A DNA stretch of 64,000 nt, taken from assembly GCF_001442805.1 (NCBI RefSeq), contig NZ_CP011131.1:1488001-1552000 (forward strand). Direction: 5' to 3'. Positions 1-64,000 of the stretch are shown in pieces. This stretch comes from Lysobacter gummosus (GTDB lineage: Bacteria > Pseudomonadota > Gammaproteobacteria > Xanthomonadales > Xanthomonadaceae). Positions within the stretch are counted from its first letter, which is position 1. Every line of letters starts with the position of its first letter. The notes under the pieces are model-generated. The model had not been told where the DNA came from. It did no database searches and worked only from the letters and a program-made list of their open reading frames with translations. The position numbers and the translations under genes are program-made.

Positions 1-508
1 CCGAATCGGCCCAGCGCAGAGTGATGTAGAGATACGGATCGGCGTAGCTGCGGAAACCGGCGAGCCATTGGCGATCGGCGAGGCGCTGATCGGCGGTGGC
101 GTACATCGCGCGCACGCGTTCGCGCGCGTGCTGGCGCACGGTGTCGGCCTGGGCGGGATCGGGATGGAACTTGCCCGGCCCGAAGATCGGCAGGTACGCC
201 GGATGCAGGTCGGAATTGACGAAGGCGAGCCAACGCGCGGCTTCGGCGTGCTGTTGCGCGCTGCCGTCGCCGGTCAATTGCGCTTGCGGAAACGTATCGG
301 CGATGTAGCCCATGATCGCCGCGTTCTGAGTGAGCACGAACGCGCCATCGACCACCGCCGGCACCGCGCCGGCCGGATTGATGGCGAGAAAGGCCGCAGC
401 CTTCATCGTGTCCTTGTTCATCACTTCGACTTCGAACGCGCCGCCGGTCCACTGCAATGCGATGTGGTCCGCGGTCGAGCACGCGCCGGGCTTGCTGTAG
501 AGCTTCAT
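1..508 (-). CDS. Glutathione S-transferase family protein (3' end outside window)
   Basis: Reading the minus strand from the ATG at 508 gives MKLYSKPGACSTADHIAL, the thioredoxin-fold start of a bacterial GST, followed by an NPAGAVPAVV segment. This corresponds to the cis-Pro glutathione-binding loop (N-P-x-G-x-V-P). The helical C-terminal domain starts around residue 85 and runs off the left edge, so about 169 residues are visible. Family members conjugate glutathione to electrophiles or act as peroxidases in the cytoplasm; the substrate cannot be read from sequence. The Cys in the PGACS motif is typical of the beta-class GSTs. No neighbour suggests a pathway. Confidence 0.9.
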   Translation of the reverse strand, partial: MKLYSKPGACSTADHIALQWTGGAFEVEVMNKDTMKAAAFLAINPAGAVPAVVDGAFVLTQNAAIMGYIADTFPQAQLTGDGSAQQHAEAARWLAFVNSDLHPAYLPIFGPGKFHPDPAQADTVRQHARERVRAMYATADQRLADRQWLAGFRSYADPYLYITLRWADS

Positions 509-602
509 CCGTATCCCCTCTGGAATAAGTAAACAAGCCGGCGACTATCACCGACCTGCTTCGCATCCTCAAGCAGGGAGCTGCAACGCAGTGTTACGAA
601 GC

Positions 603-681
603 CCGGGAATCGGGAATGGAGAATCGGGAATCGTAAAAGCGGCTGTTCGCCGATTCACGATTCTCCATTCCCGATTCCCGG
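603..681. repeat. Inverted repeat, about 31-bp arms
   Basis: The left arm (603-633) and right arm (651-681) are reverse complements with one mismatch and consist of repeated GGGAATCGGGAAT-type units. The 17-bp loop makes a long hairpin. It lies between the 3' end of the SleB gene and the 5' end of the GST gene, so it may terminate or protect the SleB transcript. It could equally be a member of a dispersed repeat family. Confidence 0.75.
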
Positions 682-688
682 ATTCGAC

Positions 689-1147
689 TCAGCCGCGACG
701 CGACTTGAGCTTCTGCACCTTGTAGAAGGTGTGATCGCCGATGGTGGCGACCTGATACGCGTTGCGCCACGACGGGCTCGCGATCGCGTGCGCGGCGAAG
801 TGGCTCGCGCCCGGCACGATCTCCTTGCGCTGACCGGCCGGCAGGGCCCAGTTGCGTTCGGCGGCCAAGGCCACGTTGACCGACTCGGCCCAGGCCTCGG
901 AGTTGTTCAGACGCGTGCCCGGCGAAACCAGGGTCGGCGCGAACTGCTTGTTGGCGGTGACGACCTCGCAGACCGTGTCGCCCCACAGGCCGCTGTCGCG
1001 ACGGCGCAGGGCGACCTCGGCGACGGCTTGCTGGCCGCGCTGGGACTGGTCGCGGGCTTCCAGGTACACGGTGGTGCTCAAACACAGCGAATCGGCGGTT
1101 TGCGGTGGCAGCACGGAGGCGAGCCACAAAATCCAAGCCAGTTTCAT
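689..1147 (-). CDS. SleB-type cell wall hydrolase (Hydrolase_2 family)
   Basis: The 152-aa product begins with a hydrophobic export segment (MKLAWILWLASVLPP) and then shows the family core: TTVYLEARDQSQRGQQAVAEV, in which the Glu of YLEAR is the expected catalytic acid, and ASHFAAHAI plus GDHTFYK near the end. The family is named after the spore-cortex lytic enzyme SleB. In non-sporulating Proteobacteria, proteins of this length are periplasmic peptidoglycan hydrolases of unclear biological role. There is no LysM or other wall-binding domain, so only the catalytic domain is present. The gene stands alone. Confidence 0.82.
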   Translation of the reverse strand: MKLAWILWLASVLPPQTADSLCLSTTVYLEARDQSQRGQQAVAEVALRRRDSGLWGDTVCEVVTANKQFAPTLVSPGTRLNNSEAWAESVNVALAAERNWALPAGQRKEIVPGASHFAAHAIASPSWRNAYQVATIGDHTFYKVQKLKSRRG

Positions 1148-1864
1148 ATGACTCCTTGCTCCGTTGCGTCGGACGCACAGGGGACGTCGATCTCTCGAAC
1201 GAGAGAGCGCGACCGCGGTGAGGCCGACATGGCGTACTGGGGAGGGCAGCGGCTCTAACGGCGCGCTTTTGCCCCGTCACCGGAATCCGAGCCAAATGGG
1301 GCTACGGGGCGGTGGTGGGTGCCGCCTCTGCAGGGGGCGGCGGAAAAGTTGGCGCAAGGTAGCGACGGCTAACCAAACCGTGCCTGAATGTCTATTTCCA
1401 AGCTTCTAATTTAGTTGGAGTTTTTATTCTGAACAGGCGCTAGGTACTTGGTTCTACAGGGCTTTGTCCCGGCAGGAAGCGTGCCGGGCCTGTCTCAGAC
1501 TGGTTTGAGCCAGCTGGTTCAGGACCGTATGGTCCGCGTTTTGGCGTCTCCGGACGGCAGTGGACTCGGGTCGTCCTGGGATTGGCGGCCCTCGCGGCAA
1601 ATCTGAACAGGGGAGGAGGGCCAAACGGCCCGCAAGGGGGCCACCGGATGTCGTGGTCGGCGTTCGCGCGACGGCTACAGGTGGGGTTGGCGGCGCCGGA
1701 TCGGCGGCGCATGCGCCGACGCGCGCTCATGCGCGTGCACGCAACTCGCACACATATATATGTATGCGCGAACGCAAACGCGCGAAGACTGCATCGGCGA
1801 AAACGCGCGAGCACGTTCGCGAAGACGACGCGCGTCGATCGCGCGCGTCGCCAACGCCGGCCGA
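1148..1864. other. Gene-free stretch with alternating purine-pyrimidine tracts
   Basis: No convincing gene was found between the SleB-type gene and fadH. Positions 1405-1440 are locally AT-rich. Positions 1728-1743 (16 nt) and 1747-1770 (24 nt) are perfectly alternating pyrimidine-purine, the second centred on CACATATATATG, within a segment rich in GCGC and TGCGCG steps. Open frames here are antisense or GC-bias shadows. Confidence 0.6.
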
Positions 1865-4027
<2,163 letters not shown>

Positions 4028-4184
4028 TCAAGGGCAATATTCCCCCGAACCACGGATTCGCCCGGGCCCGGGCCGGCCTGGATCAAGGCGGCGCGAAGGC
4101 AGGCACGCGGCGGCGGCGAACGCAACGGTTGTCACAGGTGCGGCGCATGGCCGAACATGCCCGACCCCCCGTAGTCCGTACTCC

Positions 4185-5720
4185 ATGGATCCAGTCACCG
4201 AAACCAGCATCCAGGACTACCTGCGCGCCGACATCGTCGCCGCCGATCTGCCCGACCTGCAGCCCCTGCTGGGCGCGCGCGAACTGCTGCGCGCGTTCTC
4301 GACCCTGTTCCACGGCGGCGAAGAGTCGGTGATGGTGCGGTTGCTGGTGCTGCGCGCGATCGGCGAACGCGGCCAGGCGCCGGACTGGACCCCGCAGGAA
4401 CTGCGCGAACACTTCGCCTATCTGGAGCCGGTCAAGTTCGACACCGTGATCGGCCGCCTGCGCGACAACGATCTGCTGCTGTGGGACAACGAAAGCCAGC
4501 GCTACCGCATCAGCCCGGCCGGCCGCCAGGCGCTGTCGGCGATCGGCCTGCTGCTGCAGTTCAACCGCGAAGGCGACGAGCTGGCCTACGTCACCGCGCA
4601 GATCGCCGCCGGCCAGGCGGTGGGGCGGGTGCGTCCGGACGACCTGCAGCATCTGCTCTCGCGCCTCAACGAGCTGCGCGAAGACTTCGACCAGGCCGTG
4701 CTCAGCGGCTCGGAACACCGCATCCTGCGCGCCGCCGGCACTTTGCAGCAGGCCTGGCGCTGGATCGAGAAAGGCACGCAGATCGTCGAGGAAATTTCCT
4801 CCGACCTGGAACTCGACAGCCACACCCACCGCGTCGCCCAGCAGATCGGCCGCGCCCAGAGCGCGATGCTGCGCCAGGCCTCGGTGTTCCAGCGCGCGCT
4901 GAGCACGCTGGACCGCCATCGCGTGCATCTGGGCGCGAGCGGTTTGTCGTCCTCGGACGTGAACCGCTTCCTGCGCGATCTGGACATCGATTCGCTCGCC
5001 GCCATCGCCGACGACGTGCTCGCGCGTTCGGCGATTCCGGCCTTCGTGCTGTCGCCGATCGCCCTGGACGTGGCCGAGTACGAACTGGTCGAACGCGAAC
5101 GCGAAGCGCGCGAAGACCAGTCGCTGCCGCCGTCGATGGCCGCGCCCAGCAGCGAAGGCTCGCCGGCGGCGGCCACCGATTTCCAGTTCGCCGAACACTG
5201 GCTGGACGAACTCACCGCGCTGGCCGCGGCCGATGGCGAAGCGACGGCGTTGAGCGCGCTGGTGCCGCGCGACGGCTTCTCGCTGAGCGCCTACCGCATG
5301 TCGCTGCTCGGCCTGATCGGCGATCCCGGCGCGGAAAACCGCGAAGGCGTCAGCGCGTCGATGGCGCGTTTGCCGCTGGCCTGGCATGTCGAGCCCGAAT
5401 TCGAAATCGTCGAACGCGCCGGCGTGGCTTATATGAGCCGCAGCCGCCTGCAGACGGTGAGCGAAGAAGAACGCTTGCAGGCGCGCGCGCCGCGCAAGCG
5501 TTCCCGGGCCGACATCGCCGAAGCCGAAGCCTCCGACCAACTGGAGCGGGTGATCGAAGACGGCGACGACGATTCGGCCGCCGCGACCGGCGCGCGCAAA
5601 CGCGCCGCGCGAGCGAACAAGACCGACAAGAAAACCGATAAGAAGACCGCCTCCGCGCGCGGCACCGGGCAACCGGCCCGGCGCGCGAAAGCGGCGAAGG
5701 AAACCGCGGAAACCCCATGA
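4185..5720 (+). CDS. Kleisin-like subunit of a MukF/MksF-type condensin (putative)
   Basis: The 511-aa product starts MDPVTETSIQDYLR. The frame is open far upstream, but no other Met lies between 4185 and the antisense fadH region. Residues about 30-125 look like a winged-helix domain ending LLWDNESQRYRISPAGR; about 130-340 are helical. The C-terminus (about 445-511) is a Lys/Arg/Ala-rich, probably disordered tail with TDKKTDKKTASAR. MukF and MksF kleisins have an N-terminal winged helix, a helical middle and a C-terminal SMC-binding part. Identification rests mainly on that layout and on the operon order F-E-B, since primary similarity is weak by eye. Its TGA overlaps the next ATG (ATGA), so translation is probably coupled. 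It is related in layout to JetA of Wadjet systems. Confidence 0.6.
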   Translation: MDPVTETSIQDYLRADIVAADLPDLQPLLGARELLRAFSTLFHGGEESVMVRLLVLRAIGERGQAPDWTPQELREHFAYLEPVKFDTVIGRLRDNDLLLWDNESQRYRISPAGRQALSAIGLLLQFNREGDELAYVTAQIAAGQAVGRVRPDDLQHLLSRLNELREDFDQAVLSGSEHRILRAAGTLQQAWRWIEKGTQIVEEISSDLELDSHTHRVAQQIGRAQSAMLRQASVFQRALSTLDRHRVHLGASGLSSSDVNRFLRDLDIDSLAAIADDVLARSAIPAFVLSPIALDVAEYELVEREREAREDQSLPPSMAAPSSEGSPAAATDFQFAEHWLDELTALAAADGEATALSALVPRDGFSLSAYRMSLLGLIGDPGAENREGVSASMARLPLAWHVEPEFEIVERAGVAYMSRSRLQTVSEEERLQARAPRKRSRADIAEAEASDQLERVIEDGDDDSAAATGARKRAARANKTDKKTDKKTASARGTGQPARRAKAAKETAETP

Positions 5721-6709
5721 CCGACCCTATCGCTTCATTGATCGCGCGGCTGATCGCCGAGCGCTGGCTGCCGCGCGACGACATCGCCGTGCGCGAACTG
5801 CTCACCGACGCCGAATTGCGCAACGACCTCGACCGCCGGTTGGCGTCGGTGGGTTTGCGCCTGCTCGAACATCCTTATGCCGCCAACATCGCGGTATGCA
5901 TCGCGCGGCCGCAGGAATCGGCGGTGTTCGGCAGCGCCAAGGCCTGGTCCTCGACCAACCTGCAGCTCGACCGCGACGCGATCGCGCTGCTGGTGGTGCT
6001 GTGGGCGCTGCTGGTGCTGCCCAAGCGCCAGCGCCAGATCGCCCGACAACAGGCCGACCGCGATCAGGACCAGGAGCAGATGTTCGCCGAGCTCAAGCCG
6101 GTGCCGGTCGGCGCGGAAGTGGTCGAGCCGATCAACGAGCGCACCTTGCTCGCCGACTTCGGCGACAAGCTCGGCGGCAAGACCCGTATTCAGTTCAATC
6201 TCGGCGCACTGGCGCGGCAGGGCTTCATCCTGCGGCGCAAGGAGCGCATCCATGAAGGGCCGATGCTGGATCTGGCTCTTGATTACGAACGCATCGCCGG
6301 CCGGGTGATGGACGGCGCCTTGTCGTATGTGGTCGCCGAGGCGCGTCAGCACGCATTGGAACTGGCGGCGATCGAAGCGGCCGAAGCCGAAGCCGGCGAG
6401 AACGACGCGGCCGTTGCGGCGGCGAACGATGCCGAGGCCATCGACGACGCGACCGATGAAGCGGCGATCGAAAGCGACGGCTACATCGATTTCGACGCCG
6501 CGGCGTTCGAGCAGTCGCTGATGGAAGAAGACGACGCCGATGCGCCGGCCGATGCCGCGCTCGATGCGCACGACGCCGAAGCCATCGCCGCCGAGCCGTT
6601 GCCGCAGCTGGCCGAGGCCGGCGGCGCCGGCGATGGCGAACACACCGAACTCCCGGAATCATCCCCGGACACCGAAGCCAAGCACGAGGAGGCCGCGGCC
6701 GATGTTTGA
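5717..6709 (+). CDS. MukE/MksE-like (KITE) condensin subunit with acidic tail (putative)
   Basis: The 330-aa protein begins MTDPIASLIARLIAERWL and has a compact first part of about 210 residues consistent with tandem winged helices: LTDAELRNDLDRRLASVGLRL, then RTLLADFGDKLGG and LARQGFILRRKERIHEGP. The last 120 or so residues are Ala/Asp/Glu-rich and strongly acidic, opposite in charge to the basic tail of the preceding product. KITE proteins bridge the kleisin in SMC complexes. The gene overlaps its upstream neighbour by 4 bp and the downstream ATPase by 8 bp. Assignment is by position, size and winged-helix appearance; it corresponds to JetB in Wadjet nomenclature. Confidence 0.57.
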   Translation: MTDPIASLIARLIAERWLPRDDIAVRELLTDAELRNDLDRRLASVGLRLLEHPYAANIAVCIARPQESAVFGSAKAWSSTNLQLDRDAIALLVVLWALLVLPKRQRQIARQQADRDQDQEQMFAELKPVPVGAEVVEPINERTLLADFGDKLGGKTRIQFNLGALARQGFILRRKERIHEGPMLDLALDYERIAGRVMDGALSYVVAEARQHALELAAIEAAEAEAGENDAAVAAANDAEAIDDATDEAAIESDGYIDFDAAAFEQSLMEEDDADAPADAALDAHDAEAIAAEPLPQLAEAGGAGDGEHTELPESSPDTEAKHEEAAADV

Positions 6710-9506
6710 ATTCCGCTCGCTGGAAGTCGTGCACTGGGACTATTGGCAGCGTTTCCAGCTGCCGCTGGACGCGTCCATCGTCACCGTGGTCGGCCCGAAC
6801 GGTTCGGGCAAGACCACCTTGCTCGATGCGCTGCGCACCCTGCTCGCGATCGAAGACCGCGACACCGCCCGCGACTACAAGACGTATCTGCGCCATAACG
6901 GCAAGCCGTATGCATGGCTGCGCGGCGTGGTCAGCAATCGCCCCGACCGCCGCGGCGGCAGGCCGTTCTTTCCGATCAAGGACGATCTGGTCACCCTGGC
7001 CTGCCGCATCCGCAAGCGCGGCGGCGACTGGAGCCGCGACTACCAGATCGTCGGCGGCGACGTGCCGGTGGAAACGCTGGAGCAAGGCGGCGATTGGCTC
7101 GGCGTGCGCGACTACCGCGTGCGTCTGGCCGGTGCCGGCCTGACCCGCGCGATCTGCCGCGTGCTCACCCTGGAACAAGGCGCGACGGACAAACTCTGCC
7201 AGTACTCGCCGCGCGATCTGCTGCAGCTGATCTTCGACGTGTTCGAAGACAAGGCCGTGCTCGACGACTATCAGCGCGCGCGCACCGAGCAGTTCGATGT
7301 CGAAAAGGAATTGCAGCATCTGGGTCAGGATCTGGCCGGTCTGCACCTGCGCCTGGAATCGGCCAAGGCCGACGTACGCTCGTTCGAGGAAGGCAATGCG
7401 CTGCGCAATCAGCGCCAGCGCCTGGAAAGCGAGATCGCGCCGAAGGTGGAACTGGCCGACCAGCGCAACGCGATCGAAGGCGCCAAGCCGCGCCTGACCG
7501 GCCTGCGCCGCGCGCTGCGCGAGCGCGAACGCGCGCTGGAGGAGATGCGCAGTGAGGACGCGATCGCCTCCAGCGGCCGCGACGTGCTGGCCGAAGCGAT
7601 TCGCGAAGCGCGCCGTCAGGTCGTCGCCAGCGAACAGGCCTTCACCCAGGCCCGCGACGCCGCGCGCGACGCCGAGATGCTGGTCAAGCGCCGCGACGAA
7701 CTGGCCAAGCTGCAGGCGCAACGCGGCGAAGTCGATGTCGAAGCGCTCAGCGCCAGCGTCGAGAACGGACGCCGCCGCCAGGCCGAATTGCGCCTGGAAG
7801 CCGAGCGCGACCGCAAGCGCGCCGGGGAGATTTCCGCGCAGACCGCCGCGCTCAGCGGCGGCGGCCGCATCGTCGAACCGTTCGAACGCGATTTCCGTGC
7901 CGGGCTCGATCAGGCCGGCATCGCCCATCATGTGTTGACCGAACTGGTCGAGATCACCGATCCGCAGTGGTCGGTCGCCGTCGAAGCGGTGCTGGCGCCT
8001 TATCGCCATCTGCTGGTGCTGGAAAATCCCAAGCAGGCGCGCGCCGCGTGGCAACTCGGCGAAAGCCAGCAGTACCGCCATTTCATCGTCGCCGAACGCG
8101 CGCCGGTCACCAAGGCCAGCGCCGGCTCGTTGCTGGAAGTGGTGCGCTTCTCGGCCGATCCGCCGGCGTGGTTGCCGCGCCAGCTCGATCGCATCCGCCG
8201 CGTCACCGACATCGAACACGGCTCGCGCCTGCCGGCCGGGCAGGACTGGATCACCCAGAAGGGTTATCTGCGCGAAAGCCGCGGCGGTCGCCATATCGGC
8301 GGCAACCAGCACCACTTCGGCACCGGCGCGCGGCAGTCGCAACTGGTCGAGCTGCGCGCCGAACAGGCGGTGATCGCGCAGCGCGCGCAGTCGCGCGAAG
8401 CCGAGTTGCAGGAACTCAATCAGCGCGTGGACGCCGATCAGTCGCGCCTGCTCGGGCTGGATGCGACTCAGGAATTGGTCACCCGCGCGGCCGAATTCGC
8501 CGATGCCCAGGCGCGCCTGCCGGAACTGGCCGAAGCCGCCGGACAAGCCGCCGCCGCGTTGGCGCAGGCGCGGGCGAAGATCGACGAAGCCGCCGATCAG
8601 GACAAGGCCGAAGGCATCGCCGCGGCCAAGCGCCAGGGCCAGATCGACGCGCTCGCGCGCGAGCTGCGCGAACGCGCGCAGCAGATCAACGGCGAGCGCC
8701 AGAGCCTGATCCAGCGCATCGTCGACTATCGGCGCAAGCGCGCGCTGATGCCCGAATCCTGGCGCAGCGCGGTGGCCTTGCAAGCGGCGCGCGCCGAGTA
8801 CGAAAGCGCCTCGGCGGTGCGTCGCGAGATCGAGCGCATCGACGACCGCCTTTCGCGCGGCGGCTTCGTCACCGACGAATCGTGCATTCCCCTGCGCGAC
8901 AAGATCGGCGCCGATCACGACGAACTGGAAAGCTCGATCGGCCGTCGCGAAGCGCATCTGGAGCGCGCCAAACGGTTGACCGAGGAAGCGCGCGGCGCCT
9001 ACATCAACGTGCTGCGCGCGACCGTTCGCCGCTACAAGAAGAACCTCGCCGCGCTGGGCGAGCTGGCCGGCATCGGCGTGGACGCCGACATGCCGGAACT
9101 GGCCAACAACGACGTCGCCCTGGCCCAGGCTGGTTTGTCCGTGCGTTTCGATTTCGACCGCAAGGGCTGGATCGGCCTGGACGACGGCGAGGCCTCGGGC
9201 GGCCAGCAGGTGATGAAGTCGTTGCTGTTGCTGGTGGCCTTGCTGCGCGACGAAGACCAGCCGGGCGGTTTCGTCTTCATCGACGAACCCTTCGCGCATC
9301 TGGACGTGTTCAACATCGAAAAGGTCGGGCGCTTCCTGCGCGCGACCGACGCGCAGTACATCCTGACCACGCCGATCACGCACAACCTCAACGTGTTCGA
9401 TCCGTCGGACCTGGTGTTGACCACCAGCAAGCGCCGCGGCGGCAGCCCGTGGGCGGAAGCGGTGGCGGTGTTGAAGCGGCAGCGTGAGGACAGCAAGGCG
9501 GCGTGA
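6702..9506 (+). CDS. SMC-like ATPase of MukB/MksB type (putative condensin motor)
   Basis: This 934-aa P-loop protein has a split head. Walker A is GPNGSGKT at residues 31-38, the signature is ASGGQQ at about 831-836, and Walker B is FIDEPFAHLD at about 859-868. Between them lie two long Arg/Glu/Ala-rich coiled coils flanking a hinge-like domain around 380-480, which contains ITDPQWSVAVEAVLAPYRHLL. The head is SMC/RecN-like, and the shorter coils resemble MksB more than MukB, which is about 1480 aa. The ATG at 6702 is preceded by GAGGAGG and lies inside the upstream stop region. The operon ends here: no MksG/JetD-like nuclease follows, only repeats and then an EF-G gene. RecN or SbcC identity is unlikely given the two winged-helix partners. 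Confidence 0.78.
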   Translation: MFEFRSLEVVHWDYWQRFQLPLDASIVTVVGPNGSGKTTLLDALRTLLAIEDRDTARDYKTYLRHNGKPYAWLRGVVSNRPDRRGGRPFFPIKDDLVTLACRIRKRGGDWSRDYQIVGGDVPVETLEQGGDWLGVRDYRVRLAGAGLTRAICRVLTLEQGATDKLCQYSPRDLLQLIFDVFEDKAVLDDYQRARTEQFDVEKELQHLGQDLAGLHLRLESAKADVRSFEEGNALRNQRQRLESEIAPKVELADQRNAIEGAKPRLTGLRRALRERERALEEMRSEDAIASSGRDVLAEAIREARRQVVASEQAFTQARDAARDAEMLVKRRDELAKLQAQRGEVDVEALSASVENGRRRQAELRLEAERDRKRAGEISAQTAALSGGGRIVEPFERDFRAGLDQAGIAHHVLTELVEITDPQWSVAVEAVLAPYRHLLVLENPKQARAAWQLGESQQYRHFIVAERAPVTKASAGSLLEVVRFSADPPAWLPRQLDRIRRVTDIEHGSRLPAGQDWITQKGYLRESRGGRHIGGNQHHFGTGARQSQLVELRAEQAVIAQRAQSREAELQELNQRVDADQSRLLGLDATQELVTRAAEFADAQARLPELAEAAGQAAAALAQARAKIDEAADQDKAEGIAAAKRQGQIDALARELRERAQQINGERQSLIQRIVDYRRKRALMPESWRSAVALQAARAEYESASAVRREIERIDDRLSRGGFVTDESCIPLRDKIGADHDELESSIGRREAHLERAKRLTEEARGAYINVLRATVRRYKKNLAALGELAGIGVDADMPELANNDVALAQAGLSVRFDFDRKGWIGLDDGEASGGQQVMKSLLLLVALLRDEDQPGGFVFIDEPFAHLDVFNIEKVGRFLRATDAQYILTTPITHNLNVFDPSDLVLTTSKRRGGSPWAEAVAVLKRQREDSKAA

Positions 9507-9570
9507 GAGTCGCTTTGCTGCGGTGCCCGGAGTTCTCGAACCAACCCGCCCCAAAAAATCTCCCTAACGC

Positions 9571-9730
9571 CTCCCCCCTTTGAAAAAGGGGGGCAGGGGG
9601 GATTCGCTTTTCGGCTCCAGCCCGCCGTCGCCCCCAAGCAAAAAGCAAATCCCCCGCGCTGTAGATTCGCAACTGCGCCGGCATTGCGCCGGGCGCTCGC
9701 CCCCTTTTTCAAAGGGGGCGATGGGGTTGC
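9571..9730. repeat. Dispersed repeat, module A followed by module B
   Basis: Module A (about 9571-9615) contains CCCCCCTTTGAAAAAGGGG followed by a GGCAGGGGGGATT tail. Module B (about 9648-9730) starts AAATCCCCCGCGC and ends CCCCCTTTTTCAAAGGGGG. The same modules recur at 49324-49520 in the order B then A, and module A recurs with an insertion at 35959-36070. Each is GC-rich with internal dyads. It lies just after the SMC-like gene. Confidence 0.8.
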
Positions 9731-9806
9731 GTCCGCAGGAAGCAGCGCCCATGGGATCGTGCACCGGCTGGAACGATAAATCCCAGCCACAGCAGCCCAT
9801 CTCCGG

Positions 9807-9834
9807 TTGACTCCTGCCGCAGCGCCCTTACTCT
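9807..9834 (+). promoter_or_regulatory. Sigma-70-like promoter of the EF-G leader
   Basis: TTGACT at 9807-9812 and TACTCT at 9829-9834 are separated by 16 bp. This is one of the better -35/-10 pairs in the window. Transcription would start near 9841, upstream of the short leader ORF and terminator. Confidence 0.5.
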
Positions 9835-9876
9835 ATGCACACGCAAAACCACCCGATCTTTCAGGCCGTATCCGTC

Positions 9877-9975
9877 ATGAAGCGTTTCCCGCTACTGATA
9901 TCGCAGCACGCCTCGCGCGAGAGCGCGGGCCGGGTGCGCCTGCCTCCTGTGATCTTCGGTTCGCGGTCGATGTAA
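9877..9975 (+). CDS. Candidate leader peptide, 32 aa
   Basis: ATG at 9877 opens MKRFPLLISQHASRESAGRV and closes at TAA 9973-9975, 30 nt before the terminator stem. It contains an R-V-R triplet followed by L-P-P. Both R-x-R and Pro-Pro are known as ribosome-arrest-prone contexts, but no arrest is shown here. No clear Shine-Dalgarno sequence precedes the ATG. An in-frame upstream ATG at 9835 falls inside the predicted -10 region and is unlikely to be used. Confidence 0.3.
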   Translation: MKRFPLLISQHASRESAGRVRLPPVIFGSRSM

Positions 9976-10004
9976 TCCGACCCGCCGCAGCCACACCAGA
10001 CCAG

Positions 10005-10029
10005 AGCACCCGCACGGGTGCTTTTTTAT
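10005..10029 (+). terminator. Intrinsic terminator inside the EF-G leader
   Basis: AGCACCC and GGGTGCT form a stem with a GCAC loop, followed by TTTTTTATT. It lies 165 bp upstream of the EF-G-like gene and after no recognisable full-size gene, hence the attenuator interpretation. Confidence 0.75.
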
Positions 10030-10109
10030 TGCCTGACGTTTCCAAAAGCCCGACCGCCAAGGCCGGATTCCATCCACCGAAGTCGCATGAGACCTGAGGA
10101 GAACGTGTC

Positions 10110-10190
10110 GTGAATACCGCGGCCGATACCCAAACCTAGCCGCGCGCCCTGTCGCCAACCGGGGACGCGCGGCCTCCCTTTGTTGGCAAC
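10110..10190 (+). promoter_or_regulatory. Second short ORF and hairpin before the EF-G start (putative)
   Basis: After GAGGAG at 10096-10101, a GTG at 10110 opens a 9-codon ORF (MNTAADTQT, three ACC threonine codons) ending TAG at 10139. It is followed by a GC-rich hairpin, CCGCGCG near 10140 pairing with CGCGCGG near 10170. The loop sequence GCCAAC can alternatively pair with GTTGGC at about 10182, next to the start codon. Only the sequence arrangement is seen; a regulatory role is inference. Confidence 0.25.
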
Positions 10191-10205
10191 ATCGTGAATC
10201 TCCTT

Positions 10206-12254
10206 ATGAACACCACCATTGCTTCCAGCTGGCGCAACCTCGGCATCATCGCCCACGTAGACGCGGGCAAAACCACGCTCACCGAACGCCTGTTGTGGAA
10301 AACCGGCGCTATCCATCGCATGGGCGAAGTCCACGACGGCGCGACCACCACCGACTTCACCAGCATCGAGAAAGACCGCGGCATCACCATCGGCGCCGCG
10401 GCCGTGCAGACGCGCTGGACGCCGCAAGGCCAGAGCGAACATCGCCTGACCATCATCGACACGCCCGGCCATATCGACTTCGCGATCGAAGTCGAGCGTT
10501 CGCTGCGCGTGCTCGACGGCGCGGTCGCCGTGTTCAGCGCGGTCGATGGCGTGCAGCCGCAATCGGAAACCGTGTGGCGCCAGGCGCGCCGGCACGGCGT
10601 GCCGCTGATCGCGTTCGTCAACAAGATGGATCGCGTCGGCGCTTCGTTCGAGCGCACGCTCGCGCAGATGCGCGAGAAGCTCGACGCGGTGCCGTGGCCG
10701 CTGGGCCGGTCGGTCGGTATCGAAAACGAGCTGCAAGGCTGGGTCGATTACGTCGCCCGCGACATCGTGCTGTGGGACCAGGACAACCACTTGTCCCGCC
10801 GTCCCTGGAACGACGACGAGGCGCGCGAGTTCGAGCCGCTGCGTCTGCGCCTGATCGAAGCGGTCGCCGATCACGACGACGAACTGGCCGAGGCCTTCCT
10901 CGACGCGCGCGCCATCGATGCCGGGCTGCTCAAGGCGGCCTTGCGTCGCGGCACGCTCAAGGGCGCGGGCACGCCGGTGCTCGGCGGTTCGGCGTTCAAG
11001 AACAAGGGCGTGGAAACGCTGTTGGATGCGATCGTCGATTACCTGCCTTCGCCGCTGGATCGGCCGTGGGTGCACGCCGAAAGCGAACGCGGCGAAGTCG
11101 CGCTCGCGCCGGATGCGTCCGGGCCGCTGGCCGGCTTGCTGTTCAAGATCGTGCACCAGGAACACGGTGCGCTGTCGTTCGTGCGCCTGTACTCGGGCAC
11201 GCTGCGGGTCGGCGATACGGTGTGGGCGTCGCGTCGCGACAAGCCGCAGCGCGTCGGCCGCCTGGTCGTGGTCCAGGCCAATCGCGGGCACGATGTCGAT
11301 GTCGCCTATGCGGGCGAAATCGTCGCGATCCCGGGTTGGAAGGACGCGGTCAGCGGCGAGAGCCTGAGCGATACCGGCGAGCGGTTGGTGCTGGACACGA
11401 TCCAGGCCCAACCGGCGGTGTTGTCGTGGCGCCTGACCGCGGGCAAGTCGGGCGATCTGATCCGTCTGGGCCAGGGCTTGGCGAGTCTGGCGCAGGAGGA
11501 CCCGTCGTTCCGCGTCGGTACCGATTCGGAAACCGGCGAGACCTTGGTGTGGGGCATGGGCGAACTGCATCTGGACGTGATGGTCGAGCGCCTGCGCCAG
11601 GAGTGGAACGTCGAGGTGCGCACCGGTTCGCCGCGCGTGGCTTATCAGGAAACCCCGAGCCGCGCGGTGCGCGGGATCGAAGGCAAGCTGTCCAAGCAGA
11701 ACGGCGGCACGGGGCAGTTCGCCCGTGTGGTCATCGACGTGGAGCCGCGCGAAGACGGGCAGTTCGAGTTCGTCGATCGCACGACCGGCGGCGTGGTGCC
11801 GCGCAACTTCGTCAACGCGACGGAAAAGGGCTTGCGCCTGGCGTTGGCGGAAGGGCCGTTGGGGTATCCGGTGGTCGGTTTGACGGTGATCTTGACCGAC
11901 GGCCAGACCCACGCGGTGGATTCGTCCGAACTCGCGTTCCAACGCGCGGCGGGCGATGCGCTGAAGGCGGCGCTGGCAGAAAGCGGCACAACGCTGCTCG
12001 AGCCGGTGATGGCGCTGGTCATCGATACGCCCGCCGGCAATGTCGGCGACGTGGTCGGCGATCTGCAACGCCGCTCCGGCCGCGTGCTCGGCATCGAGGA
12101 CAAGGGCCTGCGCACGGACGTGACCGCGCGCGCGCCGCTGGCGCAGTTGTCGGGTTACACGACCGCGTTGCGGTCGCTGACCCAGGGCCGCGCTTCGGCG
12201 TCGATGGTGTTCAACGGCTACGAGCAGGCGCGCAGTGCGCCGAAGGCCGCGTAA
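10206..12254 (+). CDS. Elongation factor G paralogue (FusA2-like translational GTPase)
   Basis: From ATG 10206 the product is 682 aa; a GTG at 10194 would add four residues. GTPase motifs are AHVDAGKTT, DTPGH, NKMD and GSAFKNKG. Domains follow the EF-G order, ending in domain IV/V with GDVVGDLQRRSGRVLGI and a C-terminal YTTALRSLTQGRASASM segment. EF-G hallmarks such as GVQPQSETVWRQA separate it from TetM-type protection proteins. It is shorter and more divergent than housekeeping EF-G and is not next to rpsL, rpsG or tuf, so it is probably a second copy. Paralogous EF-Gs can serve in ribosome recycling or confer drug tolerance; neither is shown here. The attenuator-like leader upstream is unusual for this family. 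Confidence 0.85.
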   Translation: MNTTIASSWRNLGIIAHVDAGKTTLTERLLWKTGAIHRMGEVHDGATTTDFTSIEKDRGITIGAAAVQTRWTPQGQSEHRLTIIDTPGHIDFAIEVERSLRVLDGAVAVFSAVDGVQPQSETVWRQARRHGVPLIAFVNKMDRVGASFERTLAQMREKLDAVPWPLGRSVGIENELQGWVDYVARDIVLWDQDNHLSRRPWNDDEAREFEPLRLRLIEAVADHDDELAEAFLDARAIDAGLLKAALRRGTLKGAGTPVLGGSAFKNKGVETLLDAIVDYLPSPLDRPWVHAESERGEVALAPDASGPLAGLLFKIVHQEHGALSFVRLYSGTLRVGDTVWASRRDKPQRVGRLVVVQANRGHDVDVAYAGEIVAIPGWKDAVSGESLSDTGERLVLDTIQAQPAVLSWRLTAGKSGDLIRLGQGLASLAQEDPSFRVGTDSETGETLVWGMGELHLDVMVERLRQEWNVEVRTGSPRVAYQETPSRAVRGIEGKLSKQNGGTGQFARVVIDVEPREDGQFEFVDRTTGGVVPRNFVNATEKGLRLALAEGPLGYPVVGLTVILTDGQTHAVDSSELAFQRAAGDALKAALAESGTTLLEPVMALVIDTPAGNVGDVVGDLQRRSGRVLGIEDKGLRTDVTARAPLAQLSGYTTALRSLTQGRASASMVFNGYEQARSAPKAA

Positions 12255-12294
12255 GTTTCATGCTGTAGATAAGTGCGGTACGCAGAAAGGGAGA

Positions 12295-12320
12295 GGGGCC
12301 GGCATGCCGGCCCCTTTTTT
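12295..12320 (+). terminator. Terminator after the EF-G paralogue
   Basis: A perfect 20-nt palindrome, GGGGCCGGCATGCCGGCCCC (12295-12314), is followed by six T residues, 40 bp after the stop codon. Confidence 0.85.
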
Positions 12321-12373
12321 GTTTGGGATTGCTTTCGGGATTGCTTGTTTGCACATGGCCCGCGTTCGCTTTT

Positions 12374-12464
12374 GCTCGTCATTCCCGCGAAGGCGGGAAT
12401 CCAGGGCTTCACCGCGGCATGACTCTGAAGTCTCTGGATTCCCGCCTTCGCGGGAATGACGAGC
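12374..12464. repeat. Paired inverted GTCATTCCCGCG repeat
   Basis: A perfect inverted pair of 31-bp arms, GCTCGTCATTCCCGCGAAGG... and its complement, separated by about 30 bp. Each arm itself contains the dyad ATTCCCGC/GCGGGAAT. This repeat family recurs at 16024, 18541 and 57821. It lies between convergent genes. Confidence 0.85.
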
Positions 12465-12535
12465 AATAAAGAGGGGCCTCGCGGATGAATTCATTGCGAG
12501 CCAGGCAAGCGCCCTACCTCAACTACGCAGCGACC

Positions 12536-13552
12536 TCACCACCCAGCCAACACCAACTTCCCGATCGTCGTCCCCGACTCCAATCGCCGATGCGTCTCGC
12601 GCATGTTCGCCGCATCGATCTTGCCGAGGGTTTCGGTATGCGTGCCCTTGAGTTCGCCCGCGTCGATCAACTGCGCCACGCGATCGAGAATCTTGCCCTG
12701 TTCGACCATGTCCGGCGTCTTGAAGCGCGGCCGGGAGAACATCATTTCCCAGTGGATGCCGATGCACTTGGCCTTGTACGGGTCGCCGATCTTGAGCGCG
12801 CCGGAGGGCTCCACGATCAGTCCGACATGGCCCTGCGGCGCCAGCACTTCGCCCAGCGTTTCCCAATAGCGGTCGGTGTCGGCCAGATTCAAGGCGGCAT
12901 CGATCTGTTCGAAGCCCAGCGCCTTGAGTTGCGGCGCCAGCGGCTGGCGGTGATCGATCACGTGATCGGCGCCCATCTGCCTGCACCACTCGACGCTTTC
13001 GCTGCGCGAGGCGGTGGCGATCACGCTGAAGCCGGCGCGCTTGGCGATCTGGATCGCGATCGAGCCCACGCCGCCGGCGCCGGCGATGATCAGCAGCGAC
13101 TTGCCGCGGCCGCCGTTGTCCGCATCGAACGGCATGCGCTGGAACAGCAGCTCCCAGGCGGTGATGGCGGTCAGCGGCAGCGCCGCGGCCTGGGCCGCGC
13201 TCAGCGAGGCCGGCGCGGCGCCGACGATGCGCTCATCGACCAGATGCAGTTCGCTGTTGGTGCCCGGACGGGTGATGTCGCCGGCGTAGTAGACGCGGTC
13301 GCCGACCTTGAAGCGGGTGACGTCTTCGCCGACCGCTTCGACGATGCCGGCGGCGTCAAAGCCCAGCACGCGCGGCTGCGCTTCCACCTGCGGCTTGGGC
13401 GAGCGCACCTTGGTGTCGACCGGATTGACCGAGATCGCCTCGACCCGCACCAGCAGATCGTGGCCGCCGGCGGTCGGCGCGGGCAGTTCGACATCCACCA
13501 GCGATTGCGGATCGTCGATCGGAAGATAACGGGTGAGGGCTACGGCTTTCAT
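12536..13552 (-). CDS. Zinc-type alcohol dehydrogenase-like / quinone oxidoreductase family protein
   Basis: From the ATG at 13552 (MKAVALTRYLPIDDPQSL) the protein has 338 aa, normal for MDR-superfamily oxidoreductases. It shows the N-terminal GroES-like fold and the NADPH-binding motif GAGGVGSIAIQIAK, with HVIDH further on. The catalytic Cys/His zinc ligands and the four-Cys structural zinc loop of true alcohol dehydrogenases are not visible, which fits the zinc-independent quinone oxidoreductase branch. The electron acceptor is unknown. The frame is open further upstream, but this start gives the canonical N-terminus. The gene lies downstream of the SGNH hydrolase gene on the same strand, 107 bp away. 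Confidence 0.87.
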   Translation of the reverse strand: MKAVALTRYLPIDDPQSLVDVELPAPTAGGHDLLVRVEAISVNPVDTKVRSPKPQVEAQPRVLGFDAAGIVEAVGEDVTRFKVGDRVYYAGDITRPGTNSELHLVDERIVGAAPASLSAAQAAALPLTAITAWELLFQRMPFDADNGGRGKSLLIIAGAGGVGSIAIQIAKRAGFSVIATASRSESVEWCRQMGADHVIDHRQPLAPQLKALGFEQIDAALNLADTDRYWETLGEVLAPQGHVGLIVEPSGALKIGDPYKAKCIGIHWEMMFSRPRFKTPDMVEQGKILDRVAQLIDAGELKGTHTETLGKIDAANMRETHRRLESGTTIGKLVLAGW

Positions 13553-13659
13553 TGCGAACTCCAGACTGCGTGGGAGGGGCGGGCCGGCATCGATGCGTCG
13601 ATGCCGGATTGTGCGGGAAAGAATCGAAGGGTTCTGCGAAAAACGGACAGGTGTCCGCG

Positions 13660-14907
13660 TCAACGCGGGGCGAACAACACCGCTTCGTCGATGGCCTCGG
13701 CCATCGCGCGATAACCGGCGTCGCCCGGATGCAGGTGATCGCCGGAGTCGTAGGCCGGCAGGAATCGCGCCGGATGCGCGGGGTCGCGGGTGATCGCGTC
13801 GAAATCGACCACCGCATCGAACTCGCCGCTGTCGCGGATCCAGGCGTTGACGGTCTGGCGCACCTTGTCCTTGTCGGTGTTGTAGTAGCCGCTGATCGGC
13901 GAATCCGCCAGCGCGCCTTCGAACGGCGTCAGCGTGGCGCCGACGATGCGCAACGAATTCAGGCGCGCACGCGCGATCAACTGGCGATAGCCGGCGATCA
14001 GGCGCTGCGCGCTCATCGGCGCGCGCTTGGGTTCGAAGCTGCTGCCGGGCCAGCCGATGTCGTTGATGCCGAGCAGGACGAAGACGGTGTCGGCCTTTTG
14101 CCCGAGCACGTCGCGCTCGAAGCGCGCCAGCGCGCTTACGCCCATGCCGTCGTTGAGCACCTGGCCGCCGGAAATGCCGGCGTTGAGCACGGCGACATCG
14201 CGCTGGGCCAGACGCGCGGCGAGAAAGTCCGGCCAGCGCCGGTTCTGGTTGGGCGTGGACGCGGCGCCGTCGGTGATCGAATCGCCGAGCACGATCACGC
14301 TGCGCGTCGCCGCCGGCGCTTGCACATACACGCCGCTGAGGAAGGGGCGGGTCTGGATCGTCTCGCCTTGCAGTTGCGCATCGGCGGCGCGGTTGCCGGA
14401 GGTGAGGTAGGCGTCCTGGCGGCCTTCCCAGTGCAGGGTCTTGAGCGCGGTCGTCTGCGGCAAGTACAGGCTGACCGCGACTTCGCCGAGCGCGGCGACA
14501 TCGAGCGCGATGGGATCGCTGAGCACCGGCGCGCCGGGCTGGATCGTCACCGACGGCTGGCCGCCGAAGGTGATCGCGCGATCGCTGCCGGCCTGGATGC
14601 GAGCGCCGCCGCCGCTGCGGGCGATGTGCGCCGCGCCGATGGTGACCGGCTGGTCGCCGTAGGCGTTCGACAGCTCGATGCGCAGTTGCTTGCCGCCGAG
14701 GCTGACCCGCGCGACCTGGCGCACGGTCTGGTTGCGCAGCTGCGCCGGCGCGCCGTTGGGCAGGACGAAGCCGGCCGGCAATGCGGCCTGCGGGCTGGCG
14801 GTCCAGGTGCCGACCCAGCGCGTAGAGTCGGCGGCCTGCGCCGGGGCGGCGGCCAGGGCCAACGCGAGTGCGGCGGCGGCGAGGGGTTTGGGCAAGTGAG
14901 TGGTCAT
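13660..14907 (-). CDS. Secreted SGNH/GDSL hydrolase
   Basis: The 415-aa product has a signal peptide (about 1-25, ending AAPAQAA), a beta-rich domain of roughly 170 residues, and an SGNH hydrolase domain. Block I is VIVLGDSITDG with catalytic Ser at 210; GINDIG is block III; SGDHLHPGD near the C-terminus carries the catalytic Asp and His of block V. Family members are esterases or lipases acting on acyl or acetyl esters, and the two-domain form is common in secreted plant-polymer esterases. The gene diverges from a LysR regulator over a 131-bp gap with a perfect dyad, suggesting control by that regulator. Confidence 0.87.
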   Translation of the reverse strand: MTTHLPKPLAAAALALALAAAPAQAADSTRWVGTWTASPQAALPAGFVLPNGAPAQLRNQTVRQVARVSLGGKQLRIELSNAYGDQPVTIGAAHIARSGGGARIQAGSDRAITFGGQPSVTIQPGAPVLSDPIALDVAALGEVAVSLYLPQTTALKTLHWEGRQDAYLTSGNRAADAQLQGETIQTRPFLSGVYVQAPAATRSVIVLGDSITDGAASTPNQNRRWPDFLAARLAQRDVAVLNAGISGGQVLNDGMGVSALARFERDVLGQKADTVFVLLGINDIGWPGSSFEPKRAPMSAQRLIAGYRQLIARARLNSLRIVGATLTPFEGALADSPISGYYNTDKDKVRQTVNAWIRDSGEFDAVVDFDAITRDPAHPARFLPAYDSGDHLHPGDAGYRAMAEAIDEAVLFAPR

Positions 14908-14997
14908 GGCCTGAATTCGTAAGACGTCGGGGATTCGACGACGCTCAAGCTAGGTTCTTCTGTATTGGCCCGGTAGAAGGCAAGATCGCATATGCTC

Positions 14998-15014
14998 CAT
15001 TCCATATTGGAATG
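14998..15014. promoter_or_regulatory. Perfect 7+3+7 dyad between SGNH hydrolase and LysR genes
   Basis: CATTCCA-TAT-TGGAATG. It sits 25 bp upstream of the LysR start and 90 bp from the divergent hydrolase start, the usual place for a LysR-type binding site or autoregulatory operator. Confidence 0.6.
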
Positions 15015-15038
15015 AGTGGGCGAGTTCCCGGGAGCCTC

Positions 15039-15944
15039 ATGGACACACTCCGCGGCATGCAGACCTTCGTCCGCGCGGTAGAACTGGGCAGCCTGTCGGC
15101 GGTCGCGCGCGAGCAGGGCAGTACCCAGCCGACCATCAGCAAGACCGTGGCCGCGCTGGAGCAGGAACTGGGCGTGCGCTTGCTTCAGCGCAGCACCACC
15201 CATCTGGCGCCGACCGAACAGGGCCGGCGCTTTTACGAACGCGCGCGGCGGGTGATCGAGGAATACGGCGAAGCGGTGGCCGACGCGCGCGGCCTGAGCG
15301 AAACGCCGGCCGGCCTGCTGCGGATCAGCGCGCCGGTCAGCGTGGGCGTGTTGCGGATGAATCGGCTGGTGCAGGAATTTCTCGCGCTGTATCCGCAGAT
15401 CGAGATCGAGCTGATCCTCAACGACCGCTTCGTCGATCTGGTCGAGGAAGGCATGGACGTGGCGCTGCGGCTCGGCGCCAACCTGCCGCCGAACGTGGTG
15501 GCGCGCCGCGTCGCGGTGTCGCCGCGCGGATTGGTGGCCTCGGTCGGCTATCTGGCGCAGCATCCGCGCATCGATGCGCCGGACGATGTGCTGGCGCACA
15601 ACTATCTGCGTTTCGCCTGGGCCAGCGAGAGTTTCGAATTGCACGGGCCCGGCGGCGAAGTGCGGCGGCTGCAGGCGAACGGGCGTTATCGGATCAACAA
15701 CTCGCTGGGGATACGCGAAAGTTTCCTGATCGGCGCGGGCCTGGGCCTGGCGCCGGCGTGGTTGGTGCAGGATCTGATCGACAGCGGCGAACTGGCCTGG
15801 GTGTTGCCGCAGTGGAAGGCGTCGGCGCATGAGGCGTATCTGCTGTATCCGGCGCGACGATATTTGCCGTTGCGCACGCGGGTGCTGGTCGAGTTTCTGC
15901 GCGAACGCTTGCCGCAGCTGCCGGGGTTTGTTGCGGTGGAGTGA
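15039..15944 (+). CDS. LysR-family transcriptional regulator
   Basis: The 301-aa product MDTLRGMQTFVRAVELGSLS... has the LysR N-terminal winged helix-turn-helix (VAREQGSTQPTISKTVAALEQ, residues about 20-40) and a C-terminal effector domain of the LTTR type ending PQLPGFVAVE. The ATG at 15039 gives the canonical N-terminus; the longer open frame is ignored. Family members bind dyads upstream of divergent target genes. The target here is inferred to be the SGNH hydrolase gene, and the inducer is unknown. Confidence 0.9.
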   Translation: MDTLRGMQTFVRAVELGSLSAVAREQGSTQPTISKTVAALEQELGVRLLQRSTTHLAPTEQGRRFYERARRVIEEYGEAVADARGLSETPAGLLRISAPVSVGVLRMNRLVQEFLALYPQIEIELILNDRFVDLVEEGMDVALRLGANLPPNVVARRVAVSPRGLVASVGYLAQHPRIDAPDDVLAHNYLRFAWASESFELHGPGGEVRRLQANGRYRINNSLGIRESFLIGAGLGLAPAWLVQDLIDSGELAWVLPQWKASAHEAYLLYPARRYLPLRTRVLVEFLRERLPQLPGFVAVE

Positions 15945-16023
15945 GAGGGGGCGGGCTTTTGTCGAGAAGGCGGAAGAGCCTTCACGCATGGAATTCGTCA
16001 CGAACGCATTACGTCCTTCCAAG

Positions 16024-16111
16024 CCGTCATTCCCGCGAAGGCGGGAATCCAGCGACTTTCGTGCACGTTCAAGGCAAGTCACTGGATTCCCGCCTTCGCG
16101 TGAATGACGAG
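16024..16111. repeat. Paired inverted GTCATTCCCGCG repeat
   Basis: Left arm CGTCATTCCCGCGAAGGCGG at about 16025 and right arm at 16082-16111, with a single change (CGCGTGAATGACG instead of CGCGGGAATGACG). It lies between the LysR gene and the MFS gene, which are convergent. Confidence 0.85.
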
Positions 16112-16162
16112 CAAAAGCGAAGGCGGCGATTCGCATCGGTGGGCTTCGGTCGAAAGTCGAAC

Positions 16163-17443
16163 TCAACCCGCAGCACAAACCGCAGCCGCTTCGCCTTCCT
16201 GCGCAGCCCGCGTCGCCGCCCGCTCAGGTGCATCCAACTTGGCCGCCCACACCGCCAGCACCAGCCCCGACAGCGTCACCAAAGCAGCGATCCAGGTCAC
16301 CGCGCCCAGCCCGGGACCGTGTTCGATCACCGCGCCGCCCAGCCACGCACCCAGCGCGTTGCCCAGGTTGAACGCGCCGATGTTCAAGCTGGAAGCCAGG
16401 TTCTGCCCGGCCGGATCGGTCTTCTGCAACACCCACAACTGCAGCGGCGGCACCGTCGCGAACGCGGCCACGCCGAGCAGGCCGACGAAGGCGATCGCGG
16501 CGATCGGGTTGTGCAGGGCGAAGGTCATCACGCCCAGCACCGCCGCCAACGCGATCAGCGTGCCGATCAACGCCGGCGCCAGACGCTTGTCGGCCAGACG
16601 CCCGCCGATCAGGTTGCCCAGGATCATGCCGCCGCCGAAGACCAACAGAATCGGCGACACCGCCGCCTCGCTGAAGCCGCTGATGCGGGTAAGAATCGGC
16701 TGGATGAAGGTGTAGACCGTAAACACGCCGGCGAAGCCCAGCACCGTCATCAACAAGCCCAGCAGCACCTGCGGATGCACCACCGCCTTCACTTCGCGAC
16801 GCAGCGCCACCGGCTCGGGCTTGCGCTTGTCCTTCGGCACCAGCGCGGCGATGACGACGGTCGCGATCAGGCCGATCACGGTCACCGCCCAGAACGTCGA
16901 GCGCCAGCCGTAGTGCAGGCCCAGCCACGCGCCGGCGGGAACACCGAGCAAGGTGGCGACGGTCAGGCCGGTGAACATGATCGAGATCGCGGAGGCTTTC
17001 TTGTCGGCCGGCACCAGGCCGGTCGCGACCACCGCGCCGACGCCGAAGAAGGTGCCGTGCGCGAGCGAGGTGATCACCCGCGCGATCATCAGCACGGTGT
17101 AGTTCGGTGCGATCGCACAGACGATGTTGCCGATGGTGAAGATCAGCATCAGCGCCACCAGCACCGCCTTGCGCGGCATGCGCCCGGTGGCGACGGTCAG
17201 CACCGGCGCGCCGACGAACACGCCCAGCGCGTAGCCGGAGATCAGCAGCCCGGCCGCGGCGATGCCGATGTGCAGGTCGGCCGCGACCTGCAGCAGCAGG
17301 CCCATGATCACGAACTCGGTGGTGCCGATGCCGAAGGCGCCGACGGTCAGCGCGTACAGCGCGATCGGCAGGCCTTTGCGCGCGCCCGGGCCGGTTTCGG
17401 GGACGGCCGGGGTGCTGGAGGCGGAGGAAGACGGGGCATGCAT
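16163..17443 (-). CDS. MFS transporter, DHA1/AraJ-like
   Basis: The 426-aa protein has about 12 hydrophobic segments. The first contains ALTVGAFGIGTTEFVIMGLL, typical of the AraJ/YdhP sugar-efflux and drug:H+ antiporter-1 branch, and the conserved loop GRMPRKAVLVALM lies between TM2 and TM3. It is an inner-membrane exporter; substrate unknown. It diverges from a LysR gene over 100 bp containing a perfect dyad, the common LysR-efflux pump layout, so induction by that regulator is likely. About 20 polar residues precede TM1. Confidence 0.87.
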   Translation of the reverse strand: MHAPSSSASSTPAVPETGPGARKGLPIALYALTVGAFGIGTTEFVIMGLLLQVAADLHIGIAAAGLLISGYALGVFVGAPVLTVATGRMPRKAVLVALMLIFTIGNIVCAIAPNYTVLMIARVITSLAHGTFFGVGAVVATGLVPADKKASAISIMFTGLTVATLLGVPAGAWLGLHYGWRSTFWAVTVIGLIATVVIAALVPKDKRKPEPVALRREVKAVVHPQVLLGLLMTVLGFAGVFTVYTFIQPILTRISGFSEAAVSPILLVFGGGMILGNLIGGRLADKRLAPALIGTLIALAAVLGVMTFALHNPIAAIAFVGLLGVAAFATVPPLQLWVLQKTDPAGQNLASSLNIGAFNLGNALGAWLGGAVIEHGPGLGAVTWIAALVTLSGLVLAVWAAKLDAPERAATRAAQEGEAAAVCAAG

Positions 17444-17521
17444 GGGGGCGCATCCGTGGAAAGATGCGGCAGTCTGTGCCGTTGCATCTTGTGGAAAAAC
17501 CCGCAGGATGACGAATCACTC

Positions 17522-17536
17522 TCAACGATTCGTTGA
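17522..17536. promoter_or_regulatory. Perfect 7+1+7 dyad between MFS and LysR genes
   Basis: TCAACGA-T-TCGTTGA, ending 7 bp before the LysR start codon. At that position a bound regulator would block its own expression while controlling the divergent MFS gene. Confidence 0.6.
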
Positions 17537-17543
17537 AAATGCC

Positions 17544-18458
17544 ATGGACCGCATCGCCGACCTGAATCTGTTCCTGCGGGTGCTCGACCTGGGCTCGATC
17601 AGCGCCGCCGCGCGCAGCCTGGATCTGTCGGTCGCGGTCGCCAGCCAGCGCCTCAAGCGCCTGGAGCGCGACCTGGGCGTGCGTCTGCTGCACCGGACCA
17701 CCCGCCAGTTGCACGCCACCGCCGAAGGCGTGGCCCTGGCCGAACGCGGCCGGGCCCTGATCGAGGAACTGGAGGCGCTGACCTCGGACCTGCGCCAATC
17801 CGGCAGCGAGCCGTCCGGGGTGTTGCGGGTGACCACCTCGGCCTCGTTCGGGCGCATGTACATCTCGCCGTTGCTGCCCGAGTTCCAGCGCCGCTATCCG
17901 GCGGTGCGGCTGAGCGTGAACCTCAACGACGAGCGCCTGGACCTGATCGCCTCGGGCATGGATCTGGCGATCCGGATCGGCCCGCTCGACGATTCGAGCC
18001 TGGTCGCGCGCAAGCTCGCCGACAACCGCCGCGTGCTGGCGTGTTCGCCCGAGTACCTGCGCCACCGCGTCGCGCCGCGGGTGCCGGAGGACTTGGCCGA
18101 TCACGAATGCCTGCTGCTGGTCGGCGCGCAGGGCCGCATGGAGTACTGGCGCGTGGTCGATGCGACCGGGCATGCGACGACGGTGCGGGTCAACGGCCGG
18201 TTGGAAAGCAATTTCGGCGAAGTGCTGCGCGATGCGGCGCTGGCGGGATTGGGGATCGCGCATTTCTCGGCCTGGCACGTGTACGAAGACTTGCGCGCCA
18301 GGCGGTTGGTGGAGGTGTTGCCGGGTTATCGATTGCCGGATACGGCGATCAACGCGGTGATGCCGCAGCGGCGGTTCGTGCCGTTGCGGGTGCGGGCGTT
18401 CGTGGATTTCGTGGCGGAGTCGTTTGGGGAGGTGCCGCCGTGGGAGCGGGGGAAGTGA
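17544..18458 (+). CDS. LysR-family transcriptional regulator
   Basis: The 304-aa product MDRIADLNLFLRVLDLGSIS... has an N-terminal helix-turn-helix (ARSLDLSVAVASQRLKRLER) and an LTTR effector domain with LRVTTSASFGRMYISPLLPE. The unusual start of the recognition helix, LSVAVASQRL, is of the DsdC/AaeR-like subgroup. The neighbouring divergent MFS exporter is the probable target; inducer unknown. Start chosen at ATG 17544 because the family N-terminus begins there. Confidence 0.9.
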   Translation: MDRIADLNLFLRVLDLGSISAAARSLDLSVAVASQRLKRLERDLGVRLLHRTTRQLHATAEGVALAERGRALIEELEALTSDLRQSGSEPSGVLRVTTSASFGRMYISPLLPEFQRRYPAVRLSVNLNDERLDLIASGMDLAIRIGPLDDSSLVARKLADNRRVLACSPEYLRHRVAPRVPEDLADHECLLLVGAQGRMEYWRVVDATGHATTVRVNGRLESNFGEVLRDAALAGLGIAHFSAWHVYEDLRARRLVEVLPGYRLPDTAINAVMPQRRFVPLRVRAFVDFVAESFGEVPPWERGK

Positions 18459-18540
18459 GTGGGGCGCTGTTGTCGATGGCGCTTGCTTCGTAGCCGTGGA
18501 CCGAAACTTGGTTCGCTCGGACCTTCGCCCTCCCTCCTAC

Positions 18541-18655
18541 CGTCATTCCCGCGAACGCGGGAATCCAGTGCCTTCCGTGCGAGAACGTTTGAAGTCTCTG
18601 GATGTTCGGCTCCGCCGAAGTAAAGCGGAGCCCGCGTTCGCGGGAATGACGAGCA
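18541..18655. repeat. Inverted GTCATTCCCGCG repeat with an inserted hairpin
   Basis: The left arm starts at 18541. The right arm (CTGGAT...CCCGCGTTCGCGGGAATGACGAGC) is interrupted at about 18605-18631 by a small hairpin-forming insert (TTCGGCTCCGCCGAA). Otherwise it matches the copies at 12374 and 16024. Confidence 0.8.
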
Positions 18656-18664
18656 AAAGAAGCC

Positions 18665-19456
18665 TCAATCGAACGCGAACGCATCCAACGCCAACGACCC
18701 CATCTCATGCGAACGATGAATCGTGCGCGCCGTCGGCGCATCGCCCGCGGCGCCCAGCGCCACGAACAACGGCATCAGATGCTCGACGGTCGGATGCGCA
18801 TGACGCGCGTTCGGAGCCCGGTCGTGCCAGTCGAGCAAGGCCTCGCGATCGCCCGCGGCCAGCTTCTCGTGCATCCACGCACTGAAATCGGCTGCCCACG
18901 ACGGCATCGGCGCTTCGCGCTGGCTCCAGTCCAGATCGCCCAGGTTGTGCACGAAGCCGCCCGAGCCGATCACCAAGACCCCTTCGTCTCTCAGTGCCGC
19001 CAGCGCTTGCCCCACGGCATAGTGTTGAGCCGCCGTCCCATACGGCATCACCGACAAGGGCACCACCGGAATGTCCGCCTGCGGATACATGCGCCGTAAC
19101 GGCACCCACACGCCATGATCCAGACCGTGGTTGTCGCGCAGCTTGGCGTTGAGGCCGGCGTCGCTCAGGCGCGCGGCGATCTGTTCGGCCAGGCGCGGCT
19201 GGCCCGGCGCCGGGTACCGGATCTGGTACAGCGGCGGCGGAAAGCCGCCGAAGTCGTGCACGGTGTGCGGCTTATGGTGACCGCCGACCATCGGCCGGTC
19301 GGTCATGAAGTGCGCCGAGGCGATCACGATCGCGCGCGGCCACGGCAATTGCTGGCCCAGCGAATCGAGGAAGCGCCCGGCGGGCGAATCCTCCAGCGCC
19401 AGCATCGGCGAGCCGTGGGAAAGGAACAGGGTCGGAAGACGGGTGGGGATGTCCAT
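18665..19456 (-). CDS. ygiD: 4,5-DOPA dioxygenase extradiol-like protein (YgiD family)
   Basis: From the ATG at 19456 the product is 263 aa, close to E. coli YgiD. It begins MDIPTRLPTLFLSHGSPMLA and contains DNHGLDHGVWVPLRRMYP and GSGGFVHNLGDLDW, segments of the class III (LigB-type) extradiol dioxygenase fold with metal-binding His and Asp/Glu residues. YgiD cleaves L-DOPA extradiolly in vitro with ferrous iron or zinc; the physiological substrate in bacteria is uncertain. The gene stands alone, divergent from prpD, with a repeat immediately downstream. Confidence 0.88.
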   Translation of the reverse strand: MDIPTRLPTLFLSHGSPMLALEDSPAGRFLDSLGQQLPWPRAIVIASAHFMTDRPMVGGHHKPHTVHDFGGFPPPLYQIRYPAPGQPRLAEQIAARLSDAGLNAKLRDNHGLDHGVWVPLRRMYPQADIPVVPLSVMPYGTAAQHYAVGQALAALRDEGVLVIGSGGFVHNLGDLDWSQREAPMPSWAADFSAWMHEKLAAGDREALLDWHDRAPNARHAHPTVEHLMPLFVALGAAGDAPTARTIHRSHEMGSLALDAFAFD

Positions 19457-19687
19457 GCACTGAAGGGTGATCCTCGTCCGGACGATTTCCAAGTTGAGCC
19501 GGCGCGCAGGATCGTTCTGTTGTTGCGACCAATTCGCAACAAGCGGCTCGATTGTTGAGTTTGGGGGCGATGCGCCACGCAAGTTGAAATTCGCCTGCAA
19601 GCGCGCACCGGAAATCCGTCGTCCCGCCGCGACCCCGCGGTCTGGCAAAATAGCGGGCTCACTCACCCGTCCGCAGGCCCCGTGCAC

Positions 19688-21145
19688 ATGAGCCACTTCG
19701 ACATCCGTTCGACCGTCCGCCCCGATCCCGACAAGCCGATGGTCGATATCGCCGACTACGTCGCCGATTACCAGATCGATTCGAAGGAAGCCTTCGACAC
19801 CGCCCGCTACATGCTGCTGGACTCGCTGGCCTGCGCCGCGCTGGCGATGGACCATAAGGAATGCCTCAAGCACCTGGGCCCGCTGGTTCCGGGCGCGCAG
19901 ATGAGCGGCGGCGCGCGCGTGCCGTACACCTCTTATGAACTCGACCCGGTCCAGGCCGCGTACAACATCGGCGTGCAGATCCGCTGGCTCGACTTCAACG
20001 ACACCTGGCTGGCGGCGGAATGGGGCCATCCGTCCGACAACCTCGGCGCCATCCTCGGCGTGGCCGACTACCTGGGCCGCAAGGCCGAGGCCGAAGGCGG
20101 CAAGGCCATGACCGTGCGCGACGTGCTCGGCCATGCGATCAAGGCGCACGAAATCCAGGGCGGCTACGCGCTCAAGAATTCGTTCAACCGGGTCGGCCTG
20201 GACCACGTGATCCTGGTGCGCCTGGCCTCGACCGCCGTCACCACCCAGATGCTGGGCGGCAATAAGGAAGCGATCGTGACCGCCGTGTCGCACTCGTGGA
20301 TCGACAACGGCGTGCTGCGCACCTACCGCCACGCGCCGAACACCGGCCCGCGCAAGAGCTGGGCCGCCGGCGACGCCTGCCGCCGCGCCGTCACCCACGC
20401 CCTCAACGCCGTCAAGGGCGTGGTCGGCTACCCGAGCGCGCTGTCGGTCAAGACCTGGGGCTTCTACGACATCGCCTTCAAGGGCAAGCAGTTCGAGTTC
20501 GAGCGCCCGTTCGGCAGCTATGTGATGGAGAACGTGCTGTTCAAGATCAGCTTCCCGGCCGAGTTCCACGCCCAGACCGCGGTCGAGTGCGCGATGAAGC
20601 TGCACGAGCAGGTCAAGGACAAGCTGGACCAGATCGAGCGCGTCGAACTGGAAACGCAGGAAGCCGGCGTGCGCATCATCGACAAGACCGGCCCGCTGGC
20701 CAACTACGCCGACCGCGACCACTGCCTGCAGTACATGGTCGCCGTGCCGCTGATCTTCGGCCGCCTGACCGCCGACGACTACGTGGACGCCATCGCCGCC
20801 GACCCGCGTATCGACGCCCTGCGCGACAAGATGACGGTCAAGGAGAACGAGCAGTTCACCAAGGACTACTTCGACCCGGACAAGCGCTATATCGGCAACT
20901 CGGTGCAGGTGTTCTTCAAGGACGGCTCGTCCACGGAAAAGGTGTCCATCGACTTCCCGATCGGCCACCGCAAGCGCCGCGCCGAAGGCATTCCGGTGCT
21001 GATGGCTAAGTTCGAAGCCGCCGTCCGCGCCAAGCTGCCGGCCGCCCAGGCCGACCGCCTGCTGGCCCTGGCCAACAACCCGGCCGAGCTCGAAGCCCTG
21101 CCGGTGACCCAGTTCATGGCCCTGTTCGCCCAGCCGGCGAAGTAA
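19688..21145 (+). CDS. prpD: 2-methylcitrate dehydratase PrpD
   Basis: From ATG 19688 the product is 485 aa, matching E. coli PrpD (483 aa); a GTG at 19682 would add two residues. It is a MmgE/PrpD-family protein: MLLDSLACAALAMDHKECLKH near the N-terminus, GVQIRWLDFNDTWLAAEWGHPSDN, and the C-terminal GHRKRRAEGIPVLMAKFE. It dehydrates 2-methylcitrate to 2-methyl-cis-aconitate in the methylcitrate cycle for propionate use. prpB and prpC are not in this window, so prpD is separated from them here. Confidence 0.92.
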   Translation: MSHFDIRSTVRPDPDKPMVDIADYVADYQIDSKEAFDTARYMLLDSLACAALAMDHKECLKHLGPLVPGAQMSGGARVPYTSYELDPVQAAYNIGVQIRWLDFNDTWLAAEWGHPSDNLGAILGVADYLGRKAEAEGGKAMTVRDVLGHAIKAHEIQGGYALKNSFNRVGLDHVILVRLASTAVTTQMLGGNKEAIVTAVSHSWIDNGVLRTYRHAPNTGPRKSWAAGDACRRAVTHALNAVKGVVGYPSALSVKTWGFYDIAFKGKQFEFERPFGSYVMENVLFKISFPAEFHAQTAVECAMKLHEQVKDKLDQIERVELETQEAGVRIIDKTGPLANYADRDHCLQYMVAVPLIFGRLTADDYVDAIAADPRIDALRDKMTVKENEQFTKDYFDPDKRYIGNSVQVFFKDGSSTEKVSIDFPIGHRKRRAEGIPVLMAKFEAAVRAKLPAAQADRLLALANNPAELEALPVTQFMALFAQPAK

Positions 21146-21391
21146 ACCGACCGGCCATCCGCACCCGAGAAGTGCAGTTCGTTGCTGAACGGGCTGCCTT
21201 CTCAAACCTGAATGGATTGCGACCCGATCCCAGAATTCATGGAACCGAATCGAATGTTAGACGGTTGTTAACACCGCTTTCACGTTGGCAAACCTAATCT
21301 CTCGCTCGATGGCGTCATCCAGGCAGCCGTCCTGAACGGTAGAAACCTCGCAGACGCGGTTTCCATATTTTTAGAACCAGGAGCTACAACA

Positions 21392-22471
21392 ATGAATAAG
21401 AAACTCCTCTGTGCCGCCTTGCTGGGTGGTCTGAGCATTGCGCAGGTCGCCAGCGCGCAGGATTTCGACGACCGTTGGTACATCACCGGCGCGGCCGGCA
21501 TGAACATCCAGGACAACGATCGCGGCACCCGCAACGCTCCGTTCGGCGCCATCGGCCTGGGTAAGTTCCTGAACAAGAATTGGTCGCTCGACGGTGAACT
21601 GAACTATCAGAACCCGAAGTTCGACGACAACCAGGACGCCAACTGGAGCCAGTACGGCATCTCGCTGGACCTGCGTCGTCACTTCGTGACCGACGGCCGC
21701 AACTGGAACCCCTACATCCTGATGGGCCTGGGCTATCAGCGTTCGGAAGAGGAATACCTGCTTCCGTCCGTGCTGTCGCCGGGCAACCGTAAGGACGGCA
21801 ACCTCGCCGCCAAGGTCGGCGTGGGTATCCAGGGCGACCTGGGCCGCGTCGGCATCCGCACCGAGCTGGCCTACCGCGCCGACTTCGACGACACCAGCGT
21901 CGCTGCTCCGCAGGAAGACTGGTTCGGCGACGTGCTGGCTTCGGTCGGCATCGTGATCCCGCTGGGTCCGGAACCCGTCGCTGCCGTGGCTCCGGCCCCG
22001 GTTGTCGAGCAGGGCTGCGCCGACAAGGATGACGACGGCGACGGCGTCAACAACTGCGACGACAAGTGCCCCGGTTCGCAGGCTGGCCAGACCATCGGTC
22101 CGGACGGCTGCGCGGTGCCGGTCACCATCGACCTGAAGGGCGTCAACTTCGACTTCGACAAGGCGACCCTGCGTCCTGACGCGGTGTCGATCCTCAACGA
22201 GGCCGCCGAGATCCTGAAGCGTTACCCCGACCTGAAGGTCGAAGTCGCCGGTCACACCGACCTGTGCGGCAAGGACACCTACAACCAGAAGCTGTCGGAG
22301 CGTCGCGCCAAGGCTGCGTACGACTACCTGACCAGCAATGGTGTGGATGCCGGCCGCCTGACCGGTCCGGTCGGCTACGGCGAGAGCCGTCCGCTGGAAT
22401 CGACCCCGCAGACCTTCCCGGCCTGCAAGAGCGAAAAGAACCGCCGCACCGAGCTCAACGTCCAGAACTAA
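21392..22471 (+). CDS. OmpA-family outer membrane protein, copy 1
   Basis: The 359-aa precursor has a signal peptide (MNKKLLCAALLGGLSIAQVASA), an eight-stranded-barrel-like N-terminal domain (about 25-190), a thrombospondin-type-3-like calcium repeat with two Cys pairs (DKDDDGDGVNNCDDKCPG), and a C-terminal OmpA peptidoglycan-binding domain (about 245-355; GHTDLCGKDTYNQKLSERRA). It would anchor the outer membrane to the wall. The start is well supported by an upstream AGGAG. A second gene of identical length begins 1488 bp downstream. A rho-independent terminator follows at 22522. Confidence 0.9.
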   Translation: MNKKLLCAALLGGLSIAQVASAQDFDDRWYITGAAGMNIQDNDRGTRNAPFGAIGLGKFLNKNWSLDGELNYQNPKFDDNQDANWSQYGISLDLRRHFVTDGRNWNPYILMGLGYQRSEEEYLLPSVLSPGNRKDGNLAAKVGVGIQGDLGRVGIRTELAYRADFDDTSVAAPQEDWFGDVLASVGIVIPLGPEPVAAVAPAPVVEQGCADKDDDGDGVNNCDDKCPGSQAGQTIGPDGCAVPVTIDLKGVNFDFDKATLRPDAVSILNEAAEILKRYPDLKVEVAGHTDLCGKDTYNQKLSERRAKAAYDYLTSNGVDAGRLTGPVGYGESRPLESTPQTFPACKSEKNRRTELNVQN

Positions 22472-22521
22472 TCGGACGAGCGGCAAGTGCGGACCGCTCG
22501 CGGTCCGCACTGCAACACTCA

Positions 22522-22550
22522 GAAGCCCGGTCTCGCACCGGGCTTCTTTT
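22522..22550 (+). terminator. Terminator after OmpA copy 1
   Basis: GAAGCCCGG and CCGGGCTTC form a stem with a TCTCGCA loop, followed by TTTT. The terminator after copy 2 has almost the same sequence, so the duplication includes it. Confidence 0.85.
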
Positions 22551-22715
22551 ATGTTTCATGCGCGGTCGTAATCATTTTCGAAAATAAGACTTACAGCGCA
22601 TTTTGTTTCTAAATATCGACCGTTCGTCGGGCCGACTGAACCGCAGTGGGCGTATTGCGTGCGGAAGCGTTACACACAAACCGACTTGCACTCGACTGAA
22701 CTACGTTAAGTGGTA

Positions 22716-22742
22716 TTAACAAACTTGCTGAGCGTGTATGAT
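22716..22742 (+). promoter_or_regulatory. Possible promoter of OmpA copy 2
   Basis: TTAACA at 22716-22721 and TATGAT at 22737-22742, spacing 15 bp, in a locally AT-rich stretch. The resulting leader of about 130 nt contains GCGGTGCT near 22758 and AGCACCGC near 22808, which can pair. Confidence 0.35.
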
Positions 22743-22879
22743 CCCCCCGCCAGTGACCGCGGTGCTAGGCCTTGCCAGTGCTGAAAGTGTCTCTGTCACA
22801 AGAGTCAGCACCGCAGAAGACTGTCCCGATCACACAGTCCCGATCACCCCCCGTTCCGATCGATCTGAAGGAGTTACAC

Positions 22880-23959
22880 ATGAAGATTCGTATGTTGAGC
22901 ACCGCCCTGTTGGCGGGCTTGGCTTTCTCGCAGGCTGCCAGCGCGCAGGATTTCGACGACCGTTGGTACGTCACCGGCGCCGTCGGCATGAACATCCAGG
23001 ACAACGACCGCGGCACCCGCAACGCTCCGTTCGGTGCGATCGGCCTGGGCAAGTTCCTGAACAAGAACTGGTCGCTCGACGGTGAGCTGAACTATCAGAA
23101 CCCGAAGTTCGACGACAACCAGGACGCCAACTGGAGCCAGTACGGCATCTCGCTGGACCTGCGTCGTCACTTCGTGACCGACGGCCGCAACTGGAACCCC
23201 TACATCCTGATGGGCCTGGGCTATCAGCGTTCGGAAGAGGAATACCTGCTTCCGTCCGTGCTGTCGCCGGGCAACCGTAAGGACGGCAACCTCGCCGCCA
23301 AGGTCGGCGTGGGTATCCAGGGCGACCTGGGCCGCGTCGGCATCCGCACCGAGCTGGCCTACCGCGCCGACTTCGACGACACCAGCGTCGCTGCTCCGCA
23401 GGAAGACTGGTTCGGCGACGTGCTGGCTTCGGTCGGCATCGTGATCCCGCTGGGTCCGGAACCCGTCGCTGCCGTGGCTCCGGCCCCGGTTGTCGAGCAG
23501 GGTTGCGCCGACAAGGATGACGACGGCGACGGCGTCAACAACTGCGACGACAAGTGCCCCGGTTCGCAAGCTGGCCAGACCATCGGTCCGGACGGCTGCC
23601 CGGTGCCGGTCTCGATCGACCTGAAGGGCGTGAACTTCGATTTCGACAAGGCGACGCTGCGTCCGGATTCGGTGGCCATCCTCAACGAGGCCGCTGAGAT
23701 CCTGAAGCGCAACCCGAGCCTGCGCGTCGAAGTCGCCGGTCACACCGACCTGTGCGGTAAGGATGCGTACAACCAGAAGCTGTCGGAGCGTCGCGCCAAG
23801 GCCGTGTACGACTTCCTGACCAGCAATGGCGTCGATGCTGGCCGTCTGGCCGGTCCGATCGGCTACGGCGAGAGCCGTCCGCTCGAGTCGACCCCGCAGA
23901 CCTTCCCGGCCTGCAAGAGCGAAAAGAACCGCCGCACCGAGCTCAACGCTCAGAACTAA
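22880..23959 (+). CDS. OmpA-family outer membrane protein, copy 2
   Basis: Also 359 aa, from the ATG at 22880 after AAGGAG; the aligned domains are those of copy 1 with no gaps. The signal peptide (MKIRMLSTALLAGLAFSQAASA) and the C-terminal domain (KRNPSLRVEVAGHTD, DAYNQKLS, VYDFLTS) differ at scattered residues. In contrast, the nucleotides at 23087-23502 are identical to 21599-22014 in copy 1. Each copy has its own upstream region and terminator, so they can be regulated separately. Function as for copy 1. Confidence 0.9.
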   Translation: MKIRMLSTALLAGLAFSQAASAQDFDDRWYVTGAVGMNIQDNDRGTRNAPFGAIGLGKFLNKNWSLDGELNYQNPKFDDNQDANWSQYGISLDLRRHFVTDGRNWNPYILMGLGYQRSEEEYLLPSVLSPGNRKDGNLAAKVGVGIQGDLGRVGIRTELAYRADFDDTSVAAPQEDWFGDVLASVGIVIPLGPEPVAAVAPAPVVEQGCADKDDDGDGVNNCDDKCPGSQAGQTIGPDGCPVPVSIDLKGVNFDFDKATLRPDSVAILNEAAEILKRNPSLRVEVAGHTDLCGKDAYNQKLSERRAKAVYDFLTSNGVDAGRLAGPIGYGESRPLESTPQTFPACKSEKNRRTELNAQN

Positions 23960-24001
23960 GCGGCAAGCGCGGGCCGTTCGCGGCCCGCACTGCAAGACCT
24001 G

Positions 24002-24032
24002 GAAGCCCGGCCTCGTGCCGGGCTTCTTTTTT
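24002..24032 (+). terminator. Terminator after OmpA copy 2
   Basis: GAAGCCCGG stem with a CCTCGTG loop and CCGGGCTTC followed by TTTTTT. Confidence 0.87.
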
Positions 24033-24234
24033 GTGTCCCACCGCGCAGGGCGACGGGCGGCTGCGCAATCGCCGCGCGCGCTTGCCCCGCACAATTGCGG
24101 CCGCCTCCAGGAAACGCCGATAAGCGCCTGATTTTGCGGGTTGTCCGATCCCGCCGCCGCGCCTACACTGGCGCGCATCGTTCAAAACGCGCGTAGTGGC
24201 TTCGCCTTCGCGCCGAACCTGGAGAGAGAGCCCC

Positions 24235-24762
24235 ATGCGCCGATTGCTTGCCGCCATGTCGTTGATCCTGATCGCCGGAGTGGCGCAGGCACAAAGCGCC
24301 GTCAACTGCGCCTCGCTGACCGCTTCGCGCGCGCAGCCGGTGCAGCCCACGCTGATCGCACCGATCGCACCGGAACTGGTCGCGCCCTCGCATCAGCTCG
24401 GCGCGCCGACCGGCGTGCTGTCGCAGGCGCTGGATGAAGCGCTGTCGGTCGATCAGGTGCTGCTGCGCATTCGCCTGGACGGCTGCAACGTCGCCAAGGC
24501 CACGCCGGCCTCCTCCGGCATGCCCTCGGCCAACGATCCGGCCGCGTACAAGCCCAAGACCGAATTCGACAACACCCCGTGGCGCTTCGACATGAGCCAG
24601 GGCGGCAAGCGCATGACCGCCGATGAGTTCAGCGCCTGGATGAAGGCCAAGGGCGTGCGCGTGGCCAAGGGCAGCGGCACGGCCGCCGCCGCCGCGCCGG
24701 CCCCGGCCGTCGAGCCCGCACCGGCGCCGGCCCCGGCCGACGAGAAGAAGAAAAAGAAGTAA
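24235..24762 (+). CDS. Secreted hypothetical protein with Ala/Pro and poly-Lys tail
   Basis: The 175-aa product begins MRRLLAAMSLILIAGVAQAQ, a clear signal peptide, after GGAGAGAGAG. Residues 20-120 have no family I recognise; there are two Cys (VNCASL and DGCNVAK) that could form a disulfide. The C-terminus is Ala/Pro/Glu-rich and ends in five or more Lys. It is followed by a terminator at 24789. It is probably periplasmic; role unknown. Confidence 0.72.
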   Translation: MRRLLAAMSLILIAGVAQAQSAVNCASLTASRAQPVQPTLIAPIAPELVAPSHQLGAPTGVLSQALDEALSVDQVLLRIRLDGCNVAKATPASSGMPSANDPAAYKPKTEFDNTPWRFDMSQGGKRMTADEFSAWMKAKGVRVAKGSGTAAAAAPAPAVEPAPAPAPADEKKKKK

Positions 24763-24788
24763 GCCTCGCCGGCGACGGCGGACACGGA

Positions 24789-24822
24789 CGGTCGCGAGCC
24801 TTGCTCGCGGCCGTTTTGTTTT
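24789..24822 (+). terminator. Terminator after the 24235 gene
   Basis: CGGTCGCGAGC and GCTCGCGGCCG make an 11-bp stem (one G-U pair) followed by TTTTGTTTT. Confidence 0.75.
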
Positions 24823-25159
24823 GTGGGGCGCCGTCGCCACGGGTTCTATCGGCGCGCGAGGCGATCTTGCGGCCGCGGCGGCTGCGATAATGGCGTGGCA
24901 GTGTCGGTGTCGCGTGCCTGGTCGCAGATGGCGCGCTCCGGATACCCGCAGTCTGCGGTTAGCGGGTCGGCGGACATCGACGCGAATGGATGTCATCGCT
25001 TCGCGCGCATCGGGTACGAGCGATGCTTCGCCCTTCGATGATCGCGACCGCGACCCGACAGCGTCCCGTCCGACCGGTTTCGCGCGGCCGCGATCGCCCA
25101 GCGCCCCCGTTCGCCGCCGGACACAACACCAAGCCTCATCGCTCTCAGGATCGCGCCGC
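24823..25159. other. Gene-free stretch before the pseudouridine synthase
   Basis: About 340 bp of GC-rich sequence. Although open in the frame of the downstream gene, its translation is Arg-rich and unlike any protein. No repeat or regulatory element was recognised. Confidence 0.5.
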
Positions 25160-25897
25160 TTGAACAAATCCCCGCCCCGATACGGCCTGGCCCGCGTGCT
25201 GTCCAAGCAAGGCCTGTGCTCGCGCAGCGAGGCGGCGAAGTGGATCGCGGCCGGGCGGGTGTCGGTGGACGGCCGGATCGTGCGCGACGCGGAATTCCCG
25301 ATCGTGCAAGGCCGCCATCGCATCCGAGTGGATGAGCAGGCCCTGGACGCCGCACCGCGCCTGTACCTGATGTTGAACAAGCCGCGCGGCCTGGTCACCA
25401 CCGTCCAGGACGAACGCGGCCGCGACACCGTATACCGCTGCCTGGACGAGGCCCGCATCGACGGCGCGCCGCTGCCGTGGCTGGCGCCGGTGGGGCGGCT
25501 CGACAAGGCCAGCGAAGGCCTGCTGCTGTTCTGCAACGACCCGCAATGGGCCGCGCGCATCACCGACCCCGAGCTCGGCCCGGACAAGACCTACCACGTC
25601 CAGATCGACGCGATCCCGAGCCCCGAACAACTGGCCGCGCTGCACGCCGGCATCAGCGCAGACGGCGAACTGCTGCGGGCCAAGTCCGCGACCGTGCTGC
25701 GCAGCGGCGAGAAGAACGCGTGGCTGCGGATCGTGCTCGATGAAGGCCGCAACCGGCAAATCCGGCGCCTGCTCGCCGGGTTCGACTTGAACGTGCTGCG
25801 GTTGATCCGGGTGGCGATTGGCGAGCTGCAGTTGGGCGAATTGCCGAAAGGGCAGTGGCGTGTGCTGGGCGATGAGGATTTGCAGCGCCTGCAATGA
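25160..25897 (+). CDS. Pseudouridine synthase of the RsuA/RluB family
   Basis: Starting from TTG at 25160 (MNKSPPRYGLARVLSKQG), the product is 245 aa. It has an N-terminal S4 RNA-binding domain (about 8-60; LCSRSEAAKWIAAGRVSVDG) and the catalytic motif APVGRLDKASEGLLL with the Asp that attacks uridine. RLVLDEGRNRQIRR-type sequence (IVLDEGRNRQIRRLL) is the family C-terminal signature. It isomerises specific uridines in rRNA; which position cannot be told. The frame runs upstream without a good start, so the start is a best guess based on where S4 homology begins. Confidence 0.85.
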   Translation: MNKSPPRYGLARVLSKQGLCSRSEAAKWIAAGRVSVDGRIVRDAEFPIVQGRHRIRVDEQALDAAPRLYLMLNKPRGLVTTVQDERGRDTVYRCLDEARIDGAPLPWLAPVGRLDKASEGLLLFCNDPQWAARITDPELGPDKTYHVQIDAIPSPEQLAALHAGISADGELLRAKSATVLRSGEKNAWLRIVLDEGRNRQIRRLLAGFDLNVLRLIRVAIGELQLGELPKGQWRVLGDEDLQRLQ

Positions 25898-26262
25898 TCC
25901 GCCGGCCGCGCGTACCGGCCGCGCGATGACCGCGACAGCCGCGCGGACGCGCCCGCTTCGAACAGGGCCGGCCGGGCCGCATCGGGCCGCGCGAACGAAT
26001 TCGTGAAGTGCTTCCGCGCAGCTGAAATTGGACCGCGATAACGGTCGGCACCGGGGATGCGGTGTAGATTCGGCCGCGACAAACAGTCGCAATCGCCGGC
26101 GTGGACATTCCGCCGGCATGCAACACGGACGTGATTCGTTTCGACAAGGAGGTGCAACGCCGGCCCGGGCTCGCCCGCGTGTGGAGGCCGACATCGAACA
26201 TACCACCACGGCGCCGCGTGCCCCCGCGCGGCGACAACTTCTTGTGCACATGGAGAAACACG
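25898..26262. other. Gene-free stretch before the tandem secreted pair
   Basis: 365 bp. GC-rich at first, then ending in the TGGAGAAACACG ribosome-binding region that also precedes the second paralogue as TGGAGAAAGACACG. Nothing else recognised. Confidence 0.5.
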
Positions 26263-26802
26263 ATGTTTTATGGAACCGCGACTCTCACGAACTCTGCCCC
26301 GCGCGCTGACCGTATCGGCCTGATCGCAGGCATGAAGCTGCTGTTGTTGTCGCTGCTGATGATGTTCAGCAGCGGCGTATTGGCCGATCCGACCGCGGCC
26401 AATCAGTCCTTGAGCACGGCCAAGCAACGCTTCGAAGTCGTCAAGCTCGACCACCAGATCGCCAAGCTGCAGCTGCAACAGGGCAATACGAACGCCGCCC
26501 GGACCAGCTTCACCATGGAACAGATCGAGGCAGCGGGGTTGACGGCGAATCTGGCGCGGCTGTTGAACGATAACAAGGACACCTTCGATCGCGGCCTGTA
26601 CCGCGACGGCACCAGCCAGCAGCGGGCGATCAACTTTACCGCCATCGCCAGGCAGCACTGCCAGGTGCTGGAAACGCAGCTGGTAATCCTGACCATGCAG
26701 CCGACTTCGCAGATCGACCTGATCTTGGCCGAGATGTCGATGACGCAGCTGACCCAGGACCTGCGCAACATCGAGCAGGCGATGGCCGACGCGCAGCGAT
26801 AA
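26263..26802 (+). CDS. Secreted helical protein of unknown function, paralogue 1
   Basis: The 179-aa product begins MFYGTATLTNSAPR and has a hydrophobic segment at about 24-42 (MKLLLLSLLMMFSSGVLA), probably a signal peptide with a long n-region. The mature part is helical and low in aromatics, with LDRGLYRDGTSQQRAI-like segment (DTFDRGLYRDGTSQQRAI) and TMQPTSQIDLILAEM. It is about half identical to the next product by eye, including the run QPTSQIDLILA. No known family recognised. The ribosome-binding site GGAG lies 8 nt upstream of the ATG. Confidence 0.72.
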   Translation: MFYGTATLTNSAPRADRIGLIAGMKLLLLSLLMMFSSGVLADPTAANQSLSTAKQRFEVVKLDHQIAKLQLQQGNTNAARTSFTMEQIEAAGLTANLARLLNDNKDTFDRGLYRDGTSQQRAINFTAIARQHCQVLETQLVILTMQPTSQIDLILAEMSMTQLTQDLRNIEQAMADAQR

Positions 26803-26975
26803 GCGGCGCGGCAAGCGCGGCTTGGGCTGACCGCGGACACCGGCGCGCGCCGCACGGCTGCTGCCGATGCGGCGCGCCTCGGTAATCCCGATCCGTTCGG
26901 GCCGTCCACCCGTCGCACGGCGCATGCATTCGCTCGCGCCGCTTATGGAATCTCTCACTGATGGAGAAAGACACG

Positions 26976-27506
26976 ATGTCTCATGCAATCGCACATCCCG
27001 TCGCCACCCGCCGCGGCGGCGTCGCCTTCGGCGCCTTGCGCATGCTGCTGCTGTCGCTGCTGATGTTGATCAGCCACGGCGTCTGGGCCGAACCGGTCGC
27101 GGCCACGCAGAACCTGGCCCTGGCCAAGCAGAATTTCACCCTGCTCAAGCAGAATTACCAGATCGCCAAGACGCAGCTGCAGATTGGCCAGCCGACCGCG
27201 GCCACCGTCTCGTTCTCCATGGCGCGGGCGCAGGCGGTGCAGATGAGTTCGAACCTGACCGCGACGCTGTTCGAGAATCAGGACACGCTGCAGCGCGGCC
27301 TGTATCGCGACGGCGTCAGTCAGCAGCGCGCGATCCAGCACAACGATGTGGCCAAGAGCCAGTCGCAGTTGCTGCAGACCAAGCTGCTGATCCTGAGCAT
27401 ACAGCCGACCTCGCAGATCGATCTGATCCTGGCCGATCAGGCCATCGCCCAGCTGACCTCCGAGCTGTTGCAACTGGAACAGGCGATGATCGCGGCGCAG
27501 CAGTAA
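26976..27506 (+). CDS. Secreted helical protein of unknown function, paralogue 2
   Basis: The 176-aa product from ATG 26976 begins MSHAIAHPVATRRGG and has a hydrophobic signal region (LRMLLLSLLMLISHGVWA). It shares QNLALAKQNFTLLKQNYQIAK-like Gln-rich helical repeats, RGLYRDGVSQQRAIQ and QPTSQIDLILADQ with the preceding gene, so the two arose by tandem duplication. A GGAG ribosome-binding site again precedes the start. No enzymatic motif; Gln-rich heptads suggest a coiled coil. Function unknown. Confidence 0.72.
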   Translation: MSHAIAHPVATRRGGVAFGALRMLLLSLLMLISHGVWAEPVAATQNLALAKQNFTLLKQNYQIAKTQLQIGQPTAATVSFSMARAQAVQMSSNLTATLFENQDTLQRGLYRDGVSQQRAIQHNDVAKSQSQLLQTKLLILSIQPTSQIDLILADQAIAQLTSELLQLEQAMIAAQQ

Positions 27507-27602
27507 GCCTCGTTGCGGGCGGCGGGATCAGCCGTCGCCCGTAGCGGTTTCGCAACGCGATGCCGGCCGTGCCGGCACCGCGTCGTGGACCGATCGGATC
27601 GA

Positions 27603-28817
27603 TCAGGCCTTGATCACCCCAAGCTCGCGCCCGATCTTGATGAACGCCGCGATCGCGCGATCCAGGTGTTCGCGCGTATGCGCCGCCGACATCTGCGTGC
27701 GGATGCGCGCCTGGCCCTGCGGCACCACCGGGAAGAAGAAGCCGATCGCGTAGATGCCTTCTTCGAGCAGGCGCGAGGCGAACTTCTGCGCCAGCGGCGC
27801 GTCGTACAGCATCACCGGGCTGATCGGGTGCACACCGGGCTTCACGTCGAAGCCGGCCTTGGTCATCTGCTCGCGAAAATACGCGGTGTTCTGCGCCAAC
27901 TGCTCGCGCAGATCGCCAGCGGCCGACAGCATCTCGAACGCCTTGATGCCCGCGGCCACCACGTGCGGCGGCAACGAGTTCGAGAACAGGTACGGACGCG
28001 AGCGCTGCCGCAGCAGCTCGATCACTTCCCTCTTCGCTGTGGTGAAACCGCCGAGCGCGCCGCCCATGGCCTTGCCGAGGGTGCCGGTGAAGATGTCGAT
28101 CTTGTCCATCACGCCCTTGACCTCGGCCGAGCCGCGGCCGCTGGCGCCGAGGAAACCGGTGGCGTGGCATTCGTCGATATGCACCAGCGCGCCGTATTTT
28201 TTCGCCAGCGCGGTGATTTCGTCGAGCGGGGCGATGAAGCCGTCCATCGAGAACACGCCGTCGCTGGTGATCAGCTTGGTCTTGCAACCGGCGGCGTCGG
28301 CGGCCTGCAGCTGCTTTTCCAGATCGGCCATGTCGCAGTTGGCGTAGCGGAAACGCTTGGCCTTGCACAGGCGCACGCCGTCGATGATCGAGGCGTGGTT
28401 GAGCGCGTCGGAGATGATCGCGTCGTTCTCGCCCAGCAGCGGCTCGAACAATCCGCCGTTGGCGTCGAAGCATGCCGCGTAAAGAATCGTGTCTTGCGTG
28501 CCGAAGAAATCCGAAATGGTCTTTTCCAGCCGCTTGTGCAGATCCTGCGTGCCGCAGATGAAGCGCACCGAAGCCATGCCGAAGCCGTGCGTGTCGAGCG
28601 CGTCTTTCGCCGCCTGGATCACCTCGGGATGATCGGCCAGGCCCAGATAGTTGTTGGCGCAGAAGTTCAGCACGGTGCGGCCGTCTTCGAGCGTGATTTC
28701 CGCCGACTGCGGGCTGGTGATGATGCGCTCGGACTTGAACAGGCCCTGGGCGCGGATTTCGTCCAGGGTGTCGGCGTAGTGTTGCGTGAGGCTCGTTGCG
28801 TCGGACACGGGCGGCAT
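27603..28817 (-). CDS. kbl: Glycine C-acetyltransferase (2-amino-3-ketobutyrate CoA ligase)
   Basis: The 404-aa protein is a fold-type I PLP enzyme of the alpha-oxoamine synthase family: [19 protein letters not shown], the DECHATG motif that binds the PLP, and the PLP lysine in [15 protein letters not shown]. Length matches E. coli Kbl (398 aa). It converts 2-amino-3-ketobutyrate plus CoA to glycine plus acetyl-CoA, the second step of threonine catabolism after Tdh. tdh lies upstream on the same strand, with a metalloprotease gene between. Confidence 0.93.
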
Positions 28818-28898
28818 TCCGATGAGGGGAAGGCCGCCATTCTAGTCCAGTCGTCCGCGCGCGACTTTGCGCCGGCGCGGCGGCGCGGATTCAGGCGG

Positions 28899-29954
28899 TC
28901 ACGGTTTGGCGCCGGCGCCCGGACCGGGATAATGCTGCTGCAGCCATTGCGACCATTGCGTGTTCAAGGCCGGCAGGCTGGTGGGCAGACCGTATTGCGC
29001 GCCGTCGCGGCCCAGCCAGTCTTCCAGGCTCTTGCCCGCGGCGAGGGATTCGGCCAGCGCCGTCAGCGTGCCGCGCTGGCCGGTTTCGCGCAGGAAATCG
29101 ATCCACACCTGGGTCTGCGCGTAATAGCCGGCCATGCGCAGAAACGTCGGATTGCCGTCGAGCGAGAAACTGATGCTGACCCGGTTGGCGTCGGAGCCGG
29201 ATCTGATCTCATCGGGCAGGTCCGGTTCGGTCAGGCGCGGGTGTTGCGCGTTCAAGAACGCGCCCAGCGGCTGGACCTGCGCGCTGTTGAGTTCGCCGGC
29301 GGCCATTTGCGCGAACAGGGTGCGGCGGCCTTCGGTCATCGGCGCTGGTTCCATCAGCATCGCCACGCCTTCGTCGAGCCAGTCCGGCGCCGGACCGCCG
29401 TAGCGCAGCTTGTCGTGCACGAACGATTCGCGTGGCCAGAACACGGCGACGAACAGATGGTGGCCGACTTCGTGCTGGACGGTGCCGGAGGTATCGCCGG
29501 CGATCCGCTTGGCGAAGTCGTTGGCATAGCTGCGCGAGGCGCTCATGCGGGCGTTGGGATTTTGCTTCTTGTACTGGCGATGGATCTGCTTCTGGATTTC
29601 CTGGCGCATGCTGGCGGCGCTGACCCAGGGCAGCACCCACAGCGCGCCGTGTTCGCGCAGCGCCGCGGTGGCGTCGTCGGGCAGGGGCTGATCGTAGTCC
29701 AGCGCGACCACCGCGCCGACGCTGGCCTTGCGCGAGAACAGGCGTTCGAACTTGGCCGCCGCCTGACGCGCGGCGTCGGCGAACATCGCCGCCTCGGCGT
29801 CGTCGTCGGCATAGAACCAGCCGTGTTCGGTGGCTATGCAGCGCAGGGTCTTGGGCAGGCTGTCCGGCAGCGCGGGGCAGGGTGGCGGGGTTTGCGCGAA
29901 CACCGGCGAAGCTGCGGCGGCGAGCAGGGCGCAGAGCGACAGCGACAGGCGCAT
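28899..29954 (-). CDS. Secreted HExxH metalloprotease-like protein
   Basis: The 351-aa product from the ATG at 29954 has a signal peptide ending SPVFAQ (about residue 21). The zinc motif QHEVGHH lies at 160-166, and DWLDEG at about 191-196 offers the Glu ligand expected of gluzincins, so it is likely an exported zinc metallopeptidase. No named family is assigned. It sits between tdh and kbl on the same strand, 81 bp before kbl; that placement may be accidental, since a tdh terminator separates it from tdh. Confidence 0.75.
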   Translation of the reverse strand: MRLSLSLCALLAAAASPVFAQTPPPCPALPDSLPKTLRCIATEHGWFYADDDAEAAMFADAARQAAAKFERLFSRKASVGAVVALDYDQPLPDDATAALREHGALWVLPWVSAASMRQEIQKQIHRQYKKQNPNARMSASRSYANDFAKRIAGDTSGTVQHEVGHHLFVAVFWPRESFVHDKLRYGGPAPDWLDEGVAMLMEPAPMTEGRRTLFAQMAAGELNSAQVQPLGAFLNAQHPRLTEPDLPDEIRSGSDANRVSISFSLDGNPTFLRMAGYYAQTQVWIDFLRETGQRGTLTALAESLAAGKSLEDWLGRDGAQYGLPTSLPALNTQWSQWLQQHYPGPGAGAKP

Positions 29955-30031
29955 AACGATCCTTGTTGAGGTTCCGCGCGCAGCATGCCGCAATCCCGGG
30001 CCGGGATCATCATTTGCGGCCGGCCAACGAA

Positions 30032-30053
30032 AAGGGCGGCCTCGCGGCCGCCC
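30032..30053 (-). terminator. Terminator after tdh
   Basis: On the minus strand, GGGCGGCC-GCGA-GGCCGCCC is followed by TTTTCG, about 30 bp after the tdh stop. Confidence 0.75.
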
Positions 30054-30083
30054 TGGTCGATCGTGCAATCGCGCTGCGAGCGG

Positions 30084-31118
30084 TCAGTTCCAGCTCAACA
30101 CGACCTTGCCCGCCTTGCCCGCTTCCATCAGGTCGAAGCCTTTCTGGAAATCGTCGATCGGCAGCTGATGGGTCAGCACCTTGCCGAGCGGGAAACCGCC
30201 GAGCACCAGCTGGGTCATCTTGTACCAGGTCTCGTACATCTTGCGGCCGTAGATGCCGTGCAGGGTCAGGCCCTTGAAGATGATCTTGTCCCAGTCCGCG
30301 CCGGCGCCCTTGGGCATGATGCCGAGCATGGCGATCTTGCCGCCGTGGTACATGCAGTCGAGCATGTCGTTGAACGCGCGCGGGTTGCCGCTCATTTCCA
30401 GGCCGACGTCGAAGCCTTCCATGTGCAGGTCGGCCATCACGTCCTTGAGCGACTGGTTGGCGACGTTGACCACGCGCGTGGCGCCCATGTCGGCGGCCAG
30501 CTTCAGGCGGAAATCGTTGACGTCGGTGACGACCACGTTGCGCGCGCCGATGTGCTTGCAGATGCCCGCGGCGATGATGCCGATGGGGCCGGCGCCGGTG
30601 ATCAGCACGTCCTCGCCGACCACGTCGAACTCCAGCGCGCAATGCGCGGCGTTGCCGTAGGGATCGAAGAACGCGGCCAGCTCGCTCGGGATCTGGTCCG
30701 GGATCGGCCACAGGTTGCTGGCCGGCATGACGATGTATTCGGCGAAGGCGCCGTTGCGGTTGACGCCGATGCCGGTGGTGTTGGGGCACAGATGCTGGCG
30801 GCCGCCGCGGCAGTTGCGGCAATGGCCGCAGACGATGTGGCCTTCGGCCGAGACACGCTGGCCGGGGCGGTAACCGACCACGCCGGGACCGAGATCGACG
30901 ACGCGGCCGACGAATTCATGCCCGATCACCAGGCCGGGCTTGATCGTGCGCTGGCTCCACTCGTCCCACAGGTAGATGTGCAGGTCAGTGCCGCAGATCG
31001 CGGTCTTTTCCAGCTTGATCAGCACTTCGTTCGGGCCGGGCACGGGCACCGGCACTTCTTCCAGCCAGATGCCCTTGCCGGCTTCGCGCTTGACCAGGGC
31101 CTTCATCATTTGCGTCAT
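30084..31118 (-). CDS. tdh: L-threonine 3-dehydrogenase
   Basis: The 344-aa product (E. coli Tdh: 341) has the zinc-dependent MDR layout: catalytic Cys in [20 protein letters not shown], and a structural-zinc Cys cluster [15 protein letters not shown]. The NAD motif is [18 protein letters not shown]. It oxidises threonine to 2-amino-3-ketobutyrate with NAD, which Kbl then cleaves. It is first in the run of minus-strand genes; ATG at 31118, with further in-frame Met codons immediately after. Confidence 0.94.
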
Positions 31119-31250
31119 GGGACTCGATTACCTAGGGGCCGCGGCGGCGCCGGGCGGGAGGGAAGCGCGAATTATACGCCGCGCCCCCGTCGGGGTTTGC
31201 CCGCGCCGGGCGGCTTGGCCTATCGTCGCGGCTTCCCGAATCCGTACGGA

Positions 31251-33410
31251 ATGTCCATGCGCCCCCGTGTGTTAGCCCTGTCCCTGGCGCTGTGCGCCAC
31301 CACCGCCCAGGCCGATGAAGGCATGTGGATGCCTTCGCAGTTGCCCGATATCGCGCGCCAACTGCGCGCGGCCGGGTTCAAGGGCGATCCGAGCGATCTG
31401 GCCGAACTCACGCGCGCGCCGATGAACGCGGTGGTCAAGGTCGGCGGCGCGACCGGTTCGTTCGTATCGGGCGAGGGCCTGGTGCTGACCAACCACCACG
31501 TCGCCTTCGGCGTGATCCAGTACAACTCCAAGCCCGATCGCGATCTGATCGGCAACGGTTTCGTCGCCTCCGACCGCGCCGCCGAGCTGCCGGCCAATCC
31601 GGATTTCCGCGTGCTGGTGACGACCGGTTTCGACAAGGTCACCGATCGCATCCTCAAGGACGCGCGCGGCAAGCACGGCCGCGCCTACTTCGACGCGGTG
31701 GACGCGGCGACCAAGGCGGTGGTGGCCGAGTGCGAACGCGAAGCCGGTTATCGCTGCAGCGTCGCCAACATGTACTACGGCACCGATTTCTATCTGATCC
31801 GCCAGTTGGAACTGCGCGATATCCGTCTGGTGTACGCGCCGCCCAACAGCATCGGCAACTACGGCGATGAGGTCGACAACTTCGTATGGCCGCGCCACAG
31901 CGGCGATTTCACCCTGCTGCGCGCCTACGTCGGCAAGGACGGCAAGCCGGCCGACTACTCGCCCGACAACGTGCCGTATACGCCGCCGGGGCATCTGCAG
32001 ATTTCCACCGACCCGGTGCGCGAAGGCGATTACGCCATGCTGGCCGGCTATCCGGGCGTGACCTTCCGTCACCGCATGGCCTCGGAGTTCGCGCAGCAGA
32101 TCCAATGGCAGCTGCCGTCGCGCGTGGCGCTGTACGGCGACATGATCAAGACCATCGACGCGGCCAGCGCGAGCGATGCCGAAGCCAAGGTGCGCTACGC
32201 CGCGCAGGTCGCCGGTTTCAAGAACACGCTCAAGCGCGCCCAGGGCGAACTCGACGGCCTGCGCCGCAGCGACGCGGTACGCGTGCGCGGCGCGGATGAG
32301 GCGGCGATGCTGGCGTGGCTGGACAAGCAGGCCGATGCGAAAGCGATCCGCGCCGACATCGACGCGGCCCAGAAGGTGTTAGATGCCGGCGCGACGATGC
32401 GCGATCGCGATCAACTGCTCAGCGCGATCCGCGGCATGCCGCAGTTGCTCAACGCCGCGCTGACCGTGCAGCGTCTGGCGCAGGAGCGCGCCAAGCCCGA
32501 TGCGCAGCGCGAGTCGGGTTATCAGCAGCGCGACGAAGCGCTGATCGCCGGCAAGCTCAAGCAGGTGCAACGCCGCTACGCGCCGCAGGTGGAAAAGGCG
32601 CTGCTGCTGGAGCTGCTGAGCCAGTACAAGGCGCTGCCGAAAGCCGCGCGGGTGACCGAGTTCGACCGCGTGTTCGAAGGCGAGGATCGCGCCTCGTTGC
32701 AGCGCGGCCTGGATGCCTTGTACGCCGGCACCAAGCTCGGCGAGGAAACCGTGCGCCTGCAGGCGATGAACCAGGACGCGAAGCAATTGCAGGCCAGCGA
32801 CGACAGCCTGCTCAAGGCCGCCGCCGCGCTGCTGCCGGCGGTGCTGCGGATCGAGGAGGAAAGCAAGAGCCGCGAAGGCGAGCTGTTGCGCCTGCGTCCG
32901 GCCTACATGCGCGCGCTGATCGCGTTCCGCAAATCGCAGGGCCGCGCGGTGTATCCCGACGCCAACTCGACCCTGCGCGTGAGCTTCGGCGCGGTCAGCG
33001 CCATGGACCCGCGCGACGGCGTGCGCTATCGCCCGCTGACCACGGTGCAGGGCATCGTCGAGAAACACACCGGCGTCAAACCCTTCGACGCGCCGCAGGC
33101 CTTGCGCGATGCGATCGCCAACGGCGATTTCGGCAGCACCGTCGATGCCGAGCTCAAGACCCAGACCGTCGATTTCCTGACCAACCTGGACACCACCGGC
33201 GGCAACTCCGGCTCGCCGGTGCTGGACGCCAACGGCAAGCTGATCGGCCTGAACTTCGACAGCAACTGGGAAGCGGTCAGCGCCAGCTGGATGTTCGATC
33301 CGCGCTACAAGCGCGCGATCCACGTCGATATGCGCTATCTGCGCTGGCTGCTGGCCAAGGTCTATCCGGCGCCGCAGCTGCTGCGGGAAATGAAGCTGCC
33401 GGCGCAGTGA
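31251..33410 (+). CDS. S46 dipeptidyl-peptidase, paralogue 1 (Ser in the S1 position, no Cys pair)
   Basis: 719 aa, with a signal peptide (about 1-21) ending TTAQA before the mature end DEGMW. The chymotrypsin-like halves flank a helical domain. Catalytic residues are inferred from S46 structures: His83 in TNHHVAFG, Asp219 in RHSGDF and Ser653 in GGNSGSPV. The residue 18 after the Ser, which sets P1 preference in DPP7 (Gly) and DPP11 (Arg), is Ser671. The Cys pair of the other two copies (GGCTASF, NHHC) is Ala and Val here, so a disulfide is lost as a pair. The helical-domain loop Trp seen in the other copies as DNWMWPRH is Phe (DNFVWPRH). Probably a periplasmic exopeptidase. ATG at 31257 is an alternative start. 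Confidence 0.9.
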   Translation: MSMRPRVLALSLALCATTAQADEGMWMPSQLPDIARQLRAAGFKGDPSDLAELTRAPMNAVVKVGGATGSFVSGEGLVLTNHHVAFGVIQYNSKPDRDLIGNGFVASDRAAELPANPDFRVLVTTGFDKVTDRILKDARGKHGRAYFDAVDAATKAVVAECEREAGYRCSVANMYYGTDFYLIRQLELRDIRLVYAPPNSIGNYGDEVDNFVWPRHSGDFTLLRAYVGKDGKPADYSPDNVPYTPPGHLQISTDPVREGDYAMLAGYPGVTFRHRMASEFAQQIQWQLPSRVALYGDMIKTIDAASASDAEAKVRYAAQVAGFKNTLKRAQGELDGLRRSDAVRVRGADEAAMLAWLDKQADAKAIRADIDAAQKVLDAGATMRDRDQLLSAIRGMPQLLNAALTVQRLAQERAKPDAQRESGYQQRDEALIAGKLKQVQRRYAPQVEKALLLELLSQYKALPKAARVTEFDRVFEGEDRASLQRGLDALYAGTKLGEETVRLQAMNQDAKQLQASDDSLLKAAAALLPAVLRIEEESKSREGELLRLRPAYMRALIAFRKSQGRAVYPDANSTLRVSFGAVSAMDPRDGVRYRPLTTVQGIVEKHTGVKPFDAPQALRDAIANGDFGSTVDAELKTQTVDFLTNLDTTGGNSGSPVLDANGKLIGLNFDSNWEAVSASWMFDPRYKRAIHVDMRYLRWLLAKVYPAPQLLREMKLPAQ

Positions 33411-33512
33411 GCCCGTCCGCGGCGGCGCCCCGGCTCCGGGGCGCCGCCGCGCGGATTTGTGATGCGCTCCACTTCAGGACCGCATTTATCCACTTGCGCC
33501 GCCGGCTTTTCA

Positions 33513-33545
33513 GCGCGAAAGCCCTTTCTGATAAGGGCTTCGCGC
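33513..33545. repeat. Strong hairpin between S46 paralogues 1 and 2
   Basis: GCGCGAAAGCCCTT and AAGGGCTTCGCGC form a 13-bp stem with a one-base bulge and a 6-nt loop. There is no T tract after it, so it is not an obvious terminator. A second GC-rich dyad (GGCGCCCCGG/CCGGGGCGCC) lies just after the stop at 33422-33447. Confidence 0.55.
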
Positions 33546-33680
33546 CATCGGGGGGCAAGTGCGTTCGTGGCGGGGCCGGCATGATCGGGCTAGACTTTCC
33601 GGCCGATTTTGTTCGAATCGAAGCTCCGACCGATCCGTCCGAACCGATTCATCGCCATTTCATTGGGTAAGGGGAACACG

Positions 33681-35855
33681 ATGCGCTACACCGTATTAGC
33701 CGCCGCCGTCGCGGCAGGGACGCTGGCACTGGGCGTCGCGACCACGGCGCGCGCCGTCGAAGGCATGTGGGTGCCGCAGCAATTGCCGGAGATCTCCGCG
33801 CCGTTGAAGAAGGCCGGGCTCAAGCTCAACGCCAAGCAATTGGCCGACCTGACCGGCGACCCGATGGGCGCGGTGGTCTCGCTGGGCGGCTGCACCGCCA
33901 GCTTCGTGTCCCCGCGCGGCCTGGTGGTGACCAATCACCACTGCGCTTATGGCGCGATCCAGCTCAACTCGACCGCGCAGAAGAATCTGATGCGCGACGG
34001 CTTCAACGCCGCCACGCCCGGCGAAGAATTGTCTGCCGGTCCGGCCTCGCGCATCTATGTGCTCGATTCGATCCAGGATGTGACCGCGCAGGTCAAGAGC
34101 GCGATCGACGAAGTGGTCGAGCCGATCGACCGCACCCACGCGCTGGAGACGATCGAAAAGCGCCTGATCGCTTCGTGCGAAGCCGAGGCCGGTTACGGCT
34201 GCGAGCTGTACAGCTTCTTCGGCGGCGCCACCTACCGCTTGTTCCGCCGCATCGAGATCAAGGACGTGCGCCTGGTCTACGCGCCGCCCGGCAGCGTCGG
34301 CAACTACGGCGGCGAAGTGGACAACTGGATGTGGCCGCGCCACACCGGCGACTTCTCGTTCTACCGCGCCTACGTCGGCAAGGACGGCAAGCCGGCCGAG
34401 TATTCCAAGGACAACGTCCCGTATCAGCCCAAGCGTTACCTCAAGCTCGCCGACAAGCCGCTGGGCGAGGGCGACTTCGTGATGGTCGCCGGTTACCCGG
34501 GCCGCACCAGCCGCTACGCGCTGGCCAGCGACTTCGACGCCACCGCGAACTGGACCTATCCGACCACCTCCGCGCACTACAAGAACCTGATCGCGCTGGT
34601 CGAGGAAACCGCGAAGAAAGACCCGGAAATCGGCGTGAAGTACGCCAGTTCCGTGCGCGGCTGGCAGAACACGATGAAGAACTACGACGGCCAGCTGGAA
34701 GGCTTCAAGCGCATCGGCGCGGCGCAGAAGAAGCGCGCCGACGAAGAAGCCGTGCTCGCCTGGCTGCGCACGCGCGGCGCTCAGGGTGCGCCGGCGCTGG
34801 CCGCGCACGACAAGCTGGTGACGCTCGGCGAAAGCGCCATCGCCCATCGCCAGCGCGATTTCGTCTTCGGCCAGTTGCGCCGGGGCGGCGCGATCTCGGC
34901 GGCGAGCCAGCTGTATCGCTTCGCGCTGGAGCGCGACAAGCCCGATGCCGAGCGCGAGCCCGGTTATCAGCAGCGCGATCTGCCCTCGGTCAAGGCCTGG
35001 CTGGAGCAGATGGACCGCCGCTACGACCCGCGCATGGACCGTGAGCTGCAGGCGTACTGGCTGCGCGAATACGTGAAGCTGCCGGCCGGCGAGCGCGTGG
35101 CCGAACTCGATCGTTGGCTCGGCGGTTCCGACGAGAAGGCGATCAAGCGCGGCCTGGACAAGCTGGCCAAGACCAAGCTGGGCAGCGGCAAGGAACGTCT
35201 GGCCCTGCTCGACGCCAGCCGCGCCAGCCTGGACAAGAGCAAGGACCCGGCGATCCAGTTCGCCAAGGCGCTGATGCCGGCGGCGCTGCGCCTGGAGCAG
35301 GACGCGAAGATCATCGAGGGCGAGACCCTGACCGCGCGTCCAGCGTATCTGCAGGGCGTGATCGACTACCGCAAGAGCAAGAAGCAGTCGGTGTACCCGG
35401 ATGCGAACTCGACCTTGCGCATCACCTTCGGCAACGTCAAGGCCTACACCAAGCTCGACGGCAGCAAGCAGGCCGCCTTCACCAAGCTGGAAGAAGTCGC
35501 GGCCAAGGCCACCGGCCAAGCGCCGTTCGACGCGCCCGCCAACTTGCTGGAAGCCATCGCCGACAAGCGTTACGGCGGCCTGGCCGACAAGCGCTTGAAG
35601 TCGGTGCCGGTGAATTTCCTTTCGGACCTGGACATCACCGGCGGCAACTCCGGCTCGCCCGTGCTCGACGGCGAAGGCAAGCTGGTGGGCCTGGCGTTCG
35701 ACGGCAACTGGGAGTCGGTGAGCTCGAACTGGCTGTTCGATCCGACCATGACCCGCATGATCTCGGTCGATCAGCGCTACATGCGCTGGATCATGCAGGA
35801 AGTGTCCCCGGCGCCGCAGCTGCTGACCGAACTGGGCGTGCCGGCGAAGAAGTAA
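33681..35855 (+). CDS. S46 dipeptidyl-peptidase, paralogue 2 (DPP7/DAP BII-like)
   Basis: 724 aa, with a signal peptide ending TTARA before VEGMW. His87 (TNHHCAYG), Asp224 (RHTGDF) and Ser657 (GGNSGSPV) match the triad positions of Pseudoxanthomonas DAP BII within one residue. The S1 determinant (18 after the Ser) is Gly675, as in DPP7 and DAP BII, suggesting hydrophobic or broad P1 preference. Cys71 and Cys88 are present. The gene has its own AAGGGGAACACG ribosome-binding region, and a terminator follows at 35882. It removes dipeptides from peptides in the periplasm. Confidence 0.92.
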   Translation: MRYTVLAAAVAAGTLALGVATTARAVEGMWVPQQLPEISAPLKKAGLKLNAKQLADLTGDPMGAVVSLGGCTASFVSPRGLVVTNHHCAYGAIQLNSTAQKNLMRDGFNAATPGEELSAGPASRIYVLDSIQDVTAQVKSAIDEVVEPIDRTHALETIEKRLIASCEAEAGYGCELYSFFGGATYRLFRRIEIKDVRLVYAPPGSVGNYGGEVDNWMWPRHTGDFSFYRAYVGKDGKPAEYSKDNVPYQPKRYLKLADKPLGEGDFVMVAGYPGRTSRYALASDFDATANWTYPTTSAHYKNLIALVEETAKKDPEIGVKYASSVRGWQNTMKNYDGQLEGFKRIGAAQKKRADEEAVLAWLRTRGAQGAPALAAHDKLVTLGESAIAHRQRDFVFGQLRRGGAISAASQLYRFALERDKPDAEREPGYQQRDLPSVKAWLEQMDRRYDPRMDRELQAYWLREYVKLPAGERVAELDRWLGGSDEKAIKRGLDKLAKTKLGSGKERLALLDASRASLDKSKDPAIQFAKALMPAALRLEQDAKIIEGETLTARPAYLQGVIDYRKSKKQSVYPDANSTLRITFGNVKAYTKLDGSKQAAFTKLEEVAAKATGQAPFDAPANLLEAIADKRYGGLADKRLKSVPVNFLSDLDITGGNSGSPVLDGEGKLVGLAFDGNWESVSSNWLFDPTMTRMISVDQRYMRWIMQEVSPAPQLLTELGVPAKK

Positions 35856-35881
35856 ACGCCGCGGTCATCGCGCCACAAGCA

Positions 35882-35916
35882 AACGCCAGCCGGGTTTCCG
35901 GCTGGCGTTTTGTTTG
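35882..35916 (+). terminator. Terminator after S46 paralogue 2
   Basis: AACGCCAGCCGG and CCGGCTGGCGTT flank a GTTT loop, followed by TTGTTTG. Confidence 0.85.
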
Positions 35917-35958
35917 CGGTGATCGATCACGCCACGTGTTCCCCAGTCTGCCAATGCT

Positions 35959-36070
35959 GTTCCCCCCTTTGAAAAAGGGTGAAGGGCCGCGCTTGCGAAC
36001 CGCAGGTTCGCGCGGCACTGAACGCCCGCAGGCTGTGCCTGCGGGCCGGAGGGCAGGGGGGATTTAGCTT
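35959..36070. repeat. Dispersed repeat module A with an inserted pair of hairpins
   Basis: Starts TTCCCCCCTTTGAAAAAGGG and ends GGCAGGGGGGATTT, as in module A elsewhere. Between these are two extra dyads, CCGCGCTTGCGAACCGCAGG-like and CCCGCAGG/CCTGCGGG. Confidence 0.75.
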
Positions 36071-36247
36071 TTCCCGCAAGCGCTAACGAAATTTTAGCTT
36101 TAACCCTCCCCATCCCCACAAAAACTGAGCGCAAACTAAAACCCCACCCGTAACCCCCATGCCGATCCGGCCAGCTCTCGCTTCCGCCATGGCGTTCACA
36201 GATTTCAACGGGCTAGACTCGACCTCCCGCGGACCCAGGACGTTTTG

Positions 36248-38458
36248 ATGCGATACACGGTGCTGGCCAGAGCCATGGCCATGACAGGGACGTTGCTGTG
36301 CGCGCTGGGCTGGCACGAGGCCGCGCAGGCGGTCGAAGGCATGTGGACACCCCAGCAATTGCCGGAACTGGCGTCCCAGCTCAAGCAATCGGGCGCGCGC
36401 GCCACGCCCAAGCAACTGGCGCAATGGGCCGATCCGAAAGGCGATCCGCTCGGCGCGGTGGTGCCGCTGGGCGGTTGCACCGCCAGCTTCGTCTCGCCCA
36501 AGGGCCTGCTGCTGACCAACCACCATTGCGCGCTCGGCGCGATCGGGCTCAATTCCACCCCGCAACGCAATCTCTCGCGCGACGGCTTCAAGAGCGGCAC
36601 CAACAACGAAGAAGTCTCGGCCGGCCCGAACGCGCGCATCTTCGTGCTCGACTCGGTCCAGGACGTCACCGCCAGGGTGCAGGCGGCGCTGAACGGCGCC
36701 GCCGATCCGTTGGCGCGGATCGCCGCGCTGGACGCCTTGGAGCGGCAGTTGGTCGGCGATTGCGAAAAACAATCCGACTACGGCTGCCGCCTGTACAGCT
36801 ACTCCGGCGGCAACCGCTACGAATTGCAGCGCAGCCTGGAAATCCGCGATCTGCGCCTGGTCTACGCGCCGCCGGAAGCGATCGGCAATTTCGGCGGCGA
36901 AAGCGAAAACTGGCTGTGGCCGCGCCACAGCGGCGATTTCGCTTTCTACCGCGCCTACGTCGGCAAGGACGGCAAGCCTGCGCCGTATGCGATCGACAAC
37001 GTGCCGTATCAGCCAAAGCGCTGGCTCAAGATCGCCGACAAGCCGCTGGGCGCGGGCGACTTCATCATGCTCGCCGGCTTTCCTTCGCTGACCAACCGCT
37101 ACGCGATGGCCGACGATTTCCAGGCCAACGCCGAGTGGACGTATCCCACCGTCGCCGCGCACTACAAGCGCCTGGCCGCGCTGATCGACGCGGAAAGCCG
37201 CAAGAATCCGCAGATCGCGAGCAAGTACGCCTCCACCCTGCGCGGTTGGCAGGGCGCGGCGAAGAACTACGAAAGCCAGATCGAGAGCATCCGCCGCGCC
37301 GGCACCACGCAGATCAAGCGCAACGAAGAAACCGAGCTGCTGCAATGGCTGCGCGGCAAGGGCGCCACCGGCCAGTCCGCGCTGGCCGCGCACGCGCGAT
37401 TGGTCGAACTGGGCCAGCAGGCGCGCGAGCAACGCGATCGCGATCTGGTCCTGGGCCAGTTGTCGGCGACCGGTTCGCTCGCCGCGGCTTCGCAGTTGTA
37501 TCGCTCGGCGATCGAACGCTCCAAGCCCGATGCGCAGCGCGAAAACGGCTATCGCGACCGCGACCGCGCCGCCTTCGAAAACGGCCTCAAGCAGATGGAC
37601 CGGCGCACCGATCCGCGCATGGACCGGCAGTTGCAGAATTACTGGCTGCACGAATACGTCAAGCTGCCGAAAGAACATCGCGTCGCCGCGATCGACGCCT
37701 GGCTGGAAGGCGACGACGAAAAATCGATCAAGCGCGCGCTGGACCGCATCGCCAAGTCGCGCTTGAACAATCCCGAGCAGCGCGCCAACTGGCTCAAGAC
37801 CGACCGCGCCGGATTCGAGCAGGGCAAGGACGCGAGCAAGGACGGCGCGATTTCCTTCGCGGTCGCGATCATGCCGACCTTGCTGCAGATGGAGCAGGAA
37901 ATCCGCGGCCGCGCCGGCGAGACACTGCTGGTGCGGCCGGTGTACCTCAAGGCGCTGGCGGATTTCCGCAAGAGCGTGGGCAAGCTCGCCTATCCCGATG
38001 CCAACGGTTCCTTGCGCGTCAGCTACGGCACCGTCACCCCGTACACCAAGGACAACGGCGTGCGCCAACTGCCGTTCACCCGCGTCGATGAAATCGCCGC
38101 GCGCAGCACCGGCACCGCGCCGTTCAATGCGCCGCAGGCCTTGCTCGATGCGGTCGCGGCCAAGCGCTACAGCGTGGCGCTGCTCGACAAGCGGCTCGAA
38201 TCGGTGCCGGTGAATTTTCTTGCCGACCTGGACATCAGCGGCGGCAATTCCGGATCGCCGGTGCTGGACGGGCAGGGCAAGCTGGCCGGCATCGCCTTCG
38301 ACAACAACTGGGAATCGGTGAGTTCCAGCTGGCTGTTCGATCCGGCCGCGACCCGCACGATCTCGGTCGATCAGCGCTACATGCGCTGGATCCTGCAGGA
38401 AGTGTTTCCGGCGCCGCGATTGCTGGCGGAGATGGGTGTGCCGGCTTCGGCGAAGTGA
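36248..38458 (+). CDS. S46 dipeptidyl-peptidase, paralogue 3 (Asn in the S1 position)
   Basis: 736 aa from ATG 36248; a TTG three bases earlier is less likely. Signal peptide ends HEAAQA before VEGMW. Triad by homology: His93 (TNHHCALG), Asp230 (RHSGDF) and Ser668 (GGNSGSPV). The S1 determinant is Asn686 (FDNNWES), neither the Gly of DPP7 nor the Arg of DPP11. The Cys pair (77, 94) is kept. The segment GGEVDNW of paralogue 2 reads GGESENW here. The copies differ by scattered changes and appear functionally intact; regulation unknown. Confidence 0.9.
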   Translation: MRYTVLARAMAMTGTLLCALGWHEAAQAVEGMWTPQQLPELASQLKQSGARATPKQLAQWADPKGDPLGAVVPLGGCTASFVSPKGLLLTNHHCALGAIGLNSTPQRNLSRDGFKSGTNNEEVSAGPNARIFVLDSVQDVTARVQAALNGAADPLARIAALDALERQLVGDCEKQSDYGCRLYSYSGGNRYELQRSLEIRDLRLVYAPPEAIGNFGGESENWLWPRHSGDFAFYRAYVGKDGKPAPYAIDNVPYQPKRWLKIADKPLGAGDFIMLAGFPSLTNRYAMADDFQANAEWTYPTVAAHYKRLAALIDAESRKNPQIASKYASTLRGWQGAAKNYESQIESIRRAGTTQIKRNEETELLQWLRGKGATGQSALAAHARLVELGQQAREQRDRDLVLGQLSATGSLAAASQLYRSAIERSKPDAQRENGYRDRDRAAFENGLKQMDRRTDPRMDRQLQNYWLHEYVKLPKEHRVAAIDAWLEGDDEKSIKRALDRIAKSRLNNPEQRANWLKTDRAGFEQGKDASKDGAISFAVAIMPTLLQMEQEIRGRAGETLLVRPVYLKALADFRKSVGKLAYPDANGSLRVSYGTVTPYTKDNGVRQLPFTRVDEIAARSTGTAPFNAPQALLDAVAAKRYSVALLDKRLESVPVNFLADLDISGGNSGSPVLDGQGKLAGIAFDNNWESVSSSWLFDPAATRTISVDQRYMRWILQEVFPAPRLLAEMGVPASAK

Positions 38459-38511
38459 TTCTGGTTTTAAGCGAGAAGTGAGGTCGAGTCGCGACGCAGC
38501 GGCGAAGTCTT

Positions 38512-38534
38512 TTGTGGGAGGTGCTTCGGCCCCG
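38512..38534. repeat. Fragment of the TGTGGGAGG-GCTTC-GGCCCCG repeat
   Basis: TTGTGGGAGGTGCTTCGGCC resembles the left arm of the inverted repeat at 56323. Only one arm is present. Confidence 0.5.
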
Positions 38535-38575
38535 CCTGCAAAAGACCTCGTTGCAACACCCAATCATCGCAAAAA

Positions 38576-38608
38576 CAACGGGCCGGCATTGCCGGCCCGT
38601 TGCGTTTT
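38576..38608. terminator. Terminator shared by convergent genes
   Basis: CAACGGGCCGGC and GCCGGCCCGTTG form a 12-bp stem with an ATT loop, with TTTT after it on the plus strand and TTTTT (AAAAA) on the minus side. It can serve both S46 paralogue 3 and the convergent small gene. Confidence 0.8.
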
Positions 38609-38624
38609 ACTTCGCAGGTTTCGA

Positions 38625-38858
38625 TCAGTCGCGCGGCGGCGGACAGATCATGTGGCCCGAGCTGTACTTGGCGGTGCGCACACCCGATTCGGTGAGCACG
38701 CCGTCGCAGCTCAGCTCGGCCGAGCCGACGACATTGCCGGCGGCGTCGTAATAGAAATAAAACTCGCCGATTTCATCCGGGCCCGGCGGACGGGCGAGGG
38801 CGACGGTGGCGACGAGGGCGGCGGCGAGGCCGATACCGATGGCGAAAGACTTACGCAT
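38625..38858 (-). CDS. Small secreted DUF6289-like protein, paralogue 1
   Basis: 77 aa: MRKSFAIGIGLAAALVATVALA signal peptide, then FYFYYDAAGNVVGSAELSCDG and a C-terminal GHMICPPPRD. Mature length is about 54 aa with two Cys that may pair. A second gene 330 bp away has the same frame of residues (YYDANGSVVGQSSIHCDG, GYYICDPEP). A good AGGAG precedes the start. The family resemblance to DUF6289 is from memory of such short secreted proteins. No function known. Confidence 0.75.
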   Translation of the reverse strand: MRKSFAIGIGLAAALVATVALARPPGPDEIGEFYFYYDAAGNVVGSAELSCDGVLTESGVRTAKYSSGHMICPPPRD

Positions 38859-39192
38859 GGCGAACTCCTGTTTCTAAATGGCGAAAGAGGGATGTCCGTT
38901 GCGGCGAAGGCCGCGATGCGGACGGTGGCCGGTTCGATAGCGCGGCGCGGCTCGCTTCCGGCGTCGCTCGCGTCGTGGCGAATCGCGCGGTGCGGCTATC
39001 GTTCAAGCCGGTGTTGCGTTTGCTGCTGAGTCTGCATCGTGTGCATCACGCGACGCGACGCGGCGTGCGAACCGGTCTGGATCGTGCCGGACCGACCGAT
39101 ATCGCGACGCGCGCGAACCGGCGATGCATGGAAGCGACGTCCCGGATCGGCATCGCGCGCTGCGTGAGCACTACGGCGCCGATCCGCGCCGA
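38859..39192. other. Gene-free stretch between the two small secreted genes
   Basis: 334 bp, GC-rich; neither coding pattern nor repeat recognised. It may carry the promoter of the 38625 gene. Confidence 0.5.
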
Positions 39193-39420
39193 TCACGGTT
39201 CCGGATCGCAGATGTAGTAGCCGACGCCGTAATCCTTGGTTGCCTTGCCCCAGAACTCGGGCGTGCCGTCGCAGTGGATGGAGGATTGTCCGACCACCGA
39301 ACCGTTGGCGTCGTAGTACGTGTAGATCTGGCCCGGACCGGTGGGACCGATCGCGGCGACCGCGGCGCCGACCGCGGCGATCGCCGCCAAGCCGAGCGCC
39401 AGAGCGAGTTTCTTACGCAT
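39193..39420 (-). CDS. Small secreted DUF6289-like protein, paralogue 2
   Basis: 75 aa: MRKKLALALGLAAIAAVGAAVA signal peptide, then GQIYTYYDANGSVVGQSS and C-terminal DYGVGYYICDPEP. Two Cys in the mature region correspond to those of paralogue 1. A GAGAGAG stretch precedes the start. Function unknown; possibilities include a small envelope or surface protein. Confidence 0.75.
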   Translation of the reverse strand: MRKKLALALGLAAIAAVGAAVAAIGPTGPGQIYTYYDANGSVVGQSSIHCDGTPEFWGKATKDYGVGYYICDPEP

Positions 39421-39877
39421 GATGACGTTCTCTCTCTCGAAGGTGCCGGCAGATCGCCGGCGCCACGAAACTAGGACGCAGTGCGTGATTACTCAACGTG
39501 ACAAGTAACACCTGAACGTATCTTTGTGACGAGGTTCCGTCGCTGGCGTGACTGCATATTTGGGTTGCACGCGGCCGGCAATCGAAATCGCTCGATCGGG
39601 ACAATCGCGACGGCGTCGTCGCCGCCCCCACGCGCCGCCATCGCGGCTTGCCAAGCGCGACAGCGCTGCCTTAGTCTTCGCGGGCAGTCGCGGATTCCCA
39701 TGCCAGCCGGCCCCGTCTCCCGACCCGTGTCAGATGCCGCTTCGACGCGGCGCCGCCGCAGGCGCTCCCGCCCCGTTCACCCTCCAGGTGAACAGGCCGG
39801 AACTCCCGTCAGGCGTTCTTACCCGCAGTGCCGGCCCGCAATGTCTCCCGTCTGATCCCTCACGACCTGGAGCTGCG
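39421..39877. other. Gene-free stretch upstream of serA
   Basis: 457 bp between divergent genes. No riboswitch, promoter pair or terminator stood out. The serA ribosome-binding region (CTGGAGCTGCG) is at the right end. An open frame from 39548 reads into serA but is low in protein-like content. Confidence 0.5.
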
Positions 39878-41440
39878 ATGAAAGTGCTGGCCTGCGATGG
39901 CATCCACGAAGACGGCCTGGCCCTGTTCCGCGATGCGGGCTGGGAGGTCGTCGTGTCCGATCCGATCAAGGAACCCGCCGCGCTCGCCGCCGCGCTCAAG
40001 GACGTGGACGCGATCCTGGTGCGTTCGGCGACCAAGGTGCCGGCCGAAGCGCTGACCGACGCCGCGCAACTGCGCGTGATCGGCCGCGCCGGCGCCGGCG
40101 TGGACACCATCGATGTCGATGCCGCCACGCAGCGCGGCATCGCGGTGATGAACGCGCCCGACGGCAACACCCTGGCTGCGGCCGAACACGCCATTTCGCT
40201 GCTGTTCGCGCTGGCCCGCCACATCCCGCGCGCCGACGCCGGCATGAAGGCCGGGCAATGGCCCAAGGCCGGGCTCACCGGGTTCGAACTGGAAGGCAAG
40301 AAGCTCGGCGTGATCGGCCTGGGCCGCATCGGCGGCACGGTCGCGCGCAAGGCGCAGGGCATCGGCATGGAAGTGGCCGCGCACGATCCGTTCCTGCCCG
40401 CCGCCGCCGCCGGCAAGGGCAGCGTGCCGCTGAAGACGCTCGACGAGCTGCTGGCCTGGGCGGACGTGGTCACCCTGCACATCCCGCGCACGAAGGAAAC
40501 CACCAACCTGCTGTCGGAAACCAGCATGCGCTCGATGAAGAAGGGCGCCTACCTGATCAACGCCGCGCGCGGCGGACTGGTCGATGAAGCCGCGCTGCTG
40601 GCGCTGATCGAAGAAGGCCATATCGCCGGCGCCGCGCTCGATACCTTCGTCACCGAACCCTTGCCGGCCGACTCGGCGCTGCGCGGCAATGCCAAGCTGA
40701 TCCTGACCCCGCATCTGGGCGCATCCACCAGCGAAGCGCAGCAAGCGGTCAGCACGATCCTGGCGCGGCAGATCATCGACTTCGTCGCCACCGGCGCGGT
40801 CGCCGGCTGCGTCAATCTGCCGCCGCTGACCGCCGAAGCCGCGCGCGAAGTCGGCCCGTGGATTCCGCTGATGTCGTCGCTGGGCCGCCTCGCCGCGCGT
40901 CTGGTACCGGCGCCGACGCGCCTGGATATCACCTACGCCGGCCGCACCGAAGCGCTGGATACGCGGCCGCTGTCGCGTTTGTTGGTCGCCGCATTGCTGG
41001 GCACCGCCTCGGGCCGCGTCACGCCGGTCAACGCCTTGCAGGAAGCGGCCGCGCGCGGTCTGGTGGTGTCGGAAACCCTCGGCGGCGACGGCGACGGTTT
41101 CGATCGTCTGCTCAAGCTGCGCGTGGTCGGCGAAGACCGCACCCGCGAGATCGAGGCCACCTTGCATCGCGGCCCGCGCGTGGTGCGTCTGGACGGGGTC
41201 GAAATCGAATTCGACCCGCAGGCGCACGTGCTGCTGCTGCGCAACGAAGACCGGCCGGGCATGATCGGCGTGGTCGGTTCCACCCTGGGCGCGGCCGGCG
41301 TGAATATCGTCAACTTCGCCCTGGGCGCGGCCGGCGACGGCCAGGCGCGCGCGGCGATCACCGTCGACCGTCCGGTCAACGACGAACAGCTCGCCGCGCT
41401 GCGCGCGACCCCGGGCATCCTTTCTCTGGCACAGGTGTAA
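39878..41440 (+). CDS. serA: D-3-phosphoglycerate dehydrogenase
   Basis: 520 aa, the long SerA type with an added domain and a C-terminal ACT-like domain (about 445-520; LLLRNEDRPGMIGVVGS). NAD motif LGVIGLGRIGGTVA at about 140-155, substrate-binding RAGAGVDTIDV and catalytic PHLGAST. It oxidises 3-phosphoglycerate to 3-phosphohydroxypyruvate, the first step of serine synthesis, and is often serine-inhibited through the ACT domain. A histidine phosphatase follows after 2 bp, so the two are co-transcribed. Confidence 0.93.
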   Translation: MKVLACDGIHEDGLALFRDAGWEVVVSDPIKEPAALAAALKDVDAILVRSATKVPAEALTDAAQLRVIGRAGAGVDTIDVDAATQRGIAVMNAPDGNTLAAAEHAISLLFALARHIPRADAGMKAGQWPKAGLTGFELEGKKLGVIGLGRIGGTVARKAQGIGMEVAAHDPFLPAAAAGKGSVPLKTLDELLAWADVVTLHIPRTKETTNLLSETSMRSMKKGAYLINAARGGLVDEAALLALIEEGHIAGAALDTFVTEPLPADSALRGNAKLILTPHLGASTSEAQQAVSTILARQIIDFVATGAVAGCVNLPPLTAEAAREVGPWIPLMSSLGRLAARLVPAPTRLDITYAGRTEALDTRPLSRLLVAALLGTASGRVTPVNALQEAAARGLVVSETLGGDGDGFDRLLKLRVVGEDRTREIEATLHRGPRVVRLDGVEIEFDPQAHVLLLRNEDRPGMIGVVGSTLGAAGVNIVNFALGAAGDGQARAAITVDRPVNDEQLAALRATPGILSLAQV

Positions 41441-41442
41441 GC

Positions 41443-42087
41443 ATGCGAATTTTGTTAGCCCGTCACGGCGAGACGCCGTGGAATGCCGAAGGCCGCTATC
41501 AGGGGCAGGAAGACATCGCCCTGTCGCCGGTCGGCGAAACCCAGGCGCGTGCGCTCGGCGCGCGCCTGCGCGAAGTCTCCATCACCCGCGCGGTGGCCTC
41601 GCCGCTGTCGCGCGCGCGCCACACCGCCCAGTTCGCGCTCGGCGAAGAACGCGCCTCGATGCTCAAGCTCGATCCGGGCCTGATGGAAATCGCCCACGGC
41701 ACCTGGGAAGGCTTGCTGGCCAGCGAAATCCGCGAGCGCGACGGCGACCGCCTGCGCGCCTGGCGCGATACCCCGCACGAGGTGCTGATGCCCGGCGGCG
41801 AATCGATCGTGCACGTGCTCGATCGCGCCTGGCCGGCGTTCGCGCGCGCCTGCGAAGGCCTGCAGGCCGACGACACCTTGCTGGTGGTCGCCCACGACGC
41901 GGTCAATCGCGTGTTGCTGTGCAAGATACTCGGCATCCCGCTGGCCAAGCTGTGGACGTTCCGGCAGGCGCCGACCACGTTGAATCTGCTCGAAGGCGAC
42001 GACGTCGATCATCTGGACGTGGTGCGGCTCAACGATTGCAGCCATCACACGGCGTTGTTCGGCGAGGCGGTGCATCGGGCCTTGTGA
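41443..42087 (+). CDS. Histidine phosphatase family protein, candidate metal-independent phosphoserine phosphatase
   Basis: 214 aa. The RHG motif is ARHGETPWN with catalytic His8, the second His is His151 (VVAHDAVNR), and the acid is Glu82 in LMEIAHGTWEG. This is the phosphoglycerate mutase-like fold of the cofactor-dependent PGM/phosphatase branch. The gene starts 2 bp after serA. In some bacteria, enzymes of this family dephosphorylate phosphoserine without metal, which would complete serine synthesis next to SerA. That is inferred from position alone; it could also be a sugar or cobalamin-pathway phosphatase. Confidence 0.85.
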   Translation: MRILLARHGETPWNAEGRYQGQEDIALSPVGETQARALGARLREVSITRAVASPLSRARHTAQFALGEERASMLKLDPGLMEIAHGTWEGLLASEIRERDGDRLRAWRDTPHEVLMPGGESIVHVLDRAWPAFARACEGLQADDTLLVVAHDAVNRVLLCKILGIPLAKLWTFRQAPTTLNLLEGDDVDHLDVVRLNDCSHHTALFGEAVHRAL

Positions 42088-42106
42088 CGGGTTCTGCTTG
42101 AGCGGG

Positions 42107-42140
42107 ACGGGCGCTTGCACGCAGGCGCCCGTTTTTGTTT
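42107..42140 (+). terminator. Terminator after serA-phosphatase
   Basis: ACGGGCGC and GCGCCCGT form a stem around TTGCACGCAG, followed by TTTTTGTTTGG. Confidence 0.8.
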
Positions 42141-42233
42141 GGAACGACTGAGGCTGCGTCGTCTTGGTCGCCCTGCGCGCCCGCGCTTGTGGTGCAATAC
42201 CCGTCGCCGCAGGACGCGGCGTAAGAGCAGGGG

Positions 42234-43184
42234 ATGGCGGTGTTCGAATTCGCATGCGGGTGCGCGGTGTGGCTGGCCGTGCTGTTCGCCGCGCCGGTGG
42301 CGGCGCAATCGATTCTTCCCGGCGCCGGCATTGCGCCGATGCCATCCGGCTGTCCGGGCGGTGGGCAGTCGATGCCGCCGCCGAAGTATCCGACCGAGAT
42401 CTACGGGGCCAGCGGCACGGTGACGCTGGTGTTGGATCTCGACCGCTGCGGTCAGGTCGATCAGCTCTGGATCGAGACCGATTCGGGTTACCAGGCGCTC
42501 GACCGCGCCGCGATCGAGACGGCAACGAAATGGCGCCTGACGCCCGAGTTCCGCGACGGCGTCGCGGTGCCGTCGCGGGTGCGCGTACCGGTCGACTTCG
42601 CCCCGCCTTCGCCGCAGCAGTTGGCCGACCATCAGGCCCGCGCGCAGGCCAAGTGGGACCTGGTCTGGTCGCTGGCGCAGGTGCCTGAAGTGGCCGCCGC
42701 GCGCGACGGCAGCGTCGATGGTTTCGTGCCCGATGCCTCGCCGATGGATGAGGGCAGTGCGACCGAGTTGCTGTCCTTGATGGACGGTGCGCGGCGCGAA
42801 GGCCGCGAGGTGCCCGGCGGCGAACTGGGCTGGCCGGCGGTGCGCGTCACCAACGACCGCGGCGCATTCCAGTGGCTGTTGATCGAGGACAGTCATCCGG
42901 CCGCGCCCTCGCTGATCCGCCAGCGTCTGGTCAGCGACGGGAAGAAATCCTTCTACGCCAGCCGTATTTTGTGTGGCGCGGCCAAGCCCTCGGACTGCGC
43001 GAAGCTGGAGAAGATGGTGCGGAAGTGGCCGCGGCAACAACCGGGCGATCCGCTGCCGCAGAAGGTGTCCGCGCCGCCGCGGCGAACCCCGTCGGAGCAT
43101 CCGCTCGGCCGCTCGCGGCTGGTCCCGGAAGATCCCAACCATCCCACCGATCCGGCGGCGCGTCCGGCGTGGCAGCGCGGCTGA
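42234..43184 (+). CDS. Secreted TonB C-terminal-domain protein
   Basis: 316 aa. A hydrophobic segment of about 20 residues (WLAVLFAAPVAA) forms a probable signal peptide, followed by a TonB_C-like domain at about 45-125 (YPTEIYGASGTVTLVLDLD, then YQALDRAAIETATKWRLTP). The rest is of unknown type, with Cys residues in ILCGAAKPSDC. Classical TonB has a transmembrane anchor and Pro-rich linker before this domain; neither is seen, so it is unlikely to energise receptors alone. The C-terminus is Pro/Arg-rich. Confidence 0.72.
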   Translation: MAVFEFACGCAVWLAVLFAAPVAAQSILPGAGIAPMPSGCPGGGQSMPPPKYPTEIYGASGTVTLVLDLDRCGQVDQLWIETDSGYQALDRAAIETATKWRLTPEFRDGVAVPSRVRVPVDFAPPSPQQLADHQARAQAKWDLVWSLAQVPEVAAARDGSVDGFVPDASPMDEGSATELLSLMDGARREGREVPGGELGWPAVRVTNDRGAFQWLLIEDSHPAAPSLIRQRLVSDGKKSFYASRILCGAAKPSDCAKLEKMVRKWPRQQPGDPLPQKVSAPPRRTPSEHPLGRSRLVPEDPNHPTDPAARPAWQRG

Positions 43185-43244
43185 GGCTTCGTCCGCCCGC
43201 GCCGGCCGAGCAACCGGGCCGGCGTATCTGCGAGAATTCGCACC

Positions 43245-44534
43245 ATGCAACGCACTCTCGCCGACTGGCTCTCCTACATCGAACGCATCCACCCCAAGTC
43301 CATCGACATGGGGCTGGAGCGCATCCGCATCGTCTGGCAACGCCTGGGCCTGCAACGCCCGGGCCGCGAGGTGATCACCGTCGGCGGCACCAACGGCAAG
43401 GGCTCGACGGTGGCCTTCATCGAGGCGATCGCGCGCGCCGGCGGCCGCAAGGTCGGCGCCTACACCTCGCCGCATTTGCTGGCCTATAACGAGCGCATCC
43501 GCATCGACGGGCGCGACGCCGGCGATGCCGACATCGTCGCCGCGTTCGAAGCCATCGAAGCCGCGCGCCTGGGCGGCGGCGAGGATGCGCAGATCGCGCT
43601 GACGTATTTCGAATACGGCACCCTGGCCGCGCTGTGGCTGTTCGAACGCGCCGGGCTGGATCTGGCGATCCTGGAAGTCGGCCTGGGCGGGCGCCTGGAC
43701 GCGACCAACCTCGTCGATCCCGACGTGGCGGTGGTCACCACCGTCGATCTGGATCATCAGGATTACCTCGGCGAGGACCGCGAAAGCATCGGCTTCGAGA
43801 AGGCCGGCATCGCCCGCGCGTTCAAGCCGCTGGTGCTGGGCGACGACGATCCGCCATCGAGCGTGTTGCGCCATGCCTATGCGATCGGCGCCTCGGCGCT
43901 GCGCGCGGGCTGCGATTTCTTCTTCGAGGCCGGCGACGACGGCGCGCATTGGCGCTGGCGCGAAGTCGGCTATGAGGCCGAACTGCCGATGCCGGCACTG
44001 AGCGCGCCGGTGCAGCTGCGCAACGCCGCGGTCGCGATCGCCGCGCTGCGCGCGCTGGAGCGCGCGCCCAGCGACGAGGAACTGGCGCAAGGCGTGGCCG
44101 CGGCGCGGGTGGCCGGACGGCTGCAGCGCTTCGAACGCGGCGGGATCGAGATCCTGCTCGATGTCGGCCACAACCCGCAGGCCGCGCGCGCGCTGGCGGC
44201 GTGGCTGGCGGCGCAGCCGGCGCGGCGCACGCATGCGGTGTTCGCCGCGCTCGGCGACAAGGACGCGCCCGGCGTGGTCGCGGCGCTGGCCGGGCCGGTC
44301 GATGCCTGGCATCTGGCCGGTCTGGCCGACAGCGGCCCGCGCGGGGTGAGCGTGGAGGCCTTCGCCGAACGCCTGCGCGATACCGCGGCAGGCGAGGGCA
44401 GCCGCCATGCCGACGTCGGCTCGGCGCTGGCGGCGGCCACCGCGCAGGCCCATGCCGGCGAGCGCATCCTGGTGTTCGGCTCGTTCCACACCGCCGCCGC
44501 GGCGCTGGAGTGGCTGGCGGCGCATCCGGACTGA
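43245..44534 (+). CDS. folC: Bifunctional folylpolyglutamate / dihydrofolate synthase
   Basis: 429 aa. The Mur-ligase-type ATP motif is VGGTNGKGSTVAFIE at about 46-60, and family residues YTSPHLLAYNERIRI and EVGLGGRLDATN follow. FolC adds glutamate to dihydropteroate and to folates. It starts a conserved gene order folC, SPOR protein, cvpA, purF on the same strand, as in E. coli (folC-dedD-cvpA-purF). Confidence 0.93.
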   Translation: MQRTLADWLSYIERIHPKSIDMGLERIRIVWQRLGLQRPGREVITVGGTNGKGSTVAFIEAIARAGGRKVGAYTSPHLLAYNERIRIDGRDAGDADIVAAFEAIEAARLGGGEDAQIALTYFEYGTLAALWLFERAGLDLAILEVGLGGRLDATNLVDPDVAVVTTVDLDHQDYLGEDRESIGFEKAGIARAFKPLVLGDDDPPSSVLRHAYAIGASALRAGCDFFFEAGDDGAHWRWREVGYEAELPMPALSAPVQLRNAAVAIAALRALERAPSDEELAQGVAAARVAGRLQRFERGGIEILLDVGHNPQAARALAAWLAAQPARRTHAVFAALGDKDAPGVVAALAGPVDAWHLAGLADSGPRGVSVEAFAERLRDTAAGEGSRHADVGSALAAATAQAHAGERILVFGSFHTAAAALEWLAAHPD

Positions 44535-44768
44535 GCCGTCGTCCGCGCGCTGCCGGCGGCGGCGCGAGCCGCGACCGCACCGGCCGTTTTGCGGCGTGTC
44601 CGAGCGCTCGCGTTCGCCGCTCGCGCCTCTCGCGCAGCCGCGAATTGCAGCCTCGCCGCGCGCCGATTTTCTGAACGCATCGCTCCGGCCCACCCGCGTA
44701 CACCGGCTCGATGCCCGCGCGAGGGTATAATTCGCGCCGGTAACCGGCCTGCGAGTGATCGAGTAGCG

Positions 44769-45881
44769 ATGGAACCTGCCCTGAAACAGCGATTGATCGG
44801 TGCGATGGTGCTGATCGCACTGGCGGTCATCTTCCTGCCCATGCTGATCAAGGGTCCCGCGCCGCAGAGTGGCGCGTCCGATGTTCCGCTGACCCTGCCC
44901 GACCAGCCGCAAGCCGGCGATACCGAAACCCGCGAACTGCCCCTGGTCACCCCCGGCGACGCGCCGCAGGGCGGCATGGTCGGCATGGAGCATCCGACCC
45001 CGGCCGATGCCGGCGCGCAGCCGGCCGGCGACGGCCAGACGCTGCCGACGGTCGATACCGCGGCCGGACGCCAGGACACGATGATGCGTCCGTCCACCGC
45101 CGGCGGCGATTACGCGGTGAGTTTCGGCAGCTACGCCAGCTCCAGCGACGCCGACCGGGTGATCGCCGCGCTGCAGGCCGCGCGTTTGCCGGGTTATCAG
45201 GAAACCGCCGCGGGCGCCAACGGCCGCACCGTGTACCGGGTGCGGATCGGGCCGTTCGCGACCCAGGCCGACGCCGAAGCCGCGCGCCTGAGCTCGACCA
45301 AGGTCCGCAACGACATCGGCGCCAAGGTCGTGGTGCTCAACGCCGACGCGGCCGATCTGGCTTCGCCGGCGGCCACGCCCAGCAAGCCCGAGGCCGCGGT
45401 ATCCAAGCCGGAACCGATCAAGCCCGCGCCGCCCGTGGCCCAGGCCGCCAAGCCCGAGCCGGTCAAGCCCGCGCCGACTGCGGCCGCCAAGCCCGAACCG
45501 GTCAAGCCCGCGCCGCCCGTCGCCCAGGCGCCCAAGCCCGCCGCGACCAAGGCGGTCAAGATCGAACCGCTGCCGGCCGAGACGCCCAAGCCGGCGCCGG
45601 TCGCCGCCAAACCGGCCGAGCCGGCCAAGCCCGCCGCCGCCGGCACCGGTTTCGCGGTACAGCTCGGCGCGTTCGGCAACGCCGATGAGGCGAACAAATT
45701 ACGCGACCGCGCGCGCGCGGCCGGTTTCAGCGCATTCGTCGAACAGGTCCGCACCGACAAGGGCACGCTCAACCGCGTGCGCATCGGTCCGGTGGTCAAC
45801 CGCGCCGATGCCGACAAGCTCAAGGCCCAGGTCGCGGGCAAGCTCGGGATCGGCGACGCCCTGGTCAAACCGCATCCGTGA
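44769..45881 (+). CDS. DedD-like inner-membrane protein with two SPOR domains
   Basis: 370 aa from ATG 44769. An N-terminal transmembrane helix (about 8-27; LIGAMVLIALAVIFLPML) precedes a low-complexity linker and two SPOR repeats. The first is at about 113-190 (YAVSFGSYASSSDADRV), the second at about 295-366 (FAVQLGAFGNADEANKL). A Pro/Ala/Lys/Glu linker with KPEPVKPAP repeats separates them. SPOR domains bind denuded glycans at the division septum, so a DedD-like division role is expected. E. coli DedD has one SPOR domain; the duplication is an addition. Confidence 0.87.
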   Translation: MEPALKQRLIGAMVLIALAVIFLPMLIKGPAPQSGASDVPLTLPDQPQAGDTETRELPLVTPGDAPQGGMVGMEHPTPADAGAQPAGDGQTLPTVDTAAGRQDTMMRPSTAGGDYAVSFGSYASSSDADRVIAALQAARLPGYQETAAGANGRTVYRVRIGPFATQADAEAARLSSTKVRNDIGAKVVVLNADAADLASPAATPSKPEAAVSKPEPIKPAPPVAQAAKPEPVKPAPTAAAKPEPVKPAPPVAQAPKPAATKAVKIEPLPAETPKPAPVAAKPAEPAKPAAAGTGFAVQLGAFGNADEANKLRDRARAAGFSAFVEQVRTDKGTLNRVRIGPVVNRADADKLKAQVAGKLGIGDALVKPHP

Positions 45882-45949
45882 ACGCGGACGGCGGGTGCGG
45901 GCGGGGCCGCCAGTGATCGGCGGCCGGACACACTAGGGAGCGGGGCGCT

Positions 45950-46807
45950 ATGACGGCTGTGGATTGGGGATTGCTGATTATCGTCGGCCTGTCGGCGCTG
46001 CTGGGCATGGCCCGCGGCCTGATCGGCGTGGCGGTGTCGCTGGCGGCGTGGTTGCTGGCCGGCCTGGGCGCATTCCTGTTCGGCGGCGACGTCGGCCGCA
46101 GCCTGACCGACGGCCACCTGGGCTGGGGCGCCTACCTGGGCGGCTACGCGTTGAGCTTCGCGGTGATCTGGGTCGGCGTCGGCCTGATCGGCATGGTGAT
46201 CAGACGAGTCGCGCATTCCTACGGTCTGTCGGAGATGGACCGGCTGATGGGCCTGGGCCTGGGCGCGGTGCGCGGGGTGATTTTCGCCTGCATGGCGATG
46301 GTGTTCGCGGCCATGACCACGCTGCCGCGCGAACGCGCCTGGCGCGACTCGGGCCTGGCCGCGGTGCTGATGCCCGGCGCCCAGCTGATGCGCAGCGCCT
46401 TGCCCGACGCGATGGCGCGCAAGGTCGATCTGGAAGGCCGCGGCACCTCGCTGCAAGCCACCGTCCAGGCCGAGGCGCAGGATCTGGAAAAGAATCTGAA
46501 GAGCAAAGTCCCGGGCGGAGCGCTGCCGGGTGGTTTCACCGACGCCATGGCCGGCAGCCTGGGCGGCCTGGGCCGCGGCAACGCGCAGGGCAACGCCCAG
46601 GGCGATCCGCGCGAACCGATGGGCGTATTGCCCGAACCGGTCGGCGAGCAGCAATCGGGCGACCTGTCCGGCCTGACCGGTCTGCTGCCCGGCGCGATGC
46701 GCGATTTGCTGCCAAAAACTGGGCAGAACCGCGCCGAAGGCAACCAGATCGAGGGCGATCCGGCCCAGGTCGATGACAGGCGGCGCGACGACAAACAGGT
46801 GCATTGA
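45950..46807 (+). CDS. cvpA: CvpA family inner-membrane protein
   Basis: 285 aa. Four predicted transmembrane helices in the first 130 residues (WGLLIIVGLSALLGMARGLI and others) match CvpA, which in E. coli is needed for colicin V production and envelope function. The C-terminal 150 residues are extra and Gly/Pro/Asp-rich, giving a longer protein than E. coli CvpA (162 aa). Order and strand fit the folC-dedD-cvpA-purF cluster. Confidence 0.85.
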   Translation: MTAVDWGLLIIVGLSALLGMARGLIGVAVSLAAWLLAGLGAFLFGGDVGRSLTDGHLGWGAYLGGYALSFAVIWVGVGLIGMVIRRVAHSYGLSEMDRLMGLGLGAVRGVIFACMAMVFAAMTTLPRERAWRDSGLAAVLMPGAQLMRSALPDAMARKVDLEGRGTSLQATVQAEAQDLEKNLKSKVPGGALPGGFTDAMAGSLGGLGRGNAQGNAQGDPREPMGVLPEPVGEQQSGDLSGLTGLLPGAMRDLLPKTGQNRAEGNQIEGDPAQVDDRRRDDKQVH

Positions 46808-47019
46808 TCCGATCCAGCCATCGCCGCCGCCGCAACGCTACATCGCGCGCGGCGCCATCGAAATCCGGTTTCGCGCCCCGATACCGTCCGCTCACGACGG
46901 CGGCGCTACGTTCTTAAACGGTCCGCTATCCACGCGGCCACTGCATTCCCGGTCCGCAGCGGCGATAATTCGCCGCCGCGGCCACGCGGCACTTTCGACA
47001 CTCAGGCAGGACCAGCGCT

Positions 47020-48489
47020 ATGTGCGGCATTCTCGGTATCGTCGGCAACACGGATGTCGCCGCTCAGCTCTACGACGGACTCACGGTGCTGCAGCATCGC
47101 GGCCAGGATGCGGCCGGCATCGCCACCGCCGACGGCGCGCGCCTGCGCGTGCACAAGGGCAACGGTCTGGTCAGCGACGTGTTCGACGAAAAGGCCATGC
47201 GCCTGCTCGAAGGCCGGGTCGGCATCGGCCATTGCCGCTACCCGACCGCGGGCAGCGAGGGCTCCGACGAGGCGCAGCCGTTCTACGTCAACTCGCCCTA
47301 CGGCATCGCCCTGGCCCACAACGGCAACCTGATCAACACCGACACTTTGCGCCGCGAAGTGTTCGAACAGGATCGCCGCAACGTCAACACCGAATCCGAT
47401 TCGGAAGTGCTGCTCAACGTGTTCGCGCACGAGCTCGACCGCCAGCGCGTGCTGACCGCCGAGGCCGCGTTCGGCGCGATCGAAGGCGTCAACCGCCGCT
47501 GCATCGGCGGCTACGCGGTGGTCGCCACCGTGCTCGGCCTGGGCCTGATCGCGTTCCGCGACCCGCACGGCATCCGCCCGCTGGTGCTGGGCAAGCGCAA
47601 CACCGGCGGCCAGGACGAATATGCGGTCGCGTCCGAATCGGTGGCGCTGGACCTGCTCGGCTTCGAACGCCTGCGCGACGTGCGTCCGGGCGAGGGCATC
47701 GTGATCAACGCGCGCGGCGAGATGTTCTCGCGCCAGTGCGCGCAGCCGCGCCAGCACGCGCCGTGCATCTTCGAATACGTGTACTTCGCCCGCCCCGACT
47801 CGATGATGGACGACGTCTCCGTGCACAAGGCGCGCATGCGCATGGGCCAGACGCTCGGCGAGAAGATCCTGCGCCTGCGTCCGCAGCACGACATCGACGT
47901 GGTCATCCCGATTCCCGATACCTCGCGCGACTCGGCCCTGGAAATCGCCAACACCCTGGGCGTGAAGTACCGCGAAGGCTTCATCAAGAACCGCTACGTC
48001 GGCCGCACCTTCATCATGCCCGGGCAGGGCGAGCGGGCCAAGTCGGTGCGGCGCAAGCTCAATCCGATTCCGCTGGAATTCCGCAATCGCGTCGTGCTCC
48101 TGGTCGATGACTCGATCGTGCGCGGCACCACCTCGCGCCAGATCGTGCAGATGGCGCGCGACGCCGGCGCGCGCAAGGTGTACCTGGCCTCGGCCGCGCC
48201 GCCGGTGCGTTTCCCGAACATCTACGGCATCGACATGCCCTCGACCGACGAACTGGTCGCGCATGGCCGCACCGACGACGAAGTGCAGACGCTGCTGGGT
48301 TGCGACTGGCTGATCTATCAGGACCTCGACGCGCTGGAGCAGGCGGTGTCCGGTCCCAAGCACCGCATCGACCATTTCGATTCCTCGTGCTTCAACGGCG
48401 AATACGTCACCGGCGTGGAACCGGGCTATTTCGAGCGCATCCAGCAACTGCGCTCGGACGAAGCCAAGAAGACCCGCCGCGCCTCGTAA
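47020..48489 (+). CDS. purF: Amidophosphoribosyltransferase
   Basis: 489 aa. The nucleophile Cys2 follows the initiator Met (MCGILGIVG), with no propeptide. An N-terminal glutaminase domain (class II amidotransferase) is followed by a PRTase domain with [19 protein letters not shown], the PRPP-binding motif. It makes 5-phosphoribosylamine from PRPP and glutamine, the committed step of purine synthesis. It sits at the end of the conserved cluster. Confidence 0.94.
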
Positions 48490-48505
48490 GCGCGGGCGCG
48501 CGGCC

Positions 48506-49321
48506 ATGTCGAGTTCGAAGTCGCTGTTCGACGCCGCGCGCGCCTGCCTCGACGCCGATACGCCGCAGGCCAAGGTCGAACTGACCTTCGCCTGCGCGCA
48601 GGCCTACGCGCGCGGCGAACTGTGTATTCCCGACGACGCGCCGGCGCCCGAACCCATTCGCATGCCCGGCCGCCCCGCGCGGCCGGCGCTGGTGCATCCG
48701 CGCGAGTTGCCCAAGCGCGGCTTCGGCACCGCCGAGGGCCGCGCCGCGTTCGTGCACGCGATCGCGCACATCGAATTCAACGCCATCGACCTGGGCTGGG
48801 ACGCGGTCTATCGCTTCCGCGGCCTGCCGGCGCAGTTCTATGCCGACTGGGTCGGCGTCGCCAACGACGAAGCGCGCCACTTCAGCCTGTTGCGCGAGCG
48901 CCTGCGCGAGCTGGGTTTCGACTACGGCGATTTCGACGCCCATAACGGCTTGTGGGAAATGGCCGAGAAGACCGCGCACGACGGCCTGGCGCGCATGGCG
49001 CTGGTGCCGCGCGTGCTGGAAGCGCGCGGCCTGGACGTGACGCCGGGGATGATCGTCAAGCTGCGTTCGCTCGGCGACAGCGCCACGGTGGCGATCCTGG
49101 AAACGATCCTGCGCGAGGAAGTCGCCCACGTCGCCGCCGGTTCGCGTTGGTATCGCTGGTACTGCGAACGCGCCGGAATCGACCCGGTGCCGCGTTTCCG
49201 CGAACTGCTGGCCGAATACGCGCGCGCGGTGTTGTATGGGCCGTTCAACTTCGAAGCGCGCAGCGCGGCGGGGTTCGACGATGAGGAACTGCGGATGCTC
49301 GAGGCGTTCGTGGCGCGCTGA
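48506..49321 (+). CDS. Ferritin-like domain protein of the DUF455 type
   Basis: 271 aa. Helical segments contain HIEFNAIDLGWDAVYRF, DEARHFSLLRERL and REEVAHVAAGSRW, giving the Glu/His residues of a di-iron ferritin-like fold. Members of DUF455 are widespread and poorly characterised, and some act in tRNA hydroxylation or like processes. It starts 17 bp after purF, so it may be co-transcribed. Confidence 0.8.
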   Translation: MSSSKSLFDAARACLDADTPQAKVELTFACAQAYARGELCIPDDAPAPEPIRMPGRPARPALVHPRELPKRGFGTAEGRAAFVHAIAHIEFNAIDLGWDAVYRFRGLPAQFYADWVGVANDEARHFSLLRERLRELGFDYGDFDAHNGLWEMAEKTAHDGLARMALVPRVLEARGLDVTPGMIVKLRSLGDSATVAILETILREEVAHVAAGSRWYRWYCERAGIDPVPRFRELLAEYARAVLYGPFNFEARSAAGFDDEELRMLEAFVAR

Positions 49322-49323
49322 AG

Positions 49324-49520
49324 CGAATCCCCCGCGCGGTTGTTTTCCGGGTGTTTTGGACTTGCGCAACGCGCCGCCCCCTTTTTCAAAGGGGGCAACA
49401 TGACGCGGCGTTCTTTCAGATCGAATGCCGCCAATACCAGATCGCACACGCCAGCGATCCCCCTCCCAAGCCCGTGCTGTTCCCCCCTTTGAAAAAGGGG
49501 GGCAGGGGGGATTTGCTCTT
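49324..49520. repeat. Dispersed repeat, module B followed by module A
   Basis: Module B, containing GCGAATCCCCCGCGCGG and CCCCCTTTTTCAAAGGGGGC, lies at 49324-49397. Module A (TTCCCCCCTTTGAAAAAGGG, GGCAGGGGGGATTTGC) lies at about 49478-49515. The order is the reverse of the copy at 9571-9730, and the element ends carry inverted GAATCCCCC/GGGGGATT. Confidence 0.8.
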
Positions 49521-49689
49521 TCAGCCCCCCGCACACCCCAAGCGCCAGTCGATCAACTGACGCCGATCTGAAATACCCCTTTCACACGCCACCCACAGAC
49601 TTCCGGGCTTCGCTCTCAAGCCGCCCAAGAGTGATTAAGCGCAGCGGATTCTGCATCGCACGCGGCGGCCACTCACCAATGGAAGTCCC

Positions 49690-51969
49690 ATGACGACGAA
49701 GACGACGCTCCTCGCCGCCTCGATTTTGCTGTGCCTGCATGCCGGAAACGGCCTCGCCGCAGAACTCGCGCCCAACACTCCCGACGCCAGCGCCGCCGAT
49801 GCAGGCGCCGCCACCGGCTCCGCCGACGCCGCGCACGACGCCACCACGCTCGACGTAGTCTCGGTCGTCGGCACCGGCCAGACCCGCCAGGTACAGGCGC
49901 TGGGCAAGGCCGATCTGCAGCGCCAAGCCGCCGGCACCAGCCCGCTGAAGGTCATGGCCAAGCTGCCCGGCGTGCACTTCCAAAGCTCCGATCCCTGGGG
50001 CAACTACGAGTGGTCCAGCAAGCTCAGCATCCGCGGCTTTTCGCAGCAGCAGCTCGGCTTCACCCTCGACGGCGTGCCGCTGGGCGACATGAGCTACGGC
50101 AACCACAACGGCCTGCACATCAGCCGCGCGATCACCGCCGAAAACCTGTCCGGCGCCGAACTCTCGCAAGGCAGCGGCGCCATCGACACCGCGTCCTCTG
50201 GCAACCTCGGCGGCACGCTGCGCTTCTTCAGCGCCGATCCGTCGGCCGATTTCGGCGTGCGCCTGGCCCAGACCATCGGCAGCGATTCCACCAGCCGCAG
50301 CTACGTGCGCATGGACACCGGCGATCACAACGGCTTCAGCGCTTACCTCAGCGGCGTGTTCCACACCACCGACAAGTGGAAGGGCGAAGGCCCGCAGCGC
50401 AACACCCAGTTCAACGGCAAGTTCATCTACGCCGGCGACGACTTCAAGATCACCGGTTACGCCGATTCCTCGCGTCGCCGCGAAACCGACTACGCCGATC
50501 TGTCGCTGGAATCGGCCAAGCGTCTGGGCATGGATTGGGACAACTACGCCAAGGACTGGCAGCGCGCCATCGACGCGGCCAACGGCATTTTCCGCGGCGG
50601 CGTGACCAGCCTGGACGATGCGTACTACATCGCCCGCGGCGTGCGCGACGACGATCTGGCGTACCTGAGCGGCGAATGGAACGTCAATCCGGACCTGACC
50701 CTGGCGGCGACGGTCTACTACCACAACAACGAAGGCCAGGGCCATTGGGCGACGCCGTATTCGAAGTCGCCGACGGTTCCGATCCGCATGCGCACCACCG
50801 AGTACGACATCGAGCGCACCGGCTTCATGCCCAGCCTGAGCTGGCAGATCGGCAATCACCGCCTGCAGGCCGGCCTGTGGCTGGAGAAGAACGATCACGG
50901 CGTGCAGCGCAACTTCTACGATCTCAGCGCGACCGAGCCGCCGGACGATATCTTCTTCTACCGCAATCCCAGCCAGCGCGTGTTCCGCCAGCGCTTCGAC
51001 ACCGACACGCGCATGTACTACGTGCTCGACCACATGGAGTTCGCCGACGGCCGCCTGGCCATCGACGCCGGCTTCAAGGGTCTGAAGGTCGAGACCGACG
51101 GCAAGACCTTGATCGGTGGCGCCAGCCGCGCCAGCGGAAAGCTGGTGTCGGAAGACAACTTCCTGCCGCAACTGGGCGCGCGCTGGCAGCTCAGCGAGCA
51201 TGAGGAAATCTTCGGCTCCTACAGCGAAAATCTGTCGGCGTTCCGCACCGGCGTCAACGGCCCGCATTCGACCTCGCAGGCGGCGTTCGACGCGGCGGTG
51301 AAGACGCTTGAACCGGAAACCTCCAAGACTCTGGAAGCCGGCCTGCGCACCAGCCGCGACAGCGTCGAGGCCTCGGTCGCGGTGTATCGCGTCAACTTCG
51401 AGAACCGCCTGCTCGCCATCGCGCGTTGCGCCGGCATCGTGGGTTGTGCGTCCAGCTTCGCCAACGTCGGCGACGTGGAAAGTCGCGGCGCGGAAGTCAC
51501 CGTGCTGTGGAAGCCGATCGCCGGGCTGAGCTGGTACAACTCGCTGGCCTTCAACGATTCGCAGTACGAGTCCGATTACCTGGACGGCACCACCCTGGTC
51601 CGCACCAAGGGCAAGCAGGTGGTCGATGCGCCCAAGCGTCTGTACGCGACCGAGATCCGCTGGGAACAGGACGGCCTGTCGCTGCAACTGGGCGCCAAGT
51701 ACACCGACAAGCGCTACCTGACCTACCTCAACGATTCCAAGGTGTCCGGTTTCTGGGTGGTGGACGCGTCGGCGTCCTACGAGTGGAAGGACGTGTCCTG
51801 GGCCGATTCGTTCAAGCTGCAGTTGAACATCACGAATCTGTTCGACAAGGAATACTTCGGCAGCATCGGCACGAACGGTTTCGTCGCTTCCGATCCGCTC
51901 GGCTTGAACTACACCTTGCAGTCGGGCGCGCCGCGCCAGGCCTTCCTGACCGCGGAAGTGCGTTTCTGA
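49690..51969 (+). CDS. TonB-dependent outer-membrane receptor
   Basis: 759 aa. Signal peptide MTTKTTLLAASILLCLHAGNGLAA is followed by a plug domain (about 55-175) with KLPGVHFQSS and SIRGFSQQQLGFTLDGVPLGD. The beta-barrel ends in ...AFLTAEVRF with a terminal aromatic residue, as required for outer-membrane insertion. The substrate is not evident; TonB receptors of this group take up iron complexes or sugars. No transport neighbours. An inserted disulfide-candidate pair is found in RCAGIVGCASS. Confidence 0.87.
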   Translation: MTTKTTLLAASILLCLHAGNGLAAELAPNTPDASAADAGAATGSADAAHDATTLDVVSVVGTGQTRQVQALGKADLQRQAAGTSPLKVMAKLPGVHFQSSDPWGNYEWSSKLSIRGFSQQQLGFTLDGVPLGDMSYGNHNGLHISRAITAENLSGAELSQGSGAIDTASSGNLGGTLRFFSADPSADFGVRLAQTIGSDSTSRSYVRMDTGDHNGFSAYLSGVFHTTDKWKGEGPQRNTQFNGKFIYAGDDFKITGYADSSRRRETDYADLSLESAKRLGMDWDNYAKDWQRAIDAANGIFRGGVTSLDDAYYIARGVRDDDLAYLSGEWNVNPDLTLAATVYYHNNEGQGHWATPYSKSPTVPIRMRTTEYDIERTGFMPSLSWQIGNHRLQAGLWLEKNDHGVQRNFYDLSATEPPDDIFFYRNPSQRVFRQRFDTDTRMYYVLDHMEFADGRLAIDAGFKGLKVETDGKTLIGGASRASGKLVSEDNFLPQLGARWQLSEHEEIFGSYSENLSAFRTGVNGPHSTSQAAFDAAVKTLEPETSKTLEAGLRTSRDSVEASVAVYRVNFENRLLAIARCAGIVGCASSFANVGDVESRGAEVTVLWKPIAGLSWYNSLAFNDSQYESDYLDGTTLVRTKGKQVVDAPKRLYATEIRWEQDGLSLQLGAKYTDKRYLTYLNDSKVSGFWVVDASASYEWKDVSWADSFKLQLNITNLFDKEYFGSIGTNGFVASDPLGLNYTLQSGAPRQAFLTAEVRF

Positions 51970-52025
51970 GGCAAACCGCGGATCGGCGCGCATAGCGCCG
52001 GTACGCGCGAATGCACGAGCAACAG

Positions 52026-52062
52026 GCGAACGCCCGGGTCGAATCCGGGCGTTCGCGTGTGT
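52026..52062 (+). terminator. Terminator after the TonB receptor
   Basis: GCGAACGCCCGG and CCGGGCGTTCGC form a 12-bp stem, followed by a G/T-rich tail. The T run is weak, so it may be only a dyad. Confidence 0.55.
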
Positions 52063-52147
52063 GGGTTTTGTGCCTTCGAACCCCCTCGTTCGGCAAGGCG
52101 CAAATCGCTAGCATTGGGGCGGGGAAATCAAAGGTGACGGGGCGACC

Positions 52148-53419
52148 ATGGGTCTTGGCTTCCAAGTCAGCAGCACGCCGTGGAAGCGGCGCATGTGGGC
52201 CAAACCGAGTCTGCGCGCACTGGGGCGCGAGCTGCGCCGTACCTACCTGGACGCCTTGCCCGAAGGCGTGCTGCGCGAGTGCCTGAGCGTGTGGGAACGC
52301 GAGGGCGGGGTGACCGCGTCGTGGCATCCGGCCGAAGAAGGGCTGTCGATCGATCTGCATGCCGACGGGCGAATGACCGCCTGGGCCAAGACCAACACGG
52401 TCGGGCCGGGCTATCACGCTTTCCTGGTCGAGCTGCTGGACCGTATCGCCGCGCAATGGGGCGTGCGCTGGAACTGGGACGAAGCCGCCGCCGCGGGCGA
52501 GGGCGACGAATGCGGTTACGCGCTCGCTCGCGACGCGAAGCATCTGCAGGCGCAGATGGCGGGCTGGCTGCATACGGTCGCCGGCGTGTTGTTCGAACAT
52601 CGCGGCGCCGAGAACCTGTTCCTGTGCATGCCGATCGGGCCGTTGCCGCGCCTGCCGGGCTTCGTCGGCTCGCCCATGGGAATCTGGAGCGAATCGCGAT
52701 TGCGCCAGATCGCCGAGAACCGCGATGCCGCGGGCGCAGCATCGCCGGACTTCTTTCCCTGGTGGACGCCGGGTTTCGGCGCCGATTTCTGGAGCGGACT
52801 GGCGCGGGTGGGCGTGTGGTGCGACGTGGCCTGGGTCGGCCCGCGCGATCAGAACGAGCGCGACACCTTGCGCCGCGTGCTCGACTACGACCGCCGCGCG
52901 GCCGCGCTGGACCCGGCGCACGCGCTCGACGCCTCGCTGCGCGACGAACTGCATTGGCTGCTCGATCGCGGCGCCGAGATCGAACTGCCGCATCGCGAAG
53001 GCCCGGGCTACAAGCGCCTGCCGACCCGCCACTGCCTCTACGGCGGGCCGTGGAGCGTGGAAGTGCCGGGGCATTTCATCGAGCACGTGCTCAACGACGG
53101 CAACAACCTGCAATACGTCGGCGACCGGCGCGCGGTCTATGTCAGTTCGCTGAGCATCACCTCGGCCGACGCGAGCCTGCCGCCGGCCGCCGAACTGCTG
53201 GAAACCGCCGGCCGCGGCGAACCGGCCGATCTGAGCTGGACCCAGGACGCGATCATCGCCAGCGCGCGCTGGGAAGACGATCCCGCCGATTCGGCGCGGC
53301 ATCTGTACGCGGCCTTCGCCGTCGATGGGCAGCTGTTGTTGCTGACCATCAGCAACGAGATCGGCGCGCCGCGCGATTGGGCCGAAGCGGTGGCGCGATC
53401 GGTGCGGCGGGCGGAATAA
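52148..53419 (+). CDS. Hypothetical protein, 423 aa
   Basis: Begins MGLGFQVSSTPWKRRMWAK. No signal peptide or transmembrane segment was seen. Trp-rich segments (WNWDEAAAAGEGDECGYAL, PDFFPWWTPGFGADFW) are distinctive. The C-terminal third (LPPAAELLETAGRGEPADLSW) resembles no known catalytic motif. Codon use and GC match the neighbours. Position between a TonB receptor and lpxH suggests no pathway. Confidence 0.75.
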   Translation: MGLGFQVSSTPWKRRMWAKPSLRALGRELRRTYLDALPEGVLRECLSVWEREGGVTASWHPAEEGLSIDLHADGRMTAWAKTNTVGPGYHAFLVELLDRIAAQWGVRWNWDEAAAAGEGDECGYALARDAKHLQAQMAGWLHTVAGVLFEHRGAENLFLCMPIGPLPRLPGFVGSPMGIWSESRLRQIAENRDAAGAASPDFFPWWTPGFGADFWSGLARVGVWCDVAWVGPRDQNERDTLRRVLDYDRRAAALDPAHALDASLRDELHWLLDRGAEIELPHREGPGYKRLPTRHCLYGGPWSVEVPGHFIEHVLNDGNNLQYVGDRRAVYVSSLSITSADASLPPAAELLETAGRGEPADLSWTQDAIIASARWEDDPADSARHLYAAFAVDGQLLLLTISNEIGAPRDWAEAVARSVRRAE

Positions 53420-53482
53420 CGCGGGCGCGTCGAGTCCGGGAAGACCGCGCGCGGTTAGCGACCGCTCGCGCGGCCGCCGGCC

Positions 53483-54217
53483 TCAGCTCAGATTCTGCAA
53501 CTGCATCCCGTGGCGATCGACCCGCAACACCGAGCCTTGTTCGTACCAGTCGCCGAGCACGACGCGCGTGCGCGCGCGTCCGCCGACCTCCAGCGTGTGC
53601 ACCGCGGGGCGATGGGTGTGGCCGTGGATGATCGTGTCGATGCCGTAGCGGGCGAAGGTCTCCGCGACCGTGGCCGGGGCGACGTCGGTGATGGTTTCCA
53701 TGCGCCCCTCGTCCTTGAGCCCGGCCTGATGCGCCTTGCTCGCCGCGCGCGCCTGCTGCGCGAAGGCCAGCCGCGCCGCCAGCGGCTGAGCGAGGAATTG
53801 CGCCTGCCACAGCGGATGCCGGGTCTGGGCGCGGAATTGCTGGTAGGCGATATCGTCCGTGCACAGCAGATCGCCGTGGCCGATCAGCACCGGCTGGCCG
53901 TACAGCGAAATCACCGACGGATCGGCCAGCACGCGCATGCCGGCGCGCGCGGCGTAGTCGGCGCCGAGCAGGAAATCGCGATTGCCGCGGATGAAATACA
54001 CCGGCACGCCGCTGTCGGCCAGCGCCTTGAGCTCGCGCGCGACGAAGGCGCCGGTCTCGGACGGATCGTCGTCGCCGACCCAGGCTTCGAACAGATCGCC
54101 CAGGACGTACAGCGCATCGGCGCCGCGCGCTTCATGGCGCACGAAACGGCCGAACAGCTCGGTGATCTGCGGGCGCTCGGCGTCGAGGTGGAGATCGGAG
54201 ATGAAGAGGGTCGTCAT
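53483..54217 (-). CDS. lpxH: UDP-2,3-diacylglucosamine diphosphatase
   Basis: 244 aa. Calcineurin-like metallophosphoesterase motifs are in order: [39 protein letters not shown] and HGHTHRP. LpxH hydrolyses UDP-2,3-diacylglucosamine to lipid X in lipid A synthesis at the inner membrane. E. coli LpxH is 240 aa. Divergent from gltX. Confidence 0.94.
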
Positions 54218-54345
54218 GGGGATAGTTTAGGGCACGGCCGCCCAGGCCGGTTTCAAGCGGCGAAAGGCTGTTTTCCGCGATCCTCCCGCCATCCCCACGG
54301 CCACTCCGCTAAAATGCCCGATTCCCCGATCCACCCGAGCCCCGC

Positions 54346-55743
54346 ATGACCCGCACCCGCTTCGCCCCCAGCCCCACCGGATACCTGCACATCGGCGGCG
54401 CGCGCACCGCGCTGTACTGCTGGCTGGAAGCGCGCCGCGCGGGCGGGCAGTTCATACTGCGCATCGAGGACACCGACCGCGAGCGCAGCACCCAGGCGGC
54501 GATCGACGCGATCCTGGAGGCGATGGACTGGCTCGGCCTGAGCTACGACGAAGGCCCGATCTACCAGACCCAGCGCCTGGAGCGTTACCGCGAGGTCGCC
54601 GAGCAGATGGTCGCGGCCGGCACCGCCTACTACGCCTACGAAACCCGCGATGAGCTGGCCGCCGCGCGCGACGCGGCGTTGGCCGCCAAGGAAAAGCCGC
54701 GCTACAACGGCGCCTACCGCGATCGCAACGAGCCCTACCGCGACGATCCGAACCGGGTCATCCGCTTCAAGAATCCGCTGGGCGGCACGGTGGTGTTCGA
54801 GGACAAGGTCAAGGGCCGCATCGAGATCGCCAACAGCGAGCTCGACGATCTGGTGATCTTCCGCGCCGACGGCTATCCGACCTACAACTTCGCCGTCGTC
54901 GTCGATGATCTGGACATGCGCATCACCGATGTCGTGCGCGGCGACGACCACGTCAACAACACCCCGCGTCAGATCAACATCTATGAAGCACTCGGCGCGC
55001 CGGTGCCGCATTTCGCCCATCTGCCGATGATTCTCGATTCCGAGGGCGCCAAGCTGTCCAAGCGCACCGGCGCGGCCGACGTCATGCAGTACCGCGACGA
55101 AGGCTATCTGCCGCACGCGCTGCTGAACTATCTGGTCCGCCTGGGCTGGTCGCACGGCGATCAGGAAATTTTCTCGATCGAGGAAATGACCCGGTTGTTC
55201 CAACTGGTGGACGTCAACTCCAGCGCCTCGCGCCTGGACGCGGCCAAGCTGGGCTGGATGAACCAGCAGTACCTCAAGAGCGACGATCCGGCCGAGGTCG
55301 GCAAGCACCTGGAATGGCATCTGCGCCAGCAGGGCCTGGATCTGGCTGCCGGCCCGGCGCCGGCCGACGTGGTGATCGCGCTGCGCGACCGCGTGCAGAC
55401 CCTGAAGGACATGGCCGAGCGCGCGGCGGTCTGGTATCGCCCGCTGCAGACTTACGACGAGGCCGCGGTCGCCAAGCACCTGAACGCCGCCGCGCAGGCG
55501 CCGTTGAGCGAGGCGCGCGCGCGTCTGACCGCGCTGGCGGTGTGGAGCGCCGACAGCGTCTCCGCGGCCCTGCACGAGGCCGCAGAAGCGCTGGGACTGG
55601 GCATGGGCAAGGTCGCCCAGCCGCTGCGCGTGGCCATCACCGGCACCCAGGTCAGCCCGGACATCTCGCATACGGTCTACCTGGCCGGGCAGGCCCAGGC
55701 CTTGCAACGTATCGACGCCGCCCTTACTAAGATTCCTGCGTAG
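54346..55743 (+). CDS. gltX: Glutamyl-tRNA synthetase
   Basis: 465 aa. The class I signatures are [12 protein letters not shown] (HIGH-like) and GAKLSKRTG (KMSKS-like, KLSKR). The catalytic core is followed by the anticodon-binding C-terminal part. It charges tRNA-Glu. The gene diverges from lpxH over 128 bp, and zur follows 60 bp later on the same strand. Confidence 0.95.
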
Positions 55744-55803
55744 GGGTTTTCGCGCCGGCCCTGCGCCGGCGCCAGGACCCGCGCCGCGAACGAGGAGCCC
55801 GCC

Positions 55804-56298
55804 ATGAGCACCAGCCACGCCTGCACCGACCCCCAGCACCACGTCCACGACGGCACCGCCTTCGTGCAGGAAGTGGAGCGGGCCTGCGAGCAGCGCGGCC
55901 TGCGCCTGACGCCGATCCGCGCGCACGCGCTGCGCCTGATCGCCGACGCCGGCCGGCCGATGAAGGCCTACGATCTGCTTGACCAGATGAAGGCCACTCA
56001 CGATGCCGCGGCGCCGCCGACCATCTACCGGGCCCTGGATTTCCTGCTCGAACACGGCTTCATCCACAAGCTGGCGTCGATCAACGCCTTCGTCGGCTGC
56101 CATCATCCTGGCGGCGCGCAGCATGCGGTGCCGTTCCTGATCTGCGACTCGTGCCAGTCGGCGACCGAACTGGAGGACGAGCGCATCGTCGATCTGCTCG
56201 AAGCGCGCGCACGCGCGCTAGGCTTCGTGCCGCAGGCGCAGACGCTGGAAGTGCACGGCATGTGCGCCGATTGCGTTCAGGCCAAGGCGAACGCCTAG
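55804..56298 (+). CDS. zur: Zur-type zinc uptake regulator (Fur family)
   Basis: 164 aa. N-terminal winged helix (LRLTPIRAHALRLIADAGRP, then PPTIYRALDFLLEHGFIHK). Structural-zinc Cys pairs are Cys114-x-x-Cys117 (CDSC) and Cys154-x-x-Cys157 (CADC). Regulatory ligands probably include Cys99 and His100 (VGCHH) and nearby His. A Zur repressor binds DNA when zinc is bound. A matching binding-site-like dyad lies at 61155. Named Zur rather than Fur from the Cys/His pattern and that context. Confidence 0.87.
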   Translation: MSTSHACTDPQHHVHDGTAFVQEVERACEQRGLRLTPIRAHALRLIADAGRPMKAYDLLDQMKATHDAAAPPTIYRALDFLLEHGFIHKLASINAFVGCHHPGGAQHAVPFLICDSCQSATELEDERIVDLLEARARALGFVPQAQTLEVHGMCADCVQAKANA

Positions 56299-56322
56299 CC
56301 GCTCGCGGAATTTCCAGCGCTG

Positions 56323-56409
56323 TTGTGGGAGGGGCTTCAGCCCCGATGCTTTTCTTTCAGATCGCATCGCCGGAACGAACAGCATCGGGGCTGAAGCCCC
56401 TCCTACAAA
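56323..56409. repeat. Inverted TGTGGGAGGGGCTTCAGCCCCG repeat
   Basis: Arms (TTGTGGGAGGGGCTTCAGCC and its complement starting AGCATCGGGGCTGAAGCC) are separated by about 30 bp. It is a common xanthomonad/pseudomonad-type dispersed inverted repeat. Lies between zur and the convergent MFS gene. Confidence 0.8.
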
Positions 56410-56430
56410 AACCCCGCGTTTTCGCGGGGT
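56407..56430 (-). terminator. Terminator after the 56447 MFS gene
   Basis: On the minus strand ACCCCGCG-AAAA-CGCGGGGT is followed by TTTTTG, 17 bp after the MFS stop. Confidence 0.8.
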
Positions 56431-56446
56431 CTTTGCTTGCAGCGGG

Positions 56447-57697
56447 TCAGGCCGGCGCCAGCGCCGCACGCGGCATGCGCGCCTCGCGGATCGGCAGATT
56501 CGCCGCCGCGGCCAGCAACGCCAGCGCGATGTCGGCGTACCACATCCAGGTGTAGTCGCCGAAGTTGGCCATCGCCAGACCGCCGAGCCAGGCGCCGAAG
56601 AAGCCGCCGATCTGGTGCGAGAGCAAGGTGAAACCGAACAGCGTGCCCAGGTAGCGCGGCCCGAACAATTTTCCGACCAGTCCCGCGGTCGGCGGCACCG
56701 TCGCCAGCCAGGTCACGCCCAGTCCGGCGGCGAACAAGTAGAACGTCAGCGGCGTCGGCGGCGAGATCAGATAGATGCCGATCAGCAGCGCGCGGCTGGC
56801 ATACATCAACGCGAGCAGATGCTTCATCCGATAGCGCTGCCCAAGCCAACCCGCGGCCAGACTGCCGCCGATATTGAACAGGCCGATCAGCGCGAGCGAC
56901 ATCGCCGAGACGTTGTCCGACAGCCCGCACAGAGCGATTTCGCCGGGCAGGTGAGTGACCAGGAAGGCGATGTGGAAGCCGCAGGTGAAGAAGCCGAGGT
57001 GCAGCATCCAGTAGCTGGGCTCGCGCAGCGCGATGCGCAACTGCTCGCGCAGACCGATGCCGGGCGGCGCGGTTGCGACCGCGCCGCCGGAGGGCGTCGC
57101 CGATTCGCGCCGGCGCAGCGGCCATGCCAGCGGCAACGTCGCCAGTGCCGCCGCCGCCAGCGTCCACATCGCCGCCATCCAGCCCGCCGCGGCGATCACC
57201 GCCTGCACCAGCGGCGCGAACAGGAACTGACCCAGCGAGCCGCCGGCATTGATTACCCCCGCCGCCATCGAGCGTTTTTCGGCCGGCAAGCTTTGCGCGG
57301 TGGCGCCGATCAATATCGAAAAACTGCCCGCGCCCGCGCCGGCGGCGCCGAAAATACCGAGGGTGACCATCAAGCCCCATTGCGACGACACGAACGGCGT
57401 CAGGCCCATGCCGGCCATCAGCAAGATGCCGCCGAACACCAGCACGCGCCCCGGCCCGCGCTGATCGGCGAGCGCGCCGAACACCGGCTGCACCGCGCCC
57501 CACACGAACTGGCCGATCGCCAGGGCGAAACTGATTTCGGCGATGCCCAGCCCGGTGCTGTGGCCGATCGGCTTGATCAGCAGCCCCTGCGATTGGCGGA
57601 TGCCCATGGTGATCATCAGCATCGCGGTCGCGGCTAGCAGCAATGGCCAGTAAGAGACGGGTTTCTGGCCGGGTAACGCGGGGGCAGTGGCGCTCAT
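56447..57697 (-). CDS. MFS transporter, OFA / monocarboxylate-like
   Basis: 416 aa, about 12 transmembrane helices. GIRQSQGLLIKPIGHSTGLG in the first helices and the loop ADQRGPGRVLVFGGILL are like oxalate/formate and monocarboxylate MFS carriers. Substrate unknown. It shares strand with the MarR gene upstream, with the 75-bp repeat array between, so common control is possible but not shown. Confidence 0.84.
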   Translation of the reverse strand: MSATAPALPGQKPVSYWPLLLAATAMLMITMGIRQSQGLLIKPIGHSTGLGIAEISFALAIGQFVWGAVQPVFGALADQRGPGRVLVFGGILLMAGMGLTPFVSSQWGLMVTLGIFGAAGAGAGSFSILIGATAQSLPAEKRSMAAGVINAGGSLGQFLFAPLVQAVIAAAGWMAAMWTLAAAALATLPLAWPLRRRESATPSGGAVATAPPGIGLREQLRIALREPSYWMLHLGFFTCGFHIAFLVTHLPGEIALCGLSDNVSAMSLALIGLFNIGGSLAAGWLGQRYRMKHLLALMYASRALLIGIYLISPPTPLTFYLFAAGLGVTWLATVPPTAGLVGKLFGPRYLGTLFGFTLLSHQIGGFFGAWLGGLAMANFGDYTWMWYADIALALLAAAANLPIREARMPRAALAPA

Positions 57698-57820
57698 TGA
57701 AGTCTCGGCGGCAAGTGGGGCGGAGGGAGGGGAGGATGTTCGGTGATGCGGTCGATCGGAGGGCCGTTATTTATCTGCGGCGTGGGTCTTCCCTGACTCC
57801 GGCGAATACGGACACTCCAC

Positions 57821-58350
57821 GCCGTCATTCCCGCGTAGGCGGGAATCCAGGGCTCTTCGTGCGTAAGGGTACGAAGCCGCCGCGCCTCTGCTCTTGCCGT
57901 CATTCCCGCGGACGCGGGAATCCAGCGACTTTCGTCCACAAGACCGTGAGGCCGCAGCGCCCGCGCTCTTGCCGTCATTCCCGCGAACGCGGGAATCCAG
58001 GGCTTTTCGTACGAAAGAGTACGAAGCCGCCGCGCCTCTGCTCTTGCCGTCATTCCCGCGGACGCGGGAATCCAGGGCTTTTCGTGCGAAAGACTGCGAA
58101 GCCGCCGCGTTCCTGCTCTTGCCGTCATTCCCGCGAAGGCGGGAATCCAGGGCTTTTCGTGCGAAAGAGTACGAAGCCGCCGCGCCTCTGTTTTTGCCGT
58201 CATTCCCGCGAACGCGGGAATCCAGCGACTTTCGTCCACATGCGACGGACGACGGTGTAGGCGTGCTTTTCCCCATCAAGGCCAGCGCGTAAGACCTCAA
58301 GCGCTCTCGCTCGAAAGTCCCTGGATTCCCGCGTTCGCGGGAATGACGGT
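57821..58350. repeat. Array of six 75-bp direct repeats closed by an inverted copy
   Basis: Copies begin GCCGTCATTC at 57821, 57896, 57971, 58046, 58121 and 58196, exactly 75 bp apart. Each has the dyad core ATTCCCGCG..CGCGGGAAT followed by TCCAGGGCTTTTCGT-type sequence. The final copy is followed by a divergent stretch and then an inverted core at 58321-58350. Because 75 is a multiple of three, several long open frames result; they are not genes. It is not a CRISPR: the segments between cores are themselves repeated. Confidence 0.9.
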
Positions 58351-58413
58351 AACCAGAAGGCGATGCCATCGGACGGCAACCAAACGGCGACGCCATCGCA
58401 GCGGCCAACACCA

Positions 58414-58896
58414 TCACCGCGAACCCCGTTGCACAGACGCCGCATCCGCCTGCAACTGCGCGATCGCCCGATCCAAATGCGCATGCAGCGCATCGATCCC
58501 GTCCTGGCCCAGACCGCGATCGATCTCGTCCTGCACCACCCGCCACAGCGGCTGCGCGCGTTCGATGACCGCGCGGCCGCTGTCGGTGATGCGCAGGCAG
58601 CGCTGCCGCGCGTCGGCGCCGGGCACCGATTCGATCCAGCCCGATTCCACCAGCGACTTGAGGTCGCGGCTCAGGGTGCTGCGGTCCATGCCCAGCTCGT
58701 GCGCGACCTCGCCCAGCGGGCGGCCACGGCCGCCGGTGCGGCGCAGGATCGAGTACTGGTTGAGGTTGACCCCGGCCGGCGCCAGCGCCTGGTCGTAGCG
58801 CTGAGTCATCAGCCGCGCGAGTTTGCGCATGCGAAAACAGGTGCACACGCTCGGGGCGGCGTTCTCGGCGCGGACGGTTTCGCTGATCGTGCTCAT
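58414..58896 (-). CDS. MarR-family transcriptional regulator
   Basis: 160 aa from the ATG at 58896. Winged helix: LNQYSILRRTGGRGRPLGEVA, MDRSTLSRDLKSLVESGWIE and DARQRCLRITDSGR wing. Ends in a helical dimerisation segment. A perfect 12-bp dyad lies over the region just upstream of the start. Targets and ligand unknown; the MFS gene 700 bp downstream on the same strand is a candidate. The CxC residues near the N-terminus (VCTCF) could be redox-sensitive. Confidence 0.87.
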   Translation of the reverse strand: MSTISETVRAENAAPSVCTCFRMRKLARLMTQRYDQALAPAGVNLNQYSILRRTGGRGRPLGEVAHELGMDRSTLSRDLKSLVESGWIESVPGADARQRCLRITDSGRAVIERAQPLWRVVQDEIDRGLGQDGIDALHAHLDRAIAQLQADAASVQRGSR

Positions 58897-58899
58897 TGT

Positions 58900-58911
58900 G
58901 TGTATATACAC
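58900..58911. promoter_or_regulatory. Perfect 12-bp dyad at the MarR gene start
   Basis: GTGTATATACAC, 4 bp upstream of the start codon. Likely an autoregulatory MarR operator. Confidence 0.5.
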
Positions 58912-59075
58912 CTATTTCGTCCGCAACCGCAAACGCCGGCGCGAAGGCCGGCGTCTGGGGCCGCGGGAAGGGCGCTACCGGACGACTTGGAGAGAGTCGA
59001 AACAACCCCGCGTGCAATCGCTGGTCGATACCGAAACGATGGAGCTAGGCGACGCGCCGCCCGGCCCCACGCGGA

Positions 59076-61118
59076 TCAGAAGAACACCCGCACGCCGAAG
59101 TCCACGCCGCGGCCGGGCAGCACCACGGTGTCTTTGAGGAACGAGGTGTGCACGCGCGCGGTTTCGTCGGTGAGGTTGTTGCCGTCCAGGAACAACTCGT
59201 AGCCCAGGTTGCCCGAGTCCCAGTGATAGGCCAGGTGCGCGTCGACCAGGGTGTAGCCGTCGGTGGGGGTTTCGTTGACCGCGACCTTGTCCTGCTTCAT
59301 GTAGCGCGTCGCGCCGAGCGAGGCGCGCCAGCTGTCGGCGTCCCAGCGCAGCTCGCCGCCGATGCGACCCGGCGCGATCCGCGGCAGATTGCCGCCGCCG
59401 TTGTCGAGCTTGGCGCGCACGGTGTCGCCGAACACGCGCACGTCGAACTTGCCGGCCGCGCCATCGAACAGGTGCGCGATCGCCTCGCCCTCGAAACCGG
59501 TGAACTTCGCATCGGCCTGGCTCCACTGGCGCACCGGGTTGTCCTCGACCGTGGCGCCGGTATCGACCAGATAGATGAAGCCGTCGAACCGGGTCTGGTA
59601 CGCGGCCAGCTTCGCCTCGAACATCGAGCCGTGGTAATGCAGGCCGACTTCGAACTGGTTGGCGCGCTCCTTGCGCAGATTCGCGTCGCCGATCTCGAAC
59701 GACGCGGTCGCCGCGTGCAGGCCGTTGGCGAACAGTTCTTCCTCCGCCGGCGCGCGTTCGGCGCGATCGACGTTGAAGGTCAGGCGCCAGGCATCGTTGA
59801 ACTTCCACAACACACCGGCCGACAGGCTCAGCGGGCTGAAGCTGCGCTTGGCCTCGCCCTGCGGCGAGCTTTCCACGCGATCCACGCGCGCGCCCAGTTC
59901 GAGCTGCAGCTGATCCCACTTGCGCTGTTCGGTCAGGAACAAACCGCCCGCGCGGGTCTTGGTCTTGGGAATGAAGGCTTCTTCGCCGATCGCCTGGAAG
60001 GTGCGCTCGAAACCTTGCACGCCCAGCGCGCCGATCCAGCCGCCCAGCGGCTTGTGGGTCAGCTCGAAACGGCCTTCGGTGGCGTCGTTGAGGAAACGCG
60101 TGCCGACCTCGCTGCCTTCGAATTCGGTGTGCTCGTATTCGGTGTTGGCCAGGCTCGCGCGCAGGCCGCTGAAGATGCCGAATTCCTGGTTGATGCCGCC
60201 CTTGAGCTCGAAGCGGTTCTGGCGCATGTCGATATGCACCGGCGATTCGCCTTCTTCGGCATTGCCCGGCTCGCCGGGATTGCCGTACTTGTCTTCGTAG
60301 CGCGCGGCGGAGAAGCCCAGGAAGCCCACATCGCCGACCAGCGAGGCGCCCAGCGCGCCGGTCTTGGTATCGACGAAGCTGTTGCGCTGGCGGCCGAGCG
60401 GGGTTTCGTAGTCGTCGTTGTTGCGGTACACGCCGTCGGCGTGCAGCACCAGCGCGCCGTCGGCGCCGCTGGCATCGACGCGGGCCATGCCGGTGACGCC
60501 GTCGCTGACCGTGCTGCGGCGCACTTCGGCGCGGCCGGAGACGGTTTCCTCCAGCGGCTTCTCGGCGATGCGGCCATCGACGATGTTGACCACGCCGCCG
60601 ATCGCGCCGCTGCCGTAAAGCAAGGTGGCCGGGCCCTTGAGCACTTCGATCTGGTCGGCCAGGAACGGCTCGACCGCGACGTTGTGGTCCTGGCTGACGG
60701 TGGACACGTCCTGGCTGGCCAGGCCGCCGGTCATTACTCCCACGCGCGGGCCTTCCATGCCGCGGATGATCGGCCGGCCGACGCCGGCGCCGAAATTGGA
60801 GCTCTGCACGCCGGGCAGTTTGCCGACGGTTTCGCCCAGGGTGGCGCCGCGCGCTTCATCGAGCTTTTCGCCCGACAGCACTTCCACCGGCTGGGCCAGT
60901 TCTTCCGCGCTGGACTGCAGGGGCGTGGCCGTGACGACGACCGCGTCCAGGCTGGTAGCCTTGTCGTGTCGGGTGTCGCTGGGGTTGCCGGGAGAGGCGC
61001 CCTGAGCGGCGGCGGACGCGTCCTGCGCGGCGGCCTGGCCGAACGGCAGGGCGAGGGTCAATGCGATGGCGAGCGCGCTACGGCGGACACGACGGGAGTT
61101 GGCGATGGGCTTGGGCAT
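59076..61118 (-). CDS. ZnuD-like TonB-dependent receptor (putative zinc receptor)
   Basis: 680 aa. Signal peptide ending LPFGQAAAQ, plug domain at about 55-170 (LGETVGKLPGVQSSNFGAG, GVGRPIIRGMEGPRVGV) and a barrel ending ...VDFGVRVFF. ZnuD of Neisseria has this plug and short segments such as PVHIDMRQNRFELKGG. A Zur-box-like site lies just upstream of its start and the zur gene is 5 kb away, which supports zinc uptake. The His-rich loops of Neisseria ZnuD are not evident. It diverges from a MerC-domain gene over the box. Confidence 0.82.
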   Translation of the reverse strand: MPKPIANSRRVRRSALAIALTLALPFGQAAAQDASAAAQGASPGNPSDTRHDKATSLDAVVVTATPLQSSAEELAQPVEVLSGEKLDEARGATLGETVGKLPGVQSSNFGAGVGRPIIRGMEGPRVGVMTGGLASQDVSTVSQDHNVAVEPFLADQIEVLKGPATLLYGSGAIGGVVNIVDGRIAEKPLEETVSGRAEVRRSTVSDGVTGMARVDASGADGALVLHADGVYRNNDDYETPLGRQRNSFVDTKTGALGASLVGDVGFLGFSAARYEDKYGNPGEPGNAEEGESPVHIDMRQNRFELKGGINQEFGIFSGLRASLANTEYEHTEFEGSEVGTRFLNDATEGRFELTHKPLGGWIGALGVQGFERTFQAIGEEAFIPKTKTRAGGLFLTEQRKWDQLQLELGARVDRVESSPQGEAKRSFSPLSLSAGVLWKFNDAWRLTFNVDRAERAPAEEELFANGLHAATASFEIGDANLRKERANQFEVGLHYHGSMFEAKLAAYQTRFDGFIYLVDTGATVEDNPVRQWSQADAKFTGFEGEAIAHLFDGAAGKFDVRVFGDTVRAKLDNGGGNLPRIAPGRIGGELRWDADSWRASLGATRYMKQDKVAVNETPTDGYTLVDAHLAYHWDSGNLGYELFLDGNNLTDETARVHTSFLKDTVVLPGRGVDFGVRVFF

Positions 61119-61154
61119 GTCGAATTGGCAGATTCTGAACTGGCAGGGGAGGTT

Positions 61155-61177
61155 GAAATGTTATAGAGTAACAATAC
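61155..61177. promoter_or_regulatory. Zur-box-like operator between the ZnuD-like and MerC genes
   Basis: GAAATGTTATA-G-AGTAACAATAC. The left half matches the proteobacterial Zur half site GAAATGTTATA; the right half is degenerate. It lies 37 bp from the receptor start and 34 bp from the MerC start, so one site could repress both. Confidence 0.7.
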
Positions 61178-61210
61178 CTGATTGACAACCGTCCCAGAAG
61201 TCATCCCCTC

Positions 61211-61618
61211 ATGCCTTCATTCCTACGTGGCCTGCTCGACCGTATCGGCGCTGTCGGCTCGCTGGCCTGCGCCGTGCATTGCGCTGCCCTGCCGCTGCTG
61301 ATCGCGGTGCTGCCCTCGCTGGGTATCGCCGTGTGGTTCGGCGACGGCTTCGAAATGGGCTTCGTGATGTTCGCGACCCTGCTGGGCAGTTTCAGCGTGA
61401 TTTCCGGCTATCGCCGCCACCACGCCATGCGCGCGCTGTCCCTGCTGATTCCGGGCCTGGGCCTGCTGTGGGTCGGCGTGCTGTACGCGCCGCTGCACCA
61501 CGCGCTGCTGCCCCACGCCATCACCATGACCTGCGGCGGCGTGCTGGTCGGGCTGGCGCATCTGACCAACCTGCGCCTCAACCACGGCCATATCCACGAC
61601 GCCAGCTGCGCCCACTGA
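61211..61618 (+). CDS. MerC-domain membrane protein
   Basis: 135 aa, four transmembrane helices. The first contains SLACAVHCAALPLL, the Cys pair by which MerC binds mercuric ion; the C-terminus is His-rich (NHGHIHDASCAH). No mer operon genes are near, and the divergent receptor and Zur-like box suggest a role in zinc rather than mercury handling, as seen for MerC-like proteins in Zur regulons. That is inference. Confidence 0.82.
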   Translation: MPSFLRGLLDRIGAVGSLACAVHCAALPLLIAVLPSLGIAVWFGDGFEMGFVMFATLLGSFSVISGYRRHHAMRALSLLIPGLGLLWVGVLYAPLHHALLPHAITMTCGGVLVGLAHLTNLRLNHGHIHDASCAH

Positions 61619-61787
61619 GCGCCGCTTTCGGCCTCCGAACGCCTAAAGGTAACGCTTGTGCTAGGCTTCGCAGCCTCGCGCGCGGCCCTGCTGCGCCGGA
61701 AACCGGGCTTCGCGCCCTCCCGCCGCCCCGCTGGCGGCCTGGGCCGACCTTCATTCGAAACACGTTCAACCGATTAGGAGCACGACC

Positions 61788-61976
61788 ATGGGTAAAGGCG
61801 ACCGCAAGACCGCCAAGGGCAAGCGCTACAACTCCAGCTACGGCAACGCCCGCAGCAAGGCCGTGACCAAGGCCGCCGGCACCGCCGCGGCGCCGGCCGC
61901 CAAGAAGACCGCCAAGACCGCCGTCGCCAAGGCGCCGGCCAAGAAGGTCGTGGCGAAGAAGGCCACCAAGGAATAA
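61788..61976 (+). CDS. 30S ribosomal protein THX-like, with Lys/Ala tail
   Basis: 62 aa: MGKGDRKTAKGKRYNSSYGN matches the THX (bTHXb) N-terminal pattern, which in Thermus is a 26-residue peptide on the 30S head. Residues 28-62 are an additional AAPAAKKTAKTAV-type Lys/Ala/Pro extension. An AGGAG precedes the ATG by 8 nt. The gene is followed by a terminator at 62051. Confidence 0.85.
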   Translation: MGKGDRKTAKGKRYNSSYGNARSKAVTKAAGTAAAPAAKKTAKTAVAKAPAKKVVAKKATKE

Positions 61977-62050
61977 GTCGTACGCCGACAGGCGCCCGGT
62001 CCGACCGCTGCTCCGGCAGCCGGTGGCGGCACGGGCCCGGTCAGCAAAGA

Positions 62051-62078
62051 AAGCCCCGCATCGCGGGGCTTTTCTTTT
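62051..62078 (+). terminator. Terminator after THX gene
   Basis: AGCCCCGC and GCGGGGCT stem followed by TTTCTTTT. Confidence 0.85.
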
Positions 62079-62262
62079 GCGCGGACGGTTTGTGGACGCG
62101 GCGCACGCGATGGCTGCCGCTATTGCGCATTGCCCGCAGGCAAATCGCGCATTTGCATGACGGGCGTCGTGATTTCGGCGACAAGGTGTAATTTTTTCAT
62201 TAAGATGCGCGCCGTTCCCGCGGACGGGAACGTCATGACCAAATCTAAGGGACAAGGAAATT

Positions 62263-62910
62263 ATGAAGAAGCAACTCGCGCTGGCCCTGTTGCTGGCGAC
62301 TGCGTCCTCGGCGGCCGCCGCTGCCGACGGCCTGAGCCACAGCTACGTCGAAGCCGGTTTCGTGCGTCACCAGGCCGAACTGCCGGTCGTGGAAGGCCAG
62401 GGCGTCTCGGTCGACGACATGAAGGCCGACGGCGGTTACATCGCCGGTTCGTTCGAGGTGATGGAGAGCGTGTATCTGTTCGGCGGTTACCACAAGGGCA
62501 ACGACGATGTCGGCGTGAGCCTCGACGGCATCGGCGAAATCGGCGAGTTCGATGCCGACGTGCAGCAGGGCCACATCGGCCTGGGCTACCACCACAAGCT
62601 CAGCGACCGCGTCGAGTGGACCGGTGAGTTGAGCTACCTCAACACCCGTCTGGAGCTGAAGGTCGAAGACTTCAAGGAACGCCTGAAGGGCGACGACTAC
62701 CGCGCTTCGGTCGGTCTGCGCGGCGATCTGGCCGCCAACTTCGAAGGCTGGATCAAGGCCAACTACACCGACGGTGACGTCTACGACGGCGAGTTCAGCG
62801 GCACGCTCGGCGCGCTGGTGAAGTTCAACAAGACCTGGGGCATCGTCGGCGAAGCCGAAGTCGGCTCCGACGACCGTCAGTTCCGCCTCGGCGTGCGCGC
62901 GAGCTTCTAA
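62263..62910 (+). CDS. Ax21-family outer-membrane protein
   Basis: 215 aa. MKKQLALALLLATASSAAAA signal peptide, then LSHSYVEAGFVRHQAELPVV and alternating beta strands ending ...DDRQFRLGVRASF with a terminal Phe. This pattern fits the Ax21/Omp1X family of small barrels in Xanthomonas and Stenotrophomonas. The name comes from Xanthomonas; claims that it acts as a signal are not needed here. It has its own terminator at 62943. Confidence 0.87.
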   Translation: MKKQLALALLLATASSAAAAADGLSHSYVEAGFVRHQAELPVVEGQGVSVDDMKADGGYIAGSFEVMESVYLFGGYHKGNDDVGVSLDGIGEIGEFDADVQQGHIGLGYHHKLSDRVEWTGELSYLNTRLELKVEDFKERLKGDDYRASVGLRGDLAANFEGWIKANYTDGDVYDGEFSGTLGALVKFNKTWGIVGEAEVGSDDRQFRLGVRASF

Positions 62911-62942
62911 GCCCGCGCGACACCTTCGAAGGTGCGACAGTC

Positions 62943-62974
62943 AAAGCCCGGCGCAAGCCGGGCTTTGTTTTTTT
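62943..62974 (+). terminator. Terminator after Ax21-family gene
   Basis: AAAGCCCGGC-GCAA-GCCGGGCTTT followed by GTTTTTTT. Confidence 0.88.
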
Positions 62975-63017
62975 CCGGCCGTGGTTGCGGCGATCGCAGG
63001 CCGCGATCGCGAGCGGT

Positions 63018-63872
63018 TCACTGCGGCGCGTTCTGCACGATCACGTACTGCTTGCGGTATTCCAGTCCCGTCGCCGCCGGCCATCTCGCCGCGTAGGCGC
63101 GCAACGCATCCAGTCCCTGCGGCCATTCTTCGCCGTTGACCCGGCAATCGGCCTGGCATTCGCCGCCGGCGTTGTCGTGCGAGGCGAACAGGCGCAGGCC
63201 GTAGAACTGATCGCTGCGCAGCAGCGGTTCGAAAGCGTCGATGGATTTGGTGAACAGACAGCAGGGACAGAAGTCTTCTTCGTCCGTGTCCGTGTCTTCG
63301 TCTGCACTGGCGTCGGCATCGGCATCGGCATCGCGCTGCGGTTGGCCGAAGTGCTCGACCGGCCCGAACAACAGCCGCCGCTTGCGCGCCGGGCGTCCGT
63401 CCTCGGCCGGCAGCTCCATGCTCATGGTCATGCACGACCGCGGTTCCGCGCTCGCCGCGTCCAGCAGCACCGGCAGATCCGTGCGCGCCCACTTGCGGAA
63501 ACCCGAGGTCACCGCGTCGTCGAAAGTTTCCTCGATCGCGTACTGGTATTCGAACAAGCCCTGCGGCAGCAATTGCGGGTGATTGCACTGCATCGTGGTG
63601 GCGGTGCCGATCCGTTCGTCGTCGCGCACCTGGAACTCGATGAACTGCGGCAACAGATGCAGGCCGCTTTCGGTCAGCTCCAGCCAGCCGTCTTCGTGCA
63701 TGAGCGTGGCGTGGCCGAGTTCGCGCAGGACGTTGGCGGCCAGTTCGGGCAGGTCGAAGGGTTCCAGCCATTCCTCGCCGTCGGTGCCGGTGAAGCGCAG
63801 ATGGCCGTGGGTGTCGGTGCCCGGGTTCTGCGCCAGCGCTTCGAACGCGTGCGCCGATGTTTCCTCGCTCAC
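63018..63872 (-). CDS. DUF6348-like hypothetical protein with acidic Asp/Ala stretch
   Basis: 284 aa from GTG 63872, whose GTGA overlaps the stop codon of the upstream dipeptidase gene, so translation is coupled. The body has NVLRELGHATLMHEDGWLELT, TMQCNHPQLLPQGLFEYQYA and LPVLLDAASAEPRSCMTM; recognition as DUF6348 is tentative. A stretch of Asp/Ala repeats (around 180-202) is encoded by repeated GCATCG-type units on the plus strand and precedes FCPCCLFTKSIDAFEPLL, a Cys-x-Cys-Cys motif. Function unknown. Confidence 0.68.
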   Translation of the reverse strand: MSEETSAHAFEALAQNPGTDTHGHLRFTGTDGEEWLEPFDLPELAANVLRELGHATLMHEDGWLELTESGLHLLPQFIEFQVRDDERIGTATTMQCNHPQLLPQGLFEYQYAIEETFDDAVTSGFRKWARTDLPVLLDAASAEPRSCMTMSMELPAEDGRPARKRRLLFGPVEHFGQPQRDADADADASADEDTDTDEEDFCPCCLFTKSIDAFEPLLRSDQFYGLRLFASHDNAGGECQADCRVNGEEWPQGLDALRAYAARWPAATGLEYRKQYVIVQNAPQ

Positions 63873-64000
63873 TGCTGCGACGCCTTGGCTTCGACCGCGC
63901 TCCACACGCGCAGCAGATTGCCGCCGAGCACCTTGCGGATGGTTTCCTCCGAATGCCCGCGCGCCTTCATGCCTTCGATCAGGTTCGGATAATCGGCGAC
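63869..64000 (-). CDS. Membrane dipeptidase (M19 family), 3' end only
   Basis: The 43 visible residues, VADYPNLIEGMKARGHSEET and then IRKVLGGNLLRVWSAVEAK, match the C-terminus of M19 (renal-type) dipeptidases, with the LGGNLLRVW signature. Most of the gene lies to the right of the window. These zinc enzymes cleave dipeptides and D-amino-acid-containing peptides. Its stop overlaps the following DUF6348-like gene by 4 bp. Confidence 0.8.
   Translation of the reverse strand, partial: VADYPNLIEGMKARGHSEETIRKVLGGNLLRVWSAVEAKASQQ

What the first reader, a model, noticed from the sequence alone, without database searches (positions are those of the whole stretch)
4185..9506. Nuclease-less MukFEB/MksFEB-like condensin operon
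Three overlapping genes encode a winged-helix kleisin-like protein (basic tail), a small KITE-like protein (acidic tail) and a 934-aa SMC-like ATPase with Walker A, SGGQ and Walker B. The order F-E-B and overlaps match MksFEB/Wadjet JetABC, but no MksG/JetD nuclease follows; instead there are repeats and an EF-G gene. Opposite charges of the two tails may promote assembly. This could be a condensin used for chromosome organisation, an anti-plasmid system whose nuclease is missing or elsewhere, or a distinct family. Motifs are seen; identities of the two small subunits are inferred.
Basis: partly seen in the sequence, partly recalled or inferred. Interest (0 to 1): 0.85.

Follow-up and report, generated by a model that had tools for sequence, protein, structure and literature searches.

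The report
SMC complex with an optional nuclease
In a Lysobacter-like bacterium, a three-gene DNA-handling machine related to the Wadjet anti-plasmid system has no DNA-cutting subunit, while some relatives carry that subunit right beside it, so the cutter seems to come and go while the rest is kept.

Summary

In 23 of 76 scorable relatives a JetD-like nuclease gene directly follows B. It was not found in the window's genome or in 10 other nuclease-less genomes. In the Lysobacteraceae clade the operon keeps one chromosomal site with or without it, and some sister species differ in it; one nuclease looks recently imported. F, E and B stay under purifying selection without it (median dN/dS 0.07-0.20). 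The operon is accessory (17 of 119 family genomes) and canonical Smc is present.

Best reading: a working accessory condensin whose nuclease is optional. Nuclease-less Wadjet relatives are known; the repeated turnover at one locus is what stands out. The charged-tail idea is not supported.

The parts
4185..5720 (+). F: kleisin-like subunit (MksF/JetA position), 511 aa; conserved core about residues 1-422, variable tail after it
5717..6709 (+). E: KITE subunit (MksE/JetB position), 330 aa; core about residues 1-210, acidic tail of 120 aa
6702..9506 (+). B: SMC-like ATPase (MksB/JetC position), 934 aa, with ATPase motifs and a weak SMC-type hinge match at residues 409-485
   Evidence: profile match to type I JetC, probability 99.8, E 6e-28, 859 columns
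9507..10193 (.). Place where some relatives carry the JetD-like gene; none found here, holds two palindromic repeats
   Evidence: no D match in the six-frame profile search of the fetched loci, which include L001 (window stretch with 1.5 kb beyond B) and L006; tblastn of six D proteins against window 9401-16000 gave only scattered weak matches, best E 0.016
1868..3970 (-). Flanking marker gene: FAD oxidoreductase of the FadH/OYE kind, 5' of F in 36 of 36 loci of the Lysobacteraceae clade of the B tree
10194..12254 (+). Flanking marker gene: elongation factor G; next to the oxidoreductase in two same-genus genomes that lack B

Best explanation
F-E-B is a divergent Wadjet/Mks-group SMC complex. 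F bridges two B ATPase heads, E dimers bind F, and ATP cycles of B move or loop DNA (inferred from the group). The ancestral operon probably had a fourth gene, a JetD-like Toprim nuclease, which cuts small circular DNA in known Wadjets. In Xanthomonadales the nuclease has been lost, and at least once apparently re-acquired, while F, E and B were kept. In the window's Lysobacter lineage the complex most likely works as an accessory, dispensable condensin beside canonical Smc, as described for P. aeruginosa MksBEF. Shown here: subunit identities for E and B (F less firmly), no JetD-like gene found genome-wide, turnover of the nuclease at one site, purifying selection, intact ATPase motifs. Inferred: DNA looping, a chromosomal role, and the direction of most changes.
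For: E = JetB fold; F best fold hits MukF/JetA, weak; B = JetC by profile. JetD-like gene directly after B in 23 of 76 scorable loci, 53 without (the loci are the best 80 of 119 found); ENRTSFE and DP.PAG invariant in 17 of 17 aligned of the 23; PADLOC JetD1 in 6 of 6 tested, best E 1e-10 to 2.5e-16. No D in the window genome or 10 other nuclease-less genomes, while both D+ controls ring. Same site with and without D: 36 of 36 loci of the Lysobacteraceae clade; D cleanly in or out in L025 against L027/L033 and L035 against L065. At least 7 changes of D state on the tree. Nuclease-less clades: median dN/dS F 0.12-0.20, E core 0.07-0.13, B 0.075-0.175; Walker B and signature identical in 78 of 78. 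Canonical Smc present.
Against: The operon is patchy: B in 17 of 119 sampled genomes of the family (64), and the site is empty in two same-genus genomes, so it is not an essential condensin. No experiment or direct link to the chromosome. Purifying selection shows function, not which function. F's fold match lies in the range common for helical models, and by profile F matches no type I JetA (1.5%) but weakly JetB (19.8%). B's best PADLOC hit is MAD3 (4.3e-22), ahead of JetC1 (4e-18), and its best NCBIfam hit is Smc, far below cut-off. Losses alone need 15 events on the F+E+B tree, whereas 7 changes suffice if gains are allowed, so direction is partly open.
Confidence: 0.55

Rival explanations
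1. A defence system in decline: the nuclease was lost first and the rest is a remnant on the way to deletion.
For: Patchy presence, 17 of 119 sampled family genomes; empty sites in two same-genus genomes; several separate nuclease-less lineages; B interrupted in one MAG (L052) and with an internal stop in one other genome (L102).
Against: Purifying selection on F, E and B within nuclease-less clades (median dN/dS 0.07-0.20) and intact ATPase motifs; large nuclease-less groups (16 rows of Dyella/Luteibacter, one of them unscorable; 6 of Lysobacter).
Confidence: 0.15
2. Defence without cutting: the complex binds or compacts plasmid or phage DNA and silences it, as discussed for eukaryotic Smc5/6.
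Against: No direct evidence; in the passages read, Wadjet defence runs through DNA cutting by JetD/MksG.
Confidence: 0.17
3. The complex still cuts DNA with a nuclease supplied in trans.
For: Not excluded for nucleases unrelated to JetD.
Against: No match to the family's own D profile or to JetD_C in the window genome, and no DUF3375 kleisin there at E 1e-10; the gene next to B differs among nuclease-less groups.
Confidence: 0.08
4. An SbcC/RecN-type repair ATPase with unrelated neighbours.
For: AAA-type matches and a sub-cut-off SbcC_Walker_B match (23.1 of 27 bits).
Against: Profile match to JetC over 859 columns, weak SMC-type hinge match and no CxxC motif in the translated B, conserved operon with a JetB fold.
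Confidence: 0.02

Closest known systems
Wadjet type I (JetABCD / MksBEFG)
   Same: Gene order A-B-C(-D); JetC-like ATPase; JetB fold; some relatives carry a JetD1-like nuclease after B.
   Different: F and E match no JetA/JetB sequence model well; B is shorter (about 930 aa against 1107-1180 in 13 of 14 type I proteins extracted here, one 1223, all by the first start codon) and the window B passes the SMC_N cut-off, which 0 of 8 type I JetC reach, though 7 of 8 match it below cut-off; no JetD-like gene found in the window genome. That DUF3375 marks type I JetA is recalled.
P. aeruginosa MksBEF
   Same: A nuclease-less MksBEF beside canonical SMC; [quoted passage not shown]
   Different: Sequence relation to the window's proteins was not tested: no named P. 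aeruginosa MksBEF sequence was reached. There the loss is an inference stated in a review; here D+ and D- sisters share one site.
MukBEF
   Same: Nuclease-less member of the Wadjet group (PMC7617805, passages); MukF and MukE folds are among the matches.
   Different: MukB N-terminal model stays below its cut-off (17.1 of 23 bits); B is much shorter than MukB (MukB length recalled); Smc is present here, whereas MukBEF is said to have replaced Smc-ScpAB (PMC10586767).
Smc-ScpAB
   Same: SMC_N matches 20 of 20 B proteins tested; hinge model matches 9 of 20, the window one below cut-off.
   Different: The genome has a separate Smc (1047 bits), which a phmmer search does not relate to B.

Membership tests
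Wadjet/Mks group (broad) | SMC-like ATPase homologous to JetC/MksB | tested here: met
   hhalign 99.8%, E 6e-28, 859 columns; PADLOC JetC1 4e-18, second to MAD3 4.3e-22
Wadjet/Mks group (broad) | KITE subunit of JetB/MukE fold | tested here: met
Wadjet/Mks group (broad) | Kleisin of JetA/MukF fold | tested here: inconclusive
Wadjet/Mks group (broad) | Co-directional operon kleisin-KITE-SMC | tested here: met
   order and strand met; the kleisin label for F is itself inconclusive
Wadjet type I defence system | JetA (DUF3375) and JetB (DUF4194) sequence families | tested here: not met
   no match to window F or E; of 33 E relatives 1 to 5 match single JetB models weakly, best E 0.006, and of 38 F relatives none matches a JetA model; hhalign F-JetA 1.5%, E-JetB 0.3%
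Wadjet type I defence system | JetD nuclease in the operon | tested here: not met
   not found in window or genome; present in 23 of 76 scorable relatives
Wadjet type I defence system | Restriction of small circular plasmids | not testable with these tools
   needs transformation assays
MksBEF condensin without nuclease | Three subunits, no MksG/JetD-like gene in the genome | tested here: met
   an unrelated nuclease partner is not excluded
MksBEF condensin without nuclease | Role in chromosome organisation or segregation | not testable with these tools
   needs deletion, imaging, Hi-C
MksBEF condensin without nuclease | Sequence orthology to P. aeruginosa MksBEF | not tested
   no named P. 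aeruginosa sequence was reached
MukBEF | MukB N-terminal domain over its cut-off | tested here: not met
   17.1 bits, cut-off 23
SbcC/Rad50 | CxxC zinc hook at the coiled-coil apex | tested here: not met
   no CxxC in the B translation (read by eye); SMC hinge model matches weakly, 19.5 of 22.5 bits

The most novel reading that the evidence does not exclude
The nuclease is a plug-in: an SMC complex kept at one chromosomal site switches, in both directions and repeatedly within one bacterial family, between a plasmid-cutting immune machine (with JetD) and a chromosome-organising machine (without it), by gain or loss of one adjacent gene. The core complex would need little or no change to serve either role.
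Probability: 0.3. Interest if true: 0.78.

Novelty: new variant of a known kind. Interest (0 to 1): 0.6.

Why it matters
A review suggests that MksBEF, and likely MukBEF, arose from Wadjet, in the P. aeruginosa case by loss of JetD (PMC10586767, passages). Here the same step is visible between sister species at one site, so it can be tested directly: does a complex without JetD fold the chromosome, and does the matching complex with JetD do both? The window's F and E also escape the Pfam, NCBIfam and PADLOC models, so standard defence annotation is likely to miss the family in Xanthomonadales and Betaproteobacteria.

Tried and rejected
Charged tails as an assembly device: rejected. A decayed JetD after B: tblastn of six D proteins against window 9401-16000 gave only scattered weak matches, best E 0.016. 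A JetD elsewhere in the genome: none found with the family's own D profile; JetD_C also gave none, but that model hardly sees this family's D (below cut-off in the one of 6 tested that it matched), so it adds little. A conserved replacement gene after B: not seen; neighbours differ, for example a methyltransferase-like small gene in Tahibacter and an EF-hand-like one in Dyella (both named by eye, no family search), EF-G or a zinc-binding alcohol dehydrogenase in the Lysobacteraceae clade. Spread on plasmids or phages: B in 2 of 72,556 plasmid records, as a fragment (50% of the query, 40% identity), in 0 of 50,697 phage records, and F in 0 plasmid records. Origin from the genome's own Smc: no phmmer match of that Smc to 11 B or 14 type I JetC proteins. 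Profiles of F and E against solved structures by sequence: only chance-level hits; D likewise, and hhalign of D against 10 type I JetD gave 0.6%, so D's JetD identity rests on PADLOC JetD1 and DUF2399 matches and motifs. VIA rows do not list JetA for F; this shows nothing. Not all sister pairs are clean: in L014/L015 and L035/L036 about 0.9-1.0 kb of other sequence fills D's place, and L061/L012 share nothing downstream within 6 kb. Class-wide search with the B profile found the window genome plus two hits over the hinge-side stretch in reading frames over 1,100 aa that I take for Smc without testing; at most 2 candidates per genome were scored. In one search I also tried to collapse weak branches before counting; I do not use that count because I did not verify that support values were read correctly. 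Searches for prior reports: 'MksB' with 'Xanthomonas' 0 papers, 'Wadjet' with 'Lysobacter' 0 papers, at least three of Wadjet/JetD/MksB/'loss of JetD' 7 papers, MksBEF with condensin and Pseudomonas aeruginosa 20 papers, and two wider listings of which I saw 15 of 18 and 15 of 141; open-licence library only, and of six papers I saw passages, none in full. PMC7617805 lists Wadjet operons in a supplement that I could not read, so this family may already be in it.

Full report
WHAT IS THERE. The window lies at 1488001-1552000 of a 6.06-Mb, one-contig genome; the nearest named relative found is Lysobacter sp. ISL-50 (L006, 99% identical in B). Three co-directional genes overlap: F 4185-5720, E 5717-6709, B 6702-9506. 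B carries Walker A, Q-loop, SGGQQ, Walker B, D-loop and H-loop; SGGQQ, FIDEPF and AHLD are identical in 78 of 78 B proteins aligned, Walker A in 77 with one substitution in the other (L052, L057 and L067 not included).

THE NUCLEASE THAT IS MISSING. A genome-collection scan found 119 stretches encoding a relative of B; the best 80 were kept, so counts refer to these. Comparison of 31 representative loci showed F-E-B conserved and a fourth gene of about 400 aa directly after B in many. It is JetD-like: 6 of 6 tested match PADLOC JetD1 models (best E per protein 1e-10 to 2.5e-16) and one of the 6 passes DUF2399; ENRTSFE, DP.PAG and KGEQEG are invariant in the 17 aligned of the 23 found. A profile search of the loci finds it in 23; 53 lack it and 4 could not be scored (L016, L046, L067, L076). 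By group, 17 of 19 loci of the Betaproteobacteria side of the tree carry it (one lacks it, one unscorable), but only 6 of 61 on the Xanthomonadales side (52 lack it, three unscorable). A whole-genome search of 13 genomes finds no D in the window genome or 10 other nuclease-less genomes, and finds it in the 2 positive controls. JetD_C and DUF3375 also give nothing in the window genome.

ONE SITE, NUCLEASE IN OR OUT. In 36 of 36 loci of the Lysobacteraceae clade of the B tree the same oxidoreductase gene lies 106-1177 bp 5' of F (distance from the aligned end): 30 without D, 5 with D, one unscorable; the other 44 loci, L035 among them, show no such neighbour. Some sisters differ cleanly: in L025 (D+) against L027 and L033 (D-) the sequences align up to the end of B and resume at the end of D; L035 against L065 likewise. 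Other pairs are less clean: about 0.9-1.0 kb of other sequence in L015 and L036, and no shared downstream sequence between L061 and L012. In two same-genus genomes without B the oxidoreductase and EF-G genes are neighbours; in two other family members without B the oxidoreductase lies next to the alcohol dehydrogenase; in a third neither was seen within 1.5 kb. B is present in 17 of 119 sampled genomes of the family, 9 of 54 genera, and in 1 of 143 sampled genomes of the class, the window's own. The system is therefore accessory.

LOSS OR GAIN. On a tree of 77 B proteins (74 scored) the D state needs at least 7 changes, 5 of them forced by well-supported branches. If only losses are allowed, 15 are needed on the F+E+B tree of 74 loci. 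D and B trees of 22 D+ loci both separate the Xanthomonadales from the Betaproteobacteria side (support 100/98 and 100/100), and D and B distances correlate (r 0.89; 0 of 2000 permutations as high), which favours an old association. Against strict vertical descent: within the Xanthomonadales D joins L018 with L025 (97/93), B does not; D there is far more divergent than B (44-56% against 63-79% identity); and in L014 D has GC3 57% against 81-89% for F, E and B, with the end of B also lower in GC and only 75-77% identical to its sisters. I read this as one recent import of D by recombination into B, together with losses elsewhere. L025 shows no such mosaic.

STILL AT WORK WITHOUT THE NUCLEASE. 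Within nuclease-less groups (6 Lysobacter, 11 Dyella/Luteibacter, 7 Pseudoxanthomonas, 4 Luteimonas-like loci) median dN/dS is 0.12-0.20 for F (core; whole gene in the last group), 0.07-0.13 for the E core and 0.075-0.175 for B, while the tails lie at 0.38-0.91 (Nei-Gojobori, not corrected for codon bias). The genome also encodes canonical Smc. F-E-B is thus a second SMC complex, maintained but dispensable.

MECHANISM. By analogy with MukBEF and Wadjet (PMC10586767, PMC10512200, PMC7617805; passages seen): F would bridge the B heads, E would bind F, and ATP cycles would capture and extrude DNA. With JetD, small circular DNA is recognised and cut; without it the complex can only bind and loop DNA. 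The best-supported role is an accessory condensin, as described for P. aeruginosa MksBEF (PMC7485682, passages), which PMC10586767 says likely originated by loss of JetD. PMC7617805 states that several Wadjet-group members lack MksG/JetD, so the absence itself is not new. New here, as far as the listed searches go, are this divergent family and the repeated turnover of the nuclease at one site.

THE CHARGED TAILS. E's tail has net negative charge in 74 of 77 rows and is longest in Lysobacter (net -26 to -41 over 108-129 residues); F's tail ranges from net -6 to +8 and is +4 in the window. Both evolve close to neutrally. An assembly role is not supported.

WHAT THE CHECK CHANGED. On going back over the calls I qualified the Lysobacteraceae count (tree clade), added the unclean sister pairs, the D/B tree conflict, the MAD3 and Smc top hits and the dropped rows, and corrected the wording on L052 and two gene lengths on L168.

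Noticed in passing
window 9574-9592, 9700-9718, 35963-35981, 49377-49395, 49483-49501: Palindromic repeat CCCCCTTTGAAAAAGGGGG occurs at five places (11 matches on both strands with up to 2 mismatches, 0 expected), twice as pairs in opposite orientation, like REP-type elements (that name is recalled).
   Followed up: partly
L168 (Variovorax sp. RA8 plasmid 2), 2976-8597: An IS1071-family transposase gene sits just before a partial B (about 457 aa), followed by an overlapping gene of about 393 aa that may be the nuclease (not tested) and xseA/xseB; the only plasmid trace besides a like match in Variovorax sp. WDL1.
   Followed up: no
L014 12700-14028: JetD-like gene and the end of B have atypically low GC, suggesting that the nuclease was brought in recently by recombination.
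   Followed up: partly
L039 12823-13455; L079 12817-13413; L040 12793-13125; L044 12790-13119: In nuclease-less Tahibacter and Dyella a different small gene overlaps the end of B (methyltransferase-like or EF-hand-like by eye); function with the complex unknown.
   Followed up: no
window 48446-48548: ARAGORN reports a tRNA-Thr of 103 bases, longer than usual; Rfam at gathering threshold found no RNA in the window, so it may be a false call.
   Followed up: no
L052 and G268 (L102): B is interrupted (two reading frames listed) in one MAG and has an internal stop in another genome; sequencing error or decay not distinguished.
   Followed up: no
L070, L072: Records titled Bordetella parapertussis are MAG contigs whose B groups with other Betaproteobacteria MAGs; the titles look doubtful.
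   Followed up: no
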